In this document: positions 1-64,000 of the stretch, piece after piece
How positions within the stretch are numbered: the first letter of the stretch is position 1
Layout of the letters: the number at the start of each line of letters is the position of its first letter
NCBI RefSeq assembly: GCF_000970285.1
Contig: NZ_CP009516.1
Location: forward strand, 1,467,036 to 1,531,035
From: Methanosarcina horonobensis HB-1 = JCM 15518
Lineage (GTDB): Archaea > Halobacteriota > Methanosarcinia > Methanosarcinales > Methanosarcinaceae
Direction of reading: 5' to 3'
Length of the DNA: 64,000 nt
Made by a program: the position numbers and the translations under genes
The notes under the pieces: generated by a model
What the model was told of the DNA's origin: nothing
The model's input: only the letters and a program-made list of their open reading frames with translations
Database searches by the model: none

Positions 1-81
1 GGTGGGGGATGAAAGCCGTCAACTTCACTATATTAAGTTTAACAAAACCTATATATTTTTTTAAAACATATAATATATAGT

Positions 82-1197
82 ATGTTAAAAGCCTACAAAT
101 ATCGAATCTACCCTAGCAAAAAACAAAAGGAAATGATACAAGTTCACTTTGGTGCATGTAGATTTGTCTATAACTGGGCTTTAGAACAAAAGATAAAAAC
201 TTATGAACAAACTGGGAAATCAATATTGAGGTTTGATTTACAGCACATTTTAGTCCATGAAGTAAAACCTTCTAACGAATGGTTAAAAGAAGCTAATTCA
301 CAGGCTCTACTTGCCTCTTTAGTAAATGTAGAATCAGCATTTACTAAATTCTTTAGAGAGAAATCCGGATTTCCTAAGTTCAAGTCTAAGAAAAATCCGG
401 TTCAATCATATCAAATGCCTCAACATTATGCGGTAGATTTTGAGAAGCAGATAATTAAGCTTCCTAAAATAGGTGAAGTTAAAACCATACTTCATAGAAG
501 GTTTGAAGGCAAACTTAAAACCGCAACAATTTCAAGATCAAGTACAGGAAAATATTATATCAGTATCCTTGTAGATAACGAAAAAGATATTCCTGAAAAG
601 CAGAACTTTTCAGAATCAACTACAATAGGTATTGATGCAGGCATCAAAGATTTTGCAGTTCTATCAAATGGAGAAAAGGTTGAAAATCCAAAATACCTTA
701 AAAATTCTCTAAAAAGAATGAAAGCTCTCCAAAAAAGAGTATCGAGAAAAGTTAAAGGCTCTAAGAATAGGAATAAGGCTAGACAGCATCTTTCAAAAAT
801 CCATGAAACTATTAGCAATCAGAGAAATAATTTCCAGCATCAACTCTCTTTCAGACTGATTAGCGAGAACCAAGCTATTGCGCTGGAAACTCTGAATGTT
901 AAAGGTATGGTAAAAAATCATTGTCTGGCTCAGTCTATTTCAGATGCTTCGTGGAGTAGTTTTGTAACAAAATTAGAGTATAAAGCTGAATGGTTGGGAA
1001 AAACCATTTTACGAATAGGAAGATTTGAGCCATCTTCTAAATTATGCAATGTTTGTGGGCATCACAATTCTAATCTAACTCTTGATGTTAGAGAGTGGAC
1101 GTGTCCTGATTGCAAAACAAAGCATGACAGAGACATAAATGCTGCAATCAATATCAAAAAGTTCTCTCTTCAAGATCAAAATCTTATAGTTATCTGA
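82..1197 (+). CDS. tnpB: RNA-guided endonuclease TnpB (IS605 OrfB family), intact
   Basis: 371 residues, a normal length for a compact TnpB. The N-terminal OrfB helix-turn-helix region (YKYRIYPSKKQ) is followed by the RuvC nuclease. RuvC-I Asp lies in GIDAGIKDFAV (about residue 188), RuvC-II Glu in ALETLNVK (about 275), and RuvC-III Asp in DRDINAAINI near the C-terminus. A four-cysteine zinc finger (CNVC...CPDC) lies between II and III. All catalytic residues are present, so the protein should be active. Known family members use an RNA made from the element's right end to cut DNA at sites matching the sequence next to the element. The adjacent right end (1199-1307) fits this. A TATA-like tract lies immediately upstream. 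Confidence 0.93.
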   Translation: MLKAYKYRIYPSKKQKEMIQVHFGACRFVYNWALEQKIKTYEQTGKSILRFDLQHILVHEVKPSNEWLKEANSQALLASLVNVESAFTKFFREKSGFPKFKSKKNPVQSYQMPQHYAVDFEKQIIKLPKIGEVKTILHRRFEGKLKTATISRSSTGKYYISILVDNEKDIPEKQNFSESTTIGIDAGIKDFAVLSNGEKVENPKYLKNSLKRMKALQKRVSRKVKGSKNRNKARQHLSKIHETISNQRNNFQHQLSFRLISENQAIALETLNVKGMVKNHCLAQSISDASWSSFVTKLEYKAEWLGKTILRIGRFEPSSKLCNVCGHHNSNLTLDVREWTCPDCKTKHDRDINAAINIKKFSLQDQNLIVI

Positions 1198-1198
1198 C

Positions 1199-1307
1199 AC
1201 CTATGGAACGTAGGGGATGAGCTTGTGGACTTGCGAACGGTAGTTCGAGGGATGAAGCAAGAAGCCACTTCCTCGCTTTCATCAGAAAGCAGGGAGGGGT
1301 AGTTCAC
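1199..1307 (+). ncRNA. Candidate omega (right-end) guide RNA of TnpB copy 1
   Basis: The stretch between the tnpB stop and the element end folds into consecutive hairpins: 1200-1214 (CCTAT/GTAGG around GGAAC), 1234-1247 (CGAAC/GTTCG) and 1275-1290 (GCTTTC/GAAAGC), ending at GGTAGTTCAC. Copy 2 has hairpins at equivalent places with different paired bases, so structure is conserved rather than sequence. In known TnpB systems this RNA runs from the 3' part of tnpB through the right end, and the guide is the flanking host DNA, here starting ACTAATGGAG at 1308. The true 5' end probably lies inside tnpB and cannot be set from sequence. Confidence 0.7.
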
Positions 1308-1428
1308 ACTAATGGAGATTAATTATTTCAGAGGAATTTTACAGAGCCGAATAATTACTGAAATATTAACTTTAACTTGAATATCTTGCTTATTTTGCTA
1401 TTTTTTACAAAGGTTGTCTTTAATACTT

Positions 1429-1920
1429 TTACAGAAGCTTCTGCATCCATACCGTATCAAAGAATTTTCCGTTCTTTTTTCCTGCCTCCCTGAATCTCCC
1501 GCACTCGGAGAACCCGTGCTGGCTGTGGAAACGAACGCTTCCCTCGTTGAGGGAAGAAATGCTTGCCAGGATGCAGTGAAGTCCTTTTTCTCTGGCTCCC
1601 GAAAGAAGATATTCCAGCATTACAGAGCCAATTCCTTTTCCCGTGTACTCGGGGTTGATGAAGTACGAGATTTCGGCTGTTCCGGAGAAAGTTGGCATTG
1701 GAGAATGGGGACGGAGCATACAAAAGCCCAGGAAAATTTTATTTTCATCCCTTACAACGGCGTTTGGATACCCTGAAATAGTCTGAAGAAAGAAACTGAA
1801 AAACTCGTAAGGAACTTTACTCTCAGGATAAGCGGCAAAACTGTTCTCAATATAGTAGTTGAAAGTATCAATTATAGCCTCCCTATCTTCGGAAGAAATT
1901 GGAGAGAATTCATATTTCAT
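1429..1920 (-). CDS. GNAT-family N-acetyltransferase
   Basis: About 163 residues from the ATG at 1920, chosen because AGGTGA lies six bases upstream; an in-frame start 30 bases further up has no such site. The Gcn5-type acetyl-CoA fold shows in the beta-4/alpha-3 signature NPEYTGKGIGSVMLEYLL and the later FHSQHGFSECGRFREAGKK with a C-terminal FDTVWMQKLL. That last pattern resembles phosphinothricin/L-amino-acid N-acetyltransferases (Pat family). The substrate is unknown. The gene stands alone between the first TnpB element and marR. Confidence 0.85.
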   Translation of the reverse strand: MKYEFSPISSEDREAIIDTFNYYIENSFAAYPESKVPYEFFSFFLQTISGYPNAVVRDENKIFLGFCMLRPHSPMPTFSGTAEISYFINPEYTGKGIGSVMLEYLLSGAREKGLHCILASISSLNEGSVRFHSQHGFSECGRFREAGKKNGKFFDTVWMQKLL

Positions 1921-2138
1921 TCTAATCACCTGTTTTCCTGCTTCAGTCATTTCACTTTACTCACTTTGAGCTCTTTTTCTGTTAATCTGTCAGAACTTCT
2001 GTTTATATCGTATAGTATCTATACTATCTATCTGCACTTCTACTATTTTAGTTTAGTTACTGAACAAAAATTATCTTTCAAGCAGGATTAATAATTCATC
2101 TTCGGGCTATTCCTTTTTTAGAACCACTTTTTTTACCT

Positions 2139-2609
2139 TTATCTTTCCATACATCGGTCAAGCATCTCTTCAAGGTGCCCATATACTCTGAGAAATGTCT
2201 TTATTTCGGCATCGCTCATTTTTTCAAGTTCTTTCCTTATCCCTGCTTCCATGGATTCGTGGAGGGATCTGTGCCATTCAAAAGCTTCCTTTCCAAACTC
2301 GGTTAGTTCGAGTACGACCTCTTTTTTATTTCCTGGAATGCGGACCTTTTCCACAAGTCCTTTTTTTTCAAGTTTTTTAACCGTCTGGGAGATTGCTCCT
2401 TTTGTTACTCCAAGACGGGAAGCTATGGAAGTCAGGTTTTCCTCCGGATTTTTACCAGCTGCCTCGATTAAATGGAATTCCGAAGGGTAAAGGAGCACAC
2501 CACACCCCATATCAACAGGTTTTTTTTCAAGTGCATACGCTTTGTTCAGGATTCGAATTCCATTTTCTATAAGGGAATCTACCTTCTCGTCCAGGCTCAG
2601 TTTATCCAC
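2139..2609 (-). CDS. MarR-family transcriptional regulator
   Basis: 156 residues from a GTG start. The central winged helix-turn-helix includes NLTSIASRLGVTKGAISQTVKKLEKKGLVEKVR (recognition helix and wing), framed by N- and C-terminal helices that form the dimer interface in MarR proteins. The N-terminus has KPVDMGCGVLLYPSEFHLIEAAGK, common in archaeal MarR-like proteins. A TATA-like TTTATATTTATTATC lies about 20-30 bases upstream of the start. The genes on both sides are mobile DNA or convergent, so the regulated target is not evident; autoregulation is possible. Confidence 0.88.
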   Translation of the reverse strand: MDKLSLDEKVDSLIENGIRILNKAYALEKKPVDMGCGVLLYPSEFHLIEAAGKNPEENLTSIASRLGVTKGAISQTVKKLEKKGLVEKVRIPGNKKEVVLELTEFGKEAFEWHRSLHESMEAGIRKELEKMSDAEIKTFLRVYGHLEEMLDRCMER

Positions 2610-2739
2610 TTATTGCGTCCTCGGAGTATAGTTTTATATTTATTATCATAAAATTAGAAGCGAGTTCTTTATGTTCTTTTTTACATTATAAGGTTCTCTT
2701 ATATGCTTTCCTGGAGATATCCAGGTTAAATCCTGGATG

Positions 2740-2790
2740 TTCTGCCTTCAGTGAAAGGATTACTCGCATTTACGATAATCAAAGGCAGAA
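2740..2790. repeat. 9-bp inverted repeat before TnpB element copy 2
   Basis: TTCTGCCTT at 2740-2748 pairs with AAGGCAGAA at 2782-2790, enclosing 33 bases. It lies directly outside the element's left-end hairpin (2793-2812: CCCGTCAC / GTGGCGGG, loop TTTA). It could be part of the left end or a feature of the target site. Confidence 0.5.
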
Positions 2791-2889
2791 TGCCCGTCAC
2801 TTTAGTGGCGGGATGAATGCCGTCAACTTTCCACAACTACTTGTAATTTACCCATGTTATATATGCGGGTAAAACTAATATAACTTTTA

Positions 2890-3603
2890 ATGTTAAAAGC
2901 CTATAAGTACAGATTGAAACCTGCTAAAAAACAAGAAACGCTAATAAATAAGCACATAGGTAGCTGTAGGCTTATTTACAATTGGGCTTTAGAACAGAAA
3001 ATTAAGACTTATGAACAGACTGGAAAATGTATAAATCATATGGAGCTGGATAAGCTTCTTCCTGCCCTGAAAACTGAAAAACCTTTCCTGAAAGAAATTA
3101 ATTCTCAGTCACTTCAGGGAATGACAAAACATGTAGACGCTGTCTTTTTAGATTTTTCAGAGAGAAGAACGGCTTTCCCAGGTTCAAATCGTAGAAATAA
3201 AGCCAGAAAACTGTTATCTAAAATCCATGAAAAAATAAGCAATCAGAGAAATAATTTCCAGCACCAAATCTCTTCTAAATTAATAAGCGAGAACCAAGCA
3301 ATAGCTCTGGAAACTCTGAATGTCAAAGACATGGTCAAGAATCATCATTTAGCTCAGGCTATAAGCGATTCTGCATGGAGTGGCTTTGCAACGAAGCTAG
3401 AATATAAGGCAGAATGGCTCGGAAAAACGGTACTAAGGATTGGACAATTTGAGCCTTCTTCTAAACTTTGTAATGTTTGCGGTTATCATAATTCAGAATT
3501 GACACTAAAGGATAGAGTATGGATTTGCCCTGATTGCAAGACTCCGCATGATAGGGATATTAACGCCGCTATCAATATCAAAAAGTTCTCTCTCCTTGAG
3601 TAA
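2890..3603 (+). pseudogene. tnpB: tnpB with compensated frameshift and internal deletion (RuvC-I lost)
   Basis: 237 codons against 371 in copy 1. Up to residue about 90 it tracks copy 1 (MLKAYKYRLKPAKKQ...). Near 3150-3155 one T appears lost from a T-run: the alternative frame after it reads FFREKNGFPRFK, matching copy 1 FFREKSGFPKFK. About 134 codons are then deleted and the frame is restored at NRRNKARKLLSKIHE. The deletion removes the RuvC-I aspartate and the RNA-binding core, while ALETLNVK, the CNVC/CPDC zinc finger and DRDINAAINI remain. The product cannot be a nuclease. The reading frame is open, so a short protein could still be made. Confidence 0.8.
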
Positions 3604-3715
3604 AATCTCATAACTGTTTGACACCTGCGGAACGCAGGGAAGAGCCTGGGGACTTGCTCTCAAAAGAGAGAGGGATGAACCAGGAAGCCTGCCATTTCAA
3701 TGACGGGTAGTTCAC
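3604..3715 (+). ncRNA. Candidate omega guide RNA of TnpB copy 2
   Basis: Right-end RNA region equivalent to 1199-1307. Hairpins at 3624-3638 (CCTGC/GCAGG around GGAAC), 3657-3670 (CTCTC AAAA GAGAG) and 3693-3702 (CATT/AATG). Compared with copy 1 the first stem changes A-T to G-C and the second is wholly different in sequence but still paired. The flanking sequence that would act as guide starts at 3716 (TATTAACTGATCTGCAAG). Confidence 0.68.
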
Positions 3716-3844
3716 TATTAACTGATCTGCAAGTATCCAGCAATAAATCTGCTATTATGTTAAAAAACGGTAGGGAGATTCGATAGCTTCCGACGTGCTC
3801 CCTGAAGAACAGGCGATGATGTTTTAATATTTTTTCACTCTAAA

Positions 3845-4495
3845 TTATGCTTCCCGAATTTTTTCGTAAATTCTGTCAATATGTTCCGAACGTGTGATTA
3901 TGAGCAGCTCGTCGTCTTTTTCAAGCCTTGGGTTTTCCCGCGCAAGAATAAAATCATTTTCTCTATAAAGCCCGATACATTCGGTATTTTCCGGAAACTG
4001 GACTTCAGAGACCCTTTTACCGGAATGCTGTTCTCCTGTTCTGAGGCTGATTACACGCACATCAGCCCTGACAAGATTGCTCAGTTCGATTGTGTCAACT
4101 CCGCGCAGAGCATCAGAAATGATTGTTGAGGAAATTTGAGGCGGGTTAATAGGAGAGCTTATTCCCAACTTCTTAGCAATTTCCATAAATTTTGTATCAT
4201 CGGTTTTGACAATAACCTTTTTCACGCCTGCTTCCTGCGCAATCAGACCTATGAGGATATTGTCCTGGTCATGGTTAGTACAGGCTACTACTGCATCCGT
4301 ACAGTCCATTCCTGCTTTCTCAAGGATATCAGGGTGGGTGCCTTCGGCATTGATTACTGTGCAGTCAAGTTCTTCAGCAAGTTCCCTCGCAAATTCCTCT
4401 TCCCTTTCGATAAGGACAACCTCATTTCCCTGCCTGATCAGCGTGTGAGTCAGGTGCATTCCCAGTGAACTGGCTCCAATAATGATTACTCTCAT
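3845..4495 (-). CDS. trkA: Trk potassium uptake system, NAD-binding regulatory subunit TrkA
   Basis: 216 residues. An N-terminal Rossmann RCK domain (MRVIIIGASSLGMHLTHTL; acidic residue of the nucleotide site in VVLIEREEE) is followed by a C-terminal TrkA_C/RCK-C domain (about residues 140-216). TrkA proteins bind NAD(H) or ATP on the cytoplasmic face of TrkH and gate K+ uptake. It lies 134 bases downstream of trkH on the same strand, so the two form an operon trkH-trkA. A single RCK unit of this size acts as an oligomer. Confidence 0.93.
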   Translation of the reverse strand: MRVIIIGASSLGMHLTHTLIRQGNEVVLIEREEEFARELAEELDCTVINAEGTHPDILEKAGMDCTDAVVACTNHDQDNILIGLIAQEAGVKKVIVKTDDTKFMEIAKKLGISSPINPPQISSTIISDALRGVDTIELSNLVRADVRVISLRTGEQHSGKRVSEVQFPENTECIGLYRENDFILARENPRLEKDDELLIITRSEHIDRIYEKIREA

Positions 4496-4629
4496 TTTTT
4501 TCTTTCCTTTATTCTGACCTTTTTTCTTTTTTTCGCAGTCTGTGCAATATTTCTTAATTTTTTTCTTAATCCTTTTTTGTGATTTTTTTATTCCTATTCA
4601 CTTTTACTTCTCCATCTAATAAATTTCTT

Positions 4630-6108
4630 TCAAGCTATATCTTTTCGGACTTTCCTTTCTCCGGTTTTACTGCTTCTCTCAAACCAGGTTCTGGGGAGGA
4701 ACAGGATAAAGAGCGGAACTATCTCTACTCTCCCGAGCAGCATATCCGCACAGAGAACAAGCTTGAGCAGGGCCGGCATACCCGGATCTGTAATGCCTGT
4801 TGACAGCCCTGCTGTGGCCAGAGCACTTGAAGTCTCAAAAATGGCATCTGCCGAGTTTATGCCGTAAAGCATGAAAATGAAAGCTGAGAACACAAGCACA
4901 ACCGAGTAAAGCAGCACGTAAGTCATGATACGGTAAACATCGTCGGGATCGACCACCTGTGACTTTACCTTGAGAGGAGTAATCGCTTCCCTCGGGAGAA
5001 AAAAACGGTAGAAAACAAGCCTTATCAGCTGCACGATTACAATCAATCGAAAAAGCTTGATCCCGCCTGTAGTTGAGCCTATGCTGCCTCCTATACACAT
5101 AATTGCACTGAGAAAGCCTTTTGAAGCATCCGAAAGGGAAGCTATGTCTATAGTTGAGAATCCTGTTCCCGTAAGGGCCGAGACTGTCTGAAAAACAGCA
5201 TCAGGCAATATCCCGAGCATTTCAGGCCCGCTGTTTCCTCCTGAAAGTGTTAAAGCAAAAAGTGCTGTCCCGAGTATGGAAAGCCCGAGCATGTACCTTA
5301 CCTGAGGATCTCTTATAAGGGTCTTGGGGTTCTTCAGGACTTCCGGATAGAGCGAAAAGCTAATCGCACCCATTATACAAGAAATTGTTATAAAGAACGG
5401 GATCAAAAAGCCCTCGTATGCTCCGATGCTTTCAGCCTGCGTTGAAAATCCGCCCGTAGAAATCGCACTCAGAGTATGGCAGACTGATTCATAAAAAGAC
5501 ATTCCACTGAAAAGCAGAAGTGTCAATGAAATCAGGGTCAGGACCAGGTAAACCGTTCCAAGTGTCCTGGCAGTTGCAATTACACTTGGACGAACCCGAC
5601 TTTCCCCGAAGTTTACTCTGTAAAGCCTGAATGCCGTGGTGCCCGGACGTATAAGGATTCCCAGCACAAGCACGATTATACCTATTCCCCCTATCCACTG
5701 CAGCCAGGATCGGGTGAAAAAAAAGAGTTTTGTAGGGGAGTTTGGAGCAAGGCTCAGGCCTGTTGTTGTCAGGCTCGAAACACATTCGAAATAAGCGTCC
5801 AGAAAGGGCATTCCGGCTGAAAGTGCCATAGGTACCGCACTAACTAAAGAGCAAAGCGGAAAAGTAACGGCTGCAAGGATTAAAGCTTCCTTCAGCTCAA
5901 GTTCGAAATCCGGAATTATTTTCTGAATCAGAACACCCGTTCCTGCAGATATAAGGGCACTGCTTCCATAAATTACGGCTGCAGATGTTTCCCCGAGAAC
6001 AAGCGCTGCACACATAGGGACAAGCAGGACTGCTGAAAAAACCAGCAGAAGGTGTCCGGTATATTTCAGGACTGCAAAGGGGTTTACCGGAGAGACGAGC
6101 TCATACAT
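4630..6108 (-). CDS. trkH: Trk potassium transporter membrane subunit TrkH
   Basis: 492 residues with many hydrophobic helices. The four selectivity-filter loops of the SKT superfamily are visible: SLTTTGLS, AISTGGFS, ALTGTGFS and ALATAGLS, each with the filter glycine. GGSIGSTTGGIKLFRLIV marks the conserved region after the third filter. It conducts K+ into the cell, driven by ion gradients or membrane potential, under TrkA control. The start MYELVSPVNPFAVLKYTG fits family length. First gene of the trkH-trkA operon. Confidence 0.95.
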   Translation of the reverse strand: MYELVSPVNPFAVLKYTGHLLLVFSAVLLVPMCAALVLGETSAAVIYGSSALISAGTGVLIQKIIPDFELELKEALILAAVTFPLCSLVSAVPMALSAGMPFLDAYFECVSSLTTTGLSLAPNSPTKLFFFTRSWLQWIGGIGIIVLVLGILIRPGTTAFRLYRVNFGESRVRPSVIATARTLGTVYLVLTLISLTLLLFSGMSFYESVCHTLSAISTGGFSTQAESIGAYEGFLIPFFITISCIMGAISFSLYPEVLKNPKTLIRDPQVRYMLGLSILGTALFALTLSGGNSGPEMLGILPDAVFQTVSALTGTGFSTIDIASLSDASKGFLSAIMCIGGSIGSTTGGIKLFRLIVIVQLIRLVFYRFFLPREAITPLKVKSQVVDPDDVYRIMTYVLLYSVVLVFSAFIFMLYGINSADAIFETSSALATAGLSTGITDPGMPALLKLVLCADMLLGRVEIVPLFILFLPRTWFERSSKTGERKVRKDIA

Positions 6109-6672
6109 AAGGACTAATTATATTTTTTTCTTTAAGTCTGTTTCACTCTGGGAAATCCGGTATTGTTGTGGAATTCTTATTTTCTAAATGAAAAATTAAA
6201 GGAAGAGCTGCCAAAAAACGAGGCATATTAAAAATCCTGTATAGCAGTTTTGTACTACGTGACTGTTTGGTGAAAAACTTCCAGAGAATTCCCTGTCGTT
6301 TAGCCTGTAAATTTTGAGGACAGGGCACTGTTAAATCTGTCTCAAGCTGGAAGCAGATCCCTGAAAAAGTAAATAATGAGATACGATTTTATTTGAGGTC
6401 TTAACAGTCTCTCCTGTTTACGTTTTCTCTTCTTTTTCTCATCAGAGCAGGATCACTATAAGGGCTAGGGCTGAAGAATCTTGAGTCCGAATATTTAAGT
6501 CTGGCTTTTTTTCCTTCCTGAGATCTCCTCTCACTTTTAGAGTTCTTAAGACGGGCGGAAAATGCAGAATACTGTCTAAAAATTAGCGGGCGTGGTAGAC
6601 AAATATTTATAATAAGTATAAGTAGTTTATATTGAGGTAAAAACATAACACTTTACAGTGGGGGAAGACATA
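6109..6672. other. Intergenic region between divergent trkH and the DUF1699 gene
   Basis: I see no convincing gene; short ORFs here lack family signals or ribosome-binding sites. AT-rich TATA-like sequence around 6605-6625 (ATATTTATAATAAGTATAAG) lies about 50-65 bases upstream of the downstream start codon and is the likely promoter of that gene. Confidence 0.5.
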
Positions 6673-7080
6673 ATGAAAATTAGAGTAGTCAGTTCTAGGG
6701 AAGAGATCTTTACACTTAACCCTAATGAGCGTGTTGTTCACCTGGCTTTCAGGCCTTCGAACAAGGATATTTTTGCGCTGGTGGAAACCTGCCCGAAGAT
6801 TGAGGTAATTCAGTTACCGAAATCTTACAGGCGCACGGTTTCAAAGTCTATAGAAATGTTCCTTGAAATGCAAAGAATTCAGCTTATCGAAGGAGATGTG
6901 TGGGGGCACAGAAAAGACATTAACGAATACTACAGCATTCCGTCCTCTGTGATCGAAAAGATAAGAGAACTGAAGATGGAAGGCACACCTGCTGAGAGAA
7001 TTGAGGAAAAGGTTGCAAGGGAAAGCAAACTGAACCCTGAAATGGTTGCTTATATCCTTACCAAGGAAGCTTCTGTTTAA
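6673..7080 (+). CDS. DUF1699 family archaeal protein
   Basis: 135 residues from ATG 6673; a GTG 15 bases upstream is in frame, but GGGGGAAG between them is the ribosome-binding site, so the ATG is preferred. The protein has a compact alpha/beta N-terminal half (MKIRVVSSREEIFTLNPNERVVHLAFRPSNKDIFALVETCPKIEVIQLPKSY) and a helical, charged C-terminal half. This matches the DUF1699 family, known almost only from methanogens and of unknown function. It has no membrane segment or signal peptide. It is probably monocistronic, with structured DNA downstream (7181-7304). Confidence 0.8.
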   Translation: MKIRVVSSREEIFTLNPNERVVHLAFRPSNKDIFALVETCPKIEVIQLPKSYRRTVSKSIEMFLEMQRIQLIEGDVWGHRKDINEYYSIPSSVIEKIRELKMEGTPAERIEEKVARESKLNPEMVAYILTKEASV

Positions 7081-7180
7081 GAACCTTAAAGATCCAGTTT
7101 TTTCCTTTATTCTCAACGCAGATAGGATAGTATTGAAAGGTTTTGAATCTTTCAAGTATCCTTTTGTTATCTAATCCCTG

Positions 7181-7197
7181 TTAAACTTTAAGTTTAA
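7181..7197. promoter_or_regulatory. 17-bp palindrome
   Basis: TTAAACTTTAAGTTTAA is a perfect AT-rich palindrome 100 bases after the DUF1699 stop and just before the structured RNA candidate. It could be an operator or just a fortuitous AT palindrome. Confidence 0.3.
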
Positions 7198-7203
7198 GGG
7201 CTA

Positions 7204-7256
7204 CCCTGACTTGAGATAATAACGACGTCTATCTAGCGAAAGCTATCAAGTCAGGG
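7204..7256 (+). ncRNA. Candidate structured RNA: closed three-way junction with GNRA tetraloop
   Basis: An 11-bp perfect stem (CCCTGACTTGA 7204-7214 / TCAAGTCAGGG 7246-7256) encloses two further hairpins: GATA/TATC at 7215-7233 and TAGC-GAAA-GCTA at 7234-7245, the latter with a GNRA loop. The three stems meet with no unpaired base. The arrangement is more elaborate than a terminator and is not followed directly by a T-run. It lies between the DUF1699 gene and an Msr-like regulator. The strand is assumed from the GAAA loop; function unknown. Confidence 0.5.
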
Positions 7257-7262
7257 AGATTA

Positions 7263-7304
7263 TATCGATTTTTCACTATCGATTTTTCACTATCGATTTT
7301 TCAC
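7263..7304. repeat. Three tandem 14-bp repeats
   Basis: TATCGATTTTTCAC is repeated three times without variation immediately after the three-way-junction element. It may be iterated regulator-binding DNA or slippage product. It lies about 255 bases upstream of the regulator gene at 7559. Confidence 0.75.
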
Positions 7305-7558
7305 TGTAAACACTTGATTTTAAAGATTTTTGTTTTCAAAATCTCTCATAATCTTTCTTAATAGTTTTAGCAGCCCTGGGGTATCAAGTCCGAGCTTTTT
7401 GTTAATGTTCATCTGATAAACCCGGAATTTTAATAGGGATTTTTACTTGATCAGGAAGTGTGAGAAAATGTAATAACTTATATATTTCTGGCACCTGTAA
7501 TCCTTTTAGTCTTATTTGTAATCTTTTTAGCTTTATAGTACTTATAGGAGACTGAAGG

Positions 7559-8356
7559 GTGAAACTGGAACTTATAGAGTTAGTTTTTCTTTCCGATAAG
7601 CGAAAACAATTGCTTCTTTTTTTAAGAAGCGGGCCCAAAAATATGGATGAAATTACGGAAGCCCTTCAGGCAACTTCCACTTCCATTCTGCCCCAAATTA
7701 AAAAATTAAAAGATATGTCCCTGGTCGTACAGGAGGACAAATCGTATACACTCTCACTCATAGGAAAAGTTCTCGTTGAAAAAATGCAGCCCCTTGTCAG
7801 CACTATAGAGCTTTTTGAAAATAATTTCGAGTACTGGTCGGAAAAAGATCTTCAGGGCATTCCATTTTCTTTCAGGAAAAAGCTCGGAGAACTCGGTAAA
7901 TGCAAACTGATTCAGCCTGATCTTGACCGCATGTTCGAACTTGACCCGGAAGTTGTGGAGAACCTTTCCAGTTCAAGTTACGTTTTCGAAGCCATAGCCT
8001 ACTTCCATCCGCCTATGATTTCTCTCTGCCAGGAGCTTGCAAAAAAGGGAGTTAAATTCACTTTTCTGATGTCTGAGTCTGTCTTTGAACGGTATTATAA
8101 AGACTATATGGAAGATTTCCAGAGTATGATGGCTCTTGAAAACGTAAAGTTTTTCCGATATTCGGGAGAGCTGAAAATTGCAAGTCTTACCGTTACTGAT
8201 AAGTTCTTTATGATATCTCTTTTCCCGAAGAATCAGAGGCATTTTGACAGGGAGAGTCTTATATGCTATGAACCCTCTGCCCTGAAGCTGGGTACTGAGC
8301 TTTTCAACGAGCTTCTACTTAATTCAACTCAGGTTACTGAAATTCCTCAGAAATAA
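7559..8356 (+). CDS. ArsR-like winged-helix regulator with DUF1724 domain (Msr-like)
   Basis: 265 residues from a GTG start preceded by GGAGACTGAAGG. The N-terminal winged helix (about 1-75: KRKQLLLFLRSGPKNMDEITEALQ... then TSTSILPQIKKLKDMSLV) is followed by a methanogen DUF1724 domain (about 100-260; FHPPMISLCQELAKKGVKFTFLMSESVFERY). This architecture is that of the Methanosarcina Msr proteins that control methanol methyltransferase and related genes. No methyltransferase gene is adjacent, so the target is unknown. The leader (7081-7558) is long and contains the palindrome, RNA candidate and tandem repeats described here. Confidence 0.87.
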   Translation: MKLELIELVFLSDKRKQLLLFLRSGPKNMDEITEALQATSTSILPQIKKLKDMSLVVQEDKSYTLSLIGKVLVEKMQPLVSTIELFENNFEYWSEKDLQGIPFSFRKKLGELGKCKLIQPDLDRMFELDPEVVENLSSSSYVFEAIAYFHPPMISLCQELAKKGVKFTFLMSESVFERYYKDYMEDFQSMMALENVKFFRYSGELKIASLTVTDKFFMISLFPKNQRHFDRESLICYEPSALKLGTELFNELLLNSTQVTEIPQK

Positions 8357-8393
8357 TTGGAAAATCCTGATGAATTCAGGAAACGAGTGGAGA

Positions 8394-8432
8394 TGGCCGT
8401 GAGATAATTTTCGGCCACCAGTTTTTTGAAAA
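8394..8432 (+). terminator. Hairpin terminator after the Msr-like gene
   Basis: TGGCCG at 8394-8399 pairs with CGGCCA at 8412-8417 and is followed by CCAGTTTTTTG, about 40 bases after the stop codon. Confidence 0.55.
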
Positions 8433-8591
8433 CAATGATTTTTTGAGAGCCCTAACTGTCTTTTAATTGACAGATTTTCATTCCTAAGCAGGACTCTCTC
8501 TTAAGCCGTACTTTCCTTTATACTGAATATTTTCTTTTTCTTGAGTAATCTTTTACTCACAAGTTCGGCCAGGCTTCAGTTTATTCTGACT

Positions 8592-9056
8592 TTACTGCTG
8601 CTTTTCCGCTTCCGCTTTTTTACTTCTCTGCTTCATTTTCTCAGCAATGTCAACACCGAGCCTCTTGCATTCTTGCAAGTCCTTGTCCGTGGGTCTGTGG
8701 AGGATCCTGAGTACAGGGTCCATAACGGTCATTCCCAGTTCCCGCATCTTTTCAGCAATCATTATGGGCGCTTCTCCGCTCCATCCGTATGACCCGAAGG
8801 CAGCCCCTAGCTTGCCCTGCGGGTTTGTGGAAACGAGAGTTTCATTCATGAACTTCTCCATGGGCAGCAGCATTTTGTAGTAAAAAGTCGAAGAGCCAAT
8901 TGCAATTGCTTCTGCTTCGTTGAGTTCTTCGGGCTTTACATCATAGAAACTGACAACCTTTACATCCACGTTCTTTGACTCAATCCCGTTCCCTATTGCT
9001 TCAGCCATAACTTTCGTATTCCCTGAGGTGCTCAGATAAACTACTATTGCTTTCAA
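8592..9056 (-). CDS. Flavodoxin-domain protein
   Basis: 154 residues. The N-terminal FMN-phosphate loop reads YLSTSGNTKVMAEAI (S/T-x-S/T-G-N-T), followed by IGSSTFYYKMLLPMEKF and the third flavin loop FGSYGWSGEAP, as in flavodoxins and the flavodoxin half of FprA-type proteins. It is a soluble one- or two-electron carrier; the redox partner is unknown. The C-terminus is a charged Lys/Glu-rich tail. It appears monocistronic and lies next to a PAS sensor gene on the same strand, 203 bases apart. Confidence 0.9.
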   Translation of the reverse strand: MKAIVVYLSTSGNTKVMAEAIGNGIESKNVDVKVVSFYDVKPEELNEAEAIAIGSSTFYYKMLLPMEKFMNETLVSTNPQGKLGAAFGSYGWSGEAPIMIAEKMRELGMTVMDPVLRILHRPTDKDLQECKRLGVDIAEKMKQRSKKAEAEKQQ

Positions 9057-9259
9057 CCTCTATCCCCCTCTGGTGATATAATAAATCTGATGGCAGTCCC
9101 GGACAAAGAGAGCAAAAACCGGCATCTGCGTATCTAAAGCTCAGAGCTAAAAGGCATAACCCTGGCTTTTCTCGCTCCCTAATTCAACATTAGTTATAAA
9201 AGTTGTTTTAAATAAGGATTTCGTCGCCAGAATACAGTTCAAGCTTCAGACAGGCCGTC

Positions 9260-11035
9260 TTATATAAAATCTGCCTCTATGCGGACAGGAGCTATATAGT
9301 TAACTACCTGAAGGGCAATGCTTTCCAGGAAATTGCGGATATTCTGCGGAATCCTGTCCACAGTATGGGAAGCAAAATTCAGGCTGCCTATTATCTCTCC
9401 CCTGTGCTTCATAGGGATTACCGCGACTGCGGTGATCTTTTCTTTCCTTAACAGGTCTGCCATCTCTTCCGCAAAAAAACTTAGTTTATAAATTGGCTTC
9501 TCAGTCCAGACCTGCTTTGCTTCCGGAGAGTCTGCCCTGTACGCATAAATTTTTTTCACAAATTCTGAGGAGAGTCCTCTGTGCGCCACAAGGTTTATCT
9601 GGTCAAGGAGTTCGTCTTTGAGGTATATACCTCCAGCATCTATCTCTTTTACCTGCAGGCAGGCATCAAGGATAAGGTTAAGCATGGTCTGAAGGTTCCA
9701 GGTACTGCTCAGTGCTATCCCGAGCTCCCTCTGAATCTCGAGCATTTCCTGGGCTTCTTTTCTTTCGGTAACATCAACAACTATTCCCTGGAAGTGAGTT
9801 ACATTACCCTGAGTGTCCCGCTGGATATAGGTCCTCTCTTCAACCCAGCGAACACTGCCGTCCCCTGTAAGAATTCGGTACTCCATCTCAAAAGAGTCAA
9901 ATCCTTCTCGAATAGAGCGTGAAAGGCTTTCAGAGACCGAGTTGATGTCCTCTCTATGAACTATGTCTCCGTAAAGGATTCTGCCAGAAGTGAAGTCTTC
10001 TACGGTGTATCCAAACTGCGTTACGTTTTCCGAAACGAACTCTACAGGCCAGTTTTCCATATTCTTCCAGAGGAACGCTACTGCTGAGCTTTTGCTGATT
10101 ATCGTTTTCAGCACTTTCTGCATCTCGAGGGATTTTCTCAGGGCTTCTTCAATATTTTTCCTGGAAGTTATATCCAGCACTATCCCCTGAAAGCAGGTCA
10201 CATCTCCATCTTTCTCCCTCTGGATAAAAGTTCTTTCATTTACCCATCGCAAGTCTCCGGCTTTTGTAAAAATCCTGTATTCCGAATTGAAGCTTACTTC
10301 CCCTTTCTGGATATTCCTTTCAAGTTCTTCTTCAACCCTTCTCAGGTCATAGGGATGTATGATTTTCCCATACAGAATTTCCTGTGACATAAAATCGTCG
10401 ACTGTATACCCAAACTGCACTACATTGTCCGAGACAAAAGCTGCAGGCCAGTACTTTTCATTCCTCCACAGAAAAACCACTGCCGGGCTGTTATTGATCA
10501 CTGTAGTGAGCATCTTCTGCATCTCAAGGACCTTTTCCAGTTTTTCTTCACTTTTCTTCCGTTCGGTGATATCGAGCACCACTCCCTGAAAGTGAGTTAC
10601 CTCTCCTTCCGGGTCTCTCTGAATGAAGGTCCTTTCACTTACCCAACGTATCTTCCTGGCTTTTGAGAAAATTCTGTACTCCATATTGAAATCCGGAGCT
10701 CCGATCCGAATTCTTTTTTCAAGTCCCTCTTCAACTTTTTTAAGGTCATCAGGGTAAATAATCTCCTCATAAAGTACCCTTTCCGATACGAAATCTTCTA
10801 CCGTGTATCCAAAGTTCACTACATTTTCGGAAACAAACTCTGCAGGCCGTTTTTCTTCGTTTTTCCATAGAAAGACTACTACCTGACTATTATTGATTAT
10901 AGTTTTCAGAGCTTCTTCCCTTTCCAGAGCTGCATGAAGAGCTTTTCCTCTTTCGCCATCCGCAGAATCTGCTACGCTTGGATAGCTATTCAGTTCTTCT
11001 CTGCTTTCTGAAGTATCGCTGTCCATTTCTTCCAA
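9260..11035 (-). CDS. Triple PAS-PAC and GAF sensor protein without kinase domain
   Basis: 591 residues, cytoplasmic. Three closely similar PAS/PAC units of about 130 residues (each with VVFLWKNE-like entry, FGYTVEDF and an HFQGVVLDITERK-like PAC end) are joined by short coiled helices and followed by a GAF domain (about 435-585; LNLILDACLQVKEIDAGGIYLKD). No HisKA, HATPase, receiver or output domain follows, so it must signal through a partner or be a stand-alone sensor. The similarity among the three PAS units points to internal duplication. Such PAS/GAF proteins are common in Methanosarcina. Confidence 0.85.
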   Translation of the reverse strand: MEEMDSDTSESREELNSYPSVADSADGERGKALHAALEREEALKTIINNSQVVVFLWKNEEKRPAEFVSENVVNFGYTVEDFVSERVLYEEIIYPDDLKKVEEGLEKRIRIGAPDFNMEYRIFSKARKIRWVSERTFIQRDPEGEVTHFQGVVLDITERKKSEEKLEKVLEMQKMLTTVINNSPAVVFLWRNEKYWPAAFVSDNVVQFGYTVDDFMSQEILYGKIIHPYDLRRVEEELERNIQKGEVSFNSEYRIFTKAGDLRWVNERTFIQREKDGDVTCFQGIVLDITSRKNIEEALRKSLEMQKVLKTIISKSSAVAFLWKNMENWPVEFVSENVTQFGYTVEDFTSGRILYGDIVHREDINSVSESLSRSIREGFDSFEMEYRILTGDGSVRWVEERTYIQRDTQGNVTHFQGIVVDVTERKEAQEMLEIQRELGIALSSTWNLQTMLNLILDACLQVKEIDAGGIYLKDELLDQINLVAHRGLSSEFVKKIYAYRADSPEAKQVWTEKPIYKLSFFAEEMADLLRKEKITAVAVIPMKHRGEIIGSLNFASHTVDRIPQNIRNFLESIALQVVNYIAPVRIEADFI

Positions 11036-11756
11036 CCGCCTGCACAGGATTTCAATTGTTTCTTTCGGGATAATACTCTGGAAACTGTCGACCTTTATAA
11101 TTGTAATTCGCCTGTGTTCGAATTTACCGGTCTGTAGTAGATTTACTGTCTATAAATTCGCTCCTAATTTTCGATTAGCTGTTTTTTATATAATTGTGTT
11201 TTTATCAAATATCAGTTTTTTTGATCTCGTAACCTCTTTTTCCAGTTCAGCTACATCCTGCGGAGCCGAAAAATATTTATGTGCCAATCCTCTGGCTCTC
11301 CAGATGCTGTCTTTGCCTGCCGTATTCTTTTTTGAAATCTCATAGAAAATTATTTATAATAAAAAAAAGGTAATAAGATTCCGTATTCCGTATTAGTGGT
11401 GCAGGTCTGCCAGTCAGAAAAACCCCATTACCACGCCACCAATTAGCAGATTGGAAAAAACTGTGCACCCGCATAAACTCATGAACCCCTTCACGAACCC
11501 CATCAGAAGGATAGCAGTATCGAGTCTGGTTACTAACCTACCAAACGTGAAGCTAAAGCGGATTTCTGGAAATATGCACAGTACAGTGAAAAGTCCACAA
11601 ATACGGAATACGAAAAAATGGCAAAAGAAATGGCGAAAAGCCTGAAAAATGGCTAAAGTCTAAAAAATGGCAAAACAAATGGCAAAAAATTTAAAAAAAT
11701 GGCTAAAGTCTGAAAAAGCTAGAGCAGAAAAATAGTCCAAAAACATAAAACCTCCA

Positions 11757-11808
11757 TAAAAGGATCTGTAGTAAGGTTTTGAGGGAAGCCTTACTGCGAT
11801 TCCTTTGA
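11757..11808. repeat. Two-part stem-loop
   Basis: AGTAAGG (11770-11776) pairs with CCTTACT (11789-11795); outside it AAAGGA pairs with TCCTTT across a small internal loop. It has a stem-loop shape with no gene next to it. Could be an RNA or a remnant. Confidence 0.4.
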
Positions 11809-12100
11809 TTCTTAAACCATTTTGTCCGATTAGCTTATTTATTTCTGTTTTTCTTGAACGTTTGACGCATTCTTTACTATTTCTTCATTGAGTTTCCAGC
11901 CCTGAGACAGACATCAGGTACTCTCTCACTCCCTTTGAGTAGAGTTTTCGTGAGAAGTTCAATTTCTCAGCCTTTTCGGGCTGAAGTATTGGAATCTTAA
12001 GGTTAGGGATAAGGAAGTAAACAAAAACAATTTAAATGTGATGGAATAAATCCTGAGTTTAAAAGAGAAAAAGGAGAGCGCATAATAAAGAAAAAGAATG

Positions 12101-12190
12101 GTGAACGGGTAAACCCTTTGTGGTTAGATTTTGTGGTGTGTTATTTGGGTGTGATCTTGTAGATGTGTAGTCAAGGGCAGGCCCGTTCAC
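12101..12190 (-). ncRNA. Small-RNA candidate, family member A
   Basis: The ends pair over 9 bp (GTGAACGGG 12101-12109 with CCCGTTCAC 12182-12190), and a second inner stem (CCCTT/AAGGG) extends the helix. Read on the minus strand it begins GTGAACGGGCC, has a mostly unpaired A/C-rich loop, closes with the complementary end and is followed by a T-rich tract (CATTCTTTTTCTTTATTATG). A TATA box (minus-strand ATTTATATAA, 12219-12228) lies about 30-35 bases upstream. Relative to members B-D the fifth base pair is A-T instead of G-C, a compensated change. No ORF is conserved. Confidence 0.6.
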
Positions 12191-12218
12191 TATGCTAAAA
12201 CCAAAATCCATGACTGGT

Positions 12219-12228
12219 TATATAAATA
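12219..12228 (-). promoter_or_regulatory. TATA box for small RNA A
   Basis: Minus-strand ATTTATATAA with A-rich sequence just upstream (possible BRE). The distance to the GTGAACGGG end is a few bases longer than in members B-D, so transcription may start slightly before it. Confidence 0.5.
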
Positions 12229-12593
12229 TTTGGATACTATTATATTAAATTGCCTTTTTGTGATAATAAATGTCAGTTTTGAGGTTATAATAGGGACTCC
12301 TTTTCCAGATTTTATCCTCCTATTGCTAAAATACAGATTTCCCTTTTTTCTCTTCGGTTTCATTTTTTAGTTCAGTTTACCTTTTTGGTACTTTTATCAA
12401 GCTTCTTATAAGTCTTTCTGGATTTTCAGTATTTTTTTCTTAACTTCTTTACATCTTCTTGTAACTTCTTTACAGTCTTTCTGCCCCAATCTGTTTATAC
12501 TATGAAGTTTTTTCCTATCTATACATTATAACGAATTACATTCATAGTTTTCAATATCAAGATCACGAAGAGAAGATCACTAGGAGATTTGCA

Positions 12594-14255
12594 ATGAGAA
12601 GCGCAATTATCAAAGAAGGGCCTGAACGTGCCGCTAACCGTTCTCTCCTGAAGGCAACAGGAGTTACGGATTCGGAAATGAAGAGGCCGTTCATCGCGGT
12701 TGTCAATTCCTGGAATGATATAGTCCCCGGTCACACTCACCTGAATAAACTTGCTGAGGCTGTGAAAGCCGGAATCAGGAACGCTGGAGGGGTTCCTTTT
12801 GAGTTCCATACCATAGGGGTCTGCGACGGGATTGCAATGGGGCATGAGGGTATGAAATATTCTCTCCCAAGCAGGGAAGTCATAGAGGACACAATCGAAC
12901 TGATGGTCAGAGCCCACCAGTTTGACGGGATGGTTCTTATCCCTACATGTGACAAAATTGTGCCAGGACACCTTATGGCAGCAGGCAGGCTTGATATCCC
13001 TGCCATTGTTGTGACCGGAGGGCCAATGCTTCCCGGATATGTGGACGATAAATACACTGACCTTATTTCAGTCTTTGAAGGGGTCGGCGCCTACAGGGCA
13101 GGCAAACTTTCCGAAGCCGACCTTAAAAGGCTTGAAAACCTTTCCTGTGCAGGGGCAGGTTCATGTGCAGGAATGTTTACCGCAAACACAATGGCATGCA
13201 TGACCGAAGCCCTCGGATTGAGCCTGCCCGGCTGTGCAACTGCCCATGCTGTCGATGCAAAAAAGACGCGCATCGCCAAAGAATCCGGAGAGCGCATTGT
13301 GGAGCTTGTAAAAAAGAACATTACTCCAAGGCAGATTGTTACTTGCAAATCTTTTGAAAACGCCATTATGGTCGATATGGCAGTCGGAGGGAGTACAAAT
13401 ACCACTCTTCACCTTCCTGCTCTTGCCCACGAGTTCGGACTTGAACTGCCTCTTGAAACCTTTGATGAACTGAGCAGGACAACTCCTCACCTGATTTCCC
13501 TCAGACCCGGAGGTCCTAATTTCATGCTTCACTTTGACAGGGCAGGCGGAGTCGAAGCAATTATGCAGAGACTGGCTTCAAAACTCCATCTTGATCAGCT
13601 TACAGTTAATGGCAAAACCATCGGGGAAAACCTGAACGAGTTTGAAATCATTAACCCAAAGCTGAATAAAGAAATTATTGCAACTCTTGAGAAACCAATC
13701 CATGCCGAAGGGGGGATCGCAGTCCTCAAAGGCAGTCTCGCTCCTGATGGCTCGGTTGTCAAGCAGGCTGCGGTTGACCCGAAAATGCGTATCCATACAG
13801 GTCCTGCAAGAGTTTATGATTGTGAAGAGGATGCCATGAAGAGCATTCTTGCAGGGGATGTTAAACCAGGAGATATTGTCGTCATCCGCTATGAAGGTCC
13901 CAAAGGAGGTCCCGGAATGCGCGAAATGCTTGCAGCCACAGCCGCAATCGGAGGCATGGGTCTGCTAGAGTCCGTAGCTCTGATCACTGACGGGCGCTTC
14001 TCCGGAGGGACCCGCGGACCATGTATAGGGCATGTTTCTCCCGAAGCCAGTGAAGGGGGACCAATAGGTCTTGTAAAAGACGGTGACCTCATAGAAATCA
14101 ACATTCCTGAAAGAATCCTGAACCTGAAGGTCTCTGAAGAAGAACTCGAAAAACGTAGGGCTGCCTTTGTACCTCCTAAAAAGGAAGTCACTGGCTACCT
14201 TGCAAGATACCAGCGTGCTGTCCATTCCGCAAACACTGGCGGGATAGTGGACTGA
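12594..14255 (+). CDS. ilvD: Dihydroxy-acid dehydratase
   Basis: 553 residues, standard for IlvD. It dehydrates 2,3-dihydroxy-isovalerate and -methylvalerate in valine, leucine and isoleucine synthesis, using an Fe-S cluster and Mg2+. Visible signatures are the cluster cysteines in TCDKIVPGH (about residue 119) and [23 protein letters not shown] (about 185-207), and the C-terminal [14 protein letters not shown]. The ATG at 12594 follows AGGAG. It stands alone, far from other branched-chain genes. A duplicated AAGATCAC lies just upstream of the start, with no clear regulatory meaning. Confidence 0.97.
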
Positions 14256-14289
14256 AACAGTTAATACTCTATTTAATACTCTGTTTACA

Positions 14290-14322
14290 CGGAGGTCTTT
14301 TCCTCCGCTGTCCTTTTTTTTG
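14290..14322 (+). terminator. Terminator after ilvD
   Basis: CGGAGG (14290-14295) pairs with CCTCCG (14302-14307), followed by CTGTCC and a run of eight Ts. Confidence 0.75.
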
Positions 14323-14544
14323 AATTTCAGACACTTCTTTCAAGATTTTTTGTTTTCTATTTCAGTTTACTGTTATCTGTTCGAAGAGATACCCATACTC
14401 AGCAGCGTCAAGTCTGTCTTCTGGAAACGTTTATACCGCCCCAAAACTATCTTTTATACAACCTTTTTATCAAACCATTCGAGAAAAATCGTTTTTATTA
14501 AAGTTTATTGAAAAATTATTTAGAGATCCAAGGAGGCCTAAATT

Positions 14545-14724
14545 ATGGAAGTAGAGGGGTTGTGTTCAATTTGCGGGCGCCCGGCTAAACTTCATACCTG
14601 CCATTTATGCGGAAGACTTGTATGCAGCCAGTGCATGGACCGTAGAAAAGGCGTCTGTGTCAAATGTGCAGCCGGGAAGAAAGGTTCTGTACCAGGATCA
14701 GGAGATGCCGGTGTATTTAAGTAA
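14545..14724 (+). CDS. Small cysteine-rich zinc-finger protein (59 aa)
   Basis: An ATG preceded by AAGGAGGCC at good spacing opens a 59-residue frame. Cysteines and a histidine occur as CSICGRPAKLHTCHLCGRLVC...CMDRRKGVCVKCA, i.e. CxxC, CxxC, CxxC and CxxC pairs able to bind two zinc ions, like a HIT- or B-box-type finger. The C-terminus is basic then Gly-rich. Strong ribosome-binding site and dense metal ligands make it a real gene. Small zinc proteins of this type in archaea usually bind nucleic acid or protein; function unknown. Confidence 0.8.
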   Translation: MEVEGLCSICGRPAKLHTCHLCGRLVCSQCMDRRKGVCVKCAAGKKGSVPGSGDAGVFK

Positions 14725-14851
14725 GCAAATCAAAAACAGAGGCCAGAACTAAAGTATCACAATTAAAGTATCAAAATTAGATAAGTCAAAAAAAATAGAA
14801 TTTTCAGAAAAAAATATCTCAAGTTCTCGATGCTTTTTCTGACTTACTGGC

Positions 14852-15208
14852 TTACCAGCCGTGAATTTCTCCTTCCGGTTCTTCCTCATCGCGGTAAAAA
14901 CGGAATTCTTTTTTATTGACATCTTCTACAAACACAAATTTCTCTTCGATTCCTACCTTTGTAAACGTAAGAGCATCATCCCCATCCCTTACAGCCGGAA
15001 GGATATCCACATCCACATGGTCCTGAATGCTGCTCTCCGGAAGAAAAGCAGTGATGATAAACCAGTCAATCCCCCCGGTATAGTTGCTGCTTACGTACCG
15101 GCTCTGGTTTGGCAGAATTTTTGTAGCCTTCTGATGCATTTCGGTTCCGTCAGCCCGATAAGCTACAAACCGGACAGTATGATTAGTCTTATTTTTTATT
15201 ATAGCCAA
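14852..15208 (-). CDS. Conserved hypothetical beta-rich protein
   Basis: 118 residues, no signal peptide or membrane helix. The sequence alternates short hydrophobic strands with polar turns (MAIIKNKTNHTVRFVAYRADGTEMHQK...IDWFIITAFLPE) and ends acidic (DEEEPEGEIHGW), suggesting a small soluble beta-sandwich. I recognise no family. The GAGTGGGAC leader just upstream is a weak ribosome-binding site. It is convergent with the small zinc-protein gene and separate from mtxH (235 bases). Confidence 0.65.
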   Translation of the reverse strand: MAIIKNKTNHTVRFVAYRADGTEMHQKATKILPNQSRYVSSNYTGGIDWFIITAFLPESSIQDHVDVDILPAVRDGDDALTFTKVGIEEKFVFVEDVNKKEFRFYRDEEEPEGEIHGW

Positions 15209-15442
15209 TGTCCCACTCCCCTATCTAGATAATGAATAGCTTCCATTTTAAGGAAATTTATATTATGAATTTAGTTCTGGAAAGTAAATACTTATGGATG
15301 CAAAGTTTCTAAGAGGTGTTAGACAAAATTCGGTTCCTGAGGGCAAAAGAATTATTCTCAGGCAAGACAGGTCAGATTGATAAATTTAGACACAGATCAA
15401 ATTGCGCGGTCAGATAGAAGACCGGCTGCGTAATAAAGTAAG

Positions 15443-16375
15443 TTAAACAAGCAGGTTAATCGGGTGCCTGCTTGCGGGCTCGATATCAAGGTCAGCCACG
15501 GCTTCGGCAATCATAATATCGCTCATTGCAGCCATGGGGAAAATGTATTCCGCGTATTCTATAGGGCCGTAAAGGATGAAATCTCCGGCTGCAGCCTGCT
15601 GGAGACAGGTAGAACCTATATCACAGATCTTATACAGGACAGGATCTTTTTCTTTTTGCCGGTTCAGCCAGCTCCATGCTGAGGGAGCATTATGGATTCC
15701 GGAGCCTGTAGGATGACCCCATTTTGCTTTTGTGGTAATCGTCATTCTGAGGGCTATCCCTGCTCCATTTCCCATAGGGGTAATGCTCGGGTCGATAAGT
15801 TTGTTTACTATTCCGCATCTGTCCGCAATTGAGAGGAGCCCCTCCTCTAACAGACCTGCACCGGTCTCGAGCAGTTCCATCCTGCCCTGAAGGGAGGAGT
15901 CCATGGCATTAAAACCCAGAATAATTGAACTATCAATATCGGAATGCTCAAGAGCCTCCATTTCTGATGCGTTTATGCTCATATTTATAGAGTTATAGAC
16001 TGCCCTGTCTGCAAGCCCTATTTCACTTACATATCCGGCTGCATGGGCACGTACAGTCCCTTCGGGAGAATCTATAAGAAAAGGAGAATCCGAAACTTCT
16101 GCAATGAAATCAATATAGTTCGTAATACTCTCGACGGTTGTGCCGAAGATATGGACCATGTGCGGATTTCCGGTAGTATCCGAACCCGATTCCTGCAAGT
16201 TTACAAGCTTTTCAGCAGCACCCCTGTCAAAAAGGCCTTTTGCGGCATCTTCGATAATCTCATGCTTATTATAAAAAATAGTCCCTGCAAGTACGGTAGG
16301 GAGTTCTCCAGGCTGTCCACCTACTTTTATTCCTGCAATATTGGCAATTTCCTGTTCTTTCTGGAACTTAAACAT
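15443..16375 (-). CDS. mtxH: MtrH-like methyltransferase MtxH
   Basis: 310 residues from the ATG at 16375 (MFKFQKEQEIANIAG), the usual MtrH start; an upstream in-frame start adds ten residues with no support. MtrH moves the methyl group from methyl-tetrahydrosarcinapterin to the corrinoid on MtrA. Conserved MtrH features are the TIM-barrel segments GTIFYNKHEIIEDA, SPFLIDSPEGTVRAHA, AVYNSINMSI and GNGAGIALRMTITTKAKWGHPTGSGIHNAPSAW. It lies third in an mtxX-mtxA-mtxH cluster, separate from any mtrEDCBAFGH operon. The 170-base gap after mtxA has TATA-like sequence, so it may also have its own promoter. Likely serves a catabolic or alternative methyl transfer rather than the energy-conserving complex. 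Confidence 0.88.
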   Translation of the reverse strand: MFKFQKEQEIANIAGIKVGGQPGELPTVLAGTIFYNKHEIIEDAAKGLFDRGAAEKLVNLQESGSDTTGNPHMVHIFGTTVESITNYIDFIAEVSDSPFLIDSPEGTVRAHAAGYVSEIGLADRAVYNSINMSINASEMEALEHSDIDSSIILGFNAMDSSLQGRMELLETGAGLLEEGLLSIADRCGIVNKLIDPSITPMGNGAGIALRMTITTKAKWGHPTGSGIHNAPSAWSWLNRQKEKDPVLYKICDIGSTCLQQAAAGDFILYGPIEYAEYIFPMAAMSDIMIAEAVADLDIEPASRHPINLLV

Positions 16376-16545
16376 CTTTAGGCCCTCAAAGTCCACACTT
16401 ATCAAAATTAAAAAATTTATTCGGATTCAAAGCTTACTTTTTTGATCTCAGGATTTGAACTGGTTCTTTTAATTATAGAATAACCATATAAAACATATAG
16501 ATCGAAAATATATTTTTGGTTTAATTACATTGTGTTTTTTAAGGA

Positions 16546-17139
16546 TCAGAGACTTTCTGCCAGGCAGACAATTCCTGCTTTTGAATCCATTACAAATTCT
16601 CCTGAAATTATTATGTCTCCTGACGTGGGGACTGCAAAAGAGGACTGTCTTTTTTTCGGGGCACAAACAGCAATGGGCTCTTCAGGGTATGCTTCTCCCT
16701 TATCTTTATAATCCTCCACAAGCTTTTGGACTTCTTCGGGGTCATTTAACCCTATTCTATCGAGGAGTGTAACCTGCTGCCGGAAGCGTTCGACTGCGGA
16801 CTTTGTGATGTTTTCTATAAAGGGAATTGCGCCCTGTGAACCTGTAATTCTGCCCTGCTCATCAATTCCGTTTGCATGGATTGCTAGCAGTGAGTGCCCT
16901 GCCAGATGACCCCTTGACTCGGTTCCGCAGATCAGCACATAACGGATATTGGAGTTTGAAATAACATTTACTATTATTTTTTCAACTCCAAGGTTTTCGG
17001 TTTTTGAACTTCCCCAGATGGCTGCCTCAGGGCAGGCATTAAGCTGGCTTGCAAGGGTTACTACTGCAATCCTTGAATCGGTTTTTCCTGTAACGTAGTC
17101 TCCTTTTACAGGGGGCCAGTTTTCTGCAATGAACTTCAG
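16546..17139 (-). CDS. mtxA: MtrA-like corrinoid protein MtxA, soluble, apparent CTG start
   Basis: About 197 residues. The MtrA corrinoid domain is clear: VVTLASQLNACPEAAIWGSSKTENLG, LICGTESRGHLAGHSLLAIHANGID and RITGSQGAIPFIENI. The C-terminal membrane anchor of MtrA is absent, so it is soluble. The frame is open from before the mtxX stop; the best start is CTG at 17139-17137, overlapping the mtxX TGA as CTGA, with AAGGTGA four bases upstream. An internal GTG at 16938 would lose the first third of the corrinoid fold and is rejected. It presumably accepts methyl from MtxH. Confidence 0.85.
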   Translation of the reverse strand: MKFIAENWPPVKGDYVTGKTDSRIAVVTLASQLNACPEAAIWGSSKTENLGVEKIIVNVISNSNIRYVLICGTESRGHLAGHSLLAIHANGIDEQGRITGSQGAIPFIENITKSAVERFRQQVTLLDRIGLNDPEEVQKLVEDYKDKGEAYPEEPIAVCAPKKRQSSFAVPTSGDIIISGEFVMDSKAGIVCLAESL

Positions 17140-17999
17140 TGAATCACCTTTTTTCTTTCCTTGTTCAGATAGGATAGTGCACTTGCAAGCATGATGGCTT
17201 TTGTGAAGTGCCCGCCTACTCTTGATGTGTCCACAAACACATAATCGTCCATTAATACCGGAGCTCCGAGCCCGTCGCCTCCTCCAAGGAAGGCAATAGT
17301 CCGGAAAATAAGGTTGCCTGAGATTCCGTCAGGAGCAACAATGAAATTTGATTCCTTTATGGCATCTTCAATAAGAATAGTATAGTGTCTGGCAATGATC
17401 CCGAGTTCCTTAGCCCGTCCTGCTACGAATTCCCCGTCTGCGAGTGTCCTGTCCACACGCCTGTCCCTTCCTATATCCCCTATCCTTCCTCCGGAAAGCA
17501 CTCCTACGGCAGGCTCAACACCCAGTCTCCTTATGTGCTCTGCACCAAGGGAGATCATGCGAAGCTTGTCTGAAATCGTGTTTCCTTCATCTATTCCAAC
17601 AGGGGCCAGGAAAAAAGGTGTCCCGTCTGCTGTAAGGAGCAGGGCAAGCCTGCAAACTCTTTTCATGCCAAGGGCTTCTTTCAGGTTTGAAAGAGTTCCG
17701 GAAGCCTTTGCAGTGCCTCTTATAACTGCATCCACCTTTCTTGAGACCAGGAGTTCAGAAAGGACTTTTTCGGGGTTGTCTGTATCTATAACCTCAAGTT
17801 CGGTTCCGATTTTATCGATCTCTTTTTTACTTCCTACAAGGACTACCTGTGCATATCCCAGTTCCTGGGCTTTCCATGCACTTTCAAGAGTTTTGGGATT
17901 GGGCTCTCTAATTCCCATAGCAACTCTTGCTCTGTTCGCCCGGGCTCGTACTTCGATAGCCTCAAGGAGGGCATACATGCCATTCTTTTCCATATCCAT
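17136..17999 (-). CDS. mtxX: MtxX, methanogenesis marker protein 4 family
   Basis: 287 residues. The family resembles phosphate acetyl/butyryltransferases (ISOCITRATE-dehydrogenase-like fold): AWKAQELGYAQVVLVGSKKEID, VLSGGRIGDIGRDRRVDRTLADGE and NFIVAPDGISGNLIFRTIAFLGGGDGLGAPVLMDD. MtxX is found in methanogens as marker protein 4 and was named from an mtxXAH cluster in Methanosarcina barkeri; its activity is not known. First gene of this cluster; its stop codon overlaps the start of mtxA. The start at 17999 or the ATG two codons later are both possible. Confidence 0.88.
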   Translation of the reverse strand: MDMEKNGMYALLEAIEVRARANRARVAMGIREPNPKTLESAWKAQELGYAQVVLVGSKKEIDKIGTELEVIDTDNPEKVLSELLVSRKVDAVIRGTAKASGTLSNLKEALGMKRVCRLALLLTADGTPFFLAPVGIDEGNTISDKLRMISLGAEHIRRLGVEPAVGVLSGGRIGDIGRDRRVDRTLADGEFVAGRAKELGIIARHYTILIEDAIKESNFIVAPDGISGNLIFRTIAFLGGGDGLGAPVLMDDYVFVDTSRVGGHFTKAIMLASALSYLNKERKKVIH

Positions 18000-18067
18000 C
18001 CAGACTTTTATTTAAGATTTGAAGTAATTCAAAGAAAGACAAACACACATGTTAATTAATTTTGCCC

Positions 18068-18154
18068 CTCCCGAGTCCCGCCTCGGGAGTCCGCTGTCCT
18101 TCCCGAATTGCGCCTCGGGAGCCCGCTGTCCTTTTCGCTTCGCTCAAGAGGACT
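18068..18154. repeat. Cluster of GC-rich hairpins with a repeated segment
   Basis: Two near-identical segments (GCCTCGGGAGTCCGCTGTCC and GCCTCGGGAGCCCGCTGTCC) each end a hairpin: CTCCCGAG/CTCGGGAG at 18068-18089 and TCCCGA/TCGGGA at 18101-18120. A third stem (TCCT...AGGA) encloses GAGCGAAGCG on the minus strand. The GC content is far above the flanks. It looks like a dispersed palindromic repeat and may also terminate transcription between divergent mtxX and rfcL. Confidence 0.65.
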
Positions 18155-18319
18155 AACCTTATGGATAAGTAACATTCTTTTCCTCTAGATTATTGATTTT
18201 GAGATGCCATATTTAAAATCGACGTTGGAAGATTGCAAAAGTGACTGCAATTCACTTATTGAAAAAATTAAAACATATAAAGTTAATAATGAGTTCCTTT
18301 TTTATTGGTATGGTTTAAG

Positions 18320-20101
18320 ATGATGTCGGCAATTGAATGGGCTGAAAAATACCGACCCCGGACTCTTGGAGATGTCGTGGGGAACAAGAAAGCAGTGCAG
18401 GACTTGAGGAAGTGGGCTGAAGAATGGCAGTCCGGGATTCCTGAGAAAAGAGCTGTGATTCTCTATGGACCTGCGGGGATAGGGAAGACTTCAAGTGCTC
18501 ACGCACTGGCAGGGGACATGGACTGGGAGGTTATAGAGCTCAATGCAAGCGACCAGAGGACTGCAGGCGTTATTGAGAAAATTGCCGGCTCTGCAGCGTC
18601 AATGAATACTCTTTTTGGAGGTAAACGGCTTATTGTCCTTGATGAGGCTGATAACCTCCACGGGACTGCAGATAGGGGTGGGATGAGGGCTATTGCCGGG
18701 ATCATAAAAGCCACACTTCAGCCGATAGTACTTATTGCAAACGATATTTACGGGCTGACACCCACAGTCCGGAACATTTGTCTGGAAATAAAGTTCGGGT
18801 CCGTACAGAGCCGTTCCATGGTTCCTGCTTTGAAGAAGGTCTGTGATGCTGAGGGAATCTCCTGCAGCCAGGAAGCTATTCTGCAGATTGCAGAAAATGC
18901 AGGAGGAGATTTCAGGAGTGCAATGAATGACCTCCAGGCTGCAGCTAGTGGGAAGGAAGCGCTCGAAGTTGAGGACCTCAGCACTGCAGGCAGAGATGTC
19001 AAAGAGAATATCTTTAAGGCGATGCAGAAGATCTTTAAAAGCACTGACTGTAAAAGGGCTCTTGAATCTGCATACGGGCTTGATGAAAGCCCTGAGGATC
19101 TCGTGCACTGGATAGACGAAAACCTGCCAATTCAGTATGCTCGGAAGGATGGCGACCTCGAAGATATAAGAGCGGGTTTTGGATATCTTTCAAAGGCTGA
19201 TCTTTATCTTGGGCGTGTGAAAAAGCGCCAGAACTACAGGATGTGGAGGTATGCCAGCATGCTTATGGTTTGCGGGGCTGCCCTTTCAAAGACAAGACCG
19301 TATCCCGGCTTCATCAAGTATCAGCAGCCTTCACTCTGGAGAAGGCTTGGACAGACACGTTCGAAGCGGGACATGCGAGACAATATAGCTTCAAAGATAG
19401 GGGAGCACAGCTTTGAATCAATGCATTACTCCAGGAATAACCTTTTAGGTTTTTATGCGTTGATGTTAAAGGATGAAGCATCTGCTATTGAAGTAACTGC
19501 AAGTCTCGGGCTTGAGCTTGAAGAGCTGATGTATCTTTCAGGAAGCGCAAAAGCAAGCAAAAAGCTGCAGAAAATTTACGATGAAGCGCAGAAGCTTCTC
19601 GAGAAGAAGGGCGATAAAGCCGAAGAACAGGCCTTTTTTAAGGTACCTGCTCCCTTGGTAGACGAAAAGCAGACAACTCTTCACTGCCCTGTTAATATTC
19701 CTGAAAAAGAACAGGAAGTTCCCTCTGAAAAATCCGAAACTTCTGATTCTCAACCTCCGGAAGGTAAGCAGAAAACCCTTAACCTGGGATTTGATATCTC
19801 GCCCGAGCCTCCAGAGAAAGAAGAGGCTTCAGAAAAGAAACTATCCGAGGACCCGGTACCTGAAGAAGATAACTTCTTTCCTCTTCCCAAATCCATGCAA
19901 GAAAAGAAACTCATTTCCGAACCTGTAGAGAAGAAAACCCTTTCCACAACTTCAAAAAAGAAGGGTTCGGATGGCAGCATCGATCCTTCAAAACAAAGGA
20001 CATCTGATAAGGCTTCACCTTCCGCAGGTATGCAGGATAACACAGGAGAAGTTTTGAAAAAAGCTGAGCCTAAAAACCAGAAAACACTTTTCGACTTTTA
20101 A
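18320..20101 (+). CDS. rfcL: Replication factor C large subunit
   Basis: 593 residues from ATG 18320 ([22 protein letters not shown], the family start). Clamp-loader AAA+ ATPase: Walker [15 protein letters not shown], Walker [11 protein letters not shown], then the RFC collar. It loads PCNA at primer-template junctions together with RfcS. The C-terminal ~190 residues are a low-complexity Lys/Glu/Pro/Ser tail that ends QKTLFDF, a PCNA-interacting (PIP) box, with a second PIP-like QKTLNLGF near residue 490. Such tails with terminal PIP box are typical of euryarchaeal RfcL. Monocistronic. Confidence 0.96.
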
Positions 20102-20287
20102 ATTTTTTAGAACACAACCGTTCGTTTTTCCTATCTGGAGTGGGGAATTCAGATGGGATCTTTCTAATTCTTTTCGATCTCCAATCTTTATTGCTAGCTG
20201 GAGAATAAAAGTTCAGAAATTACCCTGAGCAACCTTATTCTTTATTCTAAGTAACTTTACTTTTGTGCAAGAAAACGTTAGTTTTTT

Positions 20288-20370
20288 GTGAGCGGAATGA
20301 CGGGGTTGACTTTGAATGAAAGAAAAAAATTGCTGGTGTGTTTGGGAAGTTTGGACTGGAATCCGCTCAC
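20288..20370 (-). ncRNA. Small-RNA candidate, family member B
   Basis: The ends pair over 12 bp with flanks (TTTGTGAGCGGA 20285-20296 / TCCGCTCACAAA 20362-20373). On the minus strand it starts GTGAGCGGATTCC, carries a loop with CTTCCCAAAC and AACCCCGTC, then closes with CCGCTCAC followed by AAAAAACTAACGTTTTCTT. A TATA box (20393-20401) is centred 27 bases upstream of the 5' G. The least C-rich member, but with the same end architecture as the others. Confidence 0.65.
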
Positions 20371-20392
20371 AAATATTACTATGTAACTTCAG

Positions 20393-20401
20393 TTATAAAT
20401 A
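20393..20401 (-). promoter_or_regulatory. TATA box for small RNA B
   Basis: Minus-strand TATTTATAA preceded by AAAAAAG; centred about 27 bases from the predicted 5' end, the usual archaeal spacing. Confidence 0.55.
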
Positions 20402-20655
20402 CTTTTTTAATATATTTAGTATATCTCTTTTCCTATCTATTTCTTTGATTTAACTACCAGAGATAACTCTATATTCTGCATGATTTCGTAGATAAATGAG
20501 ACCGAGAGAACGTTACTGCAGCAAATAAGGTGAGGTTAAGAACCTGATAACTGAAGTTGAGAAAAACCTGATCAATGTTAGGAACTGGTGAGATAAAACT
20601 GGATAATGTTAAACAGTGTTAAGAAAAGTTGAGAAATAAAGTCATGAGAAAAGTT

Positions 20656-20746
20656 GTGAGCGGGTTTGGGGAGTTTGGGGAATAGTTGGGGGAATAGTTG
20701 GGGGATATGGGTTTGGGGTTATACTATGGAAAAGAGACCCGCTCAC
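20656..20746 (-). ncRNA. Small-RNA candidate, family member C
   Basis: The ends pair over 10 bp (GTGAGCGGGT 20656-20665 / ACCCGCTCAC 20737-20746). The minus-strand RNA would start GTGAGCGGGTCTCTTTTCC and then contain seven C-runs of three to five separated by A/T (ACCCC, ACCC, TCCCCC twice, TCCCC, TCCCC, ACCC) with almost no self-pairing. It shares the block after the 5' end (GGGTCTCTTTT...ATAACCCCAA) with member D. After the closing stem comes AACTTTTCTC. The TATA box at 20771-20778 is centred 28 bases upstream. Confidence 0.7.
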
Positions 20747-20770
20747 TTAGCATGAGTAATCATTACATAC

Positions 20771-20778
20771 TATAAATA
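20771..20778 (-). promoter_or_regulatory. TATA box for small RNA C
   Basis: Minus-strand TATTTATA with GGAAAGC upstream as possible BRE; centre 28 bases from the predicted start. Confidence 0.6.
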
Positions 20779-21273
20779 GCTTTCCATTATATACCTCACA
20801 ATTTATAATTACAGTCTTATAGTTAATTTTTTCTAAAACTGTATTTCATGATGCCGTTTTTTTAGAATATATGCCGCCCGGTAAAAATGATAAGGACCTT
20901 AGTGACACTAAAAGAAACATAGATAAGAAATAATAGTACTGATAATAGGTTCATTTTTATTACATATTTAAAGAACTTGCTGACAAAAGTGATGATACAG
21001 CTGATTTTGTTATCTTTATTTCTGGATAATGTTCAGTATCAATTAAGTACTACCTGGTACCACTCCAATATTCCTGAGTAACCTGCATTCCTGAGTAGTC
21101 TCAAAACTGGCTTGGCCTGTATGATTTTTCAGTCACATCCGTAATGGTAGACCTGATAAGATGATCTATTAACAGCACTTCTTTGATAATAGGAAGCAGT
21201 AAGCTAACAGTCACGGAATCCGTCAGGTAAACAGGAAATATTTAACACATTATATCTTTTTATAAGAATAAGT

Positions 21274-21346
21274 ATGAGCGGGTTGGGGAGTATGAATTGG
21301 GGTGTTGGGGGGTTGGGGTTATCTTACAAAAGAGAGACCCGCTCAC
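21274..21346 (-). ncRNA. Small-RNA candidate, family member D
   Basis: The ends pair over 9 bp (TGAGCGGGT 21275-21283 / ACCCGCTCA 21337-21345). On the minus strand it starts GTGAGCGGGTCTCTCTTTTG and then has ATAACCCCAACCCCCCAACA, ACCCCAATTC and CTCCCCAACCCGCTCA. It is the shortest member (about 73 bases) and clearly homologous to C. A T-rich stretch (TACTTATTCTTAT) follows the closing stem. The TATA box at 21369-21379 is centred about 27 bases upstream. Confidence 0.7.
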
Positions 21347-21368
21347 ACAATACATCATGCTAATCTCG

Positions 21369-21379
21369 TATAAATATAT
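21369..21379 (-). promoter_or_regulatory. TATA box for small RNA D
   Basis: Minus-strand ATATATTTATA preceded by GCAAA; standard archaeal distance to the GTGAGCGGG end. Confidence 0.6.
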
Positions 21380-21682
21380 TTTGCTTGTAAGAATTCTGTC
21401 ACTAAAAGTGCTGAAAGAATACATGCAAACACAGGACTTTTCATACTCTCAAAACGTTCACTCAATTTTCTACTTCTGTCTCAGTTCTTATCATTATTTT
21501 GTTCTGAACAACAGGCCCAAACCAGGAATCTATAACGATTCTATAATGATTTTTCAGTAATAACAATATTTTAAAGCTCTCTTCAAACAAAAGACATATA
21601 TATAACTAGTGACATGTTGGACTTGCATTCCAAGCAACTGCTTGTAAAGTTATCCCTTTAAAAATAGAACTGATAGCAAACT

Positions 21683-21756
21683 GGGCTCGTGGTCTAGTCG
21701 GTCATGACATCGCCTTTACACGGCGGGGATCCTGAGTTCGAATCTCAGCGGGCCCA
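21683..21756 (+). tRNA. tRNA-Val (anticodon UAC)
   Basis: 74 bases. Acceptor stem GGGCTCG/CGGGCCC, anticodon stem TCGCC/GGCGG with loop TTTACAC (anticodon TAC, valine), T arm CTGAG-TTCGAAT-CTCAG, discriminator A. CCA is not encoded, and no intron is present. A TATA-like CATATATATA lies near 21595. Confidence 0.95.
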
Positions 21757-22020
21757 CTACTCTTTTTTGAGTTTAATTTCCTTTAAATTAAGGAATTTTT
21801 TTATATAGAAGCAACCTGTATTTATTATCTATTATCAATTACGGGTTAAATTTCCTTTTTAAAACTTAATGCTTTATATAATACTGATATCGTTATATAG
21901 AAAGGGGAACGATAAAGACTTAGAATCTTTGTTACCTACAAAAAGATCCGCTTTAATATATTTAATAAGCGTTGATTCTTACAAAGATTATTTCTAATCT
22001 ACGTGGGGGAGGAGTCAGTA

Positions 22021-22248
22021 TTGAAGAGAAGAAGCAGGACAGATATTGCAGTAGATATTTTAAGAGTAGCGATGAATGGGGCAAAGAAAACTCATATCGT
22101 TTATGAAGTGAATCTTAACTTTAACATTGCTCAGAAGTATCTGGAACTGTTAAAAGAAAAAGAGCTCATCAGGCATGAGAACGGTGTTTTTATCACAACT
22201 GATAAAGGAAAAGTTTTCCAGGAAATGGCTAAAGAACTTAAACTTTAA
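22021..22248 (+). CDS. ArnR1-like winged-helix DNA-binding protein
   Basis: 75 residues from TTG 22021; the GTG at 22003 is in frame, but GGGGGAGGAG between them is the ribosome-binding site. The entire protein is one winged helix (RSRTDIAVDILRVAMNGAKKTHIVYEVNLNFNIAQKYLELLKEKELI, wing RHENGVFITTDKGKVFQEM), matching the HTH_45/ArnR1-like family common in archaea. Probably a dimeric regulator of unknown target. It lies upstream of the FMN-reductase-fold gene on the same strand, 177 bases apart, with AT-rich sequence between. Confidence 0.85.
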   Translation: MKRRSRTDIAVDILRVAMNGAKKTHIVYEVNLNFNIAQKYLELLKEKELIRHENGVFITTDKGKVFQEMAKELKL

Positions 22249-22425
22249 TAATCTTCCCTTTTTTATTTAGATGTTTTTATTTTATTCTCATCTGTTCTTT
22301 TTTAAATTTGTTTTTTTAAATCTGTTATTAATTAAGTAATTCCATAATAAGTTTAGTTCAGTAACAATCCTTCTGAACATTTATGCGTCCCCGTATATAT
22401 AACGGCTTTTGGAAACATATGTACT

Positions 22426-23082
22426 ATGGCTATGAAGGCACTTTTTTTGAACTGCACACTGAAAAAAGTGCCTCAGGTATCGAACACCCGCGCTCTTATT
22501 GACAGAGCTGTAGTTATTTTTAAAGAACTTGATGTTGAGAGTGAGGTCATAAGGGTTGTTGACCACAGTATAGCGTTCGGGGTTACCTCAGATGAAGGAG
22601 AAGGGGATGAATGCCCCTTTATACTTGAAAAAATTAAAACCTGTGATATCCTGATTATAGGAAGTCCAATCTGGTTTGGTACGCTTTCTTCCGTAGCCAA
22701 AATGGTGATTGAAAGACTGGATGGGACTTATATGGAGGGGAATCCGGAAACCGGGCAGTACCCCCTTTATGGAAAGGTTGCAGGAGTTATCGTCACAGGA
22801 AACGAAGACGGAGCACAGAACGTAGGTTCAAGAATACTCTTTAGCCTTACACACCTGGGGTGTACCGTGCCTCCCAATGCGGACTGCTACTGGGTCGGGG
22901 ATGCAGGACCGGGACCCAGTTATATAGAAGCAGGAGGGGAAAGGCACCTTTATACAAACAGAACAGTAAGATACATGGTACATAATCTGGTATACTTCGC
23001 AAAGCTTCTCAAGGAAAACCCTATTCCTACCAACTTAAAAAAGCTTGATGAGGAGGCAAAAAAGGTAAGTAATTCAGGCTAA
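22426..23082 (+). CDS. NADPH-dependent FMN reductase / flavodoxin-fold protein
   Basis: 218 residues. KALFLNCTLKKVPQVSNTRALIDRAV is the FMN-phosphate loop; ILIIGSPIWFGTLSSVAKMVIERLDG and VAGVIVTGNEDGAQNVGSRILFSLTHLG complete the flavin pocket. It lacks the cysteine cluster of iron-sulfur flavoproteins, so it is a plain flavoprotein, perhaps an NAD(P)H-quinone or FMN reductase. A short leader with CATATGTACT before the ATG suggests a nearly leaderless transcript. cdc48 follows 96 bases downstream. Confidence 0.87.
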   Translation: MAMKALFLNCTLKKVPQVSNTRALIDRAVVIFKELDVESEVIRVVDHSIAFGVTSDEGEGDECPFILEKIKTCDILIIGSPIWFGTLSSVAKMVIERLDGTYMEGNPETGQYPLYGKVAGVIVTGNEDGAQNVGSRILFSLTHLGCTVPPNADCYWVGDAGPGPSYIEAGGERHLYTNRTVRYMVHNLVYFAKLLKENPIPTNLKKLDEEAKKVSNSG

Positions 23083-23178
23083 ATAAGCCTGAAAATCAGT
23101 GCATTACTTTTGCATTTTACAGAATATTTCATATTTTTCTAAGGAGAATATTCTACTGATGGAGATGGAGGGTGTTAT

Positions 23179-25473
23179 TTGACTGATGGGGACAAATCGA
23201 TCGTAAAACTCAAGGTTGCAGAAGCCGATCAAAGAGACGTCGGGAAAGGAATCGTCCGAATTGATGAAAGATTCAGAGAAAAACTTGGCCTTAAACCCTT
23301 TGATGTTGTGGAAATCAAAGGCGGTAAATCAACTTCTGCCCTTATAGGCCGCCCTTATCCCAGTGATGCAGGGCTTGACATTATCCGTATGGACGGGCTT
23401 ATCCGCATGAACGCAAAGACCAGCATAGGGGAATATGTGGATATCCGCAAAGCAGACTGGAAAGAAGCAAAGAGCGTAACGCTTGCTCCTGTAGCCAAAG
23501 GAATGCAGATCTATGCTCCGAGCGAAACGCTCAAAGCCGTATTCATGAACCGTACGGTTTCAAAAGGAGACTTTATTTCCACCACAAGCCTGAGGCGGTC
23601 AAGAGAAAGGGAAACTTTCGGCAAAGGAGTTATGTTCGAGGACTTCTTCCAGGACTTTTTCGGGCAGGGCTTCGGGCCGTCCTTCGGGCTTGGGGAGATA
23701 AAACTGCAGGTAGTATCTACTGCCCCTTCGGGGATAGTAAAAATTACAGACATGACACAGGTTGAGCTTTTACCGGAAGCTACGGAGATAACCCCTGAGC
23801 AGAATATCCCTACTGTAATGTATGAAGACCTGGGTGGGCTTAAGGATGCCATTGGCAAGGTAAGGGAAATGATAGAACTACCTCTAAAGCACCCTGAGCT
23901 CTTTGACAGGCTTGGAATCGATGCTCCAAAAGGAGTGCTACTGCACGGACCTCCAGGAACGGGCAAGACAATGCTTGCAAAAGCAGTCGCTAACGAATCA
24001 GATGCTTATTTCATTTCCATTAACGGTCCGGAGATTATGTCAAAGTACTATGGAGAGTCCGAGAAAGCGATCAGGGATATCTTTGAGGACGCAGAAAAGA
24101 ATGCTCCGGCAATTATCTTCCTGGATGAAATTGATTCGATTGCCCCTAAACGGGCTGAAGTGACCGGAGAAGTAGAAAGGAGAGTGGTCGCTCAACTTCT
24201 TTCCCTGATGGACGGGCTTAAAGCCCGCAAGAATGTGATTGTCATCGGGTCGACCAACCGGCCTGAAGCCATTGATATTGCACTCCGCCGCCCCGGCAGG
24301 TTTGATCGGGAGATTGAACTGAGGGTTCCGGACACGGAAGGAAGGCTTGAGATTTTCCAGATCCATACCAGAGGTATGCCACTCGACGAAAATGTAAACC
24401 TGATGGATTTTGCTCAGATAACTTACGGGTTTGTGGGAGCCGATATTGCTGCGCTCTGCAGGGAAGCAGCCATGAGCGCATTGAGACGGATTTTACCGAA
24501 AATCAACCTTAATGAACCCGAAATTCCTCGGGAGATTCTTGATGCCCTTCAGGTCACAAGGGAAGATTTTGAAAATGCCCTGAAAGATGTCCAGCCATCT
24601 GCAATAAGGGAAATTCTGATAGAGGTTCCCAATATAGGTTGGGACGATGTGGGCGGCCTTGGAGAGGTAAAAGAACTTTTGAAAGAGGCTGTGGAATGGC
24701 CCTTGAAAAGCCCTGAATCTTACAGGGATATAGGGGTTGAAGCTCCTAAAGGCGTGCTACTGTATGGTCCTCCGGGTACTGGAAAGACCCTTCTTGCAAA
24801 AGCCATTGCCCATGAGTCCGATGCCAATTTTATTACTGCCAAAGGAAGTGATTTACTCTCCAAATGGTACGGTGAATCCGAAAAAAGAATCGCTGAGGTC
24901 TTTACGCGCGCAAGGCAGGTTGCTCCTTCTATTATTTTCCTTGACGAACTTGACTCGCTTGCCCCTATTCGAGGGGCTTCTACAGGTGAGCCTCAGGTTA
25001 CAGCAAGGATCCTTAACCAGCTCCTGTCAGAAATGGACGGACTTGAAGAACTCAGGGCTGTTGTGGTAATCGGGGCAACCAACCGTCCTGATATGATAGA
25101 TCCTGCCCTTCTCAGGCCAGGGCGGTTTGACGAGCTTATCCTTGTTCCTGTTCCGGATGAAGGAGCCCGCAGGGAAATCTTCAGGGTTCACACAGAGAAT
25201 ATGGCTCTTGCAGAGGATGTTGACCTCGAAAAACTCGTTTCCCTTACAGACCAGTACACAGGTGCGGATATTGCAGCTGTATGTAAAAAAGCAGGAAGGC
25301 ATGCATTACGTGAGGACCTCCATGCAAAGAACGTCAAGCAAAAACACTTCCTGCAGGCTATTGAAGAGACCGGACCTTCAGTTACTCCGGATACCATGAA
25401 GTACTACCAGGCAATAAAAGGAGAACTGAGAAAAAGGAAGTCCAAAGAAATAGAAAGTCCCTATTATATCTGA
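23179..25473 (+). CDS. CDC48/VAT-type AAA ATPase
   Basis: 764 residues from TTG 23179 with GGAGGG upstream. An N-terminal double-psi-barrel substrate domain (1-190) precedes two AAA modules. D1 has [23 protein letters not shown] and [11 protein letters not shown]2 has [23 protein letters not shown] and RPGRFDELI, so both Walker sites and arginine fingers are intact. It unfolds proteins as a hexamer. The C-terminus is SPYYI, fitting the hydrophobic-Tyr-X motif by which archaeal ATPases dock on the 20S proteasome. Insertion [17 protein letters not shown] in the N domain is Gly/Phe-rich. Confidence 0.96.
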
Positions 25474-26051
25474 GTATCAAAGTTTGAATATAATGGGGAC
25501 TCCGTTTTCTATTTTTCTTTATTACCGTTCTCTTTTTTACTTTTTTCATTTTCTTGCAGCCGGGTTTTTTCGTTATGGTCGTTTCTGTCACTCTCGACAA
25601 AGGAGAATGGCATTGTGAAAATAGAAGAGAGAAAAAAGAGTCTAGAAGAAAGAAAAAAGAGTCACTTGTTGACTATACCGATTCACAGGCAGCTCGAAGG
25701 CTTTTTCAATTATTAACCACCTGGCTTTATTTCGTCCTTTTTTACTCTTATTCTCCTTATAAGGTCCTATTTATTTTTTATTCTCTATTTTTATTATTGG
25801 CTTAATATTTTTTGACATTAAACTCCCTTTTTATCAATAAAAAATTAATTTTTTGTTACTGTTTTTGTACAGTTTTTTTCTTAAAAGTGGTTATTATTAA
25901 GTATTACTATTTATTGACAACCAGCTTTACAGGCCGTATCCGGAAAATAGCTGAGCGGCTCCGAAAGTCATTTATATCTAACTTATATATAAACTCTTTA
26001 AATTATGTTGACCAATGCCATTAAATACCATAATTACTATCGGTAATATAT
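25474..26051. other. Intergenic region downstream of cdc48
   Basis: T-rich, no supported gene. The ORF at 25554-25805 is Lys/Glu- and Phe-rich, contains a duplicated GAAAAAAGAGTC tract and lacks a family match. TATA-like sequence near 25970-25995 probably serves the XRE-CBS gene. Confidence 0.5.
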
Positions 26052-26615
26052 ATGCAGCTTCCAACACCCGAAGATCTTAAAAAAAGAAGGAATGAACTAG
26101 GGCTTACCCAGAGCGACCTGGCTAAAAGGGCAGGTGTAAGCCAGCCTCTTATAGCCCGCATCGAATCGGGAGATGTAGACCCCAGACTCTCAACAGTCAG
26201 GAAAATCCTTGATGCTTTTGAGGAAGCTGAAAAGGAGCAGCAAATTATCATAAGGGACCTGATGCATTCCCCTGTCCTTCATGTTTCTCCTGAAGACTCG
26301 GTAGAAGAGGTGGTAAACCTTATGCATGTTCACGGGTTTTCACAGATTCCCGTGCTTGATAGAGGCATTCCGGTTGGAAGTGTTTCGGAAGATATGATCG
26401 TAAAGCTGATGGGCGAGAGCAAGAAAAAATCCATCTCTCAGTTGAAAGTTTCCGGGATAATGGGGGAGTCTTTTCCGACAGTAGCTCCTGGAATATCGAT
26501 ATCAGTAGTCTCGCATATACTTGAAGGAAACCCTGCCGTACTCGTGGTAGAAAAGGGGACAGTTGTGGGCGTTGTGACAAAACATGATGTGATGAAACTC
26601 CTTCAGGGCCAGTAA
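26052..26615 (+). CDS. XRE-family HTH regulator with two CBS domains
   Basis: 187 residues. N-terminal Cro/C1-type HTH (LKKRRNELGLTQSDLAKRAGVSQPLIARIESGDVDPRLSTVRKIL, about 8-52) followed by two CBS motifs (about 72-185: MHSPVLHVSPEDSVEEVVNLMHVHGFSQIPVLDRGIPVGSVSEDMI and a second pair ending VVGVVTKHDVMKLL). CBS pairs usually bind adenosyl nucleotides or SAM, so DNA binding may respond to energy or methyl status. This HTH-CBS architecture is widespread in methanogens. The target is unknown; it lies upstream of the class V aminotransferase. Confidence 0.92.
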   Translation: MQLPTPEDLKKRRNELGLTQSDLAKRAGVSQPLIARIESGDVDPRLSTVRKILDAFEEAEKEQQIIIRDLMHSPVLHVSPEDSVEEVVNLMHVHGFSQIPVLDRGIPVGSVSEDMIVKLMGESKKKSISQLKVSGIMGESFPTVAPGISISVVSHILEGNPAVLVVEKGTVVGVVTKHDVMKLLQGQ

Positions 26616-26940
26616 ACTGAGTTCTTTTTCCCTTAATGTGGAAGCCTTAGATTGAACTTGGAAAGCACATGAATTATATACTAGGATTCAATTAAACCTG
26701 AATCCTTAATTTAATTCAGCACTTAACACGTCTGAAATGATCTAACAAATATGGCAATTGCAGTCGAAATGATCAGAGCATGGAACACTGCGCAGCCCTT
26801 CTGGCACACTGCATCTATGATAAATATAACCACAGATTATTTCAGGATTACACGATTAAAATTATAGAGTTTACACAATTCCCTTAAAATAAGAACCAAA
26901 AATGAGTTAAATCTTTAAAAAGTGTGGAGTAAATAAAAAT
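26616..26940. other. Intergenic region, no feature seen
   Basis: 325 bases without ORF or strong structure. TATA-like sequence is present at about 26670-26680 and again near 26840-26865. Confidence 0.4.
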
Positions 26941-28092
26941 ATGGATCTGGAAGATACCCTTCTCATGATGCCTGGTCCCGTACCTGTTGCACCCAGAGTC
27001 CTTAGAGCGATGTCAAAACCGATGATTAACCACCGGAGTGCAGAATTTGCCGGAATTTATACTGATTGCAGGGGAATTCTTGCAGATATTTTTCAGACAA
27101 AAAATGACATTTTTTTACTCAGCGGCTCCGGAACTGCGGGAATGGAAGCTGCAGTCGGGTCTGTAGCCGGAAGCGGAGACAAAGTTATTGCTATAGAAAA
27201 CGGAAAATTCGGAGAGCGCTTCAAAGACCTTGCAGCTCTCTATGCTGAAGTAGTGCCTCTGGAATTTGAATGGGGTCTTCCTGTAGACCTTGAGAAGGTT
27301 AAGGAAAAACTCGAGGAAGGGGCAAAAGCCATTACCCTTGTCCACAATGAGACCTCTGCTGGGATCATGAATCCTGCTGAAGAAATCGGCAAACTTGCAA
27401 AAAAACACGATGCTCTTTTTATCATGGACGGCGTAACCTCCCTTGGAGGAGATGAGGTCAAGGTCGATGAATGGGGTGTCGACATTGCAATCGTAGGTTC
27501 ACAGAAATGCCTTGCAGCTCCCCCTGGAATGGCAGCAGTCTCAGTAAGCGAAAAAGCCTTTGAGGCTATAAATGGCATGAAGAAGAGACCCTACTATAAT
27601 GACCTTAAAGCATATAAAAAGAGCGGGGACAAGCCCAGACCGGAAACACCCTACACACCTGCAATTCCTCTTTTCTATGCCCTTCAGGAAGCCCTTCATA
27701 TCGTTAAAGAAGAGGGTATGGAAGCAAGGATCAAAAGGCACAGAGCCCTCTCCGAAGCAGTACGGGCAGCAGCTGATGCGATGAACATCGAGATGTTCCC
27801 CCAGCTTAACGAATACAGCCATTACTCCAACACCGTCACTGCGATGAAATCCCCTGCAGGAATTGACGGGGAAGACATTAAAAATGACATGAAGAAGCGC
27901 GGTGTAATTATTGCCGGCGGGCAGGAACGCCTGAAAGGCAAGATTTTCAGAATTGGAAGCATGGGGATCGTAACTGGAAGGGATGTCCTCTCAGCTATCC
28001 AGCAGCTGGAAATCGTGCTGAATAAGCGGGGTTATATTGACAGCGTGGGGGCAGGAACTGAAGCTGCAGCACGCGTTATTGACAGGCTGTGA
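26941..28092 (+). CDS. Class V aminotransferase (alanine/serine-glyoxylate aminotransferase family)
   Basis: 383 residues, PLP-dependent fold type I. MPGPVPVAPRVLRAMSKPMINHRSAEF is the family N-terminus, GSGTAGMEAAVGSV the phosphate-binding loop, FIMDGVTSLGGDEVKVDEWGVD contains the PLP aspartate, and VGSQKCLAAPPGMA the Schiff-base lysine (about residue 187). In methanogens such enzymes may provide alanine, serine or glycine transamination; exact substrate cannot be told. It precedes ribC by 101 bases on the same strand, with TATA-like sequence between, so co-transcription is uncertain. Confidence 0.92.
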   Translation: MDLEDTLLMMPGPVPVAPRVLRAMSKPMINHRSAEFAGIYTDCRGILADIFQTKNDIFLLSGSGTAGMEAAVGSVAGSGDKVIAIENGKFGERFKDLAALYAEVVPLEFEWGLPVDLEKVKEKLEEGAKAITLVHNETSAGIMNPAEEIGKLAKKHDALFIMDGVTSLGGDEVKVDEWGVDIAIVGSQKCLAAPPGMAAVSVSEKAFEAINGMKKRPYYNDLKAYKKSGDKPRPETPYTPAIPLFYALQEALHIVKEEGMEARIKRHRALSEAVRAAADAMNIEMFPQLNEYSHYSNTVTAMKSPAGIDGEDIKNDMKKRGVIIAGGQERLKGKIFRIGSMGIVTGRDVLSAIQQLEIVLNKRGYIDSVGAGTEAAARVIDRL

Positions 28093-28154
28093 GAGGGTTT
28101 GAAAATCCTTCATAACCAAGGTTTATAAACGTTTCAGGAAAACCAGAAGAATAA

Positions 28155-28658
<504 letters not shown>

Positions 28659-28706
28659 AGCAACTTTAGTGACTTTAGTTAAAAACAATACTGGAGACCT
28701 TATTCA

Positions 28707-29111
28707 ATGACTATCAGCCTAGGATTTGTTGTAGCTGAATTTAACAGGGATCTTACCTACCAGATGGAGCTGCTTGGAAGAGAACATGCAGAGTTTCTGG
28801 GAGCGACAGTTAAAGAGACCATTCTCGTGCCCGGGGTCTTTGACATGCCTCTTGCAATCAAGAAGCTTTGCCAGAGGGAGGATATCGATGCAGTGGTTAC
28901 CATAGGGTCGGTAATTGAAGGTGAGACCGACCATGACCAGGTGGTTATGCAGCATGCCGCAAGGAAGATTATGGATCTTTCACTTGAGTTTAACAAGCCT
29001 GTAACGCTTGGAATTCCGGGTCCGGGTATGACCAGGATGGCTGCTCATGAACGTGTCGACTATGCCAAAAGGGCAGTCGAGGCTGCAGTAAAACTGGTGC
29101 GGCGGCTGTGA
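28707..29111 (+). CDS. ribH: 6,7-dimethyl-8-ribityllumazine synthase
   Basis: 134 residues. Lumazine synthase fold with [84 protein letters not shown]; the catalytic histidine is in DHDQV. It condenses dihydroxybutanone phosphate with the ribityl pyrimidine. Forty-eight bases after ribC, so almost certainly one operon. Confidence 0.96.
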
Positions 29112-29165
29112 AATTTCCTGATTCCTCAATAAGCTAGCAAAATGCAATAAACCAGGACCATCCCT

Positions 29166-30308
29166 ATGACATCTGCAAGGCTTAAGCGTGTAGAAGAATC
29201 TGCAACGATCAGGATCTCCAATATTGCAACCAGAATGATTAAAGAGGGTACAGACGTTATCAATTTTAGCCTTGGCGAACCTGATTTCGATACCCCGAAA
29301 AATATCTGCGATGCTGCGGCAAAGGCCATGTATGAGGGAAAGACCCACTATGCCCCTTCTGCCGGCATTCCGGAGTTAAGGGCAGCTATTGCCGAAAAAC
29401 TGAGGACTGAAAACAGTCTGGATGTGACAGAAAAAGATGTACTGGTCACACCGGGTGCAAAACAGGGGATTTTTGAAATAATGATGGGCGCCCTCGATGA
29501 TGGGGATCAGGCAATCCTCTTTGACCCTGCCTGGGTAACTTATGATGCCTGCATCCGTTTTGCAGGGGCAGATACTGTCTGGGTTCCCACGGTTCCTGAG
29601 AAAGGTTTCCTTCCTGACAACTTCGCCGAGTACATAAATGATAAGACAAAGCTAATTGTTGTAAACAGCCCTGGTAACCCTACAGGAGGCGTATTCGGGA
29701 AAAAGACCCTGCAGTGTATTGCCGACCTCGCAATTGACCACGACCTTCTGGTAGTCTCAGATGAAATCTATGAGAAAATCATCTATGATAGGGAACATAT
29801 CAGTATTGGCAGTTTTGACGGGATGCAGGAAAGAACCATTACTGTAAACGGTTTTTCCAAAGCATATGCAATGACTGGCTGGAGGCTTGGATATCTTACC
29901 GCCCCTCCTGAGATCTTCAAGCTTCTGCAGAAGATCCAGTCCCACTCAGTGAGCAGCGCTACAACCTTTGTTCAGTACGGCGGGCTTGAAGCCCTTCAGG
30001 GACCCCAGGACGGAGTCAAGGCAATGGTAGACCGTTTTAAAATGCGCAGGGATATCCTTATTGACGGACTGAATAAAATAGGGCTTGAGTGCAAAAAACC
30101 GGACGGGGCTTTCTATGCCTTTGCAAACGTAAGTGAGTATGGGAACGGGACCGAGGTTGCTGAAAGGCTCCTGAAGGAGGCTCACGTGGCAGTGACCCCG
30201 GGAATTGCTTTCGGAGCTTCAGGTGAAGACTTTATCAGGATTTCCTATGCAACATCCATTGATAGAATCCGTGAAGCTCTTGACAGGCTCGAAAAAATAT
30301 TCTCATAA
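29166..30308 (+). CDS. Class I/II aminotransferase, probable aspartate aminotransferase
   Basis: 380 residues. PLP fold type I: NFSLGEPDFDTPKNICDAA, VTPGAKQGIFEIMMGALDDGD, NSPGNPTGGVFGKKTL, the PLP aspartate/tyrosine region VVSDEIYEKIIYD, and Schiff-base lysine in VNGFSKAYAMTGWRLGYL. Substrate-binding arginine in EDFIRISYATS. It fits archaeal AspC (aspartate-oxaloacetate), though related aromatic or prephenate enzymes look alike. Fifty-four bases after ribH on the same strand. Confidence 0.92.
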   Translation: MTSARLKRVEESATIRISNIATRMIKEGTDVINFSLGEPDFDTPKNICDAAAKAMYEGKTHYAPSAGIPELRAAIAEKLRTENSLDVTEKDVLVTPGAKQGIFEIMMGALDDGDQAILFDPAWVTYDACIRFAGADTVWVPTVPEKGFLPDNFAEYINDKTKLIVVNSPGNPTGGVFGKKTLQCIADLAIDHDLLVVSDEIYEKIIYDREHISIGSFDGMQERTITVNGFSKAYAMTGWRLGYLTAPPEIFKLLQKIQSHSVSSATTFVQYGGLEALQGPQDGVKAMVDRFKMRRDILIDGLNKIGLECKKPDGAFYAFANVSEYGNGTEVAERLLKEAHVAVTPGIAFGASGEDFIRISYATSIDRIREALDRLEKIFS

Positions 30309-30319
30309 AATAGAATAGA

Positions 30320-30347
30320 CGGTAAGGGTAAGTTTACCCATACCGTT
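30320..30347. terminator. Bidirectional terminator between aspC and ribL
   Basis: ACGGTA-A-GGGTAA pairs with TTACCC-A-TACCGT around a two-base loop; it lies 11 bases after the aspC stop and overlaps the last codons of convergent ribL. Confidence 0.65.
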
Positions 30348-30753
30348 TAAGGGCCTCTTTTATAATCGCACCGGTACTGCAGAGAGGGCATTTCTTTGAA
30401 AGGGGGATCCTCACTACTTTTGCATGAAGCTCTCTTTTAGTAAGTTCTTTTTCCAGAAGCTCAATATCAAAATGCTGGTCATAGCCGAGAGCAATGATAT
30501 CCGGCCTGATCTCTTTCAGGGGTTCGAACATGTCCTTTTCACTGCCAAGAATGGCTTTGTCTACCGTTCCAAGTGCATCTACCATCTCAAGTCTCTGCTC
30601 CTCGGGCACTACTGGCTTTGGCTTATGAGTCACATTGGAATCCCTGGCAACAATGACAAATAGTTCATCACCAAGAGCCCGAGCCTGAGTCAGAAAATAA
30701 ACATGTCCCGGATGGAGAATATCAAAAGTCCCGGTAGCAAGTACACGCGTCAA
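30334..30753 (-). CDS. ribL: Archaeal FAD synthetase RibL
   Basis: 139 residues. Nucleotidylyltransferase with HPGH (TGTFDILHPGHVYFLTQARALGD) and the second ATP motif near LGYDQHFD. The C-terminal CPLCSTGAIIKEALKRYG carries the two cysteines reported as important in RibL. It makes FAD from FMN and an NTP. It is convergent with the ribC-ribH-aspC run, giving a flavin cofactor locus. The start ATG is preceded by AGGTGATTA. Confidence 0.95.
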   Translation of the reverse strand: MTRVLATGTFDILHPGHVYFLTQARALGDELFVIVARDSNVTHKPKPVVPEEQRLEMVDALGTVDKAILGSEKDMFEPLKEIRPDIIALGYDQHFDIELLEKELTKRELHAKVVRIPLSKKCPLCSTGAIIKEALKRYG

Positions 30754-30910
30754 TTAATCACCTGGTCTCGGGTAATATCCTGCAAGCATAAGAAACTTAC
30801 TGAAAATAGACTCATTCCCTGATCCCTAAGAATTCAATGTTATGCAATCTGTATATGGTGTGAACGGTTATTGATTATTCCAGAAATAACCTTTATGTTA
30901 ATGAATTTTT

Positions 30911-30931
30911 GATTATCGCAAGTAATATATA
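30911..30931 (+). promoter_or_regulatory. Upstream copy of a 21-bp repeat containing TAATATATA
   Basis: GATTATC, G, CAAGTAATATATA; the same 21 bases with one change (G to A at the eighth) recur at 31047-31067. Sits in the gap between divergent ribL and the homocysteine gene. Confidence 0.55.
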
Positions 30932-31046
30932 TGGCTCATAAATATGACTATAGATTATTGAAATGGAACCTTTACAGCAGTAATCTGAAGCCAAATAATG
31001 TAAGGCCAGAACTTTTTAACTCTCTAAGAGTGGCTGTTACCCCAGG

Positions 31047-31067
31047 GATTATCACAAGTAATATATA
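31047..31067 (+). promoter_or_regulatory. Probable promoter element of the homocysteine-synthesis operon
   Basis: Second copy of the 21-bp repeat, with TAATATATA as likely TATA box, 52 bases before the start codon. The shared GATTATC(G/A)CAAG part could be a regulator-binding site. Confidence 0.55.
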
Positions 31068-31118
31068 ATTCTGGCAAAAATTACCATCTAGATAAGTTTA
31101 TAAAAAGAGGAAACCCGT

Positions 31119-32621
31119 ATGGTTGAAAAATCGGTTCATGAGATTAATAAAAAAATTGAAGATGGGAGTGTCAATGTAGTCACAGCCGAGGAAATGGTTG
31201 GTATTGTTGAAAACCTCGGCGTAGAAGGTGCTGCAAGAGAAGTGGATGTGGTTACTACAGGTACATTCGGAGCCATGTGCTCATCAGGTTTGATGCTTAA
31301 TCTGGGTCATTCGGAACCACCAATCAAAATTCAGAAAGTCTGGTTCAATAATGTTGAGGCATACAGCGGAATTGCAGCTGTTGATGCTTATCTTGGAGCT
31401 GCTCAGATATCTAACACGCGCGGGATTCAGTACGGTGGGGCACATGTTATTGAAGACCTGCTCAGGGGAAAAGAAATTAATGTGCATGCAACTTCTTACG
31501 GGACTGACTGCTACCCAAGGAAAGTGCTTGATACGACAATTACTCTTGATGACCTGAACGAAGCAGTTCTTCTCAACCCCAGGAACGCCTACCAGATATA
31601 TAATGCTGCAACAAACAGCTCCAAAAGGATTCTCAATACTTACATGGGCGAGCTTCTGCCCAACTTCGGGAATATCACTTACTCCGGCGCAGGAGTGCTT
31701 TCTCCCCTGTCAAATGACCCTACCTATGAAACCATAGGGACGGGCACAAGGATTTTTATCGGCGGAGCCCAGGGCTATGTTATAGGGAACGGAACCCAGC
31801 ACTCCCCTTCGAGCGGGTTTGGGACCCTTATGCTTAAAGGAAACTTAAAAGAGATGAGCCCCGAGTATTTAAGAGCCGCCTCTTTTACAGGTTACGGGAC
31901 AACTCTGTACATGGGAATTGGAATTCCTATCCCTATTCTTAATGAAAAGATCGCAGCCGCAACTGCAGTACGTGACGAGGATATCACTACCAATGTACTT
32001 GATTATGCAGTGGGCAGCAGGGATAAGCCTGTGGTCAGGATGGTAAACTATGCCGAACTCAGGTCAGGCTCTGTGCAGATTGAAGGAAAGGATATTCCAA
32101 CATCTTCCCTTTCAAGCTTCAAGAATGCAAGAAAGATTGCAAATGAGCTCAAGGAATGGGTAAAGCACGGGACATTCTTTGTCAGCACGCCTGTGGAAAG
32201 ACTTTGCTGCGAAGGATCGGCAAAACCCATGAAGCAGACTCAGGCAGTGCCTCTTGTAAAAGATGTTATGTCCGATTTCATTGTCACCATCAAAAAGGAC
32301 CAGACTGTTCAGGATGCTGCAAAGAAGATCTGGGAGAATTCTTTCAACCACCTTGCAGTAGTTTCGGATACCGGTGAACTGGTAGGAATCCTGACTGCCT
32401 GGGACATTTCAAAAGCCGTTGCGGAAAATATTTTCGATTCCGTAGAAAGCGTCATGACGAAAAAAGTGCTTACATGTGCTCCGAACGAACCTGTAGACCT
32501 TGCAGCCCGCAGGCTGGACCGTTACGGCGTTTCGGCAATGCCGGTAATCGATACTCAGAGAAGAGTACTTGGAATTATCACAAGCGACAATATAAGCAAG
32601 CTCCTTGCAAGGAGGTACTGA
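31119..32621 (+). CDS. L-aspartate semialdehyde sulfurtransferase (DUF39 with CBS pair)
   Basis: 500 residues: a DUF39/HcyBio catalytic domain (about 1-375) and a tandem CBS pair (about 385-500; MSDFIVTIKKDQTVQDAAKKIW and VMTKKVLTCAPNEPVDLAARRL). It is the orthologue type of Methanosarcina acetivorans MA1821, which with the neighbouring ferredoxin-like protein makes homocysteine from aspartate semialdehyde and sulfide. A conserved cysteine lies in TSYGTDCYPRK (about residue 131), the position reported as catalytic. The CBS pair suggests control by an adenosyl compound, possibly SAM. The partner gene starts two bases after its stop. Confidence 0.93.
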   Translation: MVEKSVHEINKKIEDGSVNVVTAEEMVGIVENLGVEGAAREVDVVTTGTFGAMCSSGLMLNLGHSEPPIKIQKVWFNNVEAYSGIAAVDAYLGAAQISNTRGIQYGGAHVIEDLLRGKEINVHATSYGTDCYPRKVLDTTITLDDLNEAVLLNPRNAYQIYNAATNSSKRILNTYMGELLPNFGNITYSGAGVLSPLSNDPTYETIGTGTRIFIGGAQGYVIGNGTQHSPSSGFGTLMLKGNLKEMSPEYLRAASFTGYGTTLYMGIGIPIPILNEKIAAATAVRDEDITTNVLDYAVGSRDKPVVRMVNYAELRSGSVQIEGKDIPTSSLSSFKNARKIANELKEWVKHGTFFVSTPVERLCCEGSAKPMKQTQAVPLVKDVMSDFIVTIKKDQTVQDAAKKIWENSFNHLAVVSDTGELVGILTAWDISKAVAENIFDSVESVMTKKVLTCAPNEPVDLAARRLDRYGVSAMPVIDTQRRVLGIITSDNISKLLARRY

Positions 32622-32623
32622 GC

Positions 32624-33010
32624 ATGAAAATAAAGATCTGCATCCCTACAGAAAGGATACATAACCCCATTATCTCCGAGTCTATTATCGAAACCGGAAT
32701 CCTGCTTAATATTATGGTCGCAAACATCGACTCGACTTACGGAGAACTGATTGCAGACGTTAAAGATTCCAGATTCGACAAAATTAAAAACGCTCTCGAG
32801 TCAAGAGGAGCAATAGTTGCAATTCTGGATCGGCCCATTCACAGGGATGAGGAAGAATGTGTTGAATGCGGGGCCTGTATTTCTGTCTGCCCTATGAATG
32901 TTTACGCTTTTGATGAGAACTGGAGTCTCTGCGTGGATGAAAAGAAATGCATCCAGTGCGGCATGTGTATCAAGATGTGCCCGCACGGGGCTTTAAAACT
33001 GGGAGAATGA
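32624..33010 (+). CDS. NIL and 2[4Fe-4S] ferredoxin domain protein, partner in homocysteine synthesis
   Basis: 128 residues from ATG 32624 (GGAGGT overlaps the end of the preceding gene). N-terminal NIL domain (about 1-70; the ligand-binding fold also seen in methionine ABC transporters) followed by two ferredoxin motifs, CVECGACISVCPMNVY and CIQCGMCIKMCPHGALKL. It corresponds to MA1822 of M. acetivorans, needed with MA1821 for homocysteine formation, supplying electrons or carrying sulfur. Strongly coupled to the upstream gene. Confidence 0.94.
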   Translation: MKIKICIPTERIHNPIISESIIETGILLNIMVANIDSTYGELIADVKDSRFDKIKNALESRGAIVAILDRPIHRDEEECVECGACISVCPMNVYAFDENWSLCVDEKKCIQCGMCIKMCPHGALKLGE

Positions 33011-33031
33011 AAAAACCGAGGTTCGGTTTTT
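33011..33031 (+). terminator. Rho-independent-like terminator after the homocysteine operon
   Basis: AAAAACCGA (33011-33019) pairs with TCGGTTTTT (33023-33031), followed by more Ts, immediately after the stop. Confidence 0.8.
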
Positions 33032-33683
33032 TTCTTCCTTTTTACTCTTCCTCTCCATCTTTTTCCCTTTTTTATCCCAAATCATCCTTTACTGACTTTT
33101 TGGTGGTCTTCGATTAATTGTTAACCGACTTCGGGGTTCCTGAGAAAATCTTTCAGTTCTATCTCCCTGCGCCTCAATGGGCCTGGCCGGACTATAAGTT
33201 AAATAAATGCTTTCTTTTATCCCGGAGATATATTTAATTCAAATAAATCTGTAATGCCTCCACCAGTATGTCCTTCTTATCTTTCCCTTATCCGACCTTT
33301 TTTTACTTTTCCTATTTTCCTACCCTTTTTTTTACTTTTTTTCCCTATTTTTTAACCTTTTAATCTGATATAGGGGGTTCATAAGAGAGTATAGATGTAG
33401 ATACCGATATCTATTCTGAAACCCCTATTATTTATAGATTGAAACAAATAATTACAATGTAGAGTAAGATGATGACAGCCAAAAAGTCATCCACTGTCAG
33501 AAGAATATGCTGTTTGAATCATCTTCTGTCAGAACTGCACTTTAAAAACATATCAACAACTCCCGCAAAACAGACTTCCTCTCTGCATTTTTTCCATTAT
33601 AAGAGATGAAGCAAGCGGAGTATTTTTACAAAAAAACCAGTTTACAAAGTAGTTCTGGAATTCTTGAAAAAGGGGAGTAAAAT
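33032..33683. other. Intergenic region, T-rich, no gene seen
   Basis: 650 bases, very pyrimidine-rich on the plus strand from 33280 to 33360. CTGTCAGAA occurs twice near 33495 and 33525. No ORF with support. Confidence 0.5.
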
Positions 33684-34496
33684 ATGAGAATCCTTGTACT
33701 TTATTCAGGCGAACTCGGAAGAAAGGTTATTCAGAATCTGATAAATTCATCAAATTTCTGCGTATCTTGCGGTGAGCTCTGCAACCACTGCCGTCAGGCA
33801 AGAAAATCTTATGCAAACCTGATTGTGGGGATTCATGAGTTTCAGGACGATCTGCCGCCATTTATTGAGGAACCCTCTCAGTTCATGCCTCCAAAGCTTC
33901 CGGAATGTGATCTGATCCTTGCTATAGGCATTCACCCTGATCTCCTTGCAGCCGTTCCCGAAGTAGTGCAGAAGACCGGAGCAAAAGCCGTAATCGCCCC
34001 TGCTGAGGATTCAAAGAAAACTCCTGCTGGGGTCCTTGAGCAGCTCAGAAAAGAACTTGAAGCCACAGGTGTCGAGTTTGAGGCTCCAAAACCCTTCTGT
34101 GCCCTTGAAAAAACCGGAAAGCCGGTAATAGACGCTTTCGTGGATCTCGGCTTTGGAAAGCCGGTTCTCAGGATCGAGATGAGTCCCGATGGGAAGATGT
34201 TCACAGGAGCAGGCGTGCTCAGGGATGCCCCCTGCGGCTCAACCTGGTTTGTCGCAAAAAAACTCAGCTGGACCGACCTTCAGGGATACAAAGAAACCAT
34301 CTCAGGCGCTCACCATTCTTATCCCTGCACAGGGAGCATGGATAAAGACCCGCAGATCGGAGATACTATCCTGCACAAGGCCGGATATATCATAAGGGAA
34401 GCTGTGGAAGACGGAATGGAGTGTGCAAAAAAAGAAAAAGTCAGGTTTTCGGCAACTTGCAGCGATGAAGTTGAAGCCCTCGCTTTTGAAAACTGA
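33684..34496 (+). CDS. DUF166 family protein
   Basis: 270 residues, a methanogen family of unknown function sometimes labelled thymidylate-synthase-like. MRILVLYSGELGRKVIQNLI starts a Rossmann-like N-terminal region, followed by CVSCGELCNHCRQ, a four-cysteine cluster that could hold Fe-S or zinc. Later blocks are DLILAIGIHPDLLAAVPEV, KAVIAPAEDSKKTPAGVLEQL and DAPCGSTWFVAKKL...HHSYPCTGSM with two further cysteines. The ATG is preceded by GGGGAG. Monocistronic; the many conserved cysteines suggest a redox or metal role. Confidence 0.85.
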   Translation: MRILVLYSGELGRKVIQNLINSSNFCVSCGELCNHCRQARKSYANLIVGIHEFQDDLPPFIEEPSQFMPPKLPECDLILAIGIHPDLLAAVPEVVQKTGAKAVIAPAEDSKKTPAGVLEQLRKELEATGVEFEAPKPFCALEKTGKPVIDAFVDLGFGKPVLRIEMSPDGKMFTGAGVLRDAPCGSTWFVAKKLSWTDLQGYKETISGAHHSYPCTGSMDKDPQIGDTILHKAGYIIREAVEDGMECAKKEKVRFSATCSDEVEALAFEN

Positions 34497-34569
34497 ATGG
34501 AAAAGGAAATGAAGGCACAACTTTTCCGTGCCCCTTCTTCTTTTATCTGATAAAAAAGCCCTTACCAGG

Positions 34570-35295
34570 TTAAGTATAAACATTTACATTCGAAACTACT
34601 TTTTCGAGCTGTGCATGAGAGTAAATCTCTTCACCGGGCTCTACTACTACAAATCCTTCTCCTCTGAAAACCATCTGGACGGATTCTCCAGTGCTTCTTC
34701 CAGCGCTAGTTTTCAGGGAGATGTCACTTTTTATTTCCGGCTCAAGGTTTCCTGCCCAGGCAACTGTAGAGCTCGGGTAAGTAAAGACCGGACGCTCTCT
34801 GGTTACCCTTAAAGTCAAAGGCTCATGGTGAGTGGTAATTGCAATTGTGCCAGTTCCTTCCAGTTTTACATTGTAAATCTCGTTTTCCACCACTCCTGAG
34901 AGTTTTCTCATCATCTTGATATCCCAGGTAATGGAGTCTTCAATGGCAAGGATATCATTGAAGTTTACGCAGATAGAGTCTTTTTCAAGTTTTAGAACGG
35001 AGACCTTCTTTCCTTCGTCAGCAAGGTAGAGTTTTCCTATTCCTTCTACTTTTATAAGGCTGACCCCTTCTCCTGCCAGGGATATCTTTACGCATTTTCC
35101 AAGTCCGTGTTCGAGAGCCCCTTCTCGTGTAAACCTTATATTCCCTGTGTACGCTATCATGGAGCCCATTTTGGTCCATACTGCACCTCTGAGATTCACT
35201 CTCAGCAGATGTTCCCGTTCAAGTTCAAAGATTCCCTGTCCAGGGGCTCTTTCTCCTGTTTTTCGGATAAAATCTTCTAAAGAGTAGCTTCCCAT
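34570..35295 (-). CDS. AIM24 family protein
   Basis: 241 residues from ATG 35295, chosen because GGTGGAG lies just upstream; a longer frame begins 36 bases earlier without support. AIM24/DUF124 beta-barrel pattern: LLRVNLRGAVWTKMGSMIAYTGNIRF, GEGVSLIKVEGIGKLYLADEGKKVSVLKLEKDSICVN and GTGTIAITTHHEPLTLRV ending VVEPGEEIYSHAQLEKVV. AIM24 proteins form multimeric tryptophan-attenuator-like barrels; the archaeal role is unknown. The gene is convergent with the DUF166 gene. Confidence 0.87.
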   Translation of the reverse strand: MGSYSLEDFIRKTGERAPGQGIFELEREHLLRVNLRGAVWTKMGSMIAYTGNIRFTREGALEHGLGKCVKISLAGEGVSLIKVEGIGKLYLADEGKKVSVLKLEKDSICVNFNDILAIEDSITWDIKMMRKLSGVVENEIYNVKLEGTGTIAITTHHEPLTLRVTRERPVFTYPSSTVAWAGNLEPEIKSDISLKTSAGRSTGESVQMVFRGEGFVVVEPGEEIYSHAQLEKVVSNVNVYT

Positions 35296-35517
35296 CTTTT
35301 CTCCACCTCTGGGTACAACTTTATTTTTCAAAATTGTCTAACTAATTAATTGTTTTCAATAAATATAAATAAGTACCTATACTTCTTCTAATAATTATGA
35401 CCAGAATAGTGATCTTAGTTTATATGCCCTGAGCAAGCTTCCTGTTATTTATATGAAGCACACAAAACAATTGTAAAAATAATTTTCGTCTTCAGTTTTA
35501 ATTTCGAGAGGTAGACT

Positions 35518-35880
35518 ATGAAACCAAAGATCGATTCCACAAGTTTTGGTTCAATCATCGTAGAAGGAGAGACTTTTGATTACGATATTCTTATTCGCCT
35601 TGACGGCAGGATAGAAAAACGGGAAAAAATGCTCTCAAAAGAAAAATACGGGACTTCCCATAAAATCTCTCTTGAAGAAGCAGAGCATATTTATGAGGAA
35701 GGAACACAAAAAATCATAATAGGAACCGGGCAGACAGGTTTCGTGGAACTCTCCGAGGAAGCTGAAGATTTTTTCAGGGGAAAAAGATGTGGAATCGAAT
35801 TATTTCCTACCCCCTGGGCAATTGAGCGATGGAATGAAATCGAAGGCAAGGTTTCTGCAATGTTTCATGTAACCTGCTAA
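35518..35880 (+). CDS. Mth938-like domain protein
   Basis: 120 residues, the length of the Mth938/DUF498 family (structure known, function unknown). Sequence features are IDSTSFGSIIVEGETFDYDILIRLDGRIEKREK, EGTQKIIIGTGQTGFVELSEEAEDFF and CGIELFPTPWAIERWNEIEGKVSAMFHVTC. It is divergent from the AIM24 gene across a 222-base gap. The ATG follows GAGAGGTAG. Confidence 0.9.
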   Translation: MKPKIDSTSFGSIIVEGETFDYDILIRLDGRIEKREKMLSKEKYGTSHKISLEEAEHIYEEGTQKIIIGTGQTGFVELSEEAEDFFRGKRCGIELFPTPWAIERWNEIEGKVSAMFHVTC

Positions 35881-36101
35881 AAACAAAATAGATCTGTTAG
35901 AAACAGAACAAATAATTGACTGGAATTTGTTGATCCTCTGGCTCTTTCATACAGGAATTGGCAGTCAATTTTAAGAAACCGGGCAGAACTGTCTGAATTT
36001 TTGATATGACAGCTCTGCTTGTGTTTTGAGGTTAACGCAGTAACTGTGCTTTTTCTGTTATTATCCGGTTATTTTTGTTTCGCTCTCTTATTCAAACACT
36101 A

Positions 36102-36959
36102 TCAGTCCAAATTTATTATTCCAACGCCTTTTTGAATTTCCTTTGCTTCCCTTTTTATCTCCTTTACATGTATATCCATCTGCGGGAACGGAATTTCAAT
36201 TCCTTCTTTTCTGTAAGCTTCAAAGATCCCGGCAGTAAGTGAATTCTTTACACCCATAAAATCTCCGGTCTTTGTCCAGGCCCTGAGCTGCAAATTTACG
36301 GAAGAACTCGCAAGTTCGGTTGTGACCACTGCAGGTTCGGGTTCCTGGAGTATAAGAGGGTGCCCTTTCATAAGATCAAGGGCTATTTTGATAGCTTTTT
36401 CGATATCTGAAGAATAGCTGATGCCCACATCCACGGAAGCCCGTCTCGTAGGCATGCGGGTCATATTGACAATCGAACTTCCCCAGACAAGCTTATTCGG
36501 GATTGTTATAAGCTGGTTGTCAGGGGTCAGAAGTTCCGTTGACATAATCCCTACTGACTTTACTTTTCCTGTCTGTCCGTTTACAACTACTATTTCTTCC
36601 CTGTCAATGGGTCTGATTGCAGCAACCCATATTCCGGCTGTTATATTCGTAAAGGTATCCTGCATACCAAGTCCCAGGACCAGGCCTATTATCGCAGAAA
36701 GGCCCACTATAAAACTGTCCACATCAAAGTTCAGGCTTTTCAAAAATACCAGGACAACTATAATATACAGAAGAATTCTCAGGAAATTTGCCAGAAACTG
36801 AGTCGTAAGCTCAGGCAGTCTTGTTTTCTGTACCCCTTTCCTGAAAAAATAAACAAAAAATTTTACTGAAACAAACCCTGCAATCAGTACTGCTATTGCG
36901 AAAATCAATCTGGACAGGGTTATACCGGTATATGGAATTACATTAAACCATAAGGACAT
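36102..36959 (-). CDS. Small-conductance mechanosensitive channel, MscS family
   Basis: 285 residues. About three N-terminal membrane helices; the pore helix is FIVGLSAIIGLVLGLGMQDTFTNITAGIWV (Gly/Ala-packed TM3), followed by the beta domain ELLTPDNQLITIPNKLVWGSSIVNMTR and the alpha/beta cytoplasmic vestibule. It opens on membrane tension to release osmolytes. Monocistronic; TATA-like sequence at about 36985-37000 upstream. Confidence 0.93.
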   Translation of the reverse strand: MSLWFNVIPYTGITLSRLIFAIAVLIAGFVSVKFFVYFFRKGVQKTRLPELTTQFLANFLRILLYIIVVLVFLKSLNFDVDSFIVGLSAIIGLVLGLGMQDTFTNITAGIWVAAIRPIDREEIVVVNGQTGKVKSVGIMSTELLTPDNQLITIPNKLVWGSSIVNMTRMPTRRASVDVGISYSSDIEKAIKIALDLMKGHPLILQEPEPAVVTTELASSSVNLQLRAWTKTGDFMGVKNSLTAGIFEAYRKEGIEIPFPQMDIHVKEIKREAKEIQKGVGIINLD

Positions 36960-37076
36960 GTATACTGTTTATCGTTCTTTAACTCTATAAAGGTTTATAT
37001 TAAACCCTTATTTGCTGCTAAAAAAACGCTAATTGTAAAACTCAAAAAAGATAAGAACTGTATTGTCCAACAATTT

Positions 37077-37430
37077 TTAACAGCAATCGGATTCTACAAA
37101 ATAGAGTCTCTTCCTATCTGGACAGTACATATCAAGCTCAAGCTGAATCCTCTTAATAAGTTCCCTACAGCAAGCTCCTGTAATCCCGTAATTCTCCTTC
37201 AGAATCCTGGCTAGGACACATTTTGCCTCAATCCCATCATGAATGATCCTGTGCAGCCTCTGTAAAACACCCCTTACCAGTTCTTCTCAGTAAGTATCAG
37301 TCACTTCAACATTCTCAACCGCATACCTACAAACCTCCTTCTCTCCTTCAAAATTCAAATATTTTAGAGCGTGCAACCTTATTTTATGGTAAACATCAGT
37401 ACTACAAGCTGGACAATGTGCTATAAACAT
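37077..37430 (-). pseudogene. Hypothetical gene interrupted by one in-frame TGA
   Basis: A 118-codon frame runs from ATG 37430 to TAA 37077, broken only by TGA at 37289-37287 (codon 48). The N-terminal part has FIAHCPACSTDVYHKIRLH (a CxxC pair) and the rest EELVRGVLQRLHRIIHDGIEAKC and NYGITGACCRELIKRIQLELD. The continuous sense on both sides of one stop argues for a recently broken gene. Methanosarcina is not known to use TGA as selenocysteine. I do not recognise the family. Confidence 0.5.
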
Positions 37431-37521
37431 TTTTAACCCTATAGAATTTAAAAATAAAAACATTCATAAATTCTATAAGTAATAGACACACTAGCTGAAA
37501 GTAATAAGTACAAGTTCGGTA

Positions 37522-37581
37522 TATTGACCAGCTTCAGTTATATAGAAGGCGAAAGGAGAATTTTTTTGAAGCTGGCCAATA
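37522..37581 (-). repeat. 15-bp inverted repeat, possible minus-strand RNA hairpin
   Basis: TATTGACCAGCTTCA (37522-37536) and TGAAGCTGGCCAATA (37567-37581) pair with a single mismatch. On the plus strand this is A-C, on the minus strand G-U, so only a minus-strand transcript would pair fully. The loop is 30 bases. Confidence 0.45.
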
Positions 37582-37599
37582 TAAAAGAAGAAATTACTT

Positions 37600-38500
37600 A
37601 TTAAAAATCTTTTTGTATTATAGTGGAAATTAACAAATAACAAGTTTTATAAAGACTTGGAAAAACGGAAAAACGGGACTCCCAATTGATTAACCCCATA
37701 AATTTAGATTAAAAACCCTTTTATACTCTCAATTTCCAGATTTAGCATAATTTTCTTTTTTAAAATTATTTCTGAATGAGCTGATATAGATGAAAATCCG
37801 GCTAGCTGGATCTTATCCTCTTTCTCTTCCTTCCATTTTCCCTTTTCCCGATCCCTGCCTCCTTTATTCTAAGTTTAGGATCAGCTCTTGAATAGATTGA
37901 AGTCTATTTACTCATTCGTTTTCCGCATATTGCATGCGAATTATATTGGATTTCTATATCGCCAATCTTTGAGTCCTGTTAATTTTCATATCCACTATTA
38001 AGAATTTTACTTGACAACTTCTAAATAATGTTTTTAAGTGAAAATATAGTTGAAAATATATGTGTGTATTAAAGGAAACAAAGATGCGATTACGTGACTG
38101 CAAAAATCATTAGAAAGGACATTTTAATGTCATGACTGAGGAAAATGTTACAGAAACTATATCTGATTTTAAACTCCAAATATTATTTATCGTTTTTGAG
38201 TATTTATAAAGACACTTACTGATTACGTGATAATTTATTAAGAGATTTTCCTAAATCTGAGAAATACTATCCAAGACTAAAAAGAGATTCAATAGTTTTC
38301 TAAATTATTGGCTTAGAATAATTTTATTTCGTAGTCTTGGTACTCTATCCACCTAGACGATTCTATTACTTTTTTCCTTCAAAACATAATAGCCGTATGT
38401 AAGAAATTTCTGAAAATATCAAAATAAAAAGAAAAAGATTTAAATTGTTTATACATTATTTGAATATATTAATTATATTTTTTTAAATGGAATAAGGGAA
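37600..38500. other. Gene-poor AT-rich region
   Basis: I see no gene, RNA or strong repeat. TATA-like sequence at 38455-38485 probably serves the surface-protein gene. Confidence 0.5.
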
Positions 38501-38510
38501 GAGGATAAAA

Positions 38511-41500
38511 ATTAACAAAAAACGATACTCAATAGTTTTAGTATCAATAGCTATGATACTGTTTTTGAATCTCACTTTACCTGCCACATCGGTAGCCACT
38601 GCGAGTAGTTCGCCAGTAATCACTGAGACTCAGATCACTCACAGCGGAACAGCAAATGGTCCTGCAATTTATGGCAATAAGATAGTGTGGTCCGACTGGC
38701 GCAAGGGACAGAATAATAATGACATCTACATGTATGACCTCTCAACTTCCAGGGAAACGCAGATGTCTAACAGCGGCTCGGCAACGGGTCCTGCGGTATA
38801 TAACAACAGGATAGTGTGGATGGTTTCTTCCGGTACACAGCACAATACTGATATTTACATGTATGATCTCTCAAATTCTAAGGAAACTCAGATTTCACAC
38901 AGCGGGTATGCATCTATTCCAAGCATCTATGACAACAGGATAGTGTGGATGGATAATAGTAATGCAAAGTTAGATATCTACATGCACGATCTCTCAACCT
39001 CCAGAGAAACTCAGATTACCCACAGCGGATCAGCAGATAGTCCTGCTTTTTATGGAAACAAAGCAGTGTTTGTGGATTATCACGAAGGAGTGACTACTCC
39101 TAATATCTATATGTATGACCTCTCAACTTCGGAAGAGACTCAGATTTCCCACAGTGGGAAAGCGGCCAATCCTGCAATTTATGGAAACAAGATAGTATGG
39201 CAGGATAACCGCAACGGAAACCCGGATATTTACATGTATGATCTCGCTACTTCGAAGGAAACTAGGATAACTACCAATGAATCATATCAAGGGAGCCCTG
39301 CTATCTACGGTGACAGGATAGTATGGCAGGATAACCGCAACGGAAACCCGGATATCTACATGTATGATCTTTCAACTTCCAAGGAAACGCAGGTTACAAC
39401 TGATAGCTCAGAGCAGTATTTTCCCTATATCTACGGTAACAGGATAGTATGGCGAGACCATCGTAACGGAAACGACGATATATATATGGCCGCTATTTCG
39501 GAAGAAGAAACGAAACCTAACTTACCTGTTGCAGATGTCCCGTATGCATATATCGCAAACGACATCGAAAGAACTGTTTCTGTAATTGACACATTTACAA
39601 ACACCATTATAGCTACGGTGAATGTCGGGTTCGGTTCAATGGGAGTAACATTCAGCCCGGATGGAAAAAGGGTTTATGTGGCCAATGCAGGGGATAATAC
39701 TATTTCCATAATAGACACGGCAAGCAACACTGTTACAGACACGGTGAAGATCAGGGGAGGTCCCAATGGAATTGCAATCACTCCAGATGGTACAAAGTTA
39801 TATGCGGTAACCGGCTCGACCCCTGGTAATGTCTATGTGATTGACACGGACAAAAAAACTGTTATAGCCACAATAAATGGATTAAACGCTTCCCATAGAA
39901 TTGCAATTACCCCCGATGGAACAAAAGCATATGTAGCTAACTCCGGAAGCGACAACGTTTTAATAATTGACACAGCTACCAACACCATCACAACCACAGT
40001 AGATGTTGGGGTTACTCCTTTAGGAATTACAGTCAGTCCTGATGGAACAAAGGTGTATGTGGCGAACTACGGCATCAACACTATATCTGTAATTGATACT
40101 GAAACAAACACTGTTACAGCGACTGTGAATGTAGGAGCAGGACCAGGGGATATCTCTGTCAGCCCTAATGGTGAAAAAGTTTATGTAGCCAATTCTGGTG
40201 GTGATACTGTTTCTATAATTAACACAAATTCAAATGCCGTTGTATCCATCGTGGAGGTCGGAGAAAACCCTGTTGGAGTCGGTCTCACTCCTGATGGAAA
40301 AAAGGCATACATCATGAACCATGTAAGTGACGACATCTCAGTAATTGACACTGAAACAAATACTGTTATAACCACGGTGAATGCAGGAATGAATCCGGCT
40401 TCCAGTGGAAAGTTTATAGGTTACATCCAGGTACCATACCTCATAATTCCTGCTGCAAACTTTAGCGCCAATGTTACCAGTGGTGATGCTCCTCTTGCAG
40501 TCCAGTTTACAGACCTTTCTCAGTATTCAACAGGAAGAACCTGGGACTTCAATAATGACTGGCAGGGTGACTCCAGTGAGGTATCTCCTACGTATGTGTT
40601 TACAAACCCAGGGACATACAATGTTAACCTGATAGCGAGCAACGAAAATGGAACCGATAAAAAAACTGTTACAATAACTGTGAAGGAAAATAGTAATAAT
40701 AGCGAAAACAGCAGTAATGAGAACAACTCCAACGAACCTTCGGACTCGTCCACTTCTTCTGATTCTGGTAGTTCCTCCGGTTCCAGTAGTTCCAGTGATT
40801 CTTCCGGTTCTTCGGACTCTTCCAGTTCATCAGGCGGGTCTCACAGCTCTGGTGGCAGCCATCATAGTTCCGGGAGCTCAGGTGGCGGAACCGGCGGATC
40901 TCCGGAACCCCAAAAGAATGTAGAGTTCAAAGACACAACTAAAGTGTTCATTCCAAACGGAAAACAGGTTCATTTCAACTTTACAAACGATGTAACTGTG
41001 GTTGAATCTATTAGCTTTGAATCCAAGAAAACCATGGGAAAGACTACAGCTATTGTAGAGAACCTGAAAAACAAGTCTTCTCTCGTTACAGGTCTTCCTG
41101 AAGGAACTATGTATAAGTCCTTCAATGTGTGGGTAGGAAATGCTGGATACGGAGAATCGGATAAAATCCAGAATGCAACAGTGGCCTTCAAAGTAGAAAA
41201 GTCTTGGCTTGATGAAAACAATATTGATCAGTCTTCCGTTAATCTATATAAGCATGATGAAGATGGTAAAGAATGGATTGAACTTACTCCAATCGTAACA
41301 GGTGAAGATGACAATTACCTGCATTTTACAGCAGGAACTTCTGGCTTTTCTTCATTCGTTATAGCGGGAGATACAGAAGGTTCCGCTTTAACTTCAGAGC
41401 CTGTTGAAGAATCTGTCGCAACTGAAGTCAGAAGTGCTGGTAATGCTACAGCTACAGGGATTCTCGAAAATTATAGATTAATGGATAGTATCTTAGAGAT

Positions 41501-41525
41501 TATAAACAAATTCCTGGGAAGATAA
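38511..41525 (+). CDS. Secreted two-propeller surface protein with PKD and PGF-pre-PGF domains
   Basis: About 1,004 residues if read from ATT 38511; 990 from the ATG at 38553. The longer form gives a normal signal peptide (charged NKKRYS, then VLVSIAMILFLNLTLPATSVA), and GGGAAGAGG lies seven bases before the ATT; the ATG form lacks the charged part. Domains: seven TolB-like blades of about 42 residues (GNKIVWxDxRNGNPDIYMYDLSTSKETQ type), seven YVTN blades (YVANxGxNTISVIDTxTNTV), one PKD domain, a Ser/Gly/His-rich linker and a PGF-pre-PGF domain near the C-terminus. Blades five and six are almost identical in DNA. It is a cell-surface protein, probably adhesive. Confidence 0.88.
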   Translation: MNKKRYSIVLVSIAMILFLNLTLPATSVATASSSPVITETQITHSGTANGPAIYGNKIVWSDWRKGQNNNDIYMYDLSTSRETQMSNSGSATGPAVYNNRIVWMVSSGTQHNTDIYMYDLSNSKETQISHSGYASIPSIYDNRIVWMDNSNAKLDIYMHDLSTSRETQITHSGSADSPAFYGNKAVFVDYHEGVTTPNIYMYDLSTSEETQISHSGKAANPAIYGNKIVWQDNRNGNPDIYMYDLATSKETRITTNESYQGSPAIYGDRIVWQDNRNGNPDIYMYDLSTSKETQVTTDSSEQYFPYIYGNRIVWRDHRNGNDDIYMAAISEEETKPNLPVADVPYAYIANDIERTVSVIDTFTNTIIATVNVGFGSMGVTFSPDGKRVYVANAGDNTISIIDTASNTVTDTVKIRGGPNGIAITPDGTKLYAVTGSTPGNVYVIDTDKKTVIATINGLNASHRIAITPDGTKAYVANSGSDNVLIIDTATNTITTTVDVGVTPLGITVSPDGTKVYVANYGINTISVIDTETNTVTATVNVGAGPGDISVSPNGEKVYVANSGGDTVSIINTNSNAVVSIVEVGENPVGVGLTPDGKKAYIMNHVSDDISVIDTETNTVITTVNAGMNPASSGKFIGYIQVPYLIIPAANFSANVTSGDAPLAVQFTDLSQYSTGRTWDFNNDWQGDSSEVSPTYVFTNPGTYNVNLIASNENGTDKKTVTITVKENSNNSENSSNENNSNEPSDSSTSSDSGSSSGSSSSSDSSGSSDSSSSSGGSHSSGGSHHSSGSSGGGTGGSPEPQKNVEFKDTTKVFIPNGKQVHFNFTNDVTVVESISFESKKTMGKTTAIVENLKNKSSLVTGLPEGTMYKSFNVWVGNAGYGESDKIQNATVAFKVEKSWLDENNIDQSSVNLYKHDEDGKEWIELTPIVTGEDDNYLHFTAGTSGFSSFVIAGDTEGSALTSEPVEESVATEVRSAGNATATGILENYRLMDSILEIINKFLGR

Positions 41526-42013
41526 TCTTCCCTTTATTTTTGATGGAATATGTTTTTGTGAAACCGTACTCTTATTGTATATTACCTGCCCTATGATTCA
41601 AAATATACGGAATCATCTGTTCAATTATTCCACTACTTGTTCCGCCGTCCATTTTTTACCTCCTACTTTCTATCTTATAGCTCTTTTACCTCGGTTGCAG
41701 AAAAAATAAATAGGATTTCTTATTCCCCTGTCCAGTGCATTTTGTTCTTGATCAGGAACAGATTTAAGGAACATAATTACATAGAGCAAACTTTAACATA
41801 TACAGGGACTAAAGAAATGTGCCTCGAATAATCTCACCAAAGTATCAACTCCACTAAATTATTTACTTTATTAATATTAATTATCTCAGGTATGTAAACC
41901 TTATCGAGTTAGAAATATCATAAAATTATTAGTCTGTAGATTTACTGGCTTAGTGGCTCAGTATCAATGGCTCAATATATTTGTTACCTCATGAAACTCA
42001 GGAGAGGCCTAAA
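41526..42013. other. Intergenic region
   Basis: 488 bases with no supported gene. TTTATTAATATTAATTATC near 41870 may be a promoter for the next gene. Confidence 0.45.
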
Positions 42014-43291
42014 TTGAAGTGGATCAAAAAGCTCTTTGGAAAACAAGAAAGCACGCACGAGACAACTACTTCCAGTGAAATCGATTTTGCTGAACTGCCC
42101 GCATGGCTGGAGGTAAATTCTCAAAAAATATCTTCTGAGATAGAAAAAGATGTATCGGGCCTTTTCAAAGAGCTTGAGGCTTCGATTTCCGAACTTAAAG
42201 AAAGCAATGCCAGGCTTCTGGAAGCAAAAGTTGAGGGAAATTTTGATATCAGGGCTGTAAAACGAGCAAAAAGTAACCGCGAAAACGTAACAAAGCAGGT
42301 AGGGGTATTCATAGATAAACTCGAAGTTCCGGAAAACATGGACTTTGGGGCGCTTAAAGGGTTTCATGAGGCAGCTATGCAGAACCTGAACACCTGCCTT
42401 GAAAATATGGACCGAAGCTTCCGGTACACCAGAGCTGTCTTTCCTCAGGAGTCAAAAGATGTTACTGAAAGCCTTGGCAGGCTAGGCCAGGTCCTCAACG
42501 AGCTCGGAAAAACGGTTCTGGGCCATAATCAGGAAATGGAAGCCATTAAGGTAATTTCTAAATATTTAAAAGAGATTCGGGAACTATTTGCCTCAATAGA
42601 GGCTGAAAACCGTGAACTCGAATCTAAAAACCAGAAAATTCAGGCTTTAAGAGACGAAGCTGCCAGAATCGGTAAAACTCTAGAAGAGTTCAAACAGGGA
42701 GAAACCTGGCAAAAACTGCAAGGTCTTCAGGAAGAATTAGCTCTGGCCGGGGACAGACTCAAAAAAGCTGAAACAGGCCTGAATTCCCTTATCCTGCCTT
42801 TTTCAGGCAACCTCTCAAGAATAAAGAAACTTCATGAAAGCGGCAAATATACTTTAAAGCCAGAGGTAAAGCGGCAGCTTGACATCTGCCTTGAAACCCC
42901 GGCAAATCTTGACCCTTCCTTTTTCCCTGAGCTCCAGAAGGTTCTCGAAGATCCTGCTCTTGATATACAAATCCAAAAGAAAGAGAAATCCCTGGCACAG
43001 ATCCGGTCTGCAGTTTCGGGCTTTGAGGAGAAGAAAAGAGAGTATATTGAAGCCCGGAAGGCATTTAAAGCCAAAAAATCCGAACTTGCAGGCTCGGATA
43101 CCGGAGAACTTGCCGGACTCGAACATAAAGAAACGGAACTTCTCACAAGAATCCGTCTGCTTGAAGAAGAGATCGAAAGTTCCGAAAAGAAACTGGTTGC
43201 CTTAAAAGAAGAGCTCAAAGCAGGAGAAGAAAAACTTCAAGCCAGTGTTTCCGTAATTGACAGCAATGTGAAAATTCTGTTCCTGCCTTGA
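42014..43291 (+). CDS. Long coiled-coil protein
   Basis: 425 residues from TTG 42014, preceded by CAGGAGAGG; the frame extends upstream to 41981 without a ribosome-binding site. After a basic start (KWIKKLFGKQ) nearly the whole protein is charged heptad-like helix (SSEIEKDVSGLFKELEAS; later KKRE, EARK and EEEIESSEKKLVALKEEL). No signal peptide or membrane segment. Looks like a structural or SMC/phage-shock-like coiled coil; function unknown. Monocistronic. Confidence 0.8.
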   Translation: MKWIKKLFGKQESTHETTTSSEIDFAELPAWLEVNSQKISSEIEKDVSGLFKELEASISELKESNARLLEAKVEGNFDIRAVKRAKSNRENVTKQVGVFIDKLEVPENMDFGALKGFHEAAMQNLNTCLENMDRSFRYTRAVFPQESKDVTESLGRLGQVLNELGKTVLGHNQEMEAIKVISKYLKEIRELFASIEAENRELESKNQKIQALRDEAARIGKTLEEFKQGETWQKLQGLQEELALAGDRLKKAETGLNSLILPFSGNLSRIKKLHESGKYTLKPEVKRQLDICLETPANLDPSFFPELQKVLEDPALDIQIQKKEKSLAQIRSAVSGFEEKKREYIEARKAFKAKKSELAGSDTGELAGLEHKETELLTRIRLLEEEIESSEKKLVALKEELKAGEEKLQASVSVIDSNVKILFLP

Positions 43292-43448
43292 TATTTCAGA
43301 TATCCGTGCCTGATGAAGCTGTAACCGGACTTCCTGCCAGGAAGAACCCAAACTTAAAGATGTATAGGATAACCTGAACACATGAAAAGGCACCAAAAAA
43401 GAGTAAAACTATTTGGAAAATTATAGTAGTTTCCTGCGGTTTAGCCTT

Positions 43449-43517
43449 AACAGTTTATCTTATCAGTTTTTAACAGTTTATCTTATCAGTTCTTAACAAT
43501 TTATCTTATCAATCTAT
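43449..43517. repeat. Three tandem 23-bp repeats
   Basis: AACAGTTTATCTTATCAGTT followed by three T/C-rich bases is repeated at 43449, 43472 and 43495, with a decayed fourth unit after. It is upstream of the secreted-protease gene. Confidence 0.75.
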
Positions 43518-43686
43518 CTTATTAGTTTATAATTTATCAGTTCTTTAATTTTAGTCTGGGAATTTAATTTCATGGGGGACCGAGAGCTTTTTTCAGATTG
43601 TTATCTGTTACATACCTGTTACCTGTGCGTTTTGGGTAACTGCTGGAAGCTTTTCGGGAATTTAAAAAACTAATTCACTGGTCACT

Positions 43687-45680
43687 ATGGATAAAATATT
43701 GTTTCGTTTACTTGTTAATGTCCTTCTGTTCTCTGTTCTTCTGTCAGGAGCCCTGATTTCCTGTTTTTCAGATGTGCAAAAGGCTTCTGCAGCTGAACTA
43801 GTTCCGGCTGGAAACGAGAGTAGAAACAGCAGTATTTCCCTGACAGATACCGGGAAGGAAATTAATTCCTCCGAAGAGTCTTTAAGCCCTGATCAGAAAA
43901 AGCTTTCGAAGGATTTGCTGCAGCTCTATGACGAACGCTACCTGTCAGAAGAAGAGTCTTCAGAGACTCTGCGAGCTCGTATGATAAAACTTGGGCAGTT
44001 AAGTCAAATAGACCCCGTTTTAAGAAGGACATCCCATTCAGCAGAAAAATACCAGAGGGATTCAGCGGATCTGGAGTACAGTGCCAGCAAGTCCTCTTTC
44101 TCTTCGGCTGAAAAGGTTTATGTGTATATTTATCTGGAGCCTTATGCAAACAGCAGCATACTTGACGGATATTGTGAGGTTGAGGAAAGAGATGAAGAAA
44201 ACCATCTCGCTGTGGCATGGGTGCCGCTCGAATCTCTTGAGATTCTTGCTTCTCTTCCTGAAGTAAGGAGTATTCAAACGGTTCTTCCTCCTTTTGTCAG
44301 GCAGGGAAACACGGTTTCAGAGGGAGATCTGATTCTTAAATCTTCCAGCCTCAGGGAGTTTTATGGTGTAAACGGGACCGGTATAAAAATCGGAATTATA
44401 TCTGATGGTGTAGACAGCCTGGAGGATGCACAGGCTACGGGTGATGTTCCTTCCGATGTGCATATACTGAGCAATAAGATCGGGGGAAATGAAGGCACGA
44501 TTATGCTTGAAATCGCCCATGATATAGCGCCCGGAGCAAAGCTGTATTTTCATGACTGCGGATCCAGCAGGCTTGAGTTCAACAGGGCAGTCGATGCCCT
44601 TGTTAACGAAGGCTGCACTGTCATTTGCGATGATATAGGCTGGCCTTCCGAACCTTTCTTTGAAGACGGGATAGTAGCAGACCACGTAAAAAAGGTCATA
44701 AAAGAGCATGACCTTCTTTATATAAGCTCTGCGGGAAACTCAGGAGACTGCCACTACCAGGGTCTTTTCTATGACAATGGGAGTGGATGGCACGACTTCA
44801 GCAGTGGGCAGGGAGAGACAGAGAACCTGCAACTCGAAATCCAGCCTTCGGGCGAGGTATGGGTTTTTCTCCAGTGGAACGACAAATGGGAACACTCGGG
44901 AAATAACTATGACCTTTACCTTAAAAATAGAGAAACTTCGGAGACCATCGCATCCAGTGAGGTCTATCAGGACGGAGACGACCTTCCTCTTGAGTACATA
45001 ACGTATGTCAATAACGGAGAAAACACTCTCCACGCTTCTATAGAAGTCAAAAGGACCTCAGGGGAAGCAAGAGAACTCGAGCTTTACATCTACTACTGGC
45101 CTGGAGTAACAGTTAACCCTGAAAATATCGTTGCCGAAGACTCGATTTTCGGACACCCTGCCCTTCCTGAAGTAGTAACCGTCGGAGCAGTCAGGACTGG
45201 AGAATCCGGGGGTTATGAGATCGAGTCTTTTTCTTCTATTGGCCCAGTTACGATTTCCTACCCTTCCCCGGAAGTTCGTCAGAAAGCTGACCTTTCAGGG
45301 CTTGACGGCGTAAGTATCACAGGTAAGGGCGGGATTTCTGAGCAATTTTACGGTACGAGTGCCTCTTCCCCTCATGTTGCAGCTATTTCGGCTCTTGTCT
45401 GGAGTGCTTTTCCGGAAAAATCAGCTATGGATATAAGGCGGCTGCTTTATACTTCTTCAACAGACCTCGGTGATCCCGGATATGATACCATTTTCGGATA
45501 CGGGCTTGTGGATGCTCTCAGGATGTACGAACAGGCATCAGGAACTCCTTCTATTTTGATTGTGAATACTGACGGAAGCGGGGATTTCTCTTCAGTCTCG
45601 GAGGAGATAAACAACAGTAGGCCAGGAGATTCCATTCTTGTATATCGGGAACATACAGGGAAAATATAGTCGTGTTCAAT
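43687..45680 (+). pseudogene. Secreted subtilisin-like protease gene, 5' part (frameshifted, then interrupted)
   Basis: 660 codons to a stop at 45669. Signal peptide (LLVNVLLFSVLLSGALISC), then a subtilase domain: Asp in GIKIGIISDGVD, Ser in GTSASSPHVAAISALVW. The usual HGT histidine region reads NEGTIMLEIAHDIAPGAKL, with Glu at the His position. After it a NosD-type beta-helix begins (SILVY). One G is missing in CGGGAACATAC (about 45646): restoring it gives YRGTYRENIVVFN, continuing to 45680 where a TnpB element starts. The intact ancestor was a cell-surface or secreted protease with a NosD/carbohydrate-binding C-terminus. Confidence 0.8.
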
Positions 45681-45740
45681 CCCTGCAATAGTACAATTCA
45701 CACGCAAACTGTAAATACTTTCGTGTGAATGTAATATACT

Positions 45741-46904
45741 ATGGAATCCACTAAAACAATACAACTAAAAATTATAGATGTTGATAATGACTTAGTGGAA
45801 ACCATGCAGAAATATTCTGAAGGAATGAACTATGTTTCAGAAGTAGTCTTTCAGAATGGAAAAGTAATTCCTGCAAGAAAATTACAGAGAATTGTATATG
45901 GTTATCTGAGAGAAAAACTAGGATTAAAATCTCAGGTAAGTTGTAACATCCCTAGACAAGTTGCAGGATCTTATAAAACTCTTTCTGATCAAATTAAATG
46001 TAAAAAATCAGAATGGCAGAAGTTAGTTTATACTCCGTCTTCCATGACTCTTTCTTATAAAAGAGATTATACAATAACGGAAGATTCAGTTAGCATAACT
46101 ACATTTAGTTCAGGAAGGAAAACATACAAAATTCAGAACTATGATTATGCTCTGCAATATTTTAAAGAACCTTGGAAGTTTGCAGCTTCTAAAGTTGTAA
46201 AACATTATAACGGAGATTACTATTTCCATCTAACAGTTTCTCAGGAAATAGAAGAACCCGCGATAGAAAAAGCATCTACTTTTATGGGTGTAGATGTTGG
46301 AATTAACTATCTTGCTGTTGCTTCTACTACTGACAAAAAATGTAAGTTTTTTGCAGGTGGAGAAATAAAAAACAAGCGTAATATCTATTCTAAAATGAGA
46401 GCAAGGTTACAATCTAAGGGAACTTTATCAGCTAAAAGAGTGTTAAAACGCTTAGCAGGTAAAGAGCAACGTTTTATGAAAGATGTTAACCATTGCATCT
46501 CTAAAGCTATCGTTAAATTTGCAGTTCAGGAAAAGGTATCTGTAATTGGTCTTGAAGATCTAACCGACATTCGAGAGAATACTAATGGAAAACTCAGAAA
46601 GAAACAACGTTATTTACATAACAGTTGGGCTTTCAGACAATTACAGAGCTTCGTTGATTATAAAGCTAAACAAGTAGGGATTTTAGTTGAGTATGTTAAT
46701 CCTGAATACACATCTCAAACTTGTAATAGATGTAACCACATCTCTAAAAATAATAGAAAAGGATTAAGATTCCACTGTGAAACTTGTGGGTTTGAGTTAA
46801 ATGCAGATTTGAATAGTGCTCGCAACATAGAACATAGAACACGAGATTCCAGGTATATCTTAGAATCTCAGGGATGTTTGTCAACCATCCATACGGATAC
46901 TTGA
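45741..46904 (+). CDS. tnpB: RNA-guided endonuclease TnpB, intact, distinct from copies 1 and 2
   Basis: 387 residues. RuvC-I Asp in MGVDVGINYLAVAST, RuvC-II Glu in VIGLEDLTDIRE, zinc finger CNRC...CETC, RuvC-III Asp in ELNADLNSARNI. The N-terminus (MESTKTIQLKIIDVDNDLVETM) differs from copy 1, so it belongs to another TnpB branch. All catalytic residues are present. The gene starts 60 bases inside the element. No TnpA. Confidence 0.93.
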   Translation: MESTKTIQLKIIDVDNDLVETMQKYSEGMNYVSEVVFQNGKVIPARKLQRIVYGYLREKLGLKSQVSCNIPRQVAGSYKTLSDQIKCKKSEWQKLVYTPSSMTLSYKRDYTITEDSVSITTFSSGRKTYKIQNYDYALQYFKEPWKFAASKVVKHYNGDYYFHLTVSQEIEEPAIEKASTFMGVDVGINYLAVASTTDKKCKFFAGGEIKNKRNIYSKMRARLQSKGTLSAKRVLKRLAGKEQRFMKDVNHCISKAIVKFAVQEKVSVIGLEDLTDIRENTNGKLRKKQRYLHNSWAFRQLQSFVDYKAKQVGILVEYVNPEYTSQTCNRCNHISKNNRKGLRFHCETCGFELNADLNSARNIEHRTRDSRYILESQGCLSTIHTDT

Positions 46905-46941
46905 TATCCAAGCCTCCTCCTTTAGGGGGAGGTAGTTGACT
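46860..46941 (+). ncRNA. Candidate omega RNA of TnpB copy 3
   Basis: The 3' end of tnpB plus the right end includes CATCCATACGGATACTTGAT and the stable hairpin CCTCCTCC/GGGGGAGG with a four-base loop before GGTAGTTGAC. Predicted guide is the next host sequence, AACACTCTTACAGGAAATAA at 46942. Confidence 0.5.
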
Positions 46942-47325
46942 AACACTCTTACAGGAAATAATCTCTCAAACAATACGGAAGGTCTCAGGTTAACAGATTC
47001 TTCCCTGAACACAATCTTTGAAAACGAATTTGATAATAGCATCAATATCAATGAAAGTCTCAATGAAAATTTCAATCAAAATTCCTCAGGAGAAGCAGGA
47101 CTTTCAAATAACTGGAACAGGGCTACAGAAGTATGTTATCTCTATAACGGCGGGATCTACAAGAGCCGATTTGGAAATTTTTACTCAGACTATGAGGGGT
47201 CGGATTCAGAAGGCAGAGGGATAGGAGATCTTCCTTATGGCAGTGACTCCTCCCCGCTTATTGCCAGATTAGCATCATACTTGTTTATATATCGAAAATT
47301 ACCCTTTCCTGAAGTACACGGCTAA
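46942..47325 (+). pseudogene. Subtilase gene, 3' part (NosD-type beta-helix)
   Basis: Reads NTLTGNNLSNNTEGLRLTDSS, then NxFDNSININESLNENFNQN and the typical NosD end GNFYSDYEGSDSEGRGIGDLPYG, terminating at 47325. It continues the interrupted upstream gene. It has no start codon of its own. Only about three repeats are present, so the native domain is either short or has lost sequence. Confidence 0.75.
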
Positions 47326-47515
47326 TGTTCGGTTAAGTAGATATCAAATATAGACTGATATATCATCTGATAGTCAGTACATTAGTGAATAAGTGCTTAT
47401 ATTAATTGTATTCTCCAACGATTCTTTAAAGACTCCTTTAAAGCAAAATTTGGAAACTCTTTTAAAGGAATATCAATTTACCTGATAATATATTTTTGAG
47501 AAGAGAGGTTTGCCA

Positions 47516-48253
47516 ATGACAGAAGTACTTTACTTTCTTGACTGTTATCTGAAAGAGTTCGAAGCAACCGTTGAAAAAGTGACGGAAGGCAAGTACGTTG
47601 TTCTTAACCGGACGGCTTTCTATCCCGAAAGCGGAGGTCAGCCCAGTGATACCGGAAAGTTGATTCGGGAGGAAGATGGGGCTGAGTTTGAGGTTATTTA
47701 TGTCGGTAAGTTCAATGGGGACATAAGCCATGAGATCGCTCTTGCAGGTGAAACCGAATCCGAAGGCTTGAAAGTCGGAGATAAGGTAAAAGGGATTATC
47801 GACTGGGACTGCCGCTACAGGCACATGCGCATGCATACTGCAACCCATGTAATTGCAAACGTGATCGAAAAAGAAGCAGGAGCTCAGATTACCGGAAACC
47901 AGCTCGGGTTGGATCAGAGCAGGGTTGACTTCAGCCTTGAAGCATTTGATAGGGATAAATTTTCCGAGTATGAAAGAATAGCAAACGAAATAATAGCCGG
48001 GAACCATCCTGTAAACCTTTATCTTGTCAGCCGCGAGGAAGCTGAAGAAAAACTTTCAAGGCTCACCACACTCGCCAAAGGTTTCTCCGAAGAGATCACT
48101 GAAGTCCGCCTTGTTGAAATTGAAGGTGTGACAATTGAAGCCTGTGGAGGGACACACCTTAAAAATACGGGAGAGATAAAGGGAATAAAAATCGAGAAGC
48201 TCCAGAACAAAGGAAAAAGCAACAGGAGAATGTACTTTACGCTTCTGGACTGA
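47516..48253 (+). CDS. alaX: Alanyl-tRNA editing protein AlaX
   Basis: 245 residues from ATG 47516 (GAGAGG upstream; TTG 47510 also in frame). Free-standing AlaRS editing domain: NRTAFYPESGGQPSDTGKL, zinc motif RMHTATHVIANV (HxxxH) and EACGGTHLKNTGEI (CxxxH). It removes serine or glycine from mischarged tRNA-Ala. Its length, with the N-terminal barrel domain, fits AlaX-M. Monocistronic. Confidence 0.95.
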   Translation: MTEVLYFLDCYLKEFEATVEKVTEGKYVVLNRTAFYPESGGQPSDTGKLIREEDGAEFEVIYVGKFNGDISHEIALAGETESEGLKVGDKVKGIIDWDCRYRHMRMHTATHVIANVIEKEAGAQITGNQLGLDQSRVDFSLEAFDRDKFSEYERIANEIIAGNHPVNLYLVSREEAEEKLSRLTTLAKGFSEEITEVRLVEIEGVTIEACGGTHLKNTGEIKGIKIEKLQNKGKSNRRMYFTLLD

Positions 48254-48534
48254 AATAGCTGCGATAGGTATTTTCCTCGATAAGCAACCTTTCTCCATAT
48301 ATCTGCTTCATAGATTAGTTTCACTTTAATACAGAAAATTCTTGCCGGTTAAGACTTAAATCCTTTTCCTTTTATTTTTACGGCAGGTTCTTTTCAGTCC
48401 ATCCTTTCATCCTTATATTTTTCATTTCGAGTTTCTGAAATCTACTCTTCAAACGAAAGGACTTTTTAAACTTCATTAATATTTACTCAAGTTTATATAT
48501 CGAATGACCATATCTTTTTATACGGCAGGTTATT

Positions 48535-51500
48535 TTGAAAAATAACTATACAGGTTGTTGTGAGGGTGAGAATATTGGGGACATAAGTGAGAAAGAAAGA
48601 GCCGAAAAAGGAGAAACTGAGACTCGGCAAGAGTTTCACTTGGAGGAAAAGCTGTGCAGTCCTGATTGGACAGCCGATTCTTCAGTTACCGGCCTCATAA
48701 CTATGGATTTTGATGGAAATTTGAGATATGTAAATCCTTTTTTTATCAGAATGTGGGGATACGGCAGAGCCGAAGAGCTTCTGGGCAGGCATATTTCTGA
48801 ATTCTTGAATTCTTCAGCTGAACTTATGCAGGCCGAGAAGGAGTGCCTGGAAAAAGGGGAGTGGATTGGAGAGCTTCTGGCCAGAAAAAGTGATGGAAAG
48901 CTGTTTTATGCGCATGCTTCACTAAATCTTACAAAGAGCAGCGTGGGTCTTCCCATTGGGCTTACTGGCTCTTTTGTTGATATTACCCGGTTCAAGCAGG
49001 TAGAAGAGGAACTTAGGAACAGAACCCTCGAACTTTCTGAAGCTAAAGAACGTCTTGACATGGCACTCGAGGCTACGGGGATGGGAATATGGGACTGGGA
49101 CGTTCTCAGTAACTCCATGACCTGGGATGACAACCTCTTTCGTCTGGTGGGTGTATCGAGGGAAGAATTCTTCCAGACCTATAGCAGTTTGCTCGAACTC
49201 TCCAGCAGGATCATGCCCTCTAATGATGAAAAACGGATGCTGGAGATGATACAGGAAATTGTAAATGGAAAGACCGACAACTATGAGTTTGAACATGATA
49301 TAAGCAGGACTGATGGCGTTATTCGTCATTTTCTTGTTAAGGGGAGAGCTCACCGAAACCAGGAAGGTAAGCTTGTTCATGTTATAGGGACAACAACGGA
49401 CGTTACGGACAAAAAAACTGCTGAAAATGCCCTGAAGAGAAGCGAATCCAATCTCGCGAGAGCTCAGACAATGGCCCGTCTGGGCAGTTATTCATGGGAC
49501 GCACGGAACGGAGAAATTTTCTGGTCAGATGAACTGAAAACCATATGGGGTTATGATCCTGATAAAAGTTTTTCTCTCAATGAACTGATTTTCCGGATTC
49601 ATCCTGAGGACAGGGAGCGCGTTCTGGAAGCACTGCGAAATACACTACAGGAGAAGCATCTTTTTAATTCTGAGTACCGCATTATCAGACCTGACGACTC
49701 GGTGCGTTATGTCCATGACCAGGGAGAAATCAGCCTTGACGAGAAAGGAACCCCTATCAGGATATTCGGGACAACTCAGGACATTACGGATAGAAAACTT
49801 ATGGAGGAGCAGCTCCTTAAAGCAAAAGAGTTAGCAGAGACTGCAAACCGGGCAAAAGGAGAATTTCTGGCAAATGTTAGCCATGAAATACGCACTCCAA
49901 TGAATGCGGTTCTGGGAATGCTGGAACTCCTGCTGGAAACTGACATTACCGACGAACAGAGAGAATATCTTCAGCTTGCCCACATTTCTGCGGAATCTTT
50001 GCTTTCTACAATTGACGATGTGCTTGATTTTTCAAAAATAGAACAGAATAAAATCGAGCTTGAACAGATAAATTTCGATCTTAAAAGCCTTATATTTCAT
50101 ATTATTAACCTGCTTTCCGGAAAGACAGGCTCAAACGGGTTAAAACTGGCTTATTGTGTTGAAGAGAGCCTGCCGTCCACCTTCTCAGGAGATCCTGTTC
50201 GTCTTAAACAGGTTCTGTTCAACCTTCTTGGTAACGCAATAAAGTTTACTAAAGAAGGAGAAATTGTCCTTTCAGTTGAAGCATACAGTCCATCTGATAG
50301 AAACTATGCGCTATCGAATTCCAGTGCCGGGGAAGAAATGGCACAACCTATCGGGGAAGAAGTGGCACTCCTTTTTAAAGTAAGGGATACAGGGATCGGA
50401 ATTCCTCCTGAAAAGATTGATAAAATATTTGACGCTTTCACTCAGGTTGACGCCTCTGTCACAAGAAAGTACGGTGGAACCGGGCTTGGACTTGCAATTT
50501 CTTCCCAGCTTGTCGAGCTTATGGGCGGCAGGATCTGGGTAGAAAGCGAGGTAGGGAAAGGAAGCACTTTTTATTTCACTGTCAGGGTAAAGAGAGGACC
50601 GGATAAGGAGGACTGTGGGCAGGAAAGCAGGAATCTGGAAAGCTCGTTCAAATTTCAGGGAAGTAAAAGTATAGGTGGAAATGCGTTCGGAAGCATGATA
50701 TCTTCTGGAAAGAGTCTGAGAATTCTTCTTGCCGAGGATCACCCGATAAACCAAAAATTAATTGTAAGTCTTCTTGAGAAAAAAGGGCATAGTCTTACCC
50801 TTGTTACTAATGGGAGGGATGCGCTTGATATCCTTTCCAGAAGGGATTTTGATGCAGTGCTGATGGATGTTCAGATGCCTGTCATGGACGGGCTTGAAAC
50901 TACTCGAAGGATAAGGGATCCTTCTTCCGATGCAAGATGGCATGAAATTCCGATAATAGCCCTTACTGCCCGGGCTCTGAAAGAGGATAGAGAGAAATGT
51001 ATTGAAGCAGGTATGAACGACTACATTTCGAAACCTCTGAAAAAGGAAAAACTTTTTACTGTCCTGGAGGGCATCAGGCCCAGGGAAGTTACTCAGGAAA
51101 TATTAGCTTCAGGTGAGAAGTCCGACCCCTCTTACTCGCGTGGGAAAAAGATATCTATCTGTGGGGAAAAAGTATCTTCTAACATAGTGGAAAACTCCAT
51201 TGACAGGGAAAGATTAACGTGCGGTTTTTCAGAAGATCAGATCTTTAACCTGGAAGAAGTGCTTGAAAGGACAGAGGGAGATGAATTACTCTTAAGGGAA
51301 ATGGTCAGGCTTTTCCTTGATATATTTCCTGAGTTACTGGATTCTATGGGTAAAGCTATAGAAGCAGGAGAAACTGAGGAGCTCAGAGAAAGTGCTCACA
51401 CTTTAAAAAGTGCAGCCGGAAGTATAGGAGCAAACAGGGTTTTCAGGGCTGCTAATGACCTTGAGAGGGCAGGAAGAGAAAACAAACCGGAGTTTGCTGT

Positions 51501-51582
51501 CAGGAAATTTGGAGAGCTTAAAGCCCGGCTTGAAGAGCTTGAGCCTGTTCTTATCAGGTATCTGGAAAACAAGACCAATTGA
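48535..51582 (+). CDS. Hybrid sensor histidine kinase: PAS(3)-HisKA-HATPase-REC-HPt
   Basis: 1,015 residues from a TTG start with CGGCAGG upstream. Order: three PAS/PAC units (about 40-420), HisKA with phosphoacceptor NVSHEIRTPMNAVLGML, HATPase with N-box GNAIKFTKEG, G1 RDTGIGIPPEKID and G2 YGGTGLGLAIS, a receiver with LMDVQMPVMDGLETTRRIRD (phosphoacceptor Asp), and an HPt domain with SAHTLKSAAGSIGANRV. A complete multistep phosphorelay in one soluble protein. No membrane helix, so the signal is cytoplasmic. The next gene encodes a likely phosphorelay partner. Confidence 0.95.
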   Translation: MKNNYTGCCEGENIGDISEKERAEKGETETRQEFHLEEKLCSPDWTADSSVTGLITMDFDGNLRYVNPFFIRMWGYGRAEELLGRHISEFLNSSAELMQAEKECLEKGEWIGELLARKSDGKLFYAHASLNLTKSSVGLPIGLTGSFVDITRFKQVEEELRNRTLELSEAKERLDMALEATGMGIWDWDVLSNSMTWDDNLFRLVGVSREEFFQTYSSLLELSSRIMPSNDEKRMLEMIQEIVNGKTDNYEFEHDISRTDGVIRHFLVKGRAHRNQEGKLVHVIGTTTDVTDKKTAENALKRSESNLARAQTMARLGSYSWDARNGEIFWSDELKTIWGYDPDKSFSLNELIFRIHPEDRERVLEALRNTLQEKHLFNSEYRIIRPDDSVRYVHDQGEISLDEKGTPIRIFGTTQDITDRKLMEEQLLKAKELAETANRAKGEFLANVSHEIRTPMNAVLGMLELLLETDITDEQREYLQLAHISAESLLSTIDDVLDFSKIEQNKIELEQINFDLKSLIFHIINLLSGKTGSNGLKLAYCVEESLPSTFSGDPVRLKQVLFNLLGNAIKFTKEGEIVLSVEAYSPSDRNYALSNSSAGEEMAQPIGEEVALLFKVRDTGIGIPPEKIDKIFDAFTQVDASVTRKYGGTGLGLAISSQLVELMGGRIWVESEVGKGSTFYFTVRVKRGPDKEDCGQESRNLESSFKFQGSKSIGGNAFGSMISSGKSLRILLAEDHPINQKLIVSLLEKKGHSLTLVTNGRDALDILSRRDFDAVLMDVQMPVMDGLETTRRIRDPSSDARWHEIPIIALTARALKEDREKCIEAGMNDYISKPLKKEKLFTVLEGIRPREVTQEILASGEKSDPSYSRGKKISICGEKVSSNIVENSIDRERLTCGFSEDQIFNLEEVLERTEGDELLLREMVRLFLDIFPELLDSMGKAIEAGETEELRESAHTLKSAAGSIGANRVFRAANDLERAGRENKPEFAVRKFGELKARLEELEPVLIRYLENKTN

Positions 51583-51625
51583 CTTTGCTGATTTCAATAT
51601 CCTGTTTTCAGCAGAAGGTGGGTTT

Positions 51626-52003
51626 TTGAAAGTTCTGATTGCTGAAGATGAACCTATCTCTAATTTATACCTTAAGAACACCCTGGTAAGGTGGGGTTAC
51701 GAAGTAGTTTCAACTAAAAATGGAAGCGAAGCCTGGGAAGTTTTGAGAGGAAGTAACCCTCAGTGGATTGCAATTCTGGATTGGGAAATGCCTAAAATGA
51801 AAGGCATAGAGGTTTGTCAAAAAATAAGGGCGGATTCCAGGATAAGCACCGGCACTTATGTCATCCTCATTACCGGCAGGGATCTGGACGAAGATATTGA
51901 GATGGGTTTTAAGGCAGGCGCGGATGATTACCTTAAGAAACCTTTTAATAATCAGATATTGAAAGCAAAACTGGAAACTGCCAGAAGAGCTCTGAACCTC
52001 TAA
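51626..52003 (+). CDS. Single-domain response regulator
   Basis: 125 residues from TTG 51626, AAGGTGGG upstream; longer in-frame starts lie inside the kinase gene. CheY-like receiver only: acidic pair LIAEDEP, phosphoacceptor WIAILDWEMPKMKGIEVCQKIR, Thr/Lys in ILITGRDLDE and DDYLKKPF. No output domain. It follows the hybrid kinase by 43 bases and may accept phosphate from its HPt domain. Confidence 0.92.
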   Translation: MKVLIAEDEPISNLYLKNTLVRWGYEVVSTKNGSEAWEVLRGSNPQWIAILDWEMPKMKGIEVCQKIRADSRISTGTYVILITGRDLDEDIEMGFKAGADDYLKKPFNNQILKAKLETARRALNL

Positions 52004-52136
52004 TCAATTTCTGCAATTTATTTTCTACTTAAGCATATCTGCTTTAGTTTCTTTTTTCTTTTTCTCCCTTCTTGAGATATATAATGATTTTTGAGTATGA
52101 ATATCATTATTTATTATAATATATAATTCTCTTATT

Positions 52137-52247
52137 ATGGATAAAAACGGCAATACAGGTAAAAACGGCAATACAGGTAAAAACGGCAATACAGATAAAA
52201 ACGGTAGAGGAGAATGTTGCTCAAATCGGAGTATAGATTGCATTTGA
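52137..52247 (+). CDS. Possible micro-ORF made of 18-bp repeats
   Basis: An ATG opens 36 codons whose first two thirds are a DKNGNTGKNGNT-type repeat (GGTAAAAACGGCAATACA, three to four units), ending GRGECCSNRSIDCI. There is no ribosome-binding site, but a TATA box (ATAATATATAATT, 52115-52127) stands at a distance that could give a leaderless mRNA. It may equally be a non-coding tandem repeat. Confidence 0.3.
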   Translation: MDKNGNTGKNGNTGKNGNTDKNGRGECCSNRSIDCI

Positions 52248-52303
52248 TAATATTTCTTCCGAGATCTCTTTTATAGGGGGAATAAAAGCTGGTATCTGAT
52301 ACA

Positions 52304-52480
52304 TTGATTACGATATGGGTTGTCTCAGTAATTATCTCGCTTGCGGTGGTTCTTTATGATGTATTCACCCGGAACAGGAAGCTTACTCCTGTGATAATGG
52401 TTTTCTGGATACTTATTATTGTCCTGCTATCTATTTTTGGAGTAGTCCTTTACTATTTCCTGGGAAGAAAAAGGGTTTAA
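52304..52480 (+). CDS. Small two-helix membrane protein
   Basis: 58 residues from TTG 52304, or 63 from CTG 52289 (GGGGG eight bases before the latter); an upstream TAA limits the frame. Two hydrophobic helices flank a basic loop (TRNRKLTPV), then FLGRKRV at the C-terminus. The layout resembles the PLDc_N-type two-helix module of small archaeal and bacterial membrane proteins. Function unknown. Confidence 0.6.
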   Translation: MITIWVVSVIISLAVVLYDVFTRNRKLTPVIMVFWILIIVLLSIFGVVLYYFLGRKRV

Positions 52481-52618
52481 GATAACAGGAAGGGTCATAT
52501 CCAGGAATTCAGAAGATTTTACCTTATTCATTAAATAGCTACCTCAGTTTTTTTAGTAAAGGGCTATATTCCTCTTTTTACTGAGATTCATGATAGCAAA
52601 ACAGTTCTGTCTTTTCAT

Positions 52619-52990
52619 TCATTCTGTCTTTTCCTCATCCTGCCAGAGCCCAAAGGTATTGCTTTCAGTGTCCATACAGATTGCAAGATACCCCCATCCA
52701 GAGACAGAGGTTTTTGGCATAAGCACTCTGCCTCCGAGTTTTTCTACCTTTTCGAGGTAATCGTCCACTGAAGGAACTCCGATATAATTCATTATTCTCT
52801 GGTCTGCACCTTGTCTTTTTCCGAGTCCTCCTCCAGGCCCGGATTCCCCTTTAAGTCCCTCAGTTTCTATCAGGTAGTAATCCATTGTTTCCAGAGGCTT
52901 CTCAAACTTCCAGCCAAATAGTCTGGAGTAAAAATTTTTTGCCCTCTCAGAATCATCTGCCGGAATATCAAAGTGAACTATTGTTGGCAT
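52619..52990 (-). CDS. VOC-family (glyoxalase/bleomycin-resistance-like) protein
   Basis: 123 residues from ATG 52990 (GAGGGATAAA upstream). MPTIVHFDIPADDSERAKNFYSRLFGWKFEK is the first beta-alpha-beta-beta-beta unit; VDDYLEKVEKLGGRVLMPKTSVSGWGYLAICMDTESNTFGLWQ the second. It resembles the two-unit VOC proteins with metal ligands His and Glu, many of unknown substrate. Monocistronic. Confidence 0.9.
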   Translation of the reverse strand: MPTIVHFDIPADDSERAKNFYSRLFGWKFEKPLETMDYYLIETEGLKGESGPGGGLGKRQGADQRIMNYIGVPSVDDYLEKVEKLGGRVLMPKTSVSGWGYLAICMDTESNTFGLWQDEEKTE

Positions 52991-53320
52991 TTTATCCCTC
53001 ACTAGTACTGGATTTCGAAGTATTTAGTTCTTAAAGCTGTAGAAATAACCAGAAAATTAATGCATGAGTATCCTGCACGAGAGCACTTCAGGGAATATCA
53101 GTTTTATTGGTGAAATTAGCTGTATTGGTGAATAAGCCTAATTTGTATATTTATTCTGCATACATTTATTATATTCAACGAAATAATTCTCTTAATAAGC
53201 AGGAGTTAAGGCATCATCGGATTTATTCGATTATATTTCTTACTCTATTCCGCAAATCCGTTTAGGAATCATCCGGTTAATTGAGTGGACTTAAGCAGGT
53301 GCAACTCATGAAGTGATTCT

Positions 53321-53992
53321 ATGGTAGACCTGAATCAGGAAGGAGCCAGATGTAAGTATCGCGACAAAAAGTCTTCTCTTAAGGGTGAGCTTGAACGCCA
53401 GCTAATACATCTTTTTACGGGACTCTTTTTTATCTTTTTCATTTATGCAACAGGGGATAAGGCATTGTGGATTCTGCTATTTCTGCTTGTTTTCTATCTG
53501 GCAATCTCTTATGTAATTGTAAAGGAAAAGCTTCCACCCTCACTTTCTGCTCTTCTGTGCAGATGGGGACGGCCTGGAAAGCAGAACATCCCTCTTAAAG
53601 GGACTATCCTGCTTGTTTGCGGAATAGTCGCTTCTCTGATTCTTTTCCCTGAAGAAATAGTGTATGCTTCGATTGCAGTGGTCGGTTTTGGAGACTCGGT
53701 AGCAACCATTACAGGTGTAACCGTAGGCAGGCATAAACTGCCTTATTCGGAGCAAAAAACCGTAGAAGGGACATTTGCCGGCATTGTGTCTGCTTTCCTT
53801 GCTTCGTTGTTTTTTGTGACTCCTGTTCAGGCTTTTGCCGGGTCAGCAGGAGGAATGTTACTGGAAAGCGCTGTGGATTTACAGACAATAAGGGAACTTA
53901 ACTCTCAGGCAGCATTAAGGTTTTTTCTCAACGATAATTTCTTGATTCCTGTATTTTCCGGTTTACTTATGTTTATTGTCGGGCTTCTATAA
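53321..53992 (+). CDS. Polyprenol/dolichol kinase-like integral membrane protein
   Basis: 223 residues with about six hydrophobic helices. ELERQLIHLFTGLFFIFF and VVGFGDSVATITGVTVGRHKLPYSEQKTVEGTFAGIVSAF match the CTP-dependent phosphatidate/dolichol kinase superfamily (GDSxAxxxGxxxG...KTxEG). In archaea such proteins probably phosphorylate polyprenols or related lipids. AT-rich promoter sequence lies upstream. A 25-codon membrane micro-ORF follows downstream. Confidence 0.87.
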   Translation: MVDLNQEGARCKYRDKKSSLKGELERQLIHLFTGLFFIFFIYATGDKALWILLFLLVFYLAISYVIVKEKLPPSLSALLCRWGRPGKQNIPLKGTILLVCGIVASLILFPEEIVYASIAVVGFGDSVATITGVTVGRHKLPYSEQKTVEGTFAGIVSAFLASLFFVTPVQAFAGSAGGMLLESAVDLQTIRELNSQAALRFFLNDNFLIPVFSGLLMFIVGLL

Positions 53993-54117
53993 TTTTTAAA
54001 GTCTTTATCCTTTTATGCTCTTTTATGCTCAAGCTTTAAATTATATGAAATTCATATTTTTATTTATATATAATTTGTATATTTATAAATTATATATCTA
54101 CAAACGGAGGTAAACAG

Positions 54118-54195
54118 GTGACGGGGATTATAAGATTTATTATCGGGCTAATAATCCTGATAATTCTGATTCAGCTACTGCTCAGGTTGCTTTAA
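54118..54195 (+). CDS. 25-residue single-helix membrane microprotein
   Basis: GTG start with a full Shine-Dalgarno CGGAGGT five bases upstream and a TATA box (ATTTATAAATTATATATC, 54079-54098). The product is almost wholly Ile/Leu (about 20 residues such as IIGLIILIILIQLLLRLL) with Thr-Gly at the start and two Arg residues. Both promoter and ribosome-binding site are strong for so short a frame. Could be a membrane regulator or a toxin-like peptide; no family recognised. Confidence 0.6.
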   Translation: MTGIIRFIIGLIILIILIQLLLRLL

Positions 54196-54548
54196 CTGGC
54201 AGGAAAAAGAACACTTCAAGCTATTTGTTGTTTATGTAAGGGAGTGGATAGGTAGCAGACTACCTGGCCGTTAGAAGGAAGCGGTCACGCTGCACTAATT
54301 ATTCTAACTACTCTGATTCTAACTACTCTGAATCCTGACTATTCAGTCACAATACTCTGAGCTCTGACCAGCCAGTCACAGGTGTTTCTGAACTGGAGTT
54401 TAATCTAATAAAAAAGAAAAAGCTTCAGGAACACTCCAGTACAGGCAAAACGTGCTAATAAAAAAAATATGAGAAAGAAATAAAATAGCTTTGGGACTCC
54501 CGGATACACTTATCCGGAGACCTGTTACGATAATTTTCCGAATGCTTT
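54196..54548. other. Intergenic region downstream of the microprotein
   Basis: 353 bases. A small hairpin (GGTAG/CTACC near 54250-54264) and short repeats of CTAACTACTCTGA around 54303-54330; no gene supported. Confidence 0.4.
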
Positions 54549-55589
54549 TCAGCTCATCCTGAACAGGACTAGAAGAAAAGCTGCATAGAAAACCATCAAT
54601 GCTACTCCTTCCCATCTTTTTATTTCCCAGCCTGTACTGATAAAGATAAGCAGGATCACGCTTATGAATATCATGACAGGAGTCGTAAAGAAGAGACTTA
54701 TTTCCGCAATGGCTATAGGGTAGAGAAGCCCGGAAAGCCCGAGGATCATAAGTACGTTTGTGATATTTGAACCTATAATGTTACCAAGGGCAATGTTTCC
54801 GTAACCTTGCCTTGCTGCGGACACCGTTACAACAAGCTCAGGAAGGGAAGTCCCTACTGCGACCAGAGTCGTGCCAATGAGGGTATCAGGAACTCCCAGA
54901 AGCTCTGCAAAAAAGATTGACTCATCAACGAAATAGTTTGCCCCTATTATAATCGCTGCACAGCTTAATACAAGGGTAACTATATCTTTTGAAAAGCCTC
55001 CCTTAAGCCTGCCGTTTTCATTTTTTGAATCAGAGTTCCCGTTACGACCTGTACCATTAAGTTTTTGCCTTGCACTGTTGATGTACTGAAATTTGAAAAA
55101 GTATGTTATGAACTCTTTGAAATGGAGTTTTCCTTCGTATTTTTCTGCCTCTTCAAACAAAAAAAATGTGTAAGCGATATACAGCAGTACAAATAAACCG
55201 GATTCGATTATTGACAATTCACCATTGAGTGCAAAAACAAAAAAGAGCACAGCTGAAAAGAGCATGATATAGCCGTCTCTTTTGAGCATCTCAACTTCGG
55301 TTTTCATCGGAGAAAGAAATGCAGCAAACCCGACAATCAGACCTATGTTAACAATGTTCGAGCCTACTACATTTCCTACAACTATTCCACTTGCCTGCTG
55401 GACAGAAGCGGCTATGGAAGAAGCAAGTTCCGGGATGGATGTTCCTACTGCCACAAGAGTCAGCCCTATAACAAATTCTGACACGCCAAGCTTTTTTGCA
55501 ATCGTTGATGCTGACTTGACGAAATAGTCTGACCCCTTGACCAGGAAGACCAGGCCAAGTAAAAGAATGAAAAAATTTGTTAAGACCAT
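54549..55589 (-). CDS. Na+/Ca2+ (CaCA family) antiporter
   Basis: 346 residues, about ten membrane helices in two homologous halves. The ion-binding repeats are VAVGTSIPELASSIAASVQQASGIVVGNVVGSNIVN and VAVGTSLPELVVTVSAARQGYGNIALGNIIGSNITN, both with GTSxPEL and GNxxGSN. A hydrophilic loop (about 160-200) separates the halves. It exchanges Na+ or H+ for Ca2+, most like the archaeal NCX_Mj and bacterial YrbG. Monocistronic. Confidence 0.94.
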   Translation of the reverse strand: MVLTNFFILLLGLVFLVKGSDYFVKSASTIAKKLGVSEFVIGLTLVAVGTSIPELASSIAASVQQASGIVVGNVVGSNIVNIGLIVGFAAFLSPMKTEVEMLKRDGYIMLFSAVLFFVFALNGELSIIESGLFVLLYIAYTFFLFEEAEKYEGKLHFKEFITYFFKFQYINSARQKLNGTGRNGNSDSKNENGRLKGGFSKDIVTLVLSCAAIIIGANYFVDESIFFAELLGVPDTLIGTTLVAVGTSLPELVVTVSAARQGYGNIALGNIIGSNITNVLMILGLSGLLYPIAIAEISLFFTTPVMIFISVILLIFISTGWEIKRWEGVALMVFYAAFLLVLFRMS

Positions 55590-55871
55590 ATAATAACATC
55601 TGGTTTGTTTTTCTTCTGTTAACTTTTCTGTTTACTCATTAGTGATTTGGACTTTAATTTGAAGAGCTTTTATTAAAGGTTTTCAGTTAAAAAAGAAAAT
55701 TAAAATTTTTGCTTACTCAGGGAGCTGAGATTTTTTCAGTTACGGATGGAATGTTCCTGACGACCGTCACGTAGATATGGGATAGCAACCTTTCAGTCTG
55801 GGTAAAGGAGACAATGAATAAAACTTCGCATAAGTAAAGCGTCAGGTATATATCTCATAACTAAAATTCGA

Positions 55872-56096
55872 TCACATATGGCTTTTTTTCTTCATGGCTT
55901 CAAAAACCTTGCTGCTTTCAAGGAAGCTTTTCTTCATAAGTTGTAAGTTTATTTCCTCAGGAAGTTTTTTTTCCGACTCAATAGCCTTCTTGAAGAGCCC
56001 TTTCTTTTATCCATCAGGATTTAGACTGGGCTCTATCCAGAGCTTAAAAGCAAATCCGAGTTATTTCATTACTTTTCGGATCTCCGGTAATGCCAT
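55872..56096 (-). pseudogene. Gene remnant with two in-frame TAA codons
   Basis: One frame of 74 codons from ATG 56096 to TGA 55872 holds MALPEIRKVMK, stop, LGFAFKLWIEPSLNPDG, stop, KKGLFKKAIESEKKLPEEIN...KSFLESSKVFEAMKKKSHM. The continuous charged helix pattern across two TAA codons (56061-56063 and 56007-56009) suggests decay rather than chance. TAA is not recoded in Methanosarcina. No family recognised. Confidence 0.4.
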
Positions 56097-56221
56097 CCCA
56101 TCACTCTAATAATAAACAGAGAGCTCCCAGAACAAAATAGTCATCTTCTAACAAACGTTTGAGTTGAATTCTTTTTTATATTATCCCTTGCATAATACTG
56201 AATGGAGGGTGGGCAACTTAA

Positions 56222-56488
56222 TTGGGAAAGGTAATGAACATCCGAATCCAGGAAGGTGAACTCATCAAAAGGAATCCAAGCCGGATCGAGGAAGTTATTA
56301 CTGATAGGGGAATGAGTTCCCCCAAAAGCAGGGACGATCTTGTAAAATTTGCCGAAGGAAAACAGGCAAGAAGTGAAGATCTGGACCTTTTAAGAGGCCT
56401 GCCTCTAAAAGAGTACAGTACCCCTGCAGATGTTACCAGAGAACTTGATCGGCTGGAAAGACAGCGTACCAGATCAAGTAAACAATGA
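56222..56488 (+). CDS. DUF2795 protein, first and divergent member of a tandem array
   Basis: 88 residues from TTG 56222 (GGAGGGTGGG upstream), or 84 from ATG 56234. C-terminal DUF2795 domain: SPKSRDDLVKFAEGKQARSEDLDLLRGLPLKEYSTPADVTRELDRL. The N-terminal 25 residues are unique in the array. DUF2795 is a small helical domain found singly or in tandem in bacteria and archaea, function unknown. Confidence 0.8.
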   Translation: MGKVMNIRIQEGELIKRNPSRIEEVITDRGMSSPKSRDDLVKFAEGKQARSEDLDLLRGLPLKEYSTPADVTRELDRLERQRTRSSKQ

Positions 56489-56716
56489 ATTACTGGGTAG
56501 AGCTACCAAATCTACATAGGTCCAGATGGCACCAGAGTTTGGATTACCCTGTGAGAGGCGATCTAAGTATGTCTGGGTTGACATGGTTAATAAGCTCAGG
56601 GTACGGTGCCAGAGTTTGGTAACAGAGATGCTCAGTAAGACCTTCTGACATAGGAGGATATTTCGATATTGCCTGTGTCAGCAGGAGTGAGAAAACACAA
56701 AATTTGGGGGAAAACC

Positions 56717-56905
56717 ATGCAAACAAGTCCAGCTTCTGTTCAGAAGACCTTAAAGGACATAGAATATCCTGCAGAGAAGAGGGATCTTGTTGAGCACGCA
56801 AGGCAGCATGATGCAAGTGATGATGTAATAAATGCCATTAAAAACCTTCCAGACAAAGCGTACACAAGTGCTGCCGATGTTAACAAGGAATTAGAAGATA
56901 AATAA
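56717..56905 (+). CDS. DUF2795 protein, second in array
   Basis: 62 residues from ATG 56717, GGGGGAAAAC upstream. MQTSPASVQKTLKDIEYPAEKRDLVEHARQHDASDDVINAIKNLPDKAYTSAADVNKELEDK: complete DUF2795 domain and little else. It ends 17 bases before the next copy. Confidence 0.88.
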   Translation: MQTSPASVQKTLKDIEYPAEKRDLVEHARQHDASDDVINAIKNLPDKAYTSAADVNKELEDK

Positions 56906-56922
56906 ATTAAGGGGGAAAATTT

Positions 56923-57132
56923 ATGAAAGCAAGTATGGCTGATGTTGAACATGCACTGAAAGGTATCGATTTTCCTAAGAGTAAGAATGAAATTATTCAG
57001 TACGCTCAGAGTAAGAATGCTAGCCAGGACATAATTAATGACCTGCAGGATCTTTCAGACAGGACATATAACAATGCTGCAGATGTCGCTCAGGAATTCA
57101 GTGGAAAGCATCTGAAGGGCGAGTCAAGATAA
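56923..57132 (+). CDS. DUF2795 protein, third in array
   Basis: 69 residues (MKASMADVEHALKGIDFPKS...DVAQEFSGKHLKGESR). Identical to the fourth copy except for one residue (His/Arg in GKHLKGE) and a few silent bases, so the two come from a recent duplication of about 230 bp that includes the ribosome-binding site. Confidence 0.88.
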   Translation: MKASMADVEHALKGIDFPKSKNEIIQYAQSKNASQDIINDLQDLSDRTYNNAADVAQEFSGKHLKGESR

Positions 57133-57205
57133 GGACAGGACATAACGAACACTGCAGACATTGACATAAATCTGGAAATTAAATTGGAGTAAAGGAGGAA
57201 AATTT

Positions 57206-57415
57206 ATGAAAGCAAGTATGGCTGATGTTGAACATGCACTGAAAGGTATCGATTTTCCTAAGAGTAAGAATGAAATTATTCAGTACGCTCAGAGTAAGAA
57301 TGCTAGCCAGGACATAATTAATGACCTGCAGGATCTTTCAGACAGGACATATAACAATGCTGCAGATGTCGCTCAGGAATTCAGTGGAAAACGCCTGAAG
57401 GGCGAGTCAAGATAA
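57206..57415 (+). CDS. DUF2795 protein, fourth in array
   Basis: 69 residues, near-identical partner of the third copy; GGAGGAAAATTT upstream. Between the two copies lies AACACTGCAGACATTGAC, resembling the NAADV coding end of the domain, a likely remnant of a further unit. Confidence 0.88.
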   Translation: MKASMADVEHALKGIDFPKSKNEIIQYAQSKNASQDIINDLQDLSDRTYNNAADVAQEFSGKRLKGESR

Positions 57416-57491
57416 GGACAGGACATATACGAATACTGCAGACGTTGACAGGAAAATAAGAGGATTAAATTCGAGTAAAGGAAGAGAATTT

Positions 57492-57680
57492 ATGAAATCA
57501 AATCCTATCGAAGTCCAAAAGGCTCTAAAAAACATGAATTATCCTGCAAAGAAGGAAGATCTTATTAAGCATGCTAAGGATAATAACGCTCGCGACGAGG
57601 TTATGCAGGACATTAATAATCTTCCTGAAAAAGAGTACACCAACGCTGCAGATGTCAGCAAGGAGTTTAAAGGGGATTAA
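57492..57680 (+). CDS. DUF2795 protein, fifth in array
   Basis: 62 residues: SNPIEVQKALKNMNYPAKKEDLIKHAKDNNARDEVMQDINNLPEKEYTNAADVSKEFKGD. GGAAGAGAATTT upstream. The spacer before it again holds AATACTGCAGACGTTGACA, a decayed domain end. Confidence 0.88.
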   Translation: MKSNPIEVQKALKNMNYPAKKEDLIKHAKDNNARDEVMQDINNLPEKEYTNAADVSKEFKGD

Positions 57681-57703
57681 ACTAAAGTAGGGAGGGAAAA
57701 TTT

Positions 57704-57892
57704 ATGGAAACAAGTCCTATTGAAGTCCAGAAAGCTCTAAAGGACATGGATTATCCTGCAGGAAAACAGGACCTTATTCAGCATGCTAAGCAGCACAATG
57801 CCAGCAAGGAAGTAATGAATGTTCTCCAGAGCCTTCCTGAAAAGCAATACAACAACGCTGCTGATGTCAGCAAAGAGTTCTCAGGCAAGTAA
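57704..57892 (+). CDS. DUF2795 protein, sixth in array
   Basis: 62 residues: SPIEVQKALKDMDYPAGKQDLIQHAKQHNASKEVMNVLQSLPEKQYNNAADVSKEFSGK. Strong GGGAGGGAAAA upstream, 23 bases after the fifth gene. All six genes point the same way and probably form one transcript. Confidence 0.88.
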   Translation: METSPIEVQKALKDMDYPAGKQDLIQHAKQHNASKEVMNVLQSLPEKQYNNAADVSKEFSGK

Positions 57893-57966
57893 CTCTTTAA
57901 GAGTGAACCGTCCTCAAAAAGAGGCAACTTACAGGTCCTGATTTGGCTGATGTTCGGGAGGTTAAA

Positions 57967-58002
57967 CTATCAGGTTACCCAAAATAAAGGGTGACCTGAT
58001 AG
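57967..58002. repeat. 14-bp hairpin
   Basis: CTATCAGGTTACCC / GGGTGACCTGATAG with an AAAATAAA loop; one T-G pair. It may end the DUF2795 transcript or be an RNA. Confidence 0.6.
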
Positions 58003-58101
58003 ACATGCCAAATAGAAAAGGTCCAGATTCGAGAAATTTACGGCATTAAGAGACCTCCTGAAAAAGTCCACAGTCTCCCATTTGAGGAAAGAAAAGAGTC
58101 A

Positions 58102-58126
58102 GGAGGCTACAAGCCTCCACTTTTTC
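58102..58126 (+). terminator. Terminator-like hairpin
   Basis: GGAGGCT / AGCCTCC with a three-base loop, followed by ACTTTTTCT. Confidence 0.6.
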
Positions 58127-58541
58127 TAGAGTCTTTTTTATTTTATTATCAAATTTTTCCTCTTGTTTTCGATTCTTTGAGCTCTCTCTGGCTAAATCAG
58201 GGTAAACAGAGACAAAAAGTTAGACTCCATATATTCTCATGTATTATCTAACCTGTTTGGACCATAGCATTAACTTCATTTTGGAACTTTATAGCCAGGT
58301 GATATAACTGCCTCATTAGTATGAGATAGAATTATAAAACTCTGTATAAAAGCTTAAAATAAATTGTTAGAGCCACTAATGCAGTTCAGGCCCAATGCAA
58401 CAACAATAAATATCACCATGCCAGATACTTATCATTCAATTAGTTCATTGAGACACACCAAAGAATAACCCATTCGTAAGTGCGGCTCTTTCGAATTACT
58501 TGATAAGCCATACATAATATGGAGCATAAAGGGGAAAATAT

Positions 58542-58754
58542 ATGGAACGAAAAAGTTTCCAGGGCAGAGATCGGGACCAGAGTAGAGATCGGGGTTCCAG
58601 TAGAGGAGGCGGCTTCGGCAGAGAGCCGCAAAAGATGTACAAAGCAAAATGTTCTGAGTGTGATATGGAAACAGAGGTGCCCTTTAAGCCGGACCCTGAC
58701 AGACCAGTCTACTGCAGGGAGTGCTACGCAAAGAGAAAGAGTAGAAAGTTTTAA
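58542..58754 (+). CDS. RG-rich CxxC-x17-CxxC zinc-ribbon protein
   Basis: 70 residues. The N-terminal half is Arg/Gly/Ser/Asp-rich (RDRDQSRDRGSSRGGGFG), typical of RNA binding. The C-terminal half is a zinc ribbon with CSEC, exactly 17 residues, CREC, matching the CxxC-x17-CxxC domain known from Methanosarcina. GGGGAAAATAT precedes the ATG. Such small proteins probably bind RNA or ribosomes. Monocistronic. Confidence 0.87.
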   Translation: MERKSFQGRDRDQSRDRGSSRGGGFGREPQKMYKAKCSECDMETEVPFKPDPDRPVYCRECYAKRKSRKF

Positions 58755-58917
58755 ACCGGATGGGTTATTTGAGAGTTTACTTTTAACAGATTAATTCTCA
58801 AATTCAGTTTTTTAAATTTCGTTTTTATTTTTTAATTTCAATTTTTTAAGTTTTTAATTTCATTTTTAAATCTTGTTCTTTCTATTTTATTCTTTTTTTA
58901 CTAATATCTTCTGTTCC

Positions 58918-59331
58918 TCAATGCTGTTCCCTGCCTTTCTGTGGTTTTATGTCCGCCTGCTCCCTTGATTCTAGCTCAAGTTCTCTTTCTAGCTTCGTTA
59001 TATCAAACAATACCCTGAACAGTTCGTCTCTTCCTGTATCCCTAACGTCTATTTCTACCGGTTCGACCATTGTAGCTTTAATTGCTCTCCATTCTTCCCT
59101 GTGGATATCAACAATTTCCCAGGGACCGGCAGAGCTGTCTTTTACTCTGTCCCTGGAAAGCTGTAACAGCAGGTGTTTTTTCTCTACGGGAGTAAGGTCT
59201 TTTATTCCACTTACTTCAGTCTCACTGACAGTAGCTTCCCCTAACTTGGACTGAACGACGGTTGGCTTTCCGAATTCATTCCTGGTCCTTTCTTTCATGA
59301 GATCTTCTTTTAATTCGCCTTCTTTTTCCAT
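58918..59331 (-). CDS. Hypothetical charged protein
   Basis: 137 residues, soluble, charged at both ends (MEKEGELKEDLMKERTRNEF and RELELESREQADIKPQKGREQH), with a middle of beta character (GPWEIVDIHREEWRAIKATMVEPVEIDVRD). It may be the small subunit of a complex; no family recognised. It follows the TIR gene on the same strand by 48 bases, so the two may be co-transcribed. Confidence 0.65.
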   Translation of the reverse strand: MEKEGELKEDLMKERTRNEFGKPTVVQSKLGEATVSETEVSGIKDLTPVEKKHLLLQLSRDRVKDSSAGPWEIVDIHREEWRAIKATMVEPVEIDVRDTGRDELFRVLFDITKLERELELESREQADIKPQKGREQH

Positions 59332-59379
59332 GAATTTGCCTCTTGATTCCTGTGCCTTTTATTCCTGTATTAGAGATAT

Positions 59380-59940
59380 TCAGGGTATAGGTCTAAAGGT
59401 CCTGGGGTCAAGGTAGATGTTTCTCTGGCAGTAACTGCAGATCGTTTCGAGGTGCTTTCCTGCAAGAAGAGCCCTTTCCACCTCTTCTTCCGGAGAAATA
59501 TACTGCGTCATTTCCTCTGCGCAGTAAGGGCACTTTATTTTTAGCCAGTCCAGTTTTGTAAGCTGCCTTATGTTCTGTATAAGTTTTCCCAGAGCATCTT
59601 CATAGGCTTCAGGGTAAAAACTAATCGGCTGGAGATGACGTATAAGAACAGGCAGTTCAATCCCTGACTCTACCAGCGGAATTATTAACTGATCAATTCC
59701 TACAGCCAGCCCGATCTCCTGGTTCACTTCCGGGGATAGCACTCCTTCCTGTGTGATGATAGGGATAATACAGTCTGACTGGCGGATTCCAAAACGTATT
59801 CTTTCAGCTAGGGAAAGAACTCGAGCTTTCCTGTACAGAGACGAAAAGCTCTCAATTTCCACTGCCCACAGAGCTCTTGCCAGTTCCTGAGCAAGCAGTT
59901 CATCTCGTTCGCAGTGGGATATGTAAACCTTTGTGATCAT
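59380..59940 (-). CDS. TIR domain protein with C-terminal zinc ribbon
   Basis: 186 residues. TIR domain about 1-130: ITKVYISHCERDELLAQELARALWAVEIESFSSL, VLSLAERIRFGIRQSDCIIPIITQEGVLSPEVNQEIGLAVG. The Glu in NQEIG lies where NADase TIRs hold the catalytic Glu. The C-terminus adds CPYC...CSYC, a zinc ribbon. TIR proteins in prokaryotes often cleave NAD or make signalling nucleotides in phage defence. A TATA-like AATATACTATAAAG 25-30 bases upstream suggests a leaderless transcript, and a Pro-Glu micro-ORF lies just upstream on the same strand. Confidence 0.85.
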   Translation of the reverse strand: MITKVYISHCERDELLAQELARALWAVEIESFSSLYRKARVLSLAERIRFGIRQSDCIIPIITQEGVLSPEVNQEIGLAVGIDQLIIPLVESGIELPVLIRHLQPISFYPEAYEDALGKLIQNIRQLTKLDWLKIKCPYCAEEMTQYISPEEEVERALLAGKHLETICSYCQRNIYLDPRTFRPIP

Positions 59941-59979
59941 GCCTGTTGTACTTGATCTTTATAGTATATTTGACCTCTA

Positions 59980-60114
59980 TTACCTTGTTTTTCTGGGCTT
60001 ATGTTCGGGTTCCGGTTCCGGTTCGGGTATCGGTTCCGGTGAAGGAACCGGTTCGGGTTCCGGTTCAGGTATCGGTTCAGGCTGGAAAGATGGTTCTTTG
60101 TCTTCTTTACCCAA
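59980..60114 (-). CDS. 44-residue Pro-Glu-repeat micro-ORF
   Basis: TTG start preceded six bases upstream by GGGGGAG. After MGKEDKEPSFQ the product is a PEPEPIPEPEP-type repeat (about 26 residues), ending EHKPRKTR. The DNA is a tandem of GGTTCCGGTTCGGGTATC-like units on the plus strand. Thirty-nine bases before the TIR start on the same strand. A real gene is likely but not proven; the repeat alone could be a simple-sequence expansion. A rigid Pro-Glu rod with a basic end could bridge or mask a partner. Confidence 0.5.
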   Translation of the reverse strand: MGKEDKEPSFQPEPIPEPEPEPVPSPEPIPEPEPEPEHKPRKTR

Positions 60115-60253
60115 GAATAACTCCCCCTCTATTGATAGTATCGATAACATTGATTTCGGAACAACTTATTTACCGGCAGTTTTTGCAAAGCGATTTCCAT
60201 AATGCAGGATTTCATGATGCAGTACACTATATGCAGTACTATAATCATGCTTC

Positions 60254-60463
60254 TCAGTCAGAAGCCAACATCACGCTTGTGGCTTTAATTACTGCATATA
60301 CCTCATGCCCTTCTTTCAAACCCAGATCTTCAGCTGAGTTTTTTGTAATAATGGAAGTAATCTCAGTGCCACCCGGGAGTTCAATTACGATTTCCGAGTT
60401 AACTGATCCGTGTGTTATACTCTTGACTTTGCCTTTAAGGACATTGCGTGCGCTTATTTTCAT
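60254..60463 (-). CDS. Molbindin (TOBE/Mop domain) protein
   Basis: 69 residues, the exact size of a single Mop domain. MKISARNVLKGKVKSITHGSVNSEIVIELPGGTEITSIITKNSAEDLGLKEGHEVYAVIKATSVMLA matches molybdate/tungstate-binding molbindins, which bind oxyanion as a hexamer in the cytoplasm. Methanosarcina needs Mo or W for formylmethanofuran dehydrogenase. Transport genes are not adjacent. Confidence 0.9.
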   Translation of the reverse strand: MKISARNVLKGKVKSITHGSVNSEIVIELPGGTEITSIITKNSAEDLGLKEGHEVYAVIKATSVMLASD

Positions 60464-60827
60464 TCTAATTCCCAGTTAGTTCCATTTTTATATGTTGATT
60501 TTTATTTGTTAATCAATAAGGTTAGTCTTGTGAATTATAGAGGCATAGGAATCTAGCTTTCTGAACTTGGTTACTGAACTTTAAGACTTCTTTTTCGAGA
60601 TTTACGGATCGGGTCCATCATCTGTTAGAAGAACTCGAAGGTCCTTGGAAAAACTTATTTTTGAGGTTATGATTTATGCCTGTTAACTATCGTTTGTATA
60701 AGATCTGTTTGGAATTTCCGTAAAATAGTTGAAAAAAAATTATATGACTGCAAATCAAACTGCAGTTTAAACAAAATCTATATTTAAATGATGCATCTTT
60801 CCATGCAATTAATCTACGAGGTATACA
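60464..60827. other. Intergenic region between molbindin and META genes
   Basis: 364 bases; a TATA-like TATATTTAAATGATG at 60779-60793 likely drives the downstream gene. Nothing else supported. Confidence 0.45.
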
Positions 60828-61505
60828 ATGAAAGTTAGAAGTGCATCTATAATTCTGGTTTTACTCCTTACCATTGGAGTTATAACCGCTGTCTCTTTCT
60901 CGCTCGGCTGTACTGAGCAGGAAGAAGAGCCTGCTGAGCCTTCAGATAATACTTCCGTTGAACCTGCAGAAACTACTCCTGTTGAGCCTGCAGGAAACAA
61001 CTCTGTCGAACCCTTAGAGAATACTTCTGCCGAATCCATAGAGAGTACTCCGGCTGAATCCGCAGAAACTATTCCTGCCGGATCTGCAGGAAGCTCAGGG
61101 ACTTCAGGAAGCACTATAGAGGGTCTTGAACCAGTTTCTGCTGACAATGTAACTAATATCGAATGGCAGTGGACCAGCTTTCAGGATTCTGACAGTCCTG
61201 ACAGCCAGATAAAAGTACCTGACCCTGAAAATTATACTCTTGCCTTTTTCGCTGACGGCACATACTATATTAAAGCCGACTGCAACACAGGCAGCGGAAC
61301 TTACACTCTCGAAGGCAACAGCCTTACCCTTGAACTGCCTGTAATTACGCTTGTTGCATGTGGGCCTGAGTCTATGGACGGCGAATATTTGTCGCTTTTA
61401 CCCACTGTAGGTGCAGTGGCTCTTGAGGACGGAAAGCTTGTCCTTTACCCCGGAGTCGAAGGTGACAAAATGTTCTTTGTCAACGGGGGAGTGGCTGAGC
61501 AGTAA
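60828..61505 (+). CDS. META (HslJ-like) domain lipoprotein
   Basis: 225 residues. Lipoprotein signal: ILVLLLTIGVITAVSFSLGC with lipobox LGC. A linker of imperfect repeats (VEPAETTPVEPAG-type, about 30-95) leads to a META domain (about 105-225: IEWQWTSFQDSD, YTLAFFADGTYYIKADCNTGSGTYTLEGNSLTL, VALEDGKLVLYP). META domains occur in heat-shock and motility lipoproteins (HslJ) of unclear activity. Anchored to the outside of the membrane. Confidence 0.92.
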   Translation: MKVRSASIILVLLLTIGVITAVSFSLGCTEQEEEPAEPSDNTSVEPAETTPVEPAGNNSVEPLENTSAESIESTPAESAETIPAGSAGSSGTSGSTIEGLEPVSADNVTNIEWQWTSFQDSDSPDSQIKVPDPENYTLAFFADGTYYIKADCNTGSGTYTLEGNSLTLELPVITLVACGPESMDGEYLSLLPTVGAVALEDGKLVLYPGVEGDKMFFVNGGVAEQ

Positions 61506-61565
61506 AATTAGATTTTGAATCGAATCCGGCAAATAGAGGCTCGAACTTTTATAGAGCTTCTTTTT

Positions 61566-62477
61566 TTAATTTAGGAGACGTTGGGATCTTCTTGGGATCT
61601 TCAATACATCATAATTTGCCCTTACCCGGTCCCCGCTCACAAAAGAACCTATCAAAAATCCCGCTGTAGCAACAAAATCAAACTTTTCCAGTAGATCATC
61701 ATACCCAATTGATTCTTCCGAACTTCCACTAATCTTATCTCCAACTCCTTTTAGTCCTGGTCTAACAATTGTCGCAGAATAGCCATTCATCCGAAATGTA
61801 ATTTGAGTATTTTTTCCGAGTCGGATAAAGGTTCCATTTTGATTGTTACCTATTGGGTAAGAAACAAGCTCATCTTGTCTAATGCACCTCTGACCTTTGT
61901 GCCCGAAATAAGGTTTAGGAATTACTTCGTTATCATTATCGACGATGGTAGCACTTCATATTCTCCCATCACCTCGTAAATCCAAACATTGACCTTAAAA
62001 ACCCAATGCTATGGCATTACCGGCAACCCACAAGGAACAGCTGACATCGTCCTGTCAAGCCTTTTTGTAACCTTATCTGCCACCTCTCCAGAATACATAT
62101 CCACAGTCTCATTTGCTAGATTTTTTAGCTCGTTATCAATTTTTCCAAAAAGAATATCAAGAGTTTCATCTTTACTTACTGTCACTTCACAGATACCGTT
62201 GCAGTGCCCATTCTAACGTCTGTATCGACTCTGTTCAAAGTGGCTTCAAGTTCATCAGATCAAACCGAAGGATTTGAATTCCGAATTTCTTTTTTATGAC
62301 AGCAGCAAGTTCGGTTGCAAGCTGGTCTGTTGTAGATTTTTCAATTATCTCTTCATCAGTGAGGTTGTTGAGATAATTCGCTGTAAGTGTACGGACGCGG
62401 TCTTTTTTAATCCAGCCGGAAATGACAGGATTTGAACTTACTTCATCGACTACCTCTTCAATGATTTGAAGTCTCAT
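61566..62477 (-). pseudogene. Decayed copy of the 63162-63977 gene
   Basis: From ATG 62477 it matches the intact neighbour (MRLQIIEEVVDEVSSNPVISGWIKKDRVRTLTANYLNNLTDEE), then loses frame after about residue 62 (KKKFGIQIL). Conserved pieces continue in shifted frames, such as DELEATLNRVDTDVRMG and, near the end, FHGxxGDKISGSSEESIGYDDLLEKFDF. At least two one-base losses are visible, for example GCAACGG against GCAAACGG. A clear pseudogene, lying downstream of the intact copy on the same strand. Confidence 0.85.
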
Positions 62478-62556
62478 TTGAACAACCCTGAAAACTGTTA
62501 TGAGTAAAAAAAATAAGTTTGAGCCAAGCCCAAAAATAAGCTTCTAAGCAGGATTT

Positions 62557-63165
62557 TCATCTGCGGAACAGGGCAAAAGCCAATGCAAGAACTGAAATCG
62601 CACCGGCAAGTGTAAAGGCTGGAGTGGATGCGGATGTAGGTGAGGATTCGGTTTCTGAAACTTGTGGTTCTTCAGAAGTGGGGATTTCACCTTCGTAGTG
62701 TTCGTTAGAGATGGTGCAGTAAGCGACTGTAAAACCACCTTTAATAAGAGGCTCTGGACTTCCATGGTCATAGATTTCATAATATATATCCAATGGCAGC
62801 GATCCTCCAGCCCATTTATCAGTCGGTTTTACCGTCCATTCATACTCTATCGTAGAGTTTGTCTCTAAAATGTTCGCTTTTGAGTAGTCACCTATTCTCA
62901 CAGTAGGACCATCTATTATTTCAAAAGAACTCTTTTCCATGCATGAAAGTGATGCATAAACATCGCTTTTTTGATTTACCGTCAAACTAATTTTTATATT
63001 AAATGGTTCCCCTATTTTTAAGGCTGGTTTTGCCACTTCTGTTCCCGGCAAGAGTTTATTGTTATAATATACATCCATTGAACCGTATTGAGACTCAGCT
63101 AAGGTGACAATGGACATAAGTAAAAAAATTAAAAGCGCAGAAAATATCAACTTTACTTTTATCAT
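62557..63165 (-). CDS. Sarcinarray family surface protein
   Basis: 202 residues. Signal peptide (LIFSALLIFLLMSIVTLAESQ), then a beta-rich extracellular domain (SMDVYYNNKLLPGTEVAKPALKIGEPFNIKISLTVNQ...YEWTVKPTDKWAGGSLPLDIYYEIYDHG) typical of the Methanosarcina sarcinarray family, a Ser/Thr-rich linker, and a C-terminal membrane helix FTLAGAISVLALAFALFRR like PGF-CTERM anchors. Its ATG overlaps the stop of the upstream gene (ATGA), so the two are coupled. Confidence 0.85.
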   Translation of the reverse strand: MIKVKLIFSALLIFLLMSIVTLAESQYGSMDVYYNNKLLPGTEVAKPALKIGEPFNIKISLTVNQKSDVYASLSCMEKSSFEIIDGPTVRIGDYSKANILETNSTIEYEWTVKPTDKWAGGSLPLDIYYEIYDHGSPEPLIKGGFTVAYCTISNEHYEGEIPTSEEPQVSETESSPTSASTPAFTLAGAISVLALAFALFRR

Positions 63166-63977
63166 ATTTGCCCTCTCAATTCGTCGACAAGATTATCATA
63201 TTCTTCCGATTTTTCATTCGCCATACCCATCTTATCTCCAACACCTTTTGGGCCTGGGCCTACAATTGTTGTAGCATATCCAGTGAGATGAAAAGTAATT
63301 ATTTCATTATTTCCCAATTTTAATGCAACCCCATCTTTATCTTTTTTAAATGGATGCATTACTTGTGAACTTTCCCTCACATACTTTTGTCCCTTATGAC
63401 CAAAATAAGGCTTAGGAATCACTTCATTGTCATTATCAATAACAGTAAATTCTTCATATCTGCCAATTACCTCATACGTCCAAACATTCACCGTAAAAAC
63501 CCAATGAGGTGGCATTACCGGCAATCCACAAGGAACAGCACTCATTGTCCTTTCCAGCCTTTTTGTAACCTTATCTGCCACCTCTCCCGAATACTTATCC
63601 ACGGTCTCATTTGCCATGTTTTTCAGTTCACCATCAATTCCTCCAAAAAGAGCATCAAGTGTTTTACCCTTGCTTACTGTCACTTCACAGATACCGTTTG
63701 CAACACCCATTCTGACATCAGTATCGACTCTGTTCAGGACAGCTTCGAGTTCATCAGCATCAATCAGTGGATGTGATTTCCGAATATCTGTTTTTATAAT
63801 AGCAGCAAGTTCGGCTGCGAGCTGGTCAGTTGTGAATTTTTCGATTAATTCTTCATCGGAGAGGCTGTTAAGATAACCAGCTGTGACTGCACGAACACGA
63901 TCTTTTTTGATCCAACCGGAAACAACAGGATTTGAACCTATCTCGGCGGCTACTTCTTCGATAATTTGAAGCCTCAC
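63162..63977 (-). CDS. Partner of the sarcinarray protein, hypothetical
   Basis: 271 residues from a GTG start; no ribosome-binding site seen and the upstream sequence is cut by the window end. N-terminal helical half (VSGWIKKDRVRAVTAGYLNSLSDEELIEKFTTDQLAAELAAIIKTD) and a beta-rich C-terminal half with GHKGQKYVRESSQV. No signal peptide, so cytoplasmic or secreted non-classically. The following sarcinarray gene overlaps by 4 bases (ATGA). A decayed second copy lies at 61566-62477. Family not recognised with confidence. Confidence 0.75.
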   Translation of the reverse strand: MRLQIIEEVAAEIGSNPVVSGWIKKDRVRAVTAGYLNSLSDEELIEKFTTDQLAAELAAIIKTDIRKSHPLIDADELEAVLNRVDTDVRMGVANGICEVTVSKGKTLDALFGGIDGELKNMANETVDKYSGEVADKVTKRLERTMSAVPCGLPVMPPHWVFTVNVWTYEVIGRYEEFTVIDNDNEVIPKPYFGHKGQKYVRESSQVMHPFKKDKDGVALKLGNNEIITFHLTGYATTIVGPGPKGVGDKMGMANEKSEEYDNLVDELRGQI

Positions 63978-64000
63978 TTGAACAATCTGAAAACTGTCAT

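Follow-up and report, generated by a model that had tools for sequence, protein, structure and literature searches.

Few archaeal sRNAs with known targets have been described. In bacteria, sRNAs with C-rich seed loops such as RsaE mask Shine-Dalgarno sites, and the protein sponges CsrB and RsmZ offer CsrA its GGA motifs on numerous hairpins. Amongst the sRNAs of Methanosarcina mazei, sRNA41 is an intergenic RNA that masks ribosome-binding sites in trans and is reported to act on the ACDS operon (Buddeweg et al. 2018, as summarised in PMC5867862). The 130 nt sRNA154 lies between MM3337 and MM3338, with an NrpR operator and a 20-aa sORF (PMC3177094, PMC11456600), and is reported to stabilise the mRNA of some of its targets (PMC5867862). 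The sRNA162/sRNA171 pair, with a length of 191 nt and three stem-loops, has been reported from three Methanosarcina species only and acts via the regulator MM2441 (PMC3510493).

In the DNA analysed here, a stretch of 64,000 nt (the window; G000:C1:1467036-1531035 of the 5.02 Mb genome of Methanosarcina horonobensis HB-1), an earlier note had proposed that four elements with complementary ends (A–D) form a multi-copy family of regulatory small RNAs transcribed from the minus strand. A multi-copy small RNA family on that strand remains the best reading, although the term regulatory is well supported for member F alone and transcription is inferred, as there are no RNA data; the count of four was too low, the genome containing six members (A–F, Table 1). 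In its mode of working, F is like an RBS-masking sRNA: similar to sRNA41, it is a Methanosarcina intergenic sRNA predicted to mask ribosome-binding sites in trans, but the reported target of sRNA41 is the ACDS operon and such pairing was not found for the six loops in the related genome G006. The family also resembles sRNA154, one loop of which masks the RBS of glnA2, yet that RNA has a different locus and a different architecture from the clamp-stem family. In case of sRNA162/sRNA171, a homologous sRNA pair is likewise present in one genome and methyltransferase gene expression is affected, whereas size, the three stem-loops and action via MM2441 set this pair apart. With RsaE-type RNAs the family shares unpaired C-rich segments facing ribosome-binding sites, but those RNAs are bacterial and have no end-to-end closing clamp; with CsrB and RsmZ it shares short repeated loop motifs, but has one open C-rich loop and no known protein. 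A clamp combined with exchangeable loops is not in Rfam, and we found no description of such an arrangement.

The minus strands of A–D read GTGARCGG...CCGYTCAC, which bears out both the positions and the complementary ends described earlier, as well as the compensated exchange of A-T for G-C at the fifth pair of A. The pattern GTGANCGG-N46-76-CCGNTCAC matches A, B and C exactly in the window (3 matches, with 0 in 100 dinucleotide shuffles), and D departs from it at the outermost pair alone (G-U on the minus strand). Each of the four minus strands folds better than all of its 200 shuffles (z -3.6 to -4.6), the closing stem being almost the sole structure around a long, open C-/A-rich loop, whilst the plus strands fold more weakly (z -1.9 to -3.0). 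All six members exhibit a TATA box upstream on the C-rich strand; for A–D the claimed distances agree with ours (Table 1), and the longer distance in case of A implies a 5' leader of a few nt. The T-rich stretch said to follow the closing stem is present after A and C (T fraction of 0.56 and 0.47 over the next 40 nt) but not clear after B and D (0.34 and 0.38). A scan for bacterial-type promoters and terminators gave chance levels only.

Table 1. Members of the clamp-stem family, their TATA boxes and bordering genes. Positions are those of the window, except for E and F (genome positions).
Feature	Position	Strand	Remarks
Member A, sRNA element	12101..12190	-	90 nt; 9-bp closing stem and inner stem CCCTT/AAGGG; loop core TACAAGATCACACC
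TATA box of A (TATTTATATA)	12219..12228	-	centre ~33.5 nt upstream
rfcL, replication factor C large subunit	18305..20101	+	conserved neighbour of B-C-D; outside the RNA genes
Member B, sRNA element	20288..20370	-	83 nt; 9-bp closing stem; loop TTCCAGTCCAAACTTCCCAAACACACC...GTCAACCCC; based on sequence, fold, genome pattern match and covariance model; syntenic orthologues adjoin rfcL
TATA box of B (TATTTATAA)	20393..20401	-	centre ~27 nt upstream of element
Member C, sRNA element	20656..20746	-	91 nt; 10-bp closing stem; CCCCCAACTATT repeats in loop
TATA box of C (TATTTATA)	20771..20778	-	centre ~28 nt upstream
Member D, sRNA element	21274..21346	-	73 nt; outermost closing pair G-U; loop GATAACCCCAACCCCCCAACACCCCAATTCATACTCCCC
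TATA box of D (TATATTTATA)	21369..21378	-	conserved BRE-like AGCAAAA before box; centre ~27 nt upstream
tRNA-Val(TAC)	21683..21757	+	opposite border of gene-free gap
Member E	G000:C1:849017-849089	+	exact pattern copy elsewhere in genome, outside window
Member F (L005)	G000:C1:1683612-1683695	+	exact pattern copy elsewhere in genome, outside window

The exact pattern is present in 30 of 31 Methanosarcina genomes (0 for the reversed pattern used as control), and the sole genome without it is 60% complete. A search of relatives with a covariance model, as the earlier note had suggested, recovers the family: model R1, built from 21 sequences, identified members in 90 of 112 Methanosarcinaceae genomes and in 10 of 14 genera. 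The 9-bp terminal stem GTGARCGGG/CCCGYTCAC that defines membership of R1 is conserved with compensation, and the expectation that homologues would keep their terminal pairing was met: 100% of stem cells are paired in 38 matches from 10 genera, the stem consists entirely of standard pairs in 35 distinct distant relatives from ten genera, and both bases have changed in five of the nine pairs (U-A to C-G, G-C to A-U, G-C to U-A, C-G to U-A). In controls with the partner column offset by one to three positions, pairing fell to 31–53%. The alignment was fitted to the covariance model and is hence biased toward pairing, although most of its rows were not used in model building.

Between Methanosarcina orthologues, identity amounts to 0.77–0.98 within the element, 0.63–0.80 in the promoter and ~0.5–0.6 in the outer flanks. 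The TATA box stands at a fixed distance on the C-rich strand, which is nearly constant in A, F and most C (by the measure used, 36–37 nt in nearly all A and 31–32 nt in all F), and scatters in B and D, in part through extra TATA-like matches in the scan. Each type occurs as a single copy at a fixed, syntenic place: rfcL and an Sso10a gene flank the B-C-D group both in Methanosarcina and in a second genus, A is located next to ilvD, E next to hppA and F next to a universal stress protein gene, with no conserved neighbour gene common to all six loci. Conserved units of promoter plus element, unconserved flanks and synteny indicate genes rather than chance palindromes, and the length differences of one or two bases between orthologous elements argue against coding. 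As far as sequence can establish genes, structure and conservation, we are highly confident that this is a genuine ncRNA family. The loops of A–E show strong conservation, which in D and E is almost letter for letter; the loop motifs of both are nearly invariant across the genus and beyond, and the D loop remains so into two other genera. One locus from genus g11 (L216) contains an extra 18-nt loop repeat unit (AACCCCCACTCCCACACT) when compared to L212, L213 and L214, as if loop length were adjustable.

With the whole window searched against Rfam release 15 at gathering score, only tRNA was returned; at relaxed E-value, the element regions gave two chance matches, both outside the elements, and nothing was returned for E, F, mtaC or a locus from a distant genus. 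The earlier statement that no named RNA fits A–D therefore stands as far as Rfam is concerned, and the family is apparently uncatalogued and undescribed, no description having been found, with the published M. mazei sRNA lists outside this comparison. In a class-wide search with the covariance model, 20 of 39 genera were matched at E 0.001; the matches outside Methanosarcinaceae are weaker (best E 2.9e-8), and their sequences were not read. Within the order-level genomes (G114-G187), such weaker matches fall in four other families by model score only, for example G140:C68:86-162 (E 2.9e-8). Matches with GTGACCGG ends in G021 and G022 (L027) were rejected as unrelated G+C-rich sequence.

Evidence for a function comes from member F. 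Its loop contains ATCCAACATATTTTAACCTCC, the exact complement of GGAGGTTAAAATATGTTGGAT, and over 21 nt is perfectly antisense to the Shine-Dalgarno sequence, spacer, ATG and next two codons of mtaC: when up to 3 mismatches were allowed, the sole other site of the F sequence in its own genome was the start of a 258-aa gene, identified as encoding the methanol-corrinoid protein MtaC (NCBIfam, above cut-off). Of the 31 Methanosarcina genomes, 25 carry an exact 20-nt core at F as well as at mtaC (0 in control orientation), and four, two of which are at least 92% complete, have it at neither site. Across 84,980 species (one genome each), the 20-mer has 36 exact places, namely 17 F genes and 19 mtaC starts. 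In a screen of 3328 SD-type starts from 73% of G006 (2.4 of 3.28 Mb), mtaC came first for F with -34.7/-34.1 kcal/mol (the values for two start codons at a single site) against a background of -13.3 kcal/mol (sd 3.7); a 539-aa gene was level with mtaC (-34.1 kcal/mol) and an mtaC paralogue followed two places further down (-27.4, a value shared by another gene), while shuffled F loops reached just -26.6 to -32.1, weaker than the true loop. F hence shows the conserved complementarity to the Shine-Dalgarno sequence and start codon of a distant gene that is expected of a trans-antisense sRNA acting at the ribosome-binding site, and we consider regulation of mtaC by F through pairing to be likely. 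In the Methanosarcina genomes G017 and G024, the mtaC start motif, F and the activase start were not found and other members were present, possibly reflecting joint loss.

NCBIfam places the 539-aa protein among the RamA-type corrinoid activases, and the stretch of F that matches the start of its gene overlaps the stretch pairing with mtaC. The activase start TTGGAGGAGGTTAAGATATGAGAA was found in 23 of 31 Methanosarcina genomes; its variable base agrees with F in G001, G008 and G022 and disagrees in G009 and G014, so that the match is imperfect in some species, and in G011, G013 and G029 no match of F to the activase was found. Two overlapping target sites in one pathway account for the conserved 30-nt stretch of F. 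On the opposite strand of F there is a Shine-Dalgarno sequence and an ATG with a short ORF (8–13 codons, of which MLD or ML alone is conserved), and a conserved TATATA lies ~30 nt past the F 3' end; F may be transcribed in both directions or go back to a copy of the mtaC start in inverted orientation.

Taken as a whole, the explanation that we consider probable is that A–F are stand-alone small RNA genes, each presumably read from the C-rich strand by means of an archaeal TATA promoter of its own. In the transcript, the 5' end would pair with the 3' end to give a 9–10 bp clamp (GUGARCGGG/CCCGYUCAC) holding open an unstructured loop of 50–75 nt, which would be the active part of each member. 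F would then act as a trans antisense RNA, with 21 nt predicted to pair with mtaC across its Shine-Dalgarno sequence, spacer and start codon, and an overlapping stretch with the start of the activase gene, most likely keeping ribosomes off both starts and blocking translation; the complementarity is read from sequence, whereas repression is inferred, and the alternative outcome is a stabilised mRNA, the effect reported for some targets of sRNA154. We know of no regulator behind the post-transcriptional control of methanol methyltransferase isozymes. Such control (of mtaCB) was named in 2009 by Opulencia, Bose and Metcalf, as cited in a later paper (PMC3510493). F is a concrete candidate for this role, and its pairing with mtaC makes the reported isozyme control directly testable, as the 21-nt site can be probed by compensatory mutation in genetically tractable Methanosarcina; should A–E also be functional, there would be a whole family of uncharacterised regulators in the makers of much of the world's biological methane. 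Only tentatively do we extend this to an order-wide clamp-stem RNA family, which may include ANME-2 relatives and in which exchangeable loops are combined with a single structural frame: one loop would set the translation of the methanol methyltransferase genes jointly with that of their activase, and the C-rich loops would constitute a multivalent layer of post-transcriptional control without parallel among the described classes of archaeal sRNA.

Inverted ends that are short, nearly identical and present at several sites of a single genome could also belong to a small mobile element (MITE) or act at the level of the DNA, instead of delimiting RNA genes. Single copies of each type at fixed, syntenic places without target-site duplications exclude a MITE for practical purposes, and the interiors are unlike one another, the promoter is always on the same side and pair changes are compensatory; we thus give this reading almost no weight. 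On another reading, the family could already be known from RNA-seq lists of M. mazei, for example as sRNA41, without having been described as a family: many intergenic sRNAs of M. mazei are listed, and sRNA41 acts on ribosome-binding sites (PMC5867862). This is rather unlikely in our view, given that neither sRNA154 nor sRNA162 resembles the family in locus, length or structure and that the ACDS operon reported for sRNA41 had to be rejected as a target, with no strong pairing at its structural gene starts in G006 for any of the six loops; the sRNA41 sequence was not compared, and some member may still be identical to a catalogued M. mazei sRNA, sRNA41 included. In case of F, the active transcript might be the opposite strand, acting as decoy or leader peptide and not as antisense RNA, as GGAGGAGG and an ATG with an 8–13 codon ORF occur there in all species and the TATATA beyond the 3' end is accompanied by a downstream identity of 0.75. 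The peptide is, however, unconserved past MLD, and on the C-rich side the promoter agrees in spacing and position with those of the whole family, which renders the opposite-strand transcript improbable.

How A–E would act on RNAs or a protein through their loops is inferred, and neither partner has been identified. Against the 3328 start windows (2.4 of 3.28 Mb of G006), the loops of A, C, D and E performed no better than shuffled loops, and conserved complementarity to the Shine-Dalgarno sequence and start codon of a distant gene was not seen for these four, though in an incomplete genome a target may have been missed; the own-genome B loop was screened against the starts of G006 only, where no B was found. 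The A core GGGTGTGATCTTGTAGATGTG finds just itself in its own genome, and corrinoid protein loci gave scattered matches to A–E without conservation. An ornithine-cyclodeaminase/alanine-dehydrogenase-like start in G006, with a 15-mer over Shine-Dalgarno sequence and ATG, was rejected as target of C for lack of conservation in the genus: the 15-nt complement of the C loop (G006:C1:401435-401449, minus strand) is present in that species only. Pairing of A–E at ribosome-binding sites is therefore possible yet doubtful; partners may have been missed (27% of G006 lay outside the screen), sites may be many and short or weak, or the loops may bind protein. The last of these, in which a protein that binds C-rich RNA is titrated or recruited by CCCCAAC/CCCCACUCCCC repeats in the open loop, in the manner of a CsrB-like sponge, and F alone became antisense, is a conceivable reading that we likewise cannot favour: the C-rich motifs are repeated, L216 has its extra 18-nt repeat compared to L213, as multivalent binding predicts, and E and D keep their motifs almost unchanged even though A, C, D and E have no long complementary partner in 73% of G006, but there is no protein candidate, no neighbour gene is shared by the six loci and the screened genome is incomplete. 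A further suggestion, that E (perhaps also C and D) is a broad anti-Shine-Dalgarno RNA whose ACUCCCC repeats pair with GGGGAGU(G) ribosome-binding sites of many mRNAs, draws on GGGGAGTG, the complement of the E loop repeat, ranking as the most enriched of 1262 GGAG-containing 8-mers at the SD-type starts of G006 (10 seen, 0.6 expected). We regard it as unlikely: the counts are small, come from one genome and were tested only post hoc, the gene calls behind several of the starts are doubtful and C and D show little enrichment. The GGGGAGTG starts in G006, for example at 579729 (+), 991355 (-) and 1946120 (-), include large membrane-protein-like genes.

Follow-up and report, generated by a model that had tools for sequence, protein, structure and literature searches.

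A putative class-wide family of small hairpin RNAs in Methanosarcinia, with a candidate anti-ribosome-binding-site segment in one C-rich member

Introduction

Several small RNAs (sRNAs) use C-rich, exposed segments to reach G-rich sites in mRNAs. The sX13 RNA of Xanthomonas carries C-rich loops (4C/5C) and acts independently of Hfq, and G-rich motifs lie near the translation starts of the mRNAs that it represses (PMC3771888). The same text quotes a C-rich loop for RepG of Helicobacter pylori (PMC3771888). LhrC of Listeria occurs as sibling copies of a G-poor RNA whose redundant CUCCC sites pair with the Shine-Dalgarno (SD) sequence of a target mRNA (PMC4132741).

The RNAs examined here, named A to D in the analysed DNA, are by analogy functionally most like sX13 and LhrC, a likeness that carries no claim of kinship. 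As in sX13, C-rich loops closed by stable stems would face G-rich start regions. In contrast to sX13, which forms three short stem-loops and whose target G-motifs are enriched (PMC3771888), the present RNAs have one stem and one long open loop, their loops lack a general SD enrichment, and the pairing of sRNA C is predicted to reach over the start codon. LhrC shares with them the features listed above, but it is bacterial and has another structure, with a terminator stem-loop (PMC4132741); a sequence relation is not claimed. RepG is likewise directed at a G-repeat in the leader of an mRNA, but that repeat varies in length (PMC8295292), whereas the candidate site here consists of an SD and a start codon. 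Nearest in taxonomy are the archaeal sRNA154 and sRNA41 of Methanosarcina mazei, of the same genus, for which masking of ribosome-binding sites (RBSs) has been reported; their reported targets are nitrogen and ACDS genes (PMC5867862), and they are compared with members A to H by description, not by sequence.

RNA genes of the window and their predicted folds

The window, a stretch of 64,000 nucleotides from Methanosarcina horonobensis HB-1, contains four putative genes for hairpin RNAs, all on the minus strand. Those for sRNA B (20288–20370, 83 nt), sRNA C (20656–20746, 91 nt) and sRNA D (21274–21346, 73 nt) form a cluster adjoining a tRNA gene on the plus strand (21683–21756, assigned by an Rfam 15 match), and that for sRNA A (90 nt) occupies 12101–12190. 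Minus-strand TATA boxes are located 24 nt upstream of C (TTTATA, 20771–20776), 22 nt upstream of D (21369–21374), 23 nt upstream of B (20394–20399) and 30 nt upstream of A (12221–12226). The closing stem comprises 9–10 bp in each of the four and is formed by GUGAGCGGG/CCCGCUCAC, which in C is extended to GUGAGCGGG(U)/(A)CCCGCUCAC, but by the compensated pair GUGAACGGG/CCCGUUCAC in A. This compensated stem of A is shared with relatives in other genera.

Fold prediction places the C-rich motifs of C and D in unpaired loops. For sRNA C, a 10-bp stem surrounds a fully unpaired loop (−15.0 kcal/mol); for sRNA D, nearly the whole loop is unpaired; and for A and B an additional short helix is predicted. 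The sequence-only reading of this DNA had counted up to seven runs of three to six Cs in the loops of C and D, and the runs are indeed there, six in the loop of C (lengths 4, 3, 5, 5, 4, 4) and four in that of D (4, 6, 4, 4), while the seventh run of C and the fifth of D, each of three Cs, belong to a stem arm (the 3' arm in C). C-runs are not universal among members, because A and B, the latter with a G-poor loop, carry only two each. Six runs are mildly unusual for the C content of sRNA C, being reached by 50 of 2000 mononucleotide shuffles, and the window holds 15 clusters with at least five C-runs per 90 nt, those of C and D included. The feature beyond chance is the conservation of the hairpins, not the number of C-runs. 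Elsewhere in the window, a lone GTGAGCGGGG half-stem with C-runs was seen at 61617–61640, with no partner arm in the stretch read.

Distribution and conservation of the family

As judged from sequence comparison, A to D appear to be members of a class-wide archaeal family of TATA-promoted small RNAs of about 45–90 nt. Within the genus, 28 of 30 genomes matched the stem pattern, and a reversed pattern matched none of those 30. A stricter pattern that combined TATA box and stem had matches in 44 of the 111 genomes from the family, representing 9 of 14 genera, again with no match for the reversed control. The core pattern GAGCGG...CCCACTCCC...CCGCTC was present in 201/237 class genomes (one reversed match), in 141/150 of the good class genomes and in 35/39 genera. 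A phylum sample gave 80 of 83 genomes inside the class and 0 of 309 outside it, a split counted from the listed matches; in a stem-only scan of all genomes, those matches outside the class that were listed were mostly unrelated. Outside the genus, the consensus core approximates GUGAGCGGG, a U-run, (C)UAACCCCCACUCCCC and AACCCGCUCAC, and it also occurs on a Methanomethylovorans contig. Among loop motifs UAACCCC(C) is the most frequent, and CACUCCCC often comes after it; across the class a U-run frequently lies 5' of the C-runs in core-pattern matches. Tandem copies of the core RNA, two or three at distances of 0.2–1.4 kb, were observed in G048, G050, G053, G136–G138, G140 and G141.

Covariance models of Rfam 15 gave no match to the sRNAs at the gathering score, the tRNA being the only hit in the window, and nothing relevant appeared at E values up to 10 around B–D, around E or at the permease gene discussed below. 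A literature search found no description of the family; the survey of M. mazei sRNAs from 2009 and the primary reports on sRNA41 and sRNA154 were outside its reach, and some members may already carry numbers in these works.

After removal by name of overlapping or wrong matches, 104 members were collected. On the C-rich strand, 102 of them have a TATA-like box upstream; the two others are L189 and L198 (the latter at a contig edge). In 99 of the 104 the distance is 21–26 or 30–33 nt. An archaeal promoter of their own at a fixed distance, as expected of sRNA genes, is thus a feature of nearly the entire collection. The 30 nt downstream of the members are T-rich (42% T, 8% G). Such T-rich stretches are expected for archaeal termination. 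Because the TATA-like box is upstream on the C-rich strand and a T-rich stretch lies downstream, RNAs A to D are most likely transcribed from the minus strand of the window. Together, the stem and the fixed promoter distance point to a short, stable RNA with an open loop, as modelled.

Covariation is evident in the stem. Of the 104 members, 99 have G-C and 5 have A-U at pair 5, with no mixed pair, and pair 9 is G-C in 89, A-U in 11, A-C in 3 and G-U in 1; these counts understate the variation, because the patterns used for retrieval were biased towards the common stem. The surroundings are conserved as well. At 19 of 24 loci tested, the B-C-D cluster has the same tRNA beside it, as a copy 96–100% identical, and the 3' end of rfcL is recognisable at 7 of the 24. 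An alignment of 21 C orthologues shows GUCUCUUUUCCAUAGUAUAACCCC as the longest stretch with almost no variation; the later C-runs differ in length by single bases.

Paralogues and further candidate sites

The genome of M. horonobensis holds further members, E (849017), F (26243, reverse complement in L374), G (1683580) and H (2778178, L371). The stems of F (GAACGAGCGAG/CUCGCUCGUUC) and H (GGGCAUCUGA/UCAGAUGCCC) are both perfect and wholly different from the common stem, and both RNAs keep the loop motif ACCCCC(CC)ACUCCCA despite this full replacement. In sRNA E, nearly the whole loop is invariant across 25 aligned orthologues of the genus. The genus stem of E (L207, 5009–5099) is longer outwards by about 5–6 bp, with compensating changes (GTGAGTAAT..ACTACTTC versus GTAAGAT..AATCTTC), an extension that was absent from the sequences read in other genera. 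In member G (L298, 1683580, plus strand), the segment AACAUAUUUUAACCUCCUCC is perfectly complementary to a canonical SD (GGAGGAGG) with spacer and AUG, and it may be an anti-RBS of a different type.

Searches for sites of the other members gave little. With one mismatch allowed, GGGGAGTGGGG had 45 sites genome-wide, compared with 28 for the reversed pattern; of 30 such loci that were read, two fall within the gene for E, another two are new family members, and no convincing RBS site was seen among the rest. Near-matches to A, B, D and E outside the family included none that was convincing in the M. horonobensis genome. In a comparison of two genomes with only 17 orthologous pairs, no conserved targets of D or E were found, and E was no better than shuffled loops (shuffles being run for E alone). 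A duplex scan of a 6.6-kb stretch with the rRNA operon returned sites of about −17 to −30 kcal/mol; because rRNA is G-rich and the scan had no shuffle control, no rRNA partner is proposed.

sRNA C and the start of an amino-acid permease gene

Complementarity to the SD and start of specific mRNAs was found for sRNA C only, with two candidate targets. A search of the M. horonobensis genome with sRNA C returned a perfect complement over 22 of 22 nt (E 3.4e-4) at G000:C1:1896753–1896774. The match covers UAUACUAUGGAAAAGAGACCCG, which holds the initiation codon and the codons just after it in the gene for a 428-aa amino-acid permease (PF13520), and it corresponds to positions 20720–20741 (minus strand) of the window. 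Overlapping it is the putative anti-RBS segment CCAUAGUAUAACCCC (20715–20729, minus strand), the complement of an SD GGGG, a 7-nt spacer and AUGG. This segment belongs to the long stretch of the C loop that is best conserved among the 21 orthologues, and its exact complement, GGGTTATACTATGG, was located at the gene for sRNA C in 23/30 genomes (24 matches).

The permease was found in 24 of the 30 genomes, and 18 were retained for which both the start and sRNA C had been extracted; G003 was dropped since its start was not located, and G011, G019, G022, G026 and G028 since no sRNA C had then been extracted from them. With a consensus C, the permease starts of the latter five gave −13.3 to −30.1 kcal/mol. 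Nucleotides 5–34 of sRNA C paired better with the permease start than with all 100 background starts in 9/18 genomes, and the permease had rank 8 or better in 17/18. Against 636 starts, the same segment placed it at rank 12 or better in 9/18 and in the top 5% in 11/18, and a loop-only segment free of stem bases placed it in the top 1% in 8/18 and the top 5% in 12/18; these counts are not independent, because the genomes share ancestry. In many of the 18 predicted duplexes, AACCCC pairs with the SD GGGGUU and CAU with AUG. Pairing is poor in G001, G009 and G014, and swapped sRNA-target pairs were as strong as cognate ones.

Shuffling the leader together with synonymous codons, the latter weighted from sampled genes, left the real pairing stronger at p<0.05 in 13 of 18 genomes. 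Leader-only shuffles gave p<0.05 in 11 of 18 and synonymous-codon-only shuffles in just 4 of 18, so part of the match in coding bases may reflect constraint on the protein.

sRNA C and the start of alanine dehydrogenase

Among 289 starts sampled in G006, the one that pairs best with sRNA C belongs to alanine dehydrogenase, an assignment supported by TIGR02371 (588 bits against a cut-off of 409). Here GGAGGGUUAUACUAUGG and CCAUAGUAUAACCC show perfect 14-nt complementarity, and the predicted pairing places the first C-run of sRNA C on the SD. A 14-mer seed with at most one mismatch was found at the SD-AUG region of this gene in 5 of 30 genomes (G006, G012, G016, G017 and G028). All 14 pairs can form in four of them, exactly in G006 and through one G-U each in G012, G016 and G017, and G028 has a true mismatch. 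The loop segment ranked the alanine dehydrogenase start 0–10 of 924, ranks that cover the orthologues of these five genomes only and describe rather than prove, because the five were chosen by match.

The alanine dehydrogenase leader with the strongest complementarity to sRNA C, −33.0 kcal/mol with the consensus C, is that of G016 (L461), a genome in which sRNA C was not detected despite the excellent site. Across the 30 genomes the seed showed no genome-wide excess, with 20 matches beyond sRNA C itself compared with 25 for the reversed pattern; 18 of the 20 were fetched for reading.

Proposed mechanism

The explanation that we consider best, and to which we give about an even chance, is that a TATA-promoted, stem-closed RNA family includes in sRNA C a member whose CCAUAGUAUAACCCC segment is an anti-RBS that blocks a few specific mRNAs. 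What the analysis shows is the family, its conservation, the promoter-like box, the predicted fold and the complementarity measured against controls. The 5' end of the RNA would be expected at GUGAGCGG or only a few bases from it, and the single closing stem would display an open, G-poor loop. The first C-run of the CCAUAGUAUAACCCC region would pair with the SD, and the preceding bases with the spacer, the AUG and the first codons. The best candidate targets are the APC-type amino-acid permease and alanine dehydrogenase; were the duplex to form in cells, it would block ribosome binding at these starts and repress translation, which could give sRNA C a role in the use of amino acids, alanine in particular.

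A broader and more speculative version, which we regard as rather unlikely, would make the family a modular anti-RBS kit with an exchangeable stem, in which UAACCCC(C) clamps the SD, paralogue-specific upstream bases read the start and first codons, and each paralogue controls its own amino-acid or metabolic genes.

Alternative explanations

The most serious competitor is that the loops act on a protein. Repeated CCCC(C)ACUCCCC modules might bind and titrate an RNA-binding protein, an idea that we hold to be possible, if clearly less probable than the anti-RBS explanation. CsrB/RsmZ-type RNAs titrate an RNA-binding protein in this manner via GGA motifs. The loop core is nearly invariant throughout the class, and that of E is almost unchanged in its 25 genus sequences; the modules recur inside the E and C loops, a U-run often precedes the C-runs, and pairing between the loops and SD zones is not in excess. 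We know of no protein partner of a C-run loop, however, which counts against this explanation, and protein binding would not account for the anti-RBS segment in sRNA C or for the target matches of that segment. The partner of the ultra-conserved core, in E as well as in other genera, may with equal likelihood be a protein or an mRNA.

That the C-runs are general anti-SD elements inhibiting many mRNAs, as the sequence-only reading had proposed, is improbable. The GGGG/GGAGG leaders that it cited before 22021, 6673 and 56717 are present, so that the window does hold G-rich leaders, and loops favour SD zones over upstream control zones (−7.42 versus −4.25 kcal/mol for C). Shuffled loops, however, mostly equal or surpass the real ones at SD zones. 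In a first test, which used 100 gene starts of the M. horonobensis genome with an unambiguous ATG and 50 shuffles per loop, the real loops paired with the SD zone at −7.42 (C), −7.36 (D) and −6.81 kcal/mol (E); mononucleotide shuffles equalled or exceeded these values in 49/50 (C), 48/50 (D) and 50/50 (E) cases and dinucleotide shuffles in 49/50, 50/50 and 50/50, respectively. A typed consensus core was equalled or beaten by 45/50 and 41/50 shuffles. The tail of 16S rRNA, whose sequence was verified in the rRNA gene, served as the control; it produced a clear SD peak at the 100 starts (−4.77 kcal/mol at −16, with mostly −0.9 to −1.7 further upstream), and only 2/50 mononucleotide and 8/50 dinucleotide shuffles were as strong or stronger.

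A second test, with 637 SD-informed starts of the same genome and 40 dinucleotide shuffles per loop, gave shuffles as strong or stronger in 38/40 (C), 40/40 (D) and 40/40 (E) cases. For E alone, very strong sites were slightly more numerous than in shuffles (61 versus 53.2), a number reached by 5 of 40 shuffles. GGGTTA is scarce in the SD zones of the genome, at 2/637 compared with 4.4 in shuffled sequence. No broad excess of SD complementarity over shuffled loops was thus found for C, D or E at either 100 or 637 starts, the real loops being no better and mostly worse, and a general anti-SD role is unsupported, because shuffled loops pair with SD zones equally well or better while the 16S tail passes the same test. 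What survives of the proposal is narrower: one C-run, the first of sRNA C, plausibly acts as an anti-SD within an antisense segment directed at specific starts.

It is very unlikely that the hairpins are elements of DNA rather than RNA, either palindromic mobile repeats or sites of G-quadruplex/i-motif formation. Inverted ends, several copies per genome and G-runs on the plus strand would suit such elements, but not the near-fixed distance of a TATA-like box on the C-rich strand, the wholesale replacement of the stem with pairing kept, the conserved base order between the C-runs, or the persistence of the cluster beside the same tRNA gene at 19 of 24 loci. Finally, the notion that the loops encode leaderless small proteins, suggested by a GTG at the first base, by reading frames that in C and D run across the loop without a stop and by the leaderless small protein reported for sRNA154 of M. 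mazei (PMC11456600), is scarcely credible in view of single-base length changes, mostly inside C-runs, among orthologues of C (88–92 nt, 9/21 out of the common frame) and E (71–76 nt, 7/26 out of frame).

Significance

Very few archaeal sRNAs have known targets. The family described here combines paralogues with an ultra-conserved open loop that is present in almost all genomes of one methanogen class. On the favoured explanation, in which sRNA C would block a few specific translation starts, the candidate permease and alanine dehydrogenase targets make RBS occlusion by a C-rich sRNA testable in the genetically tractable Methanosarcina.
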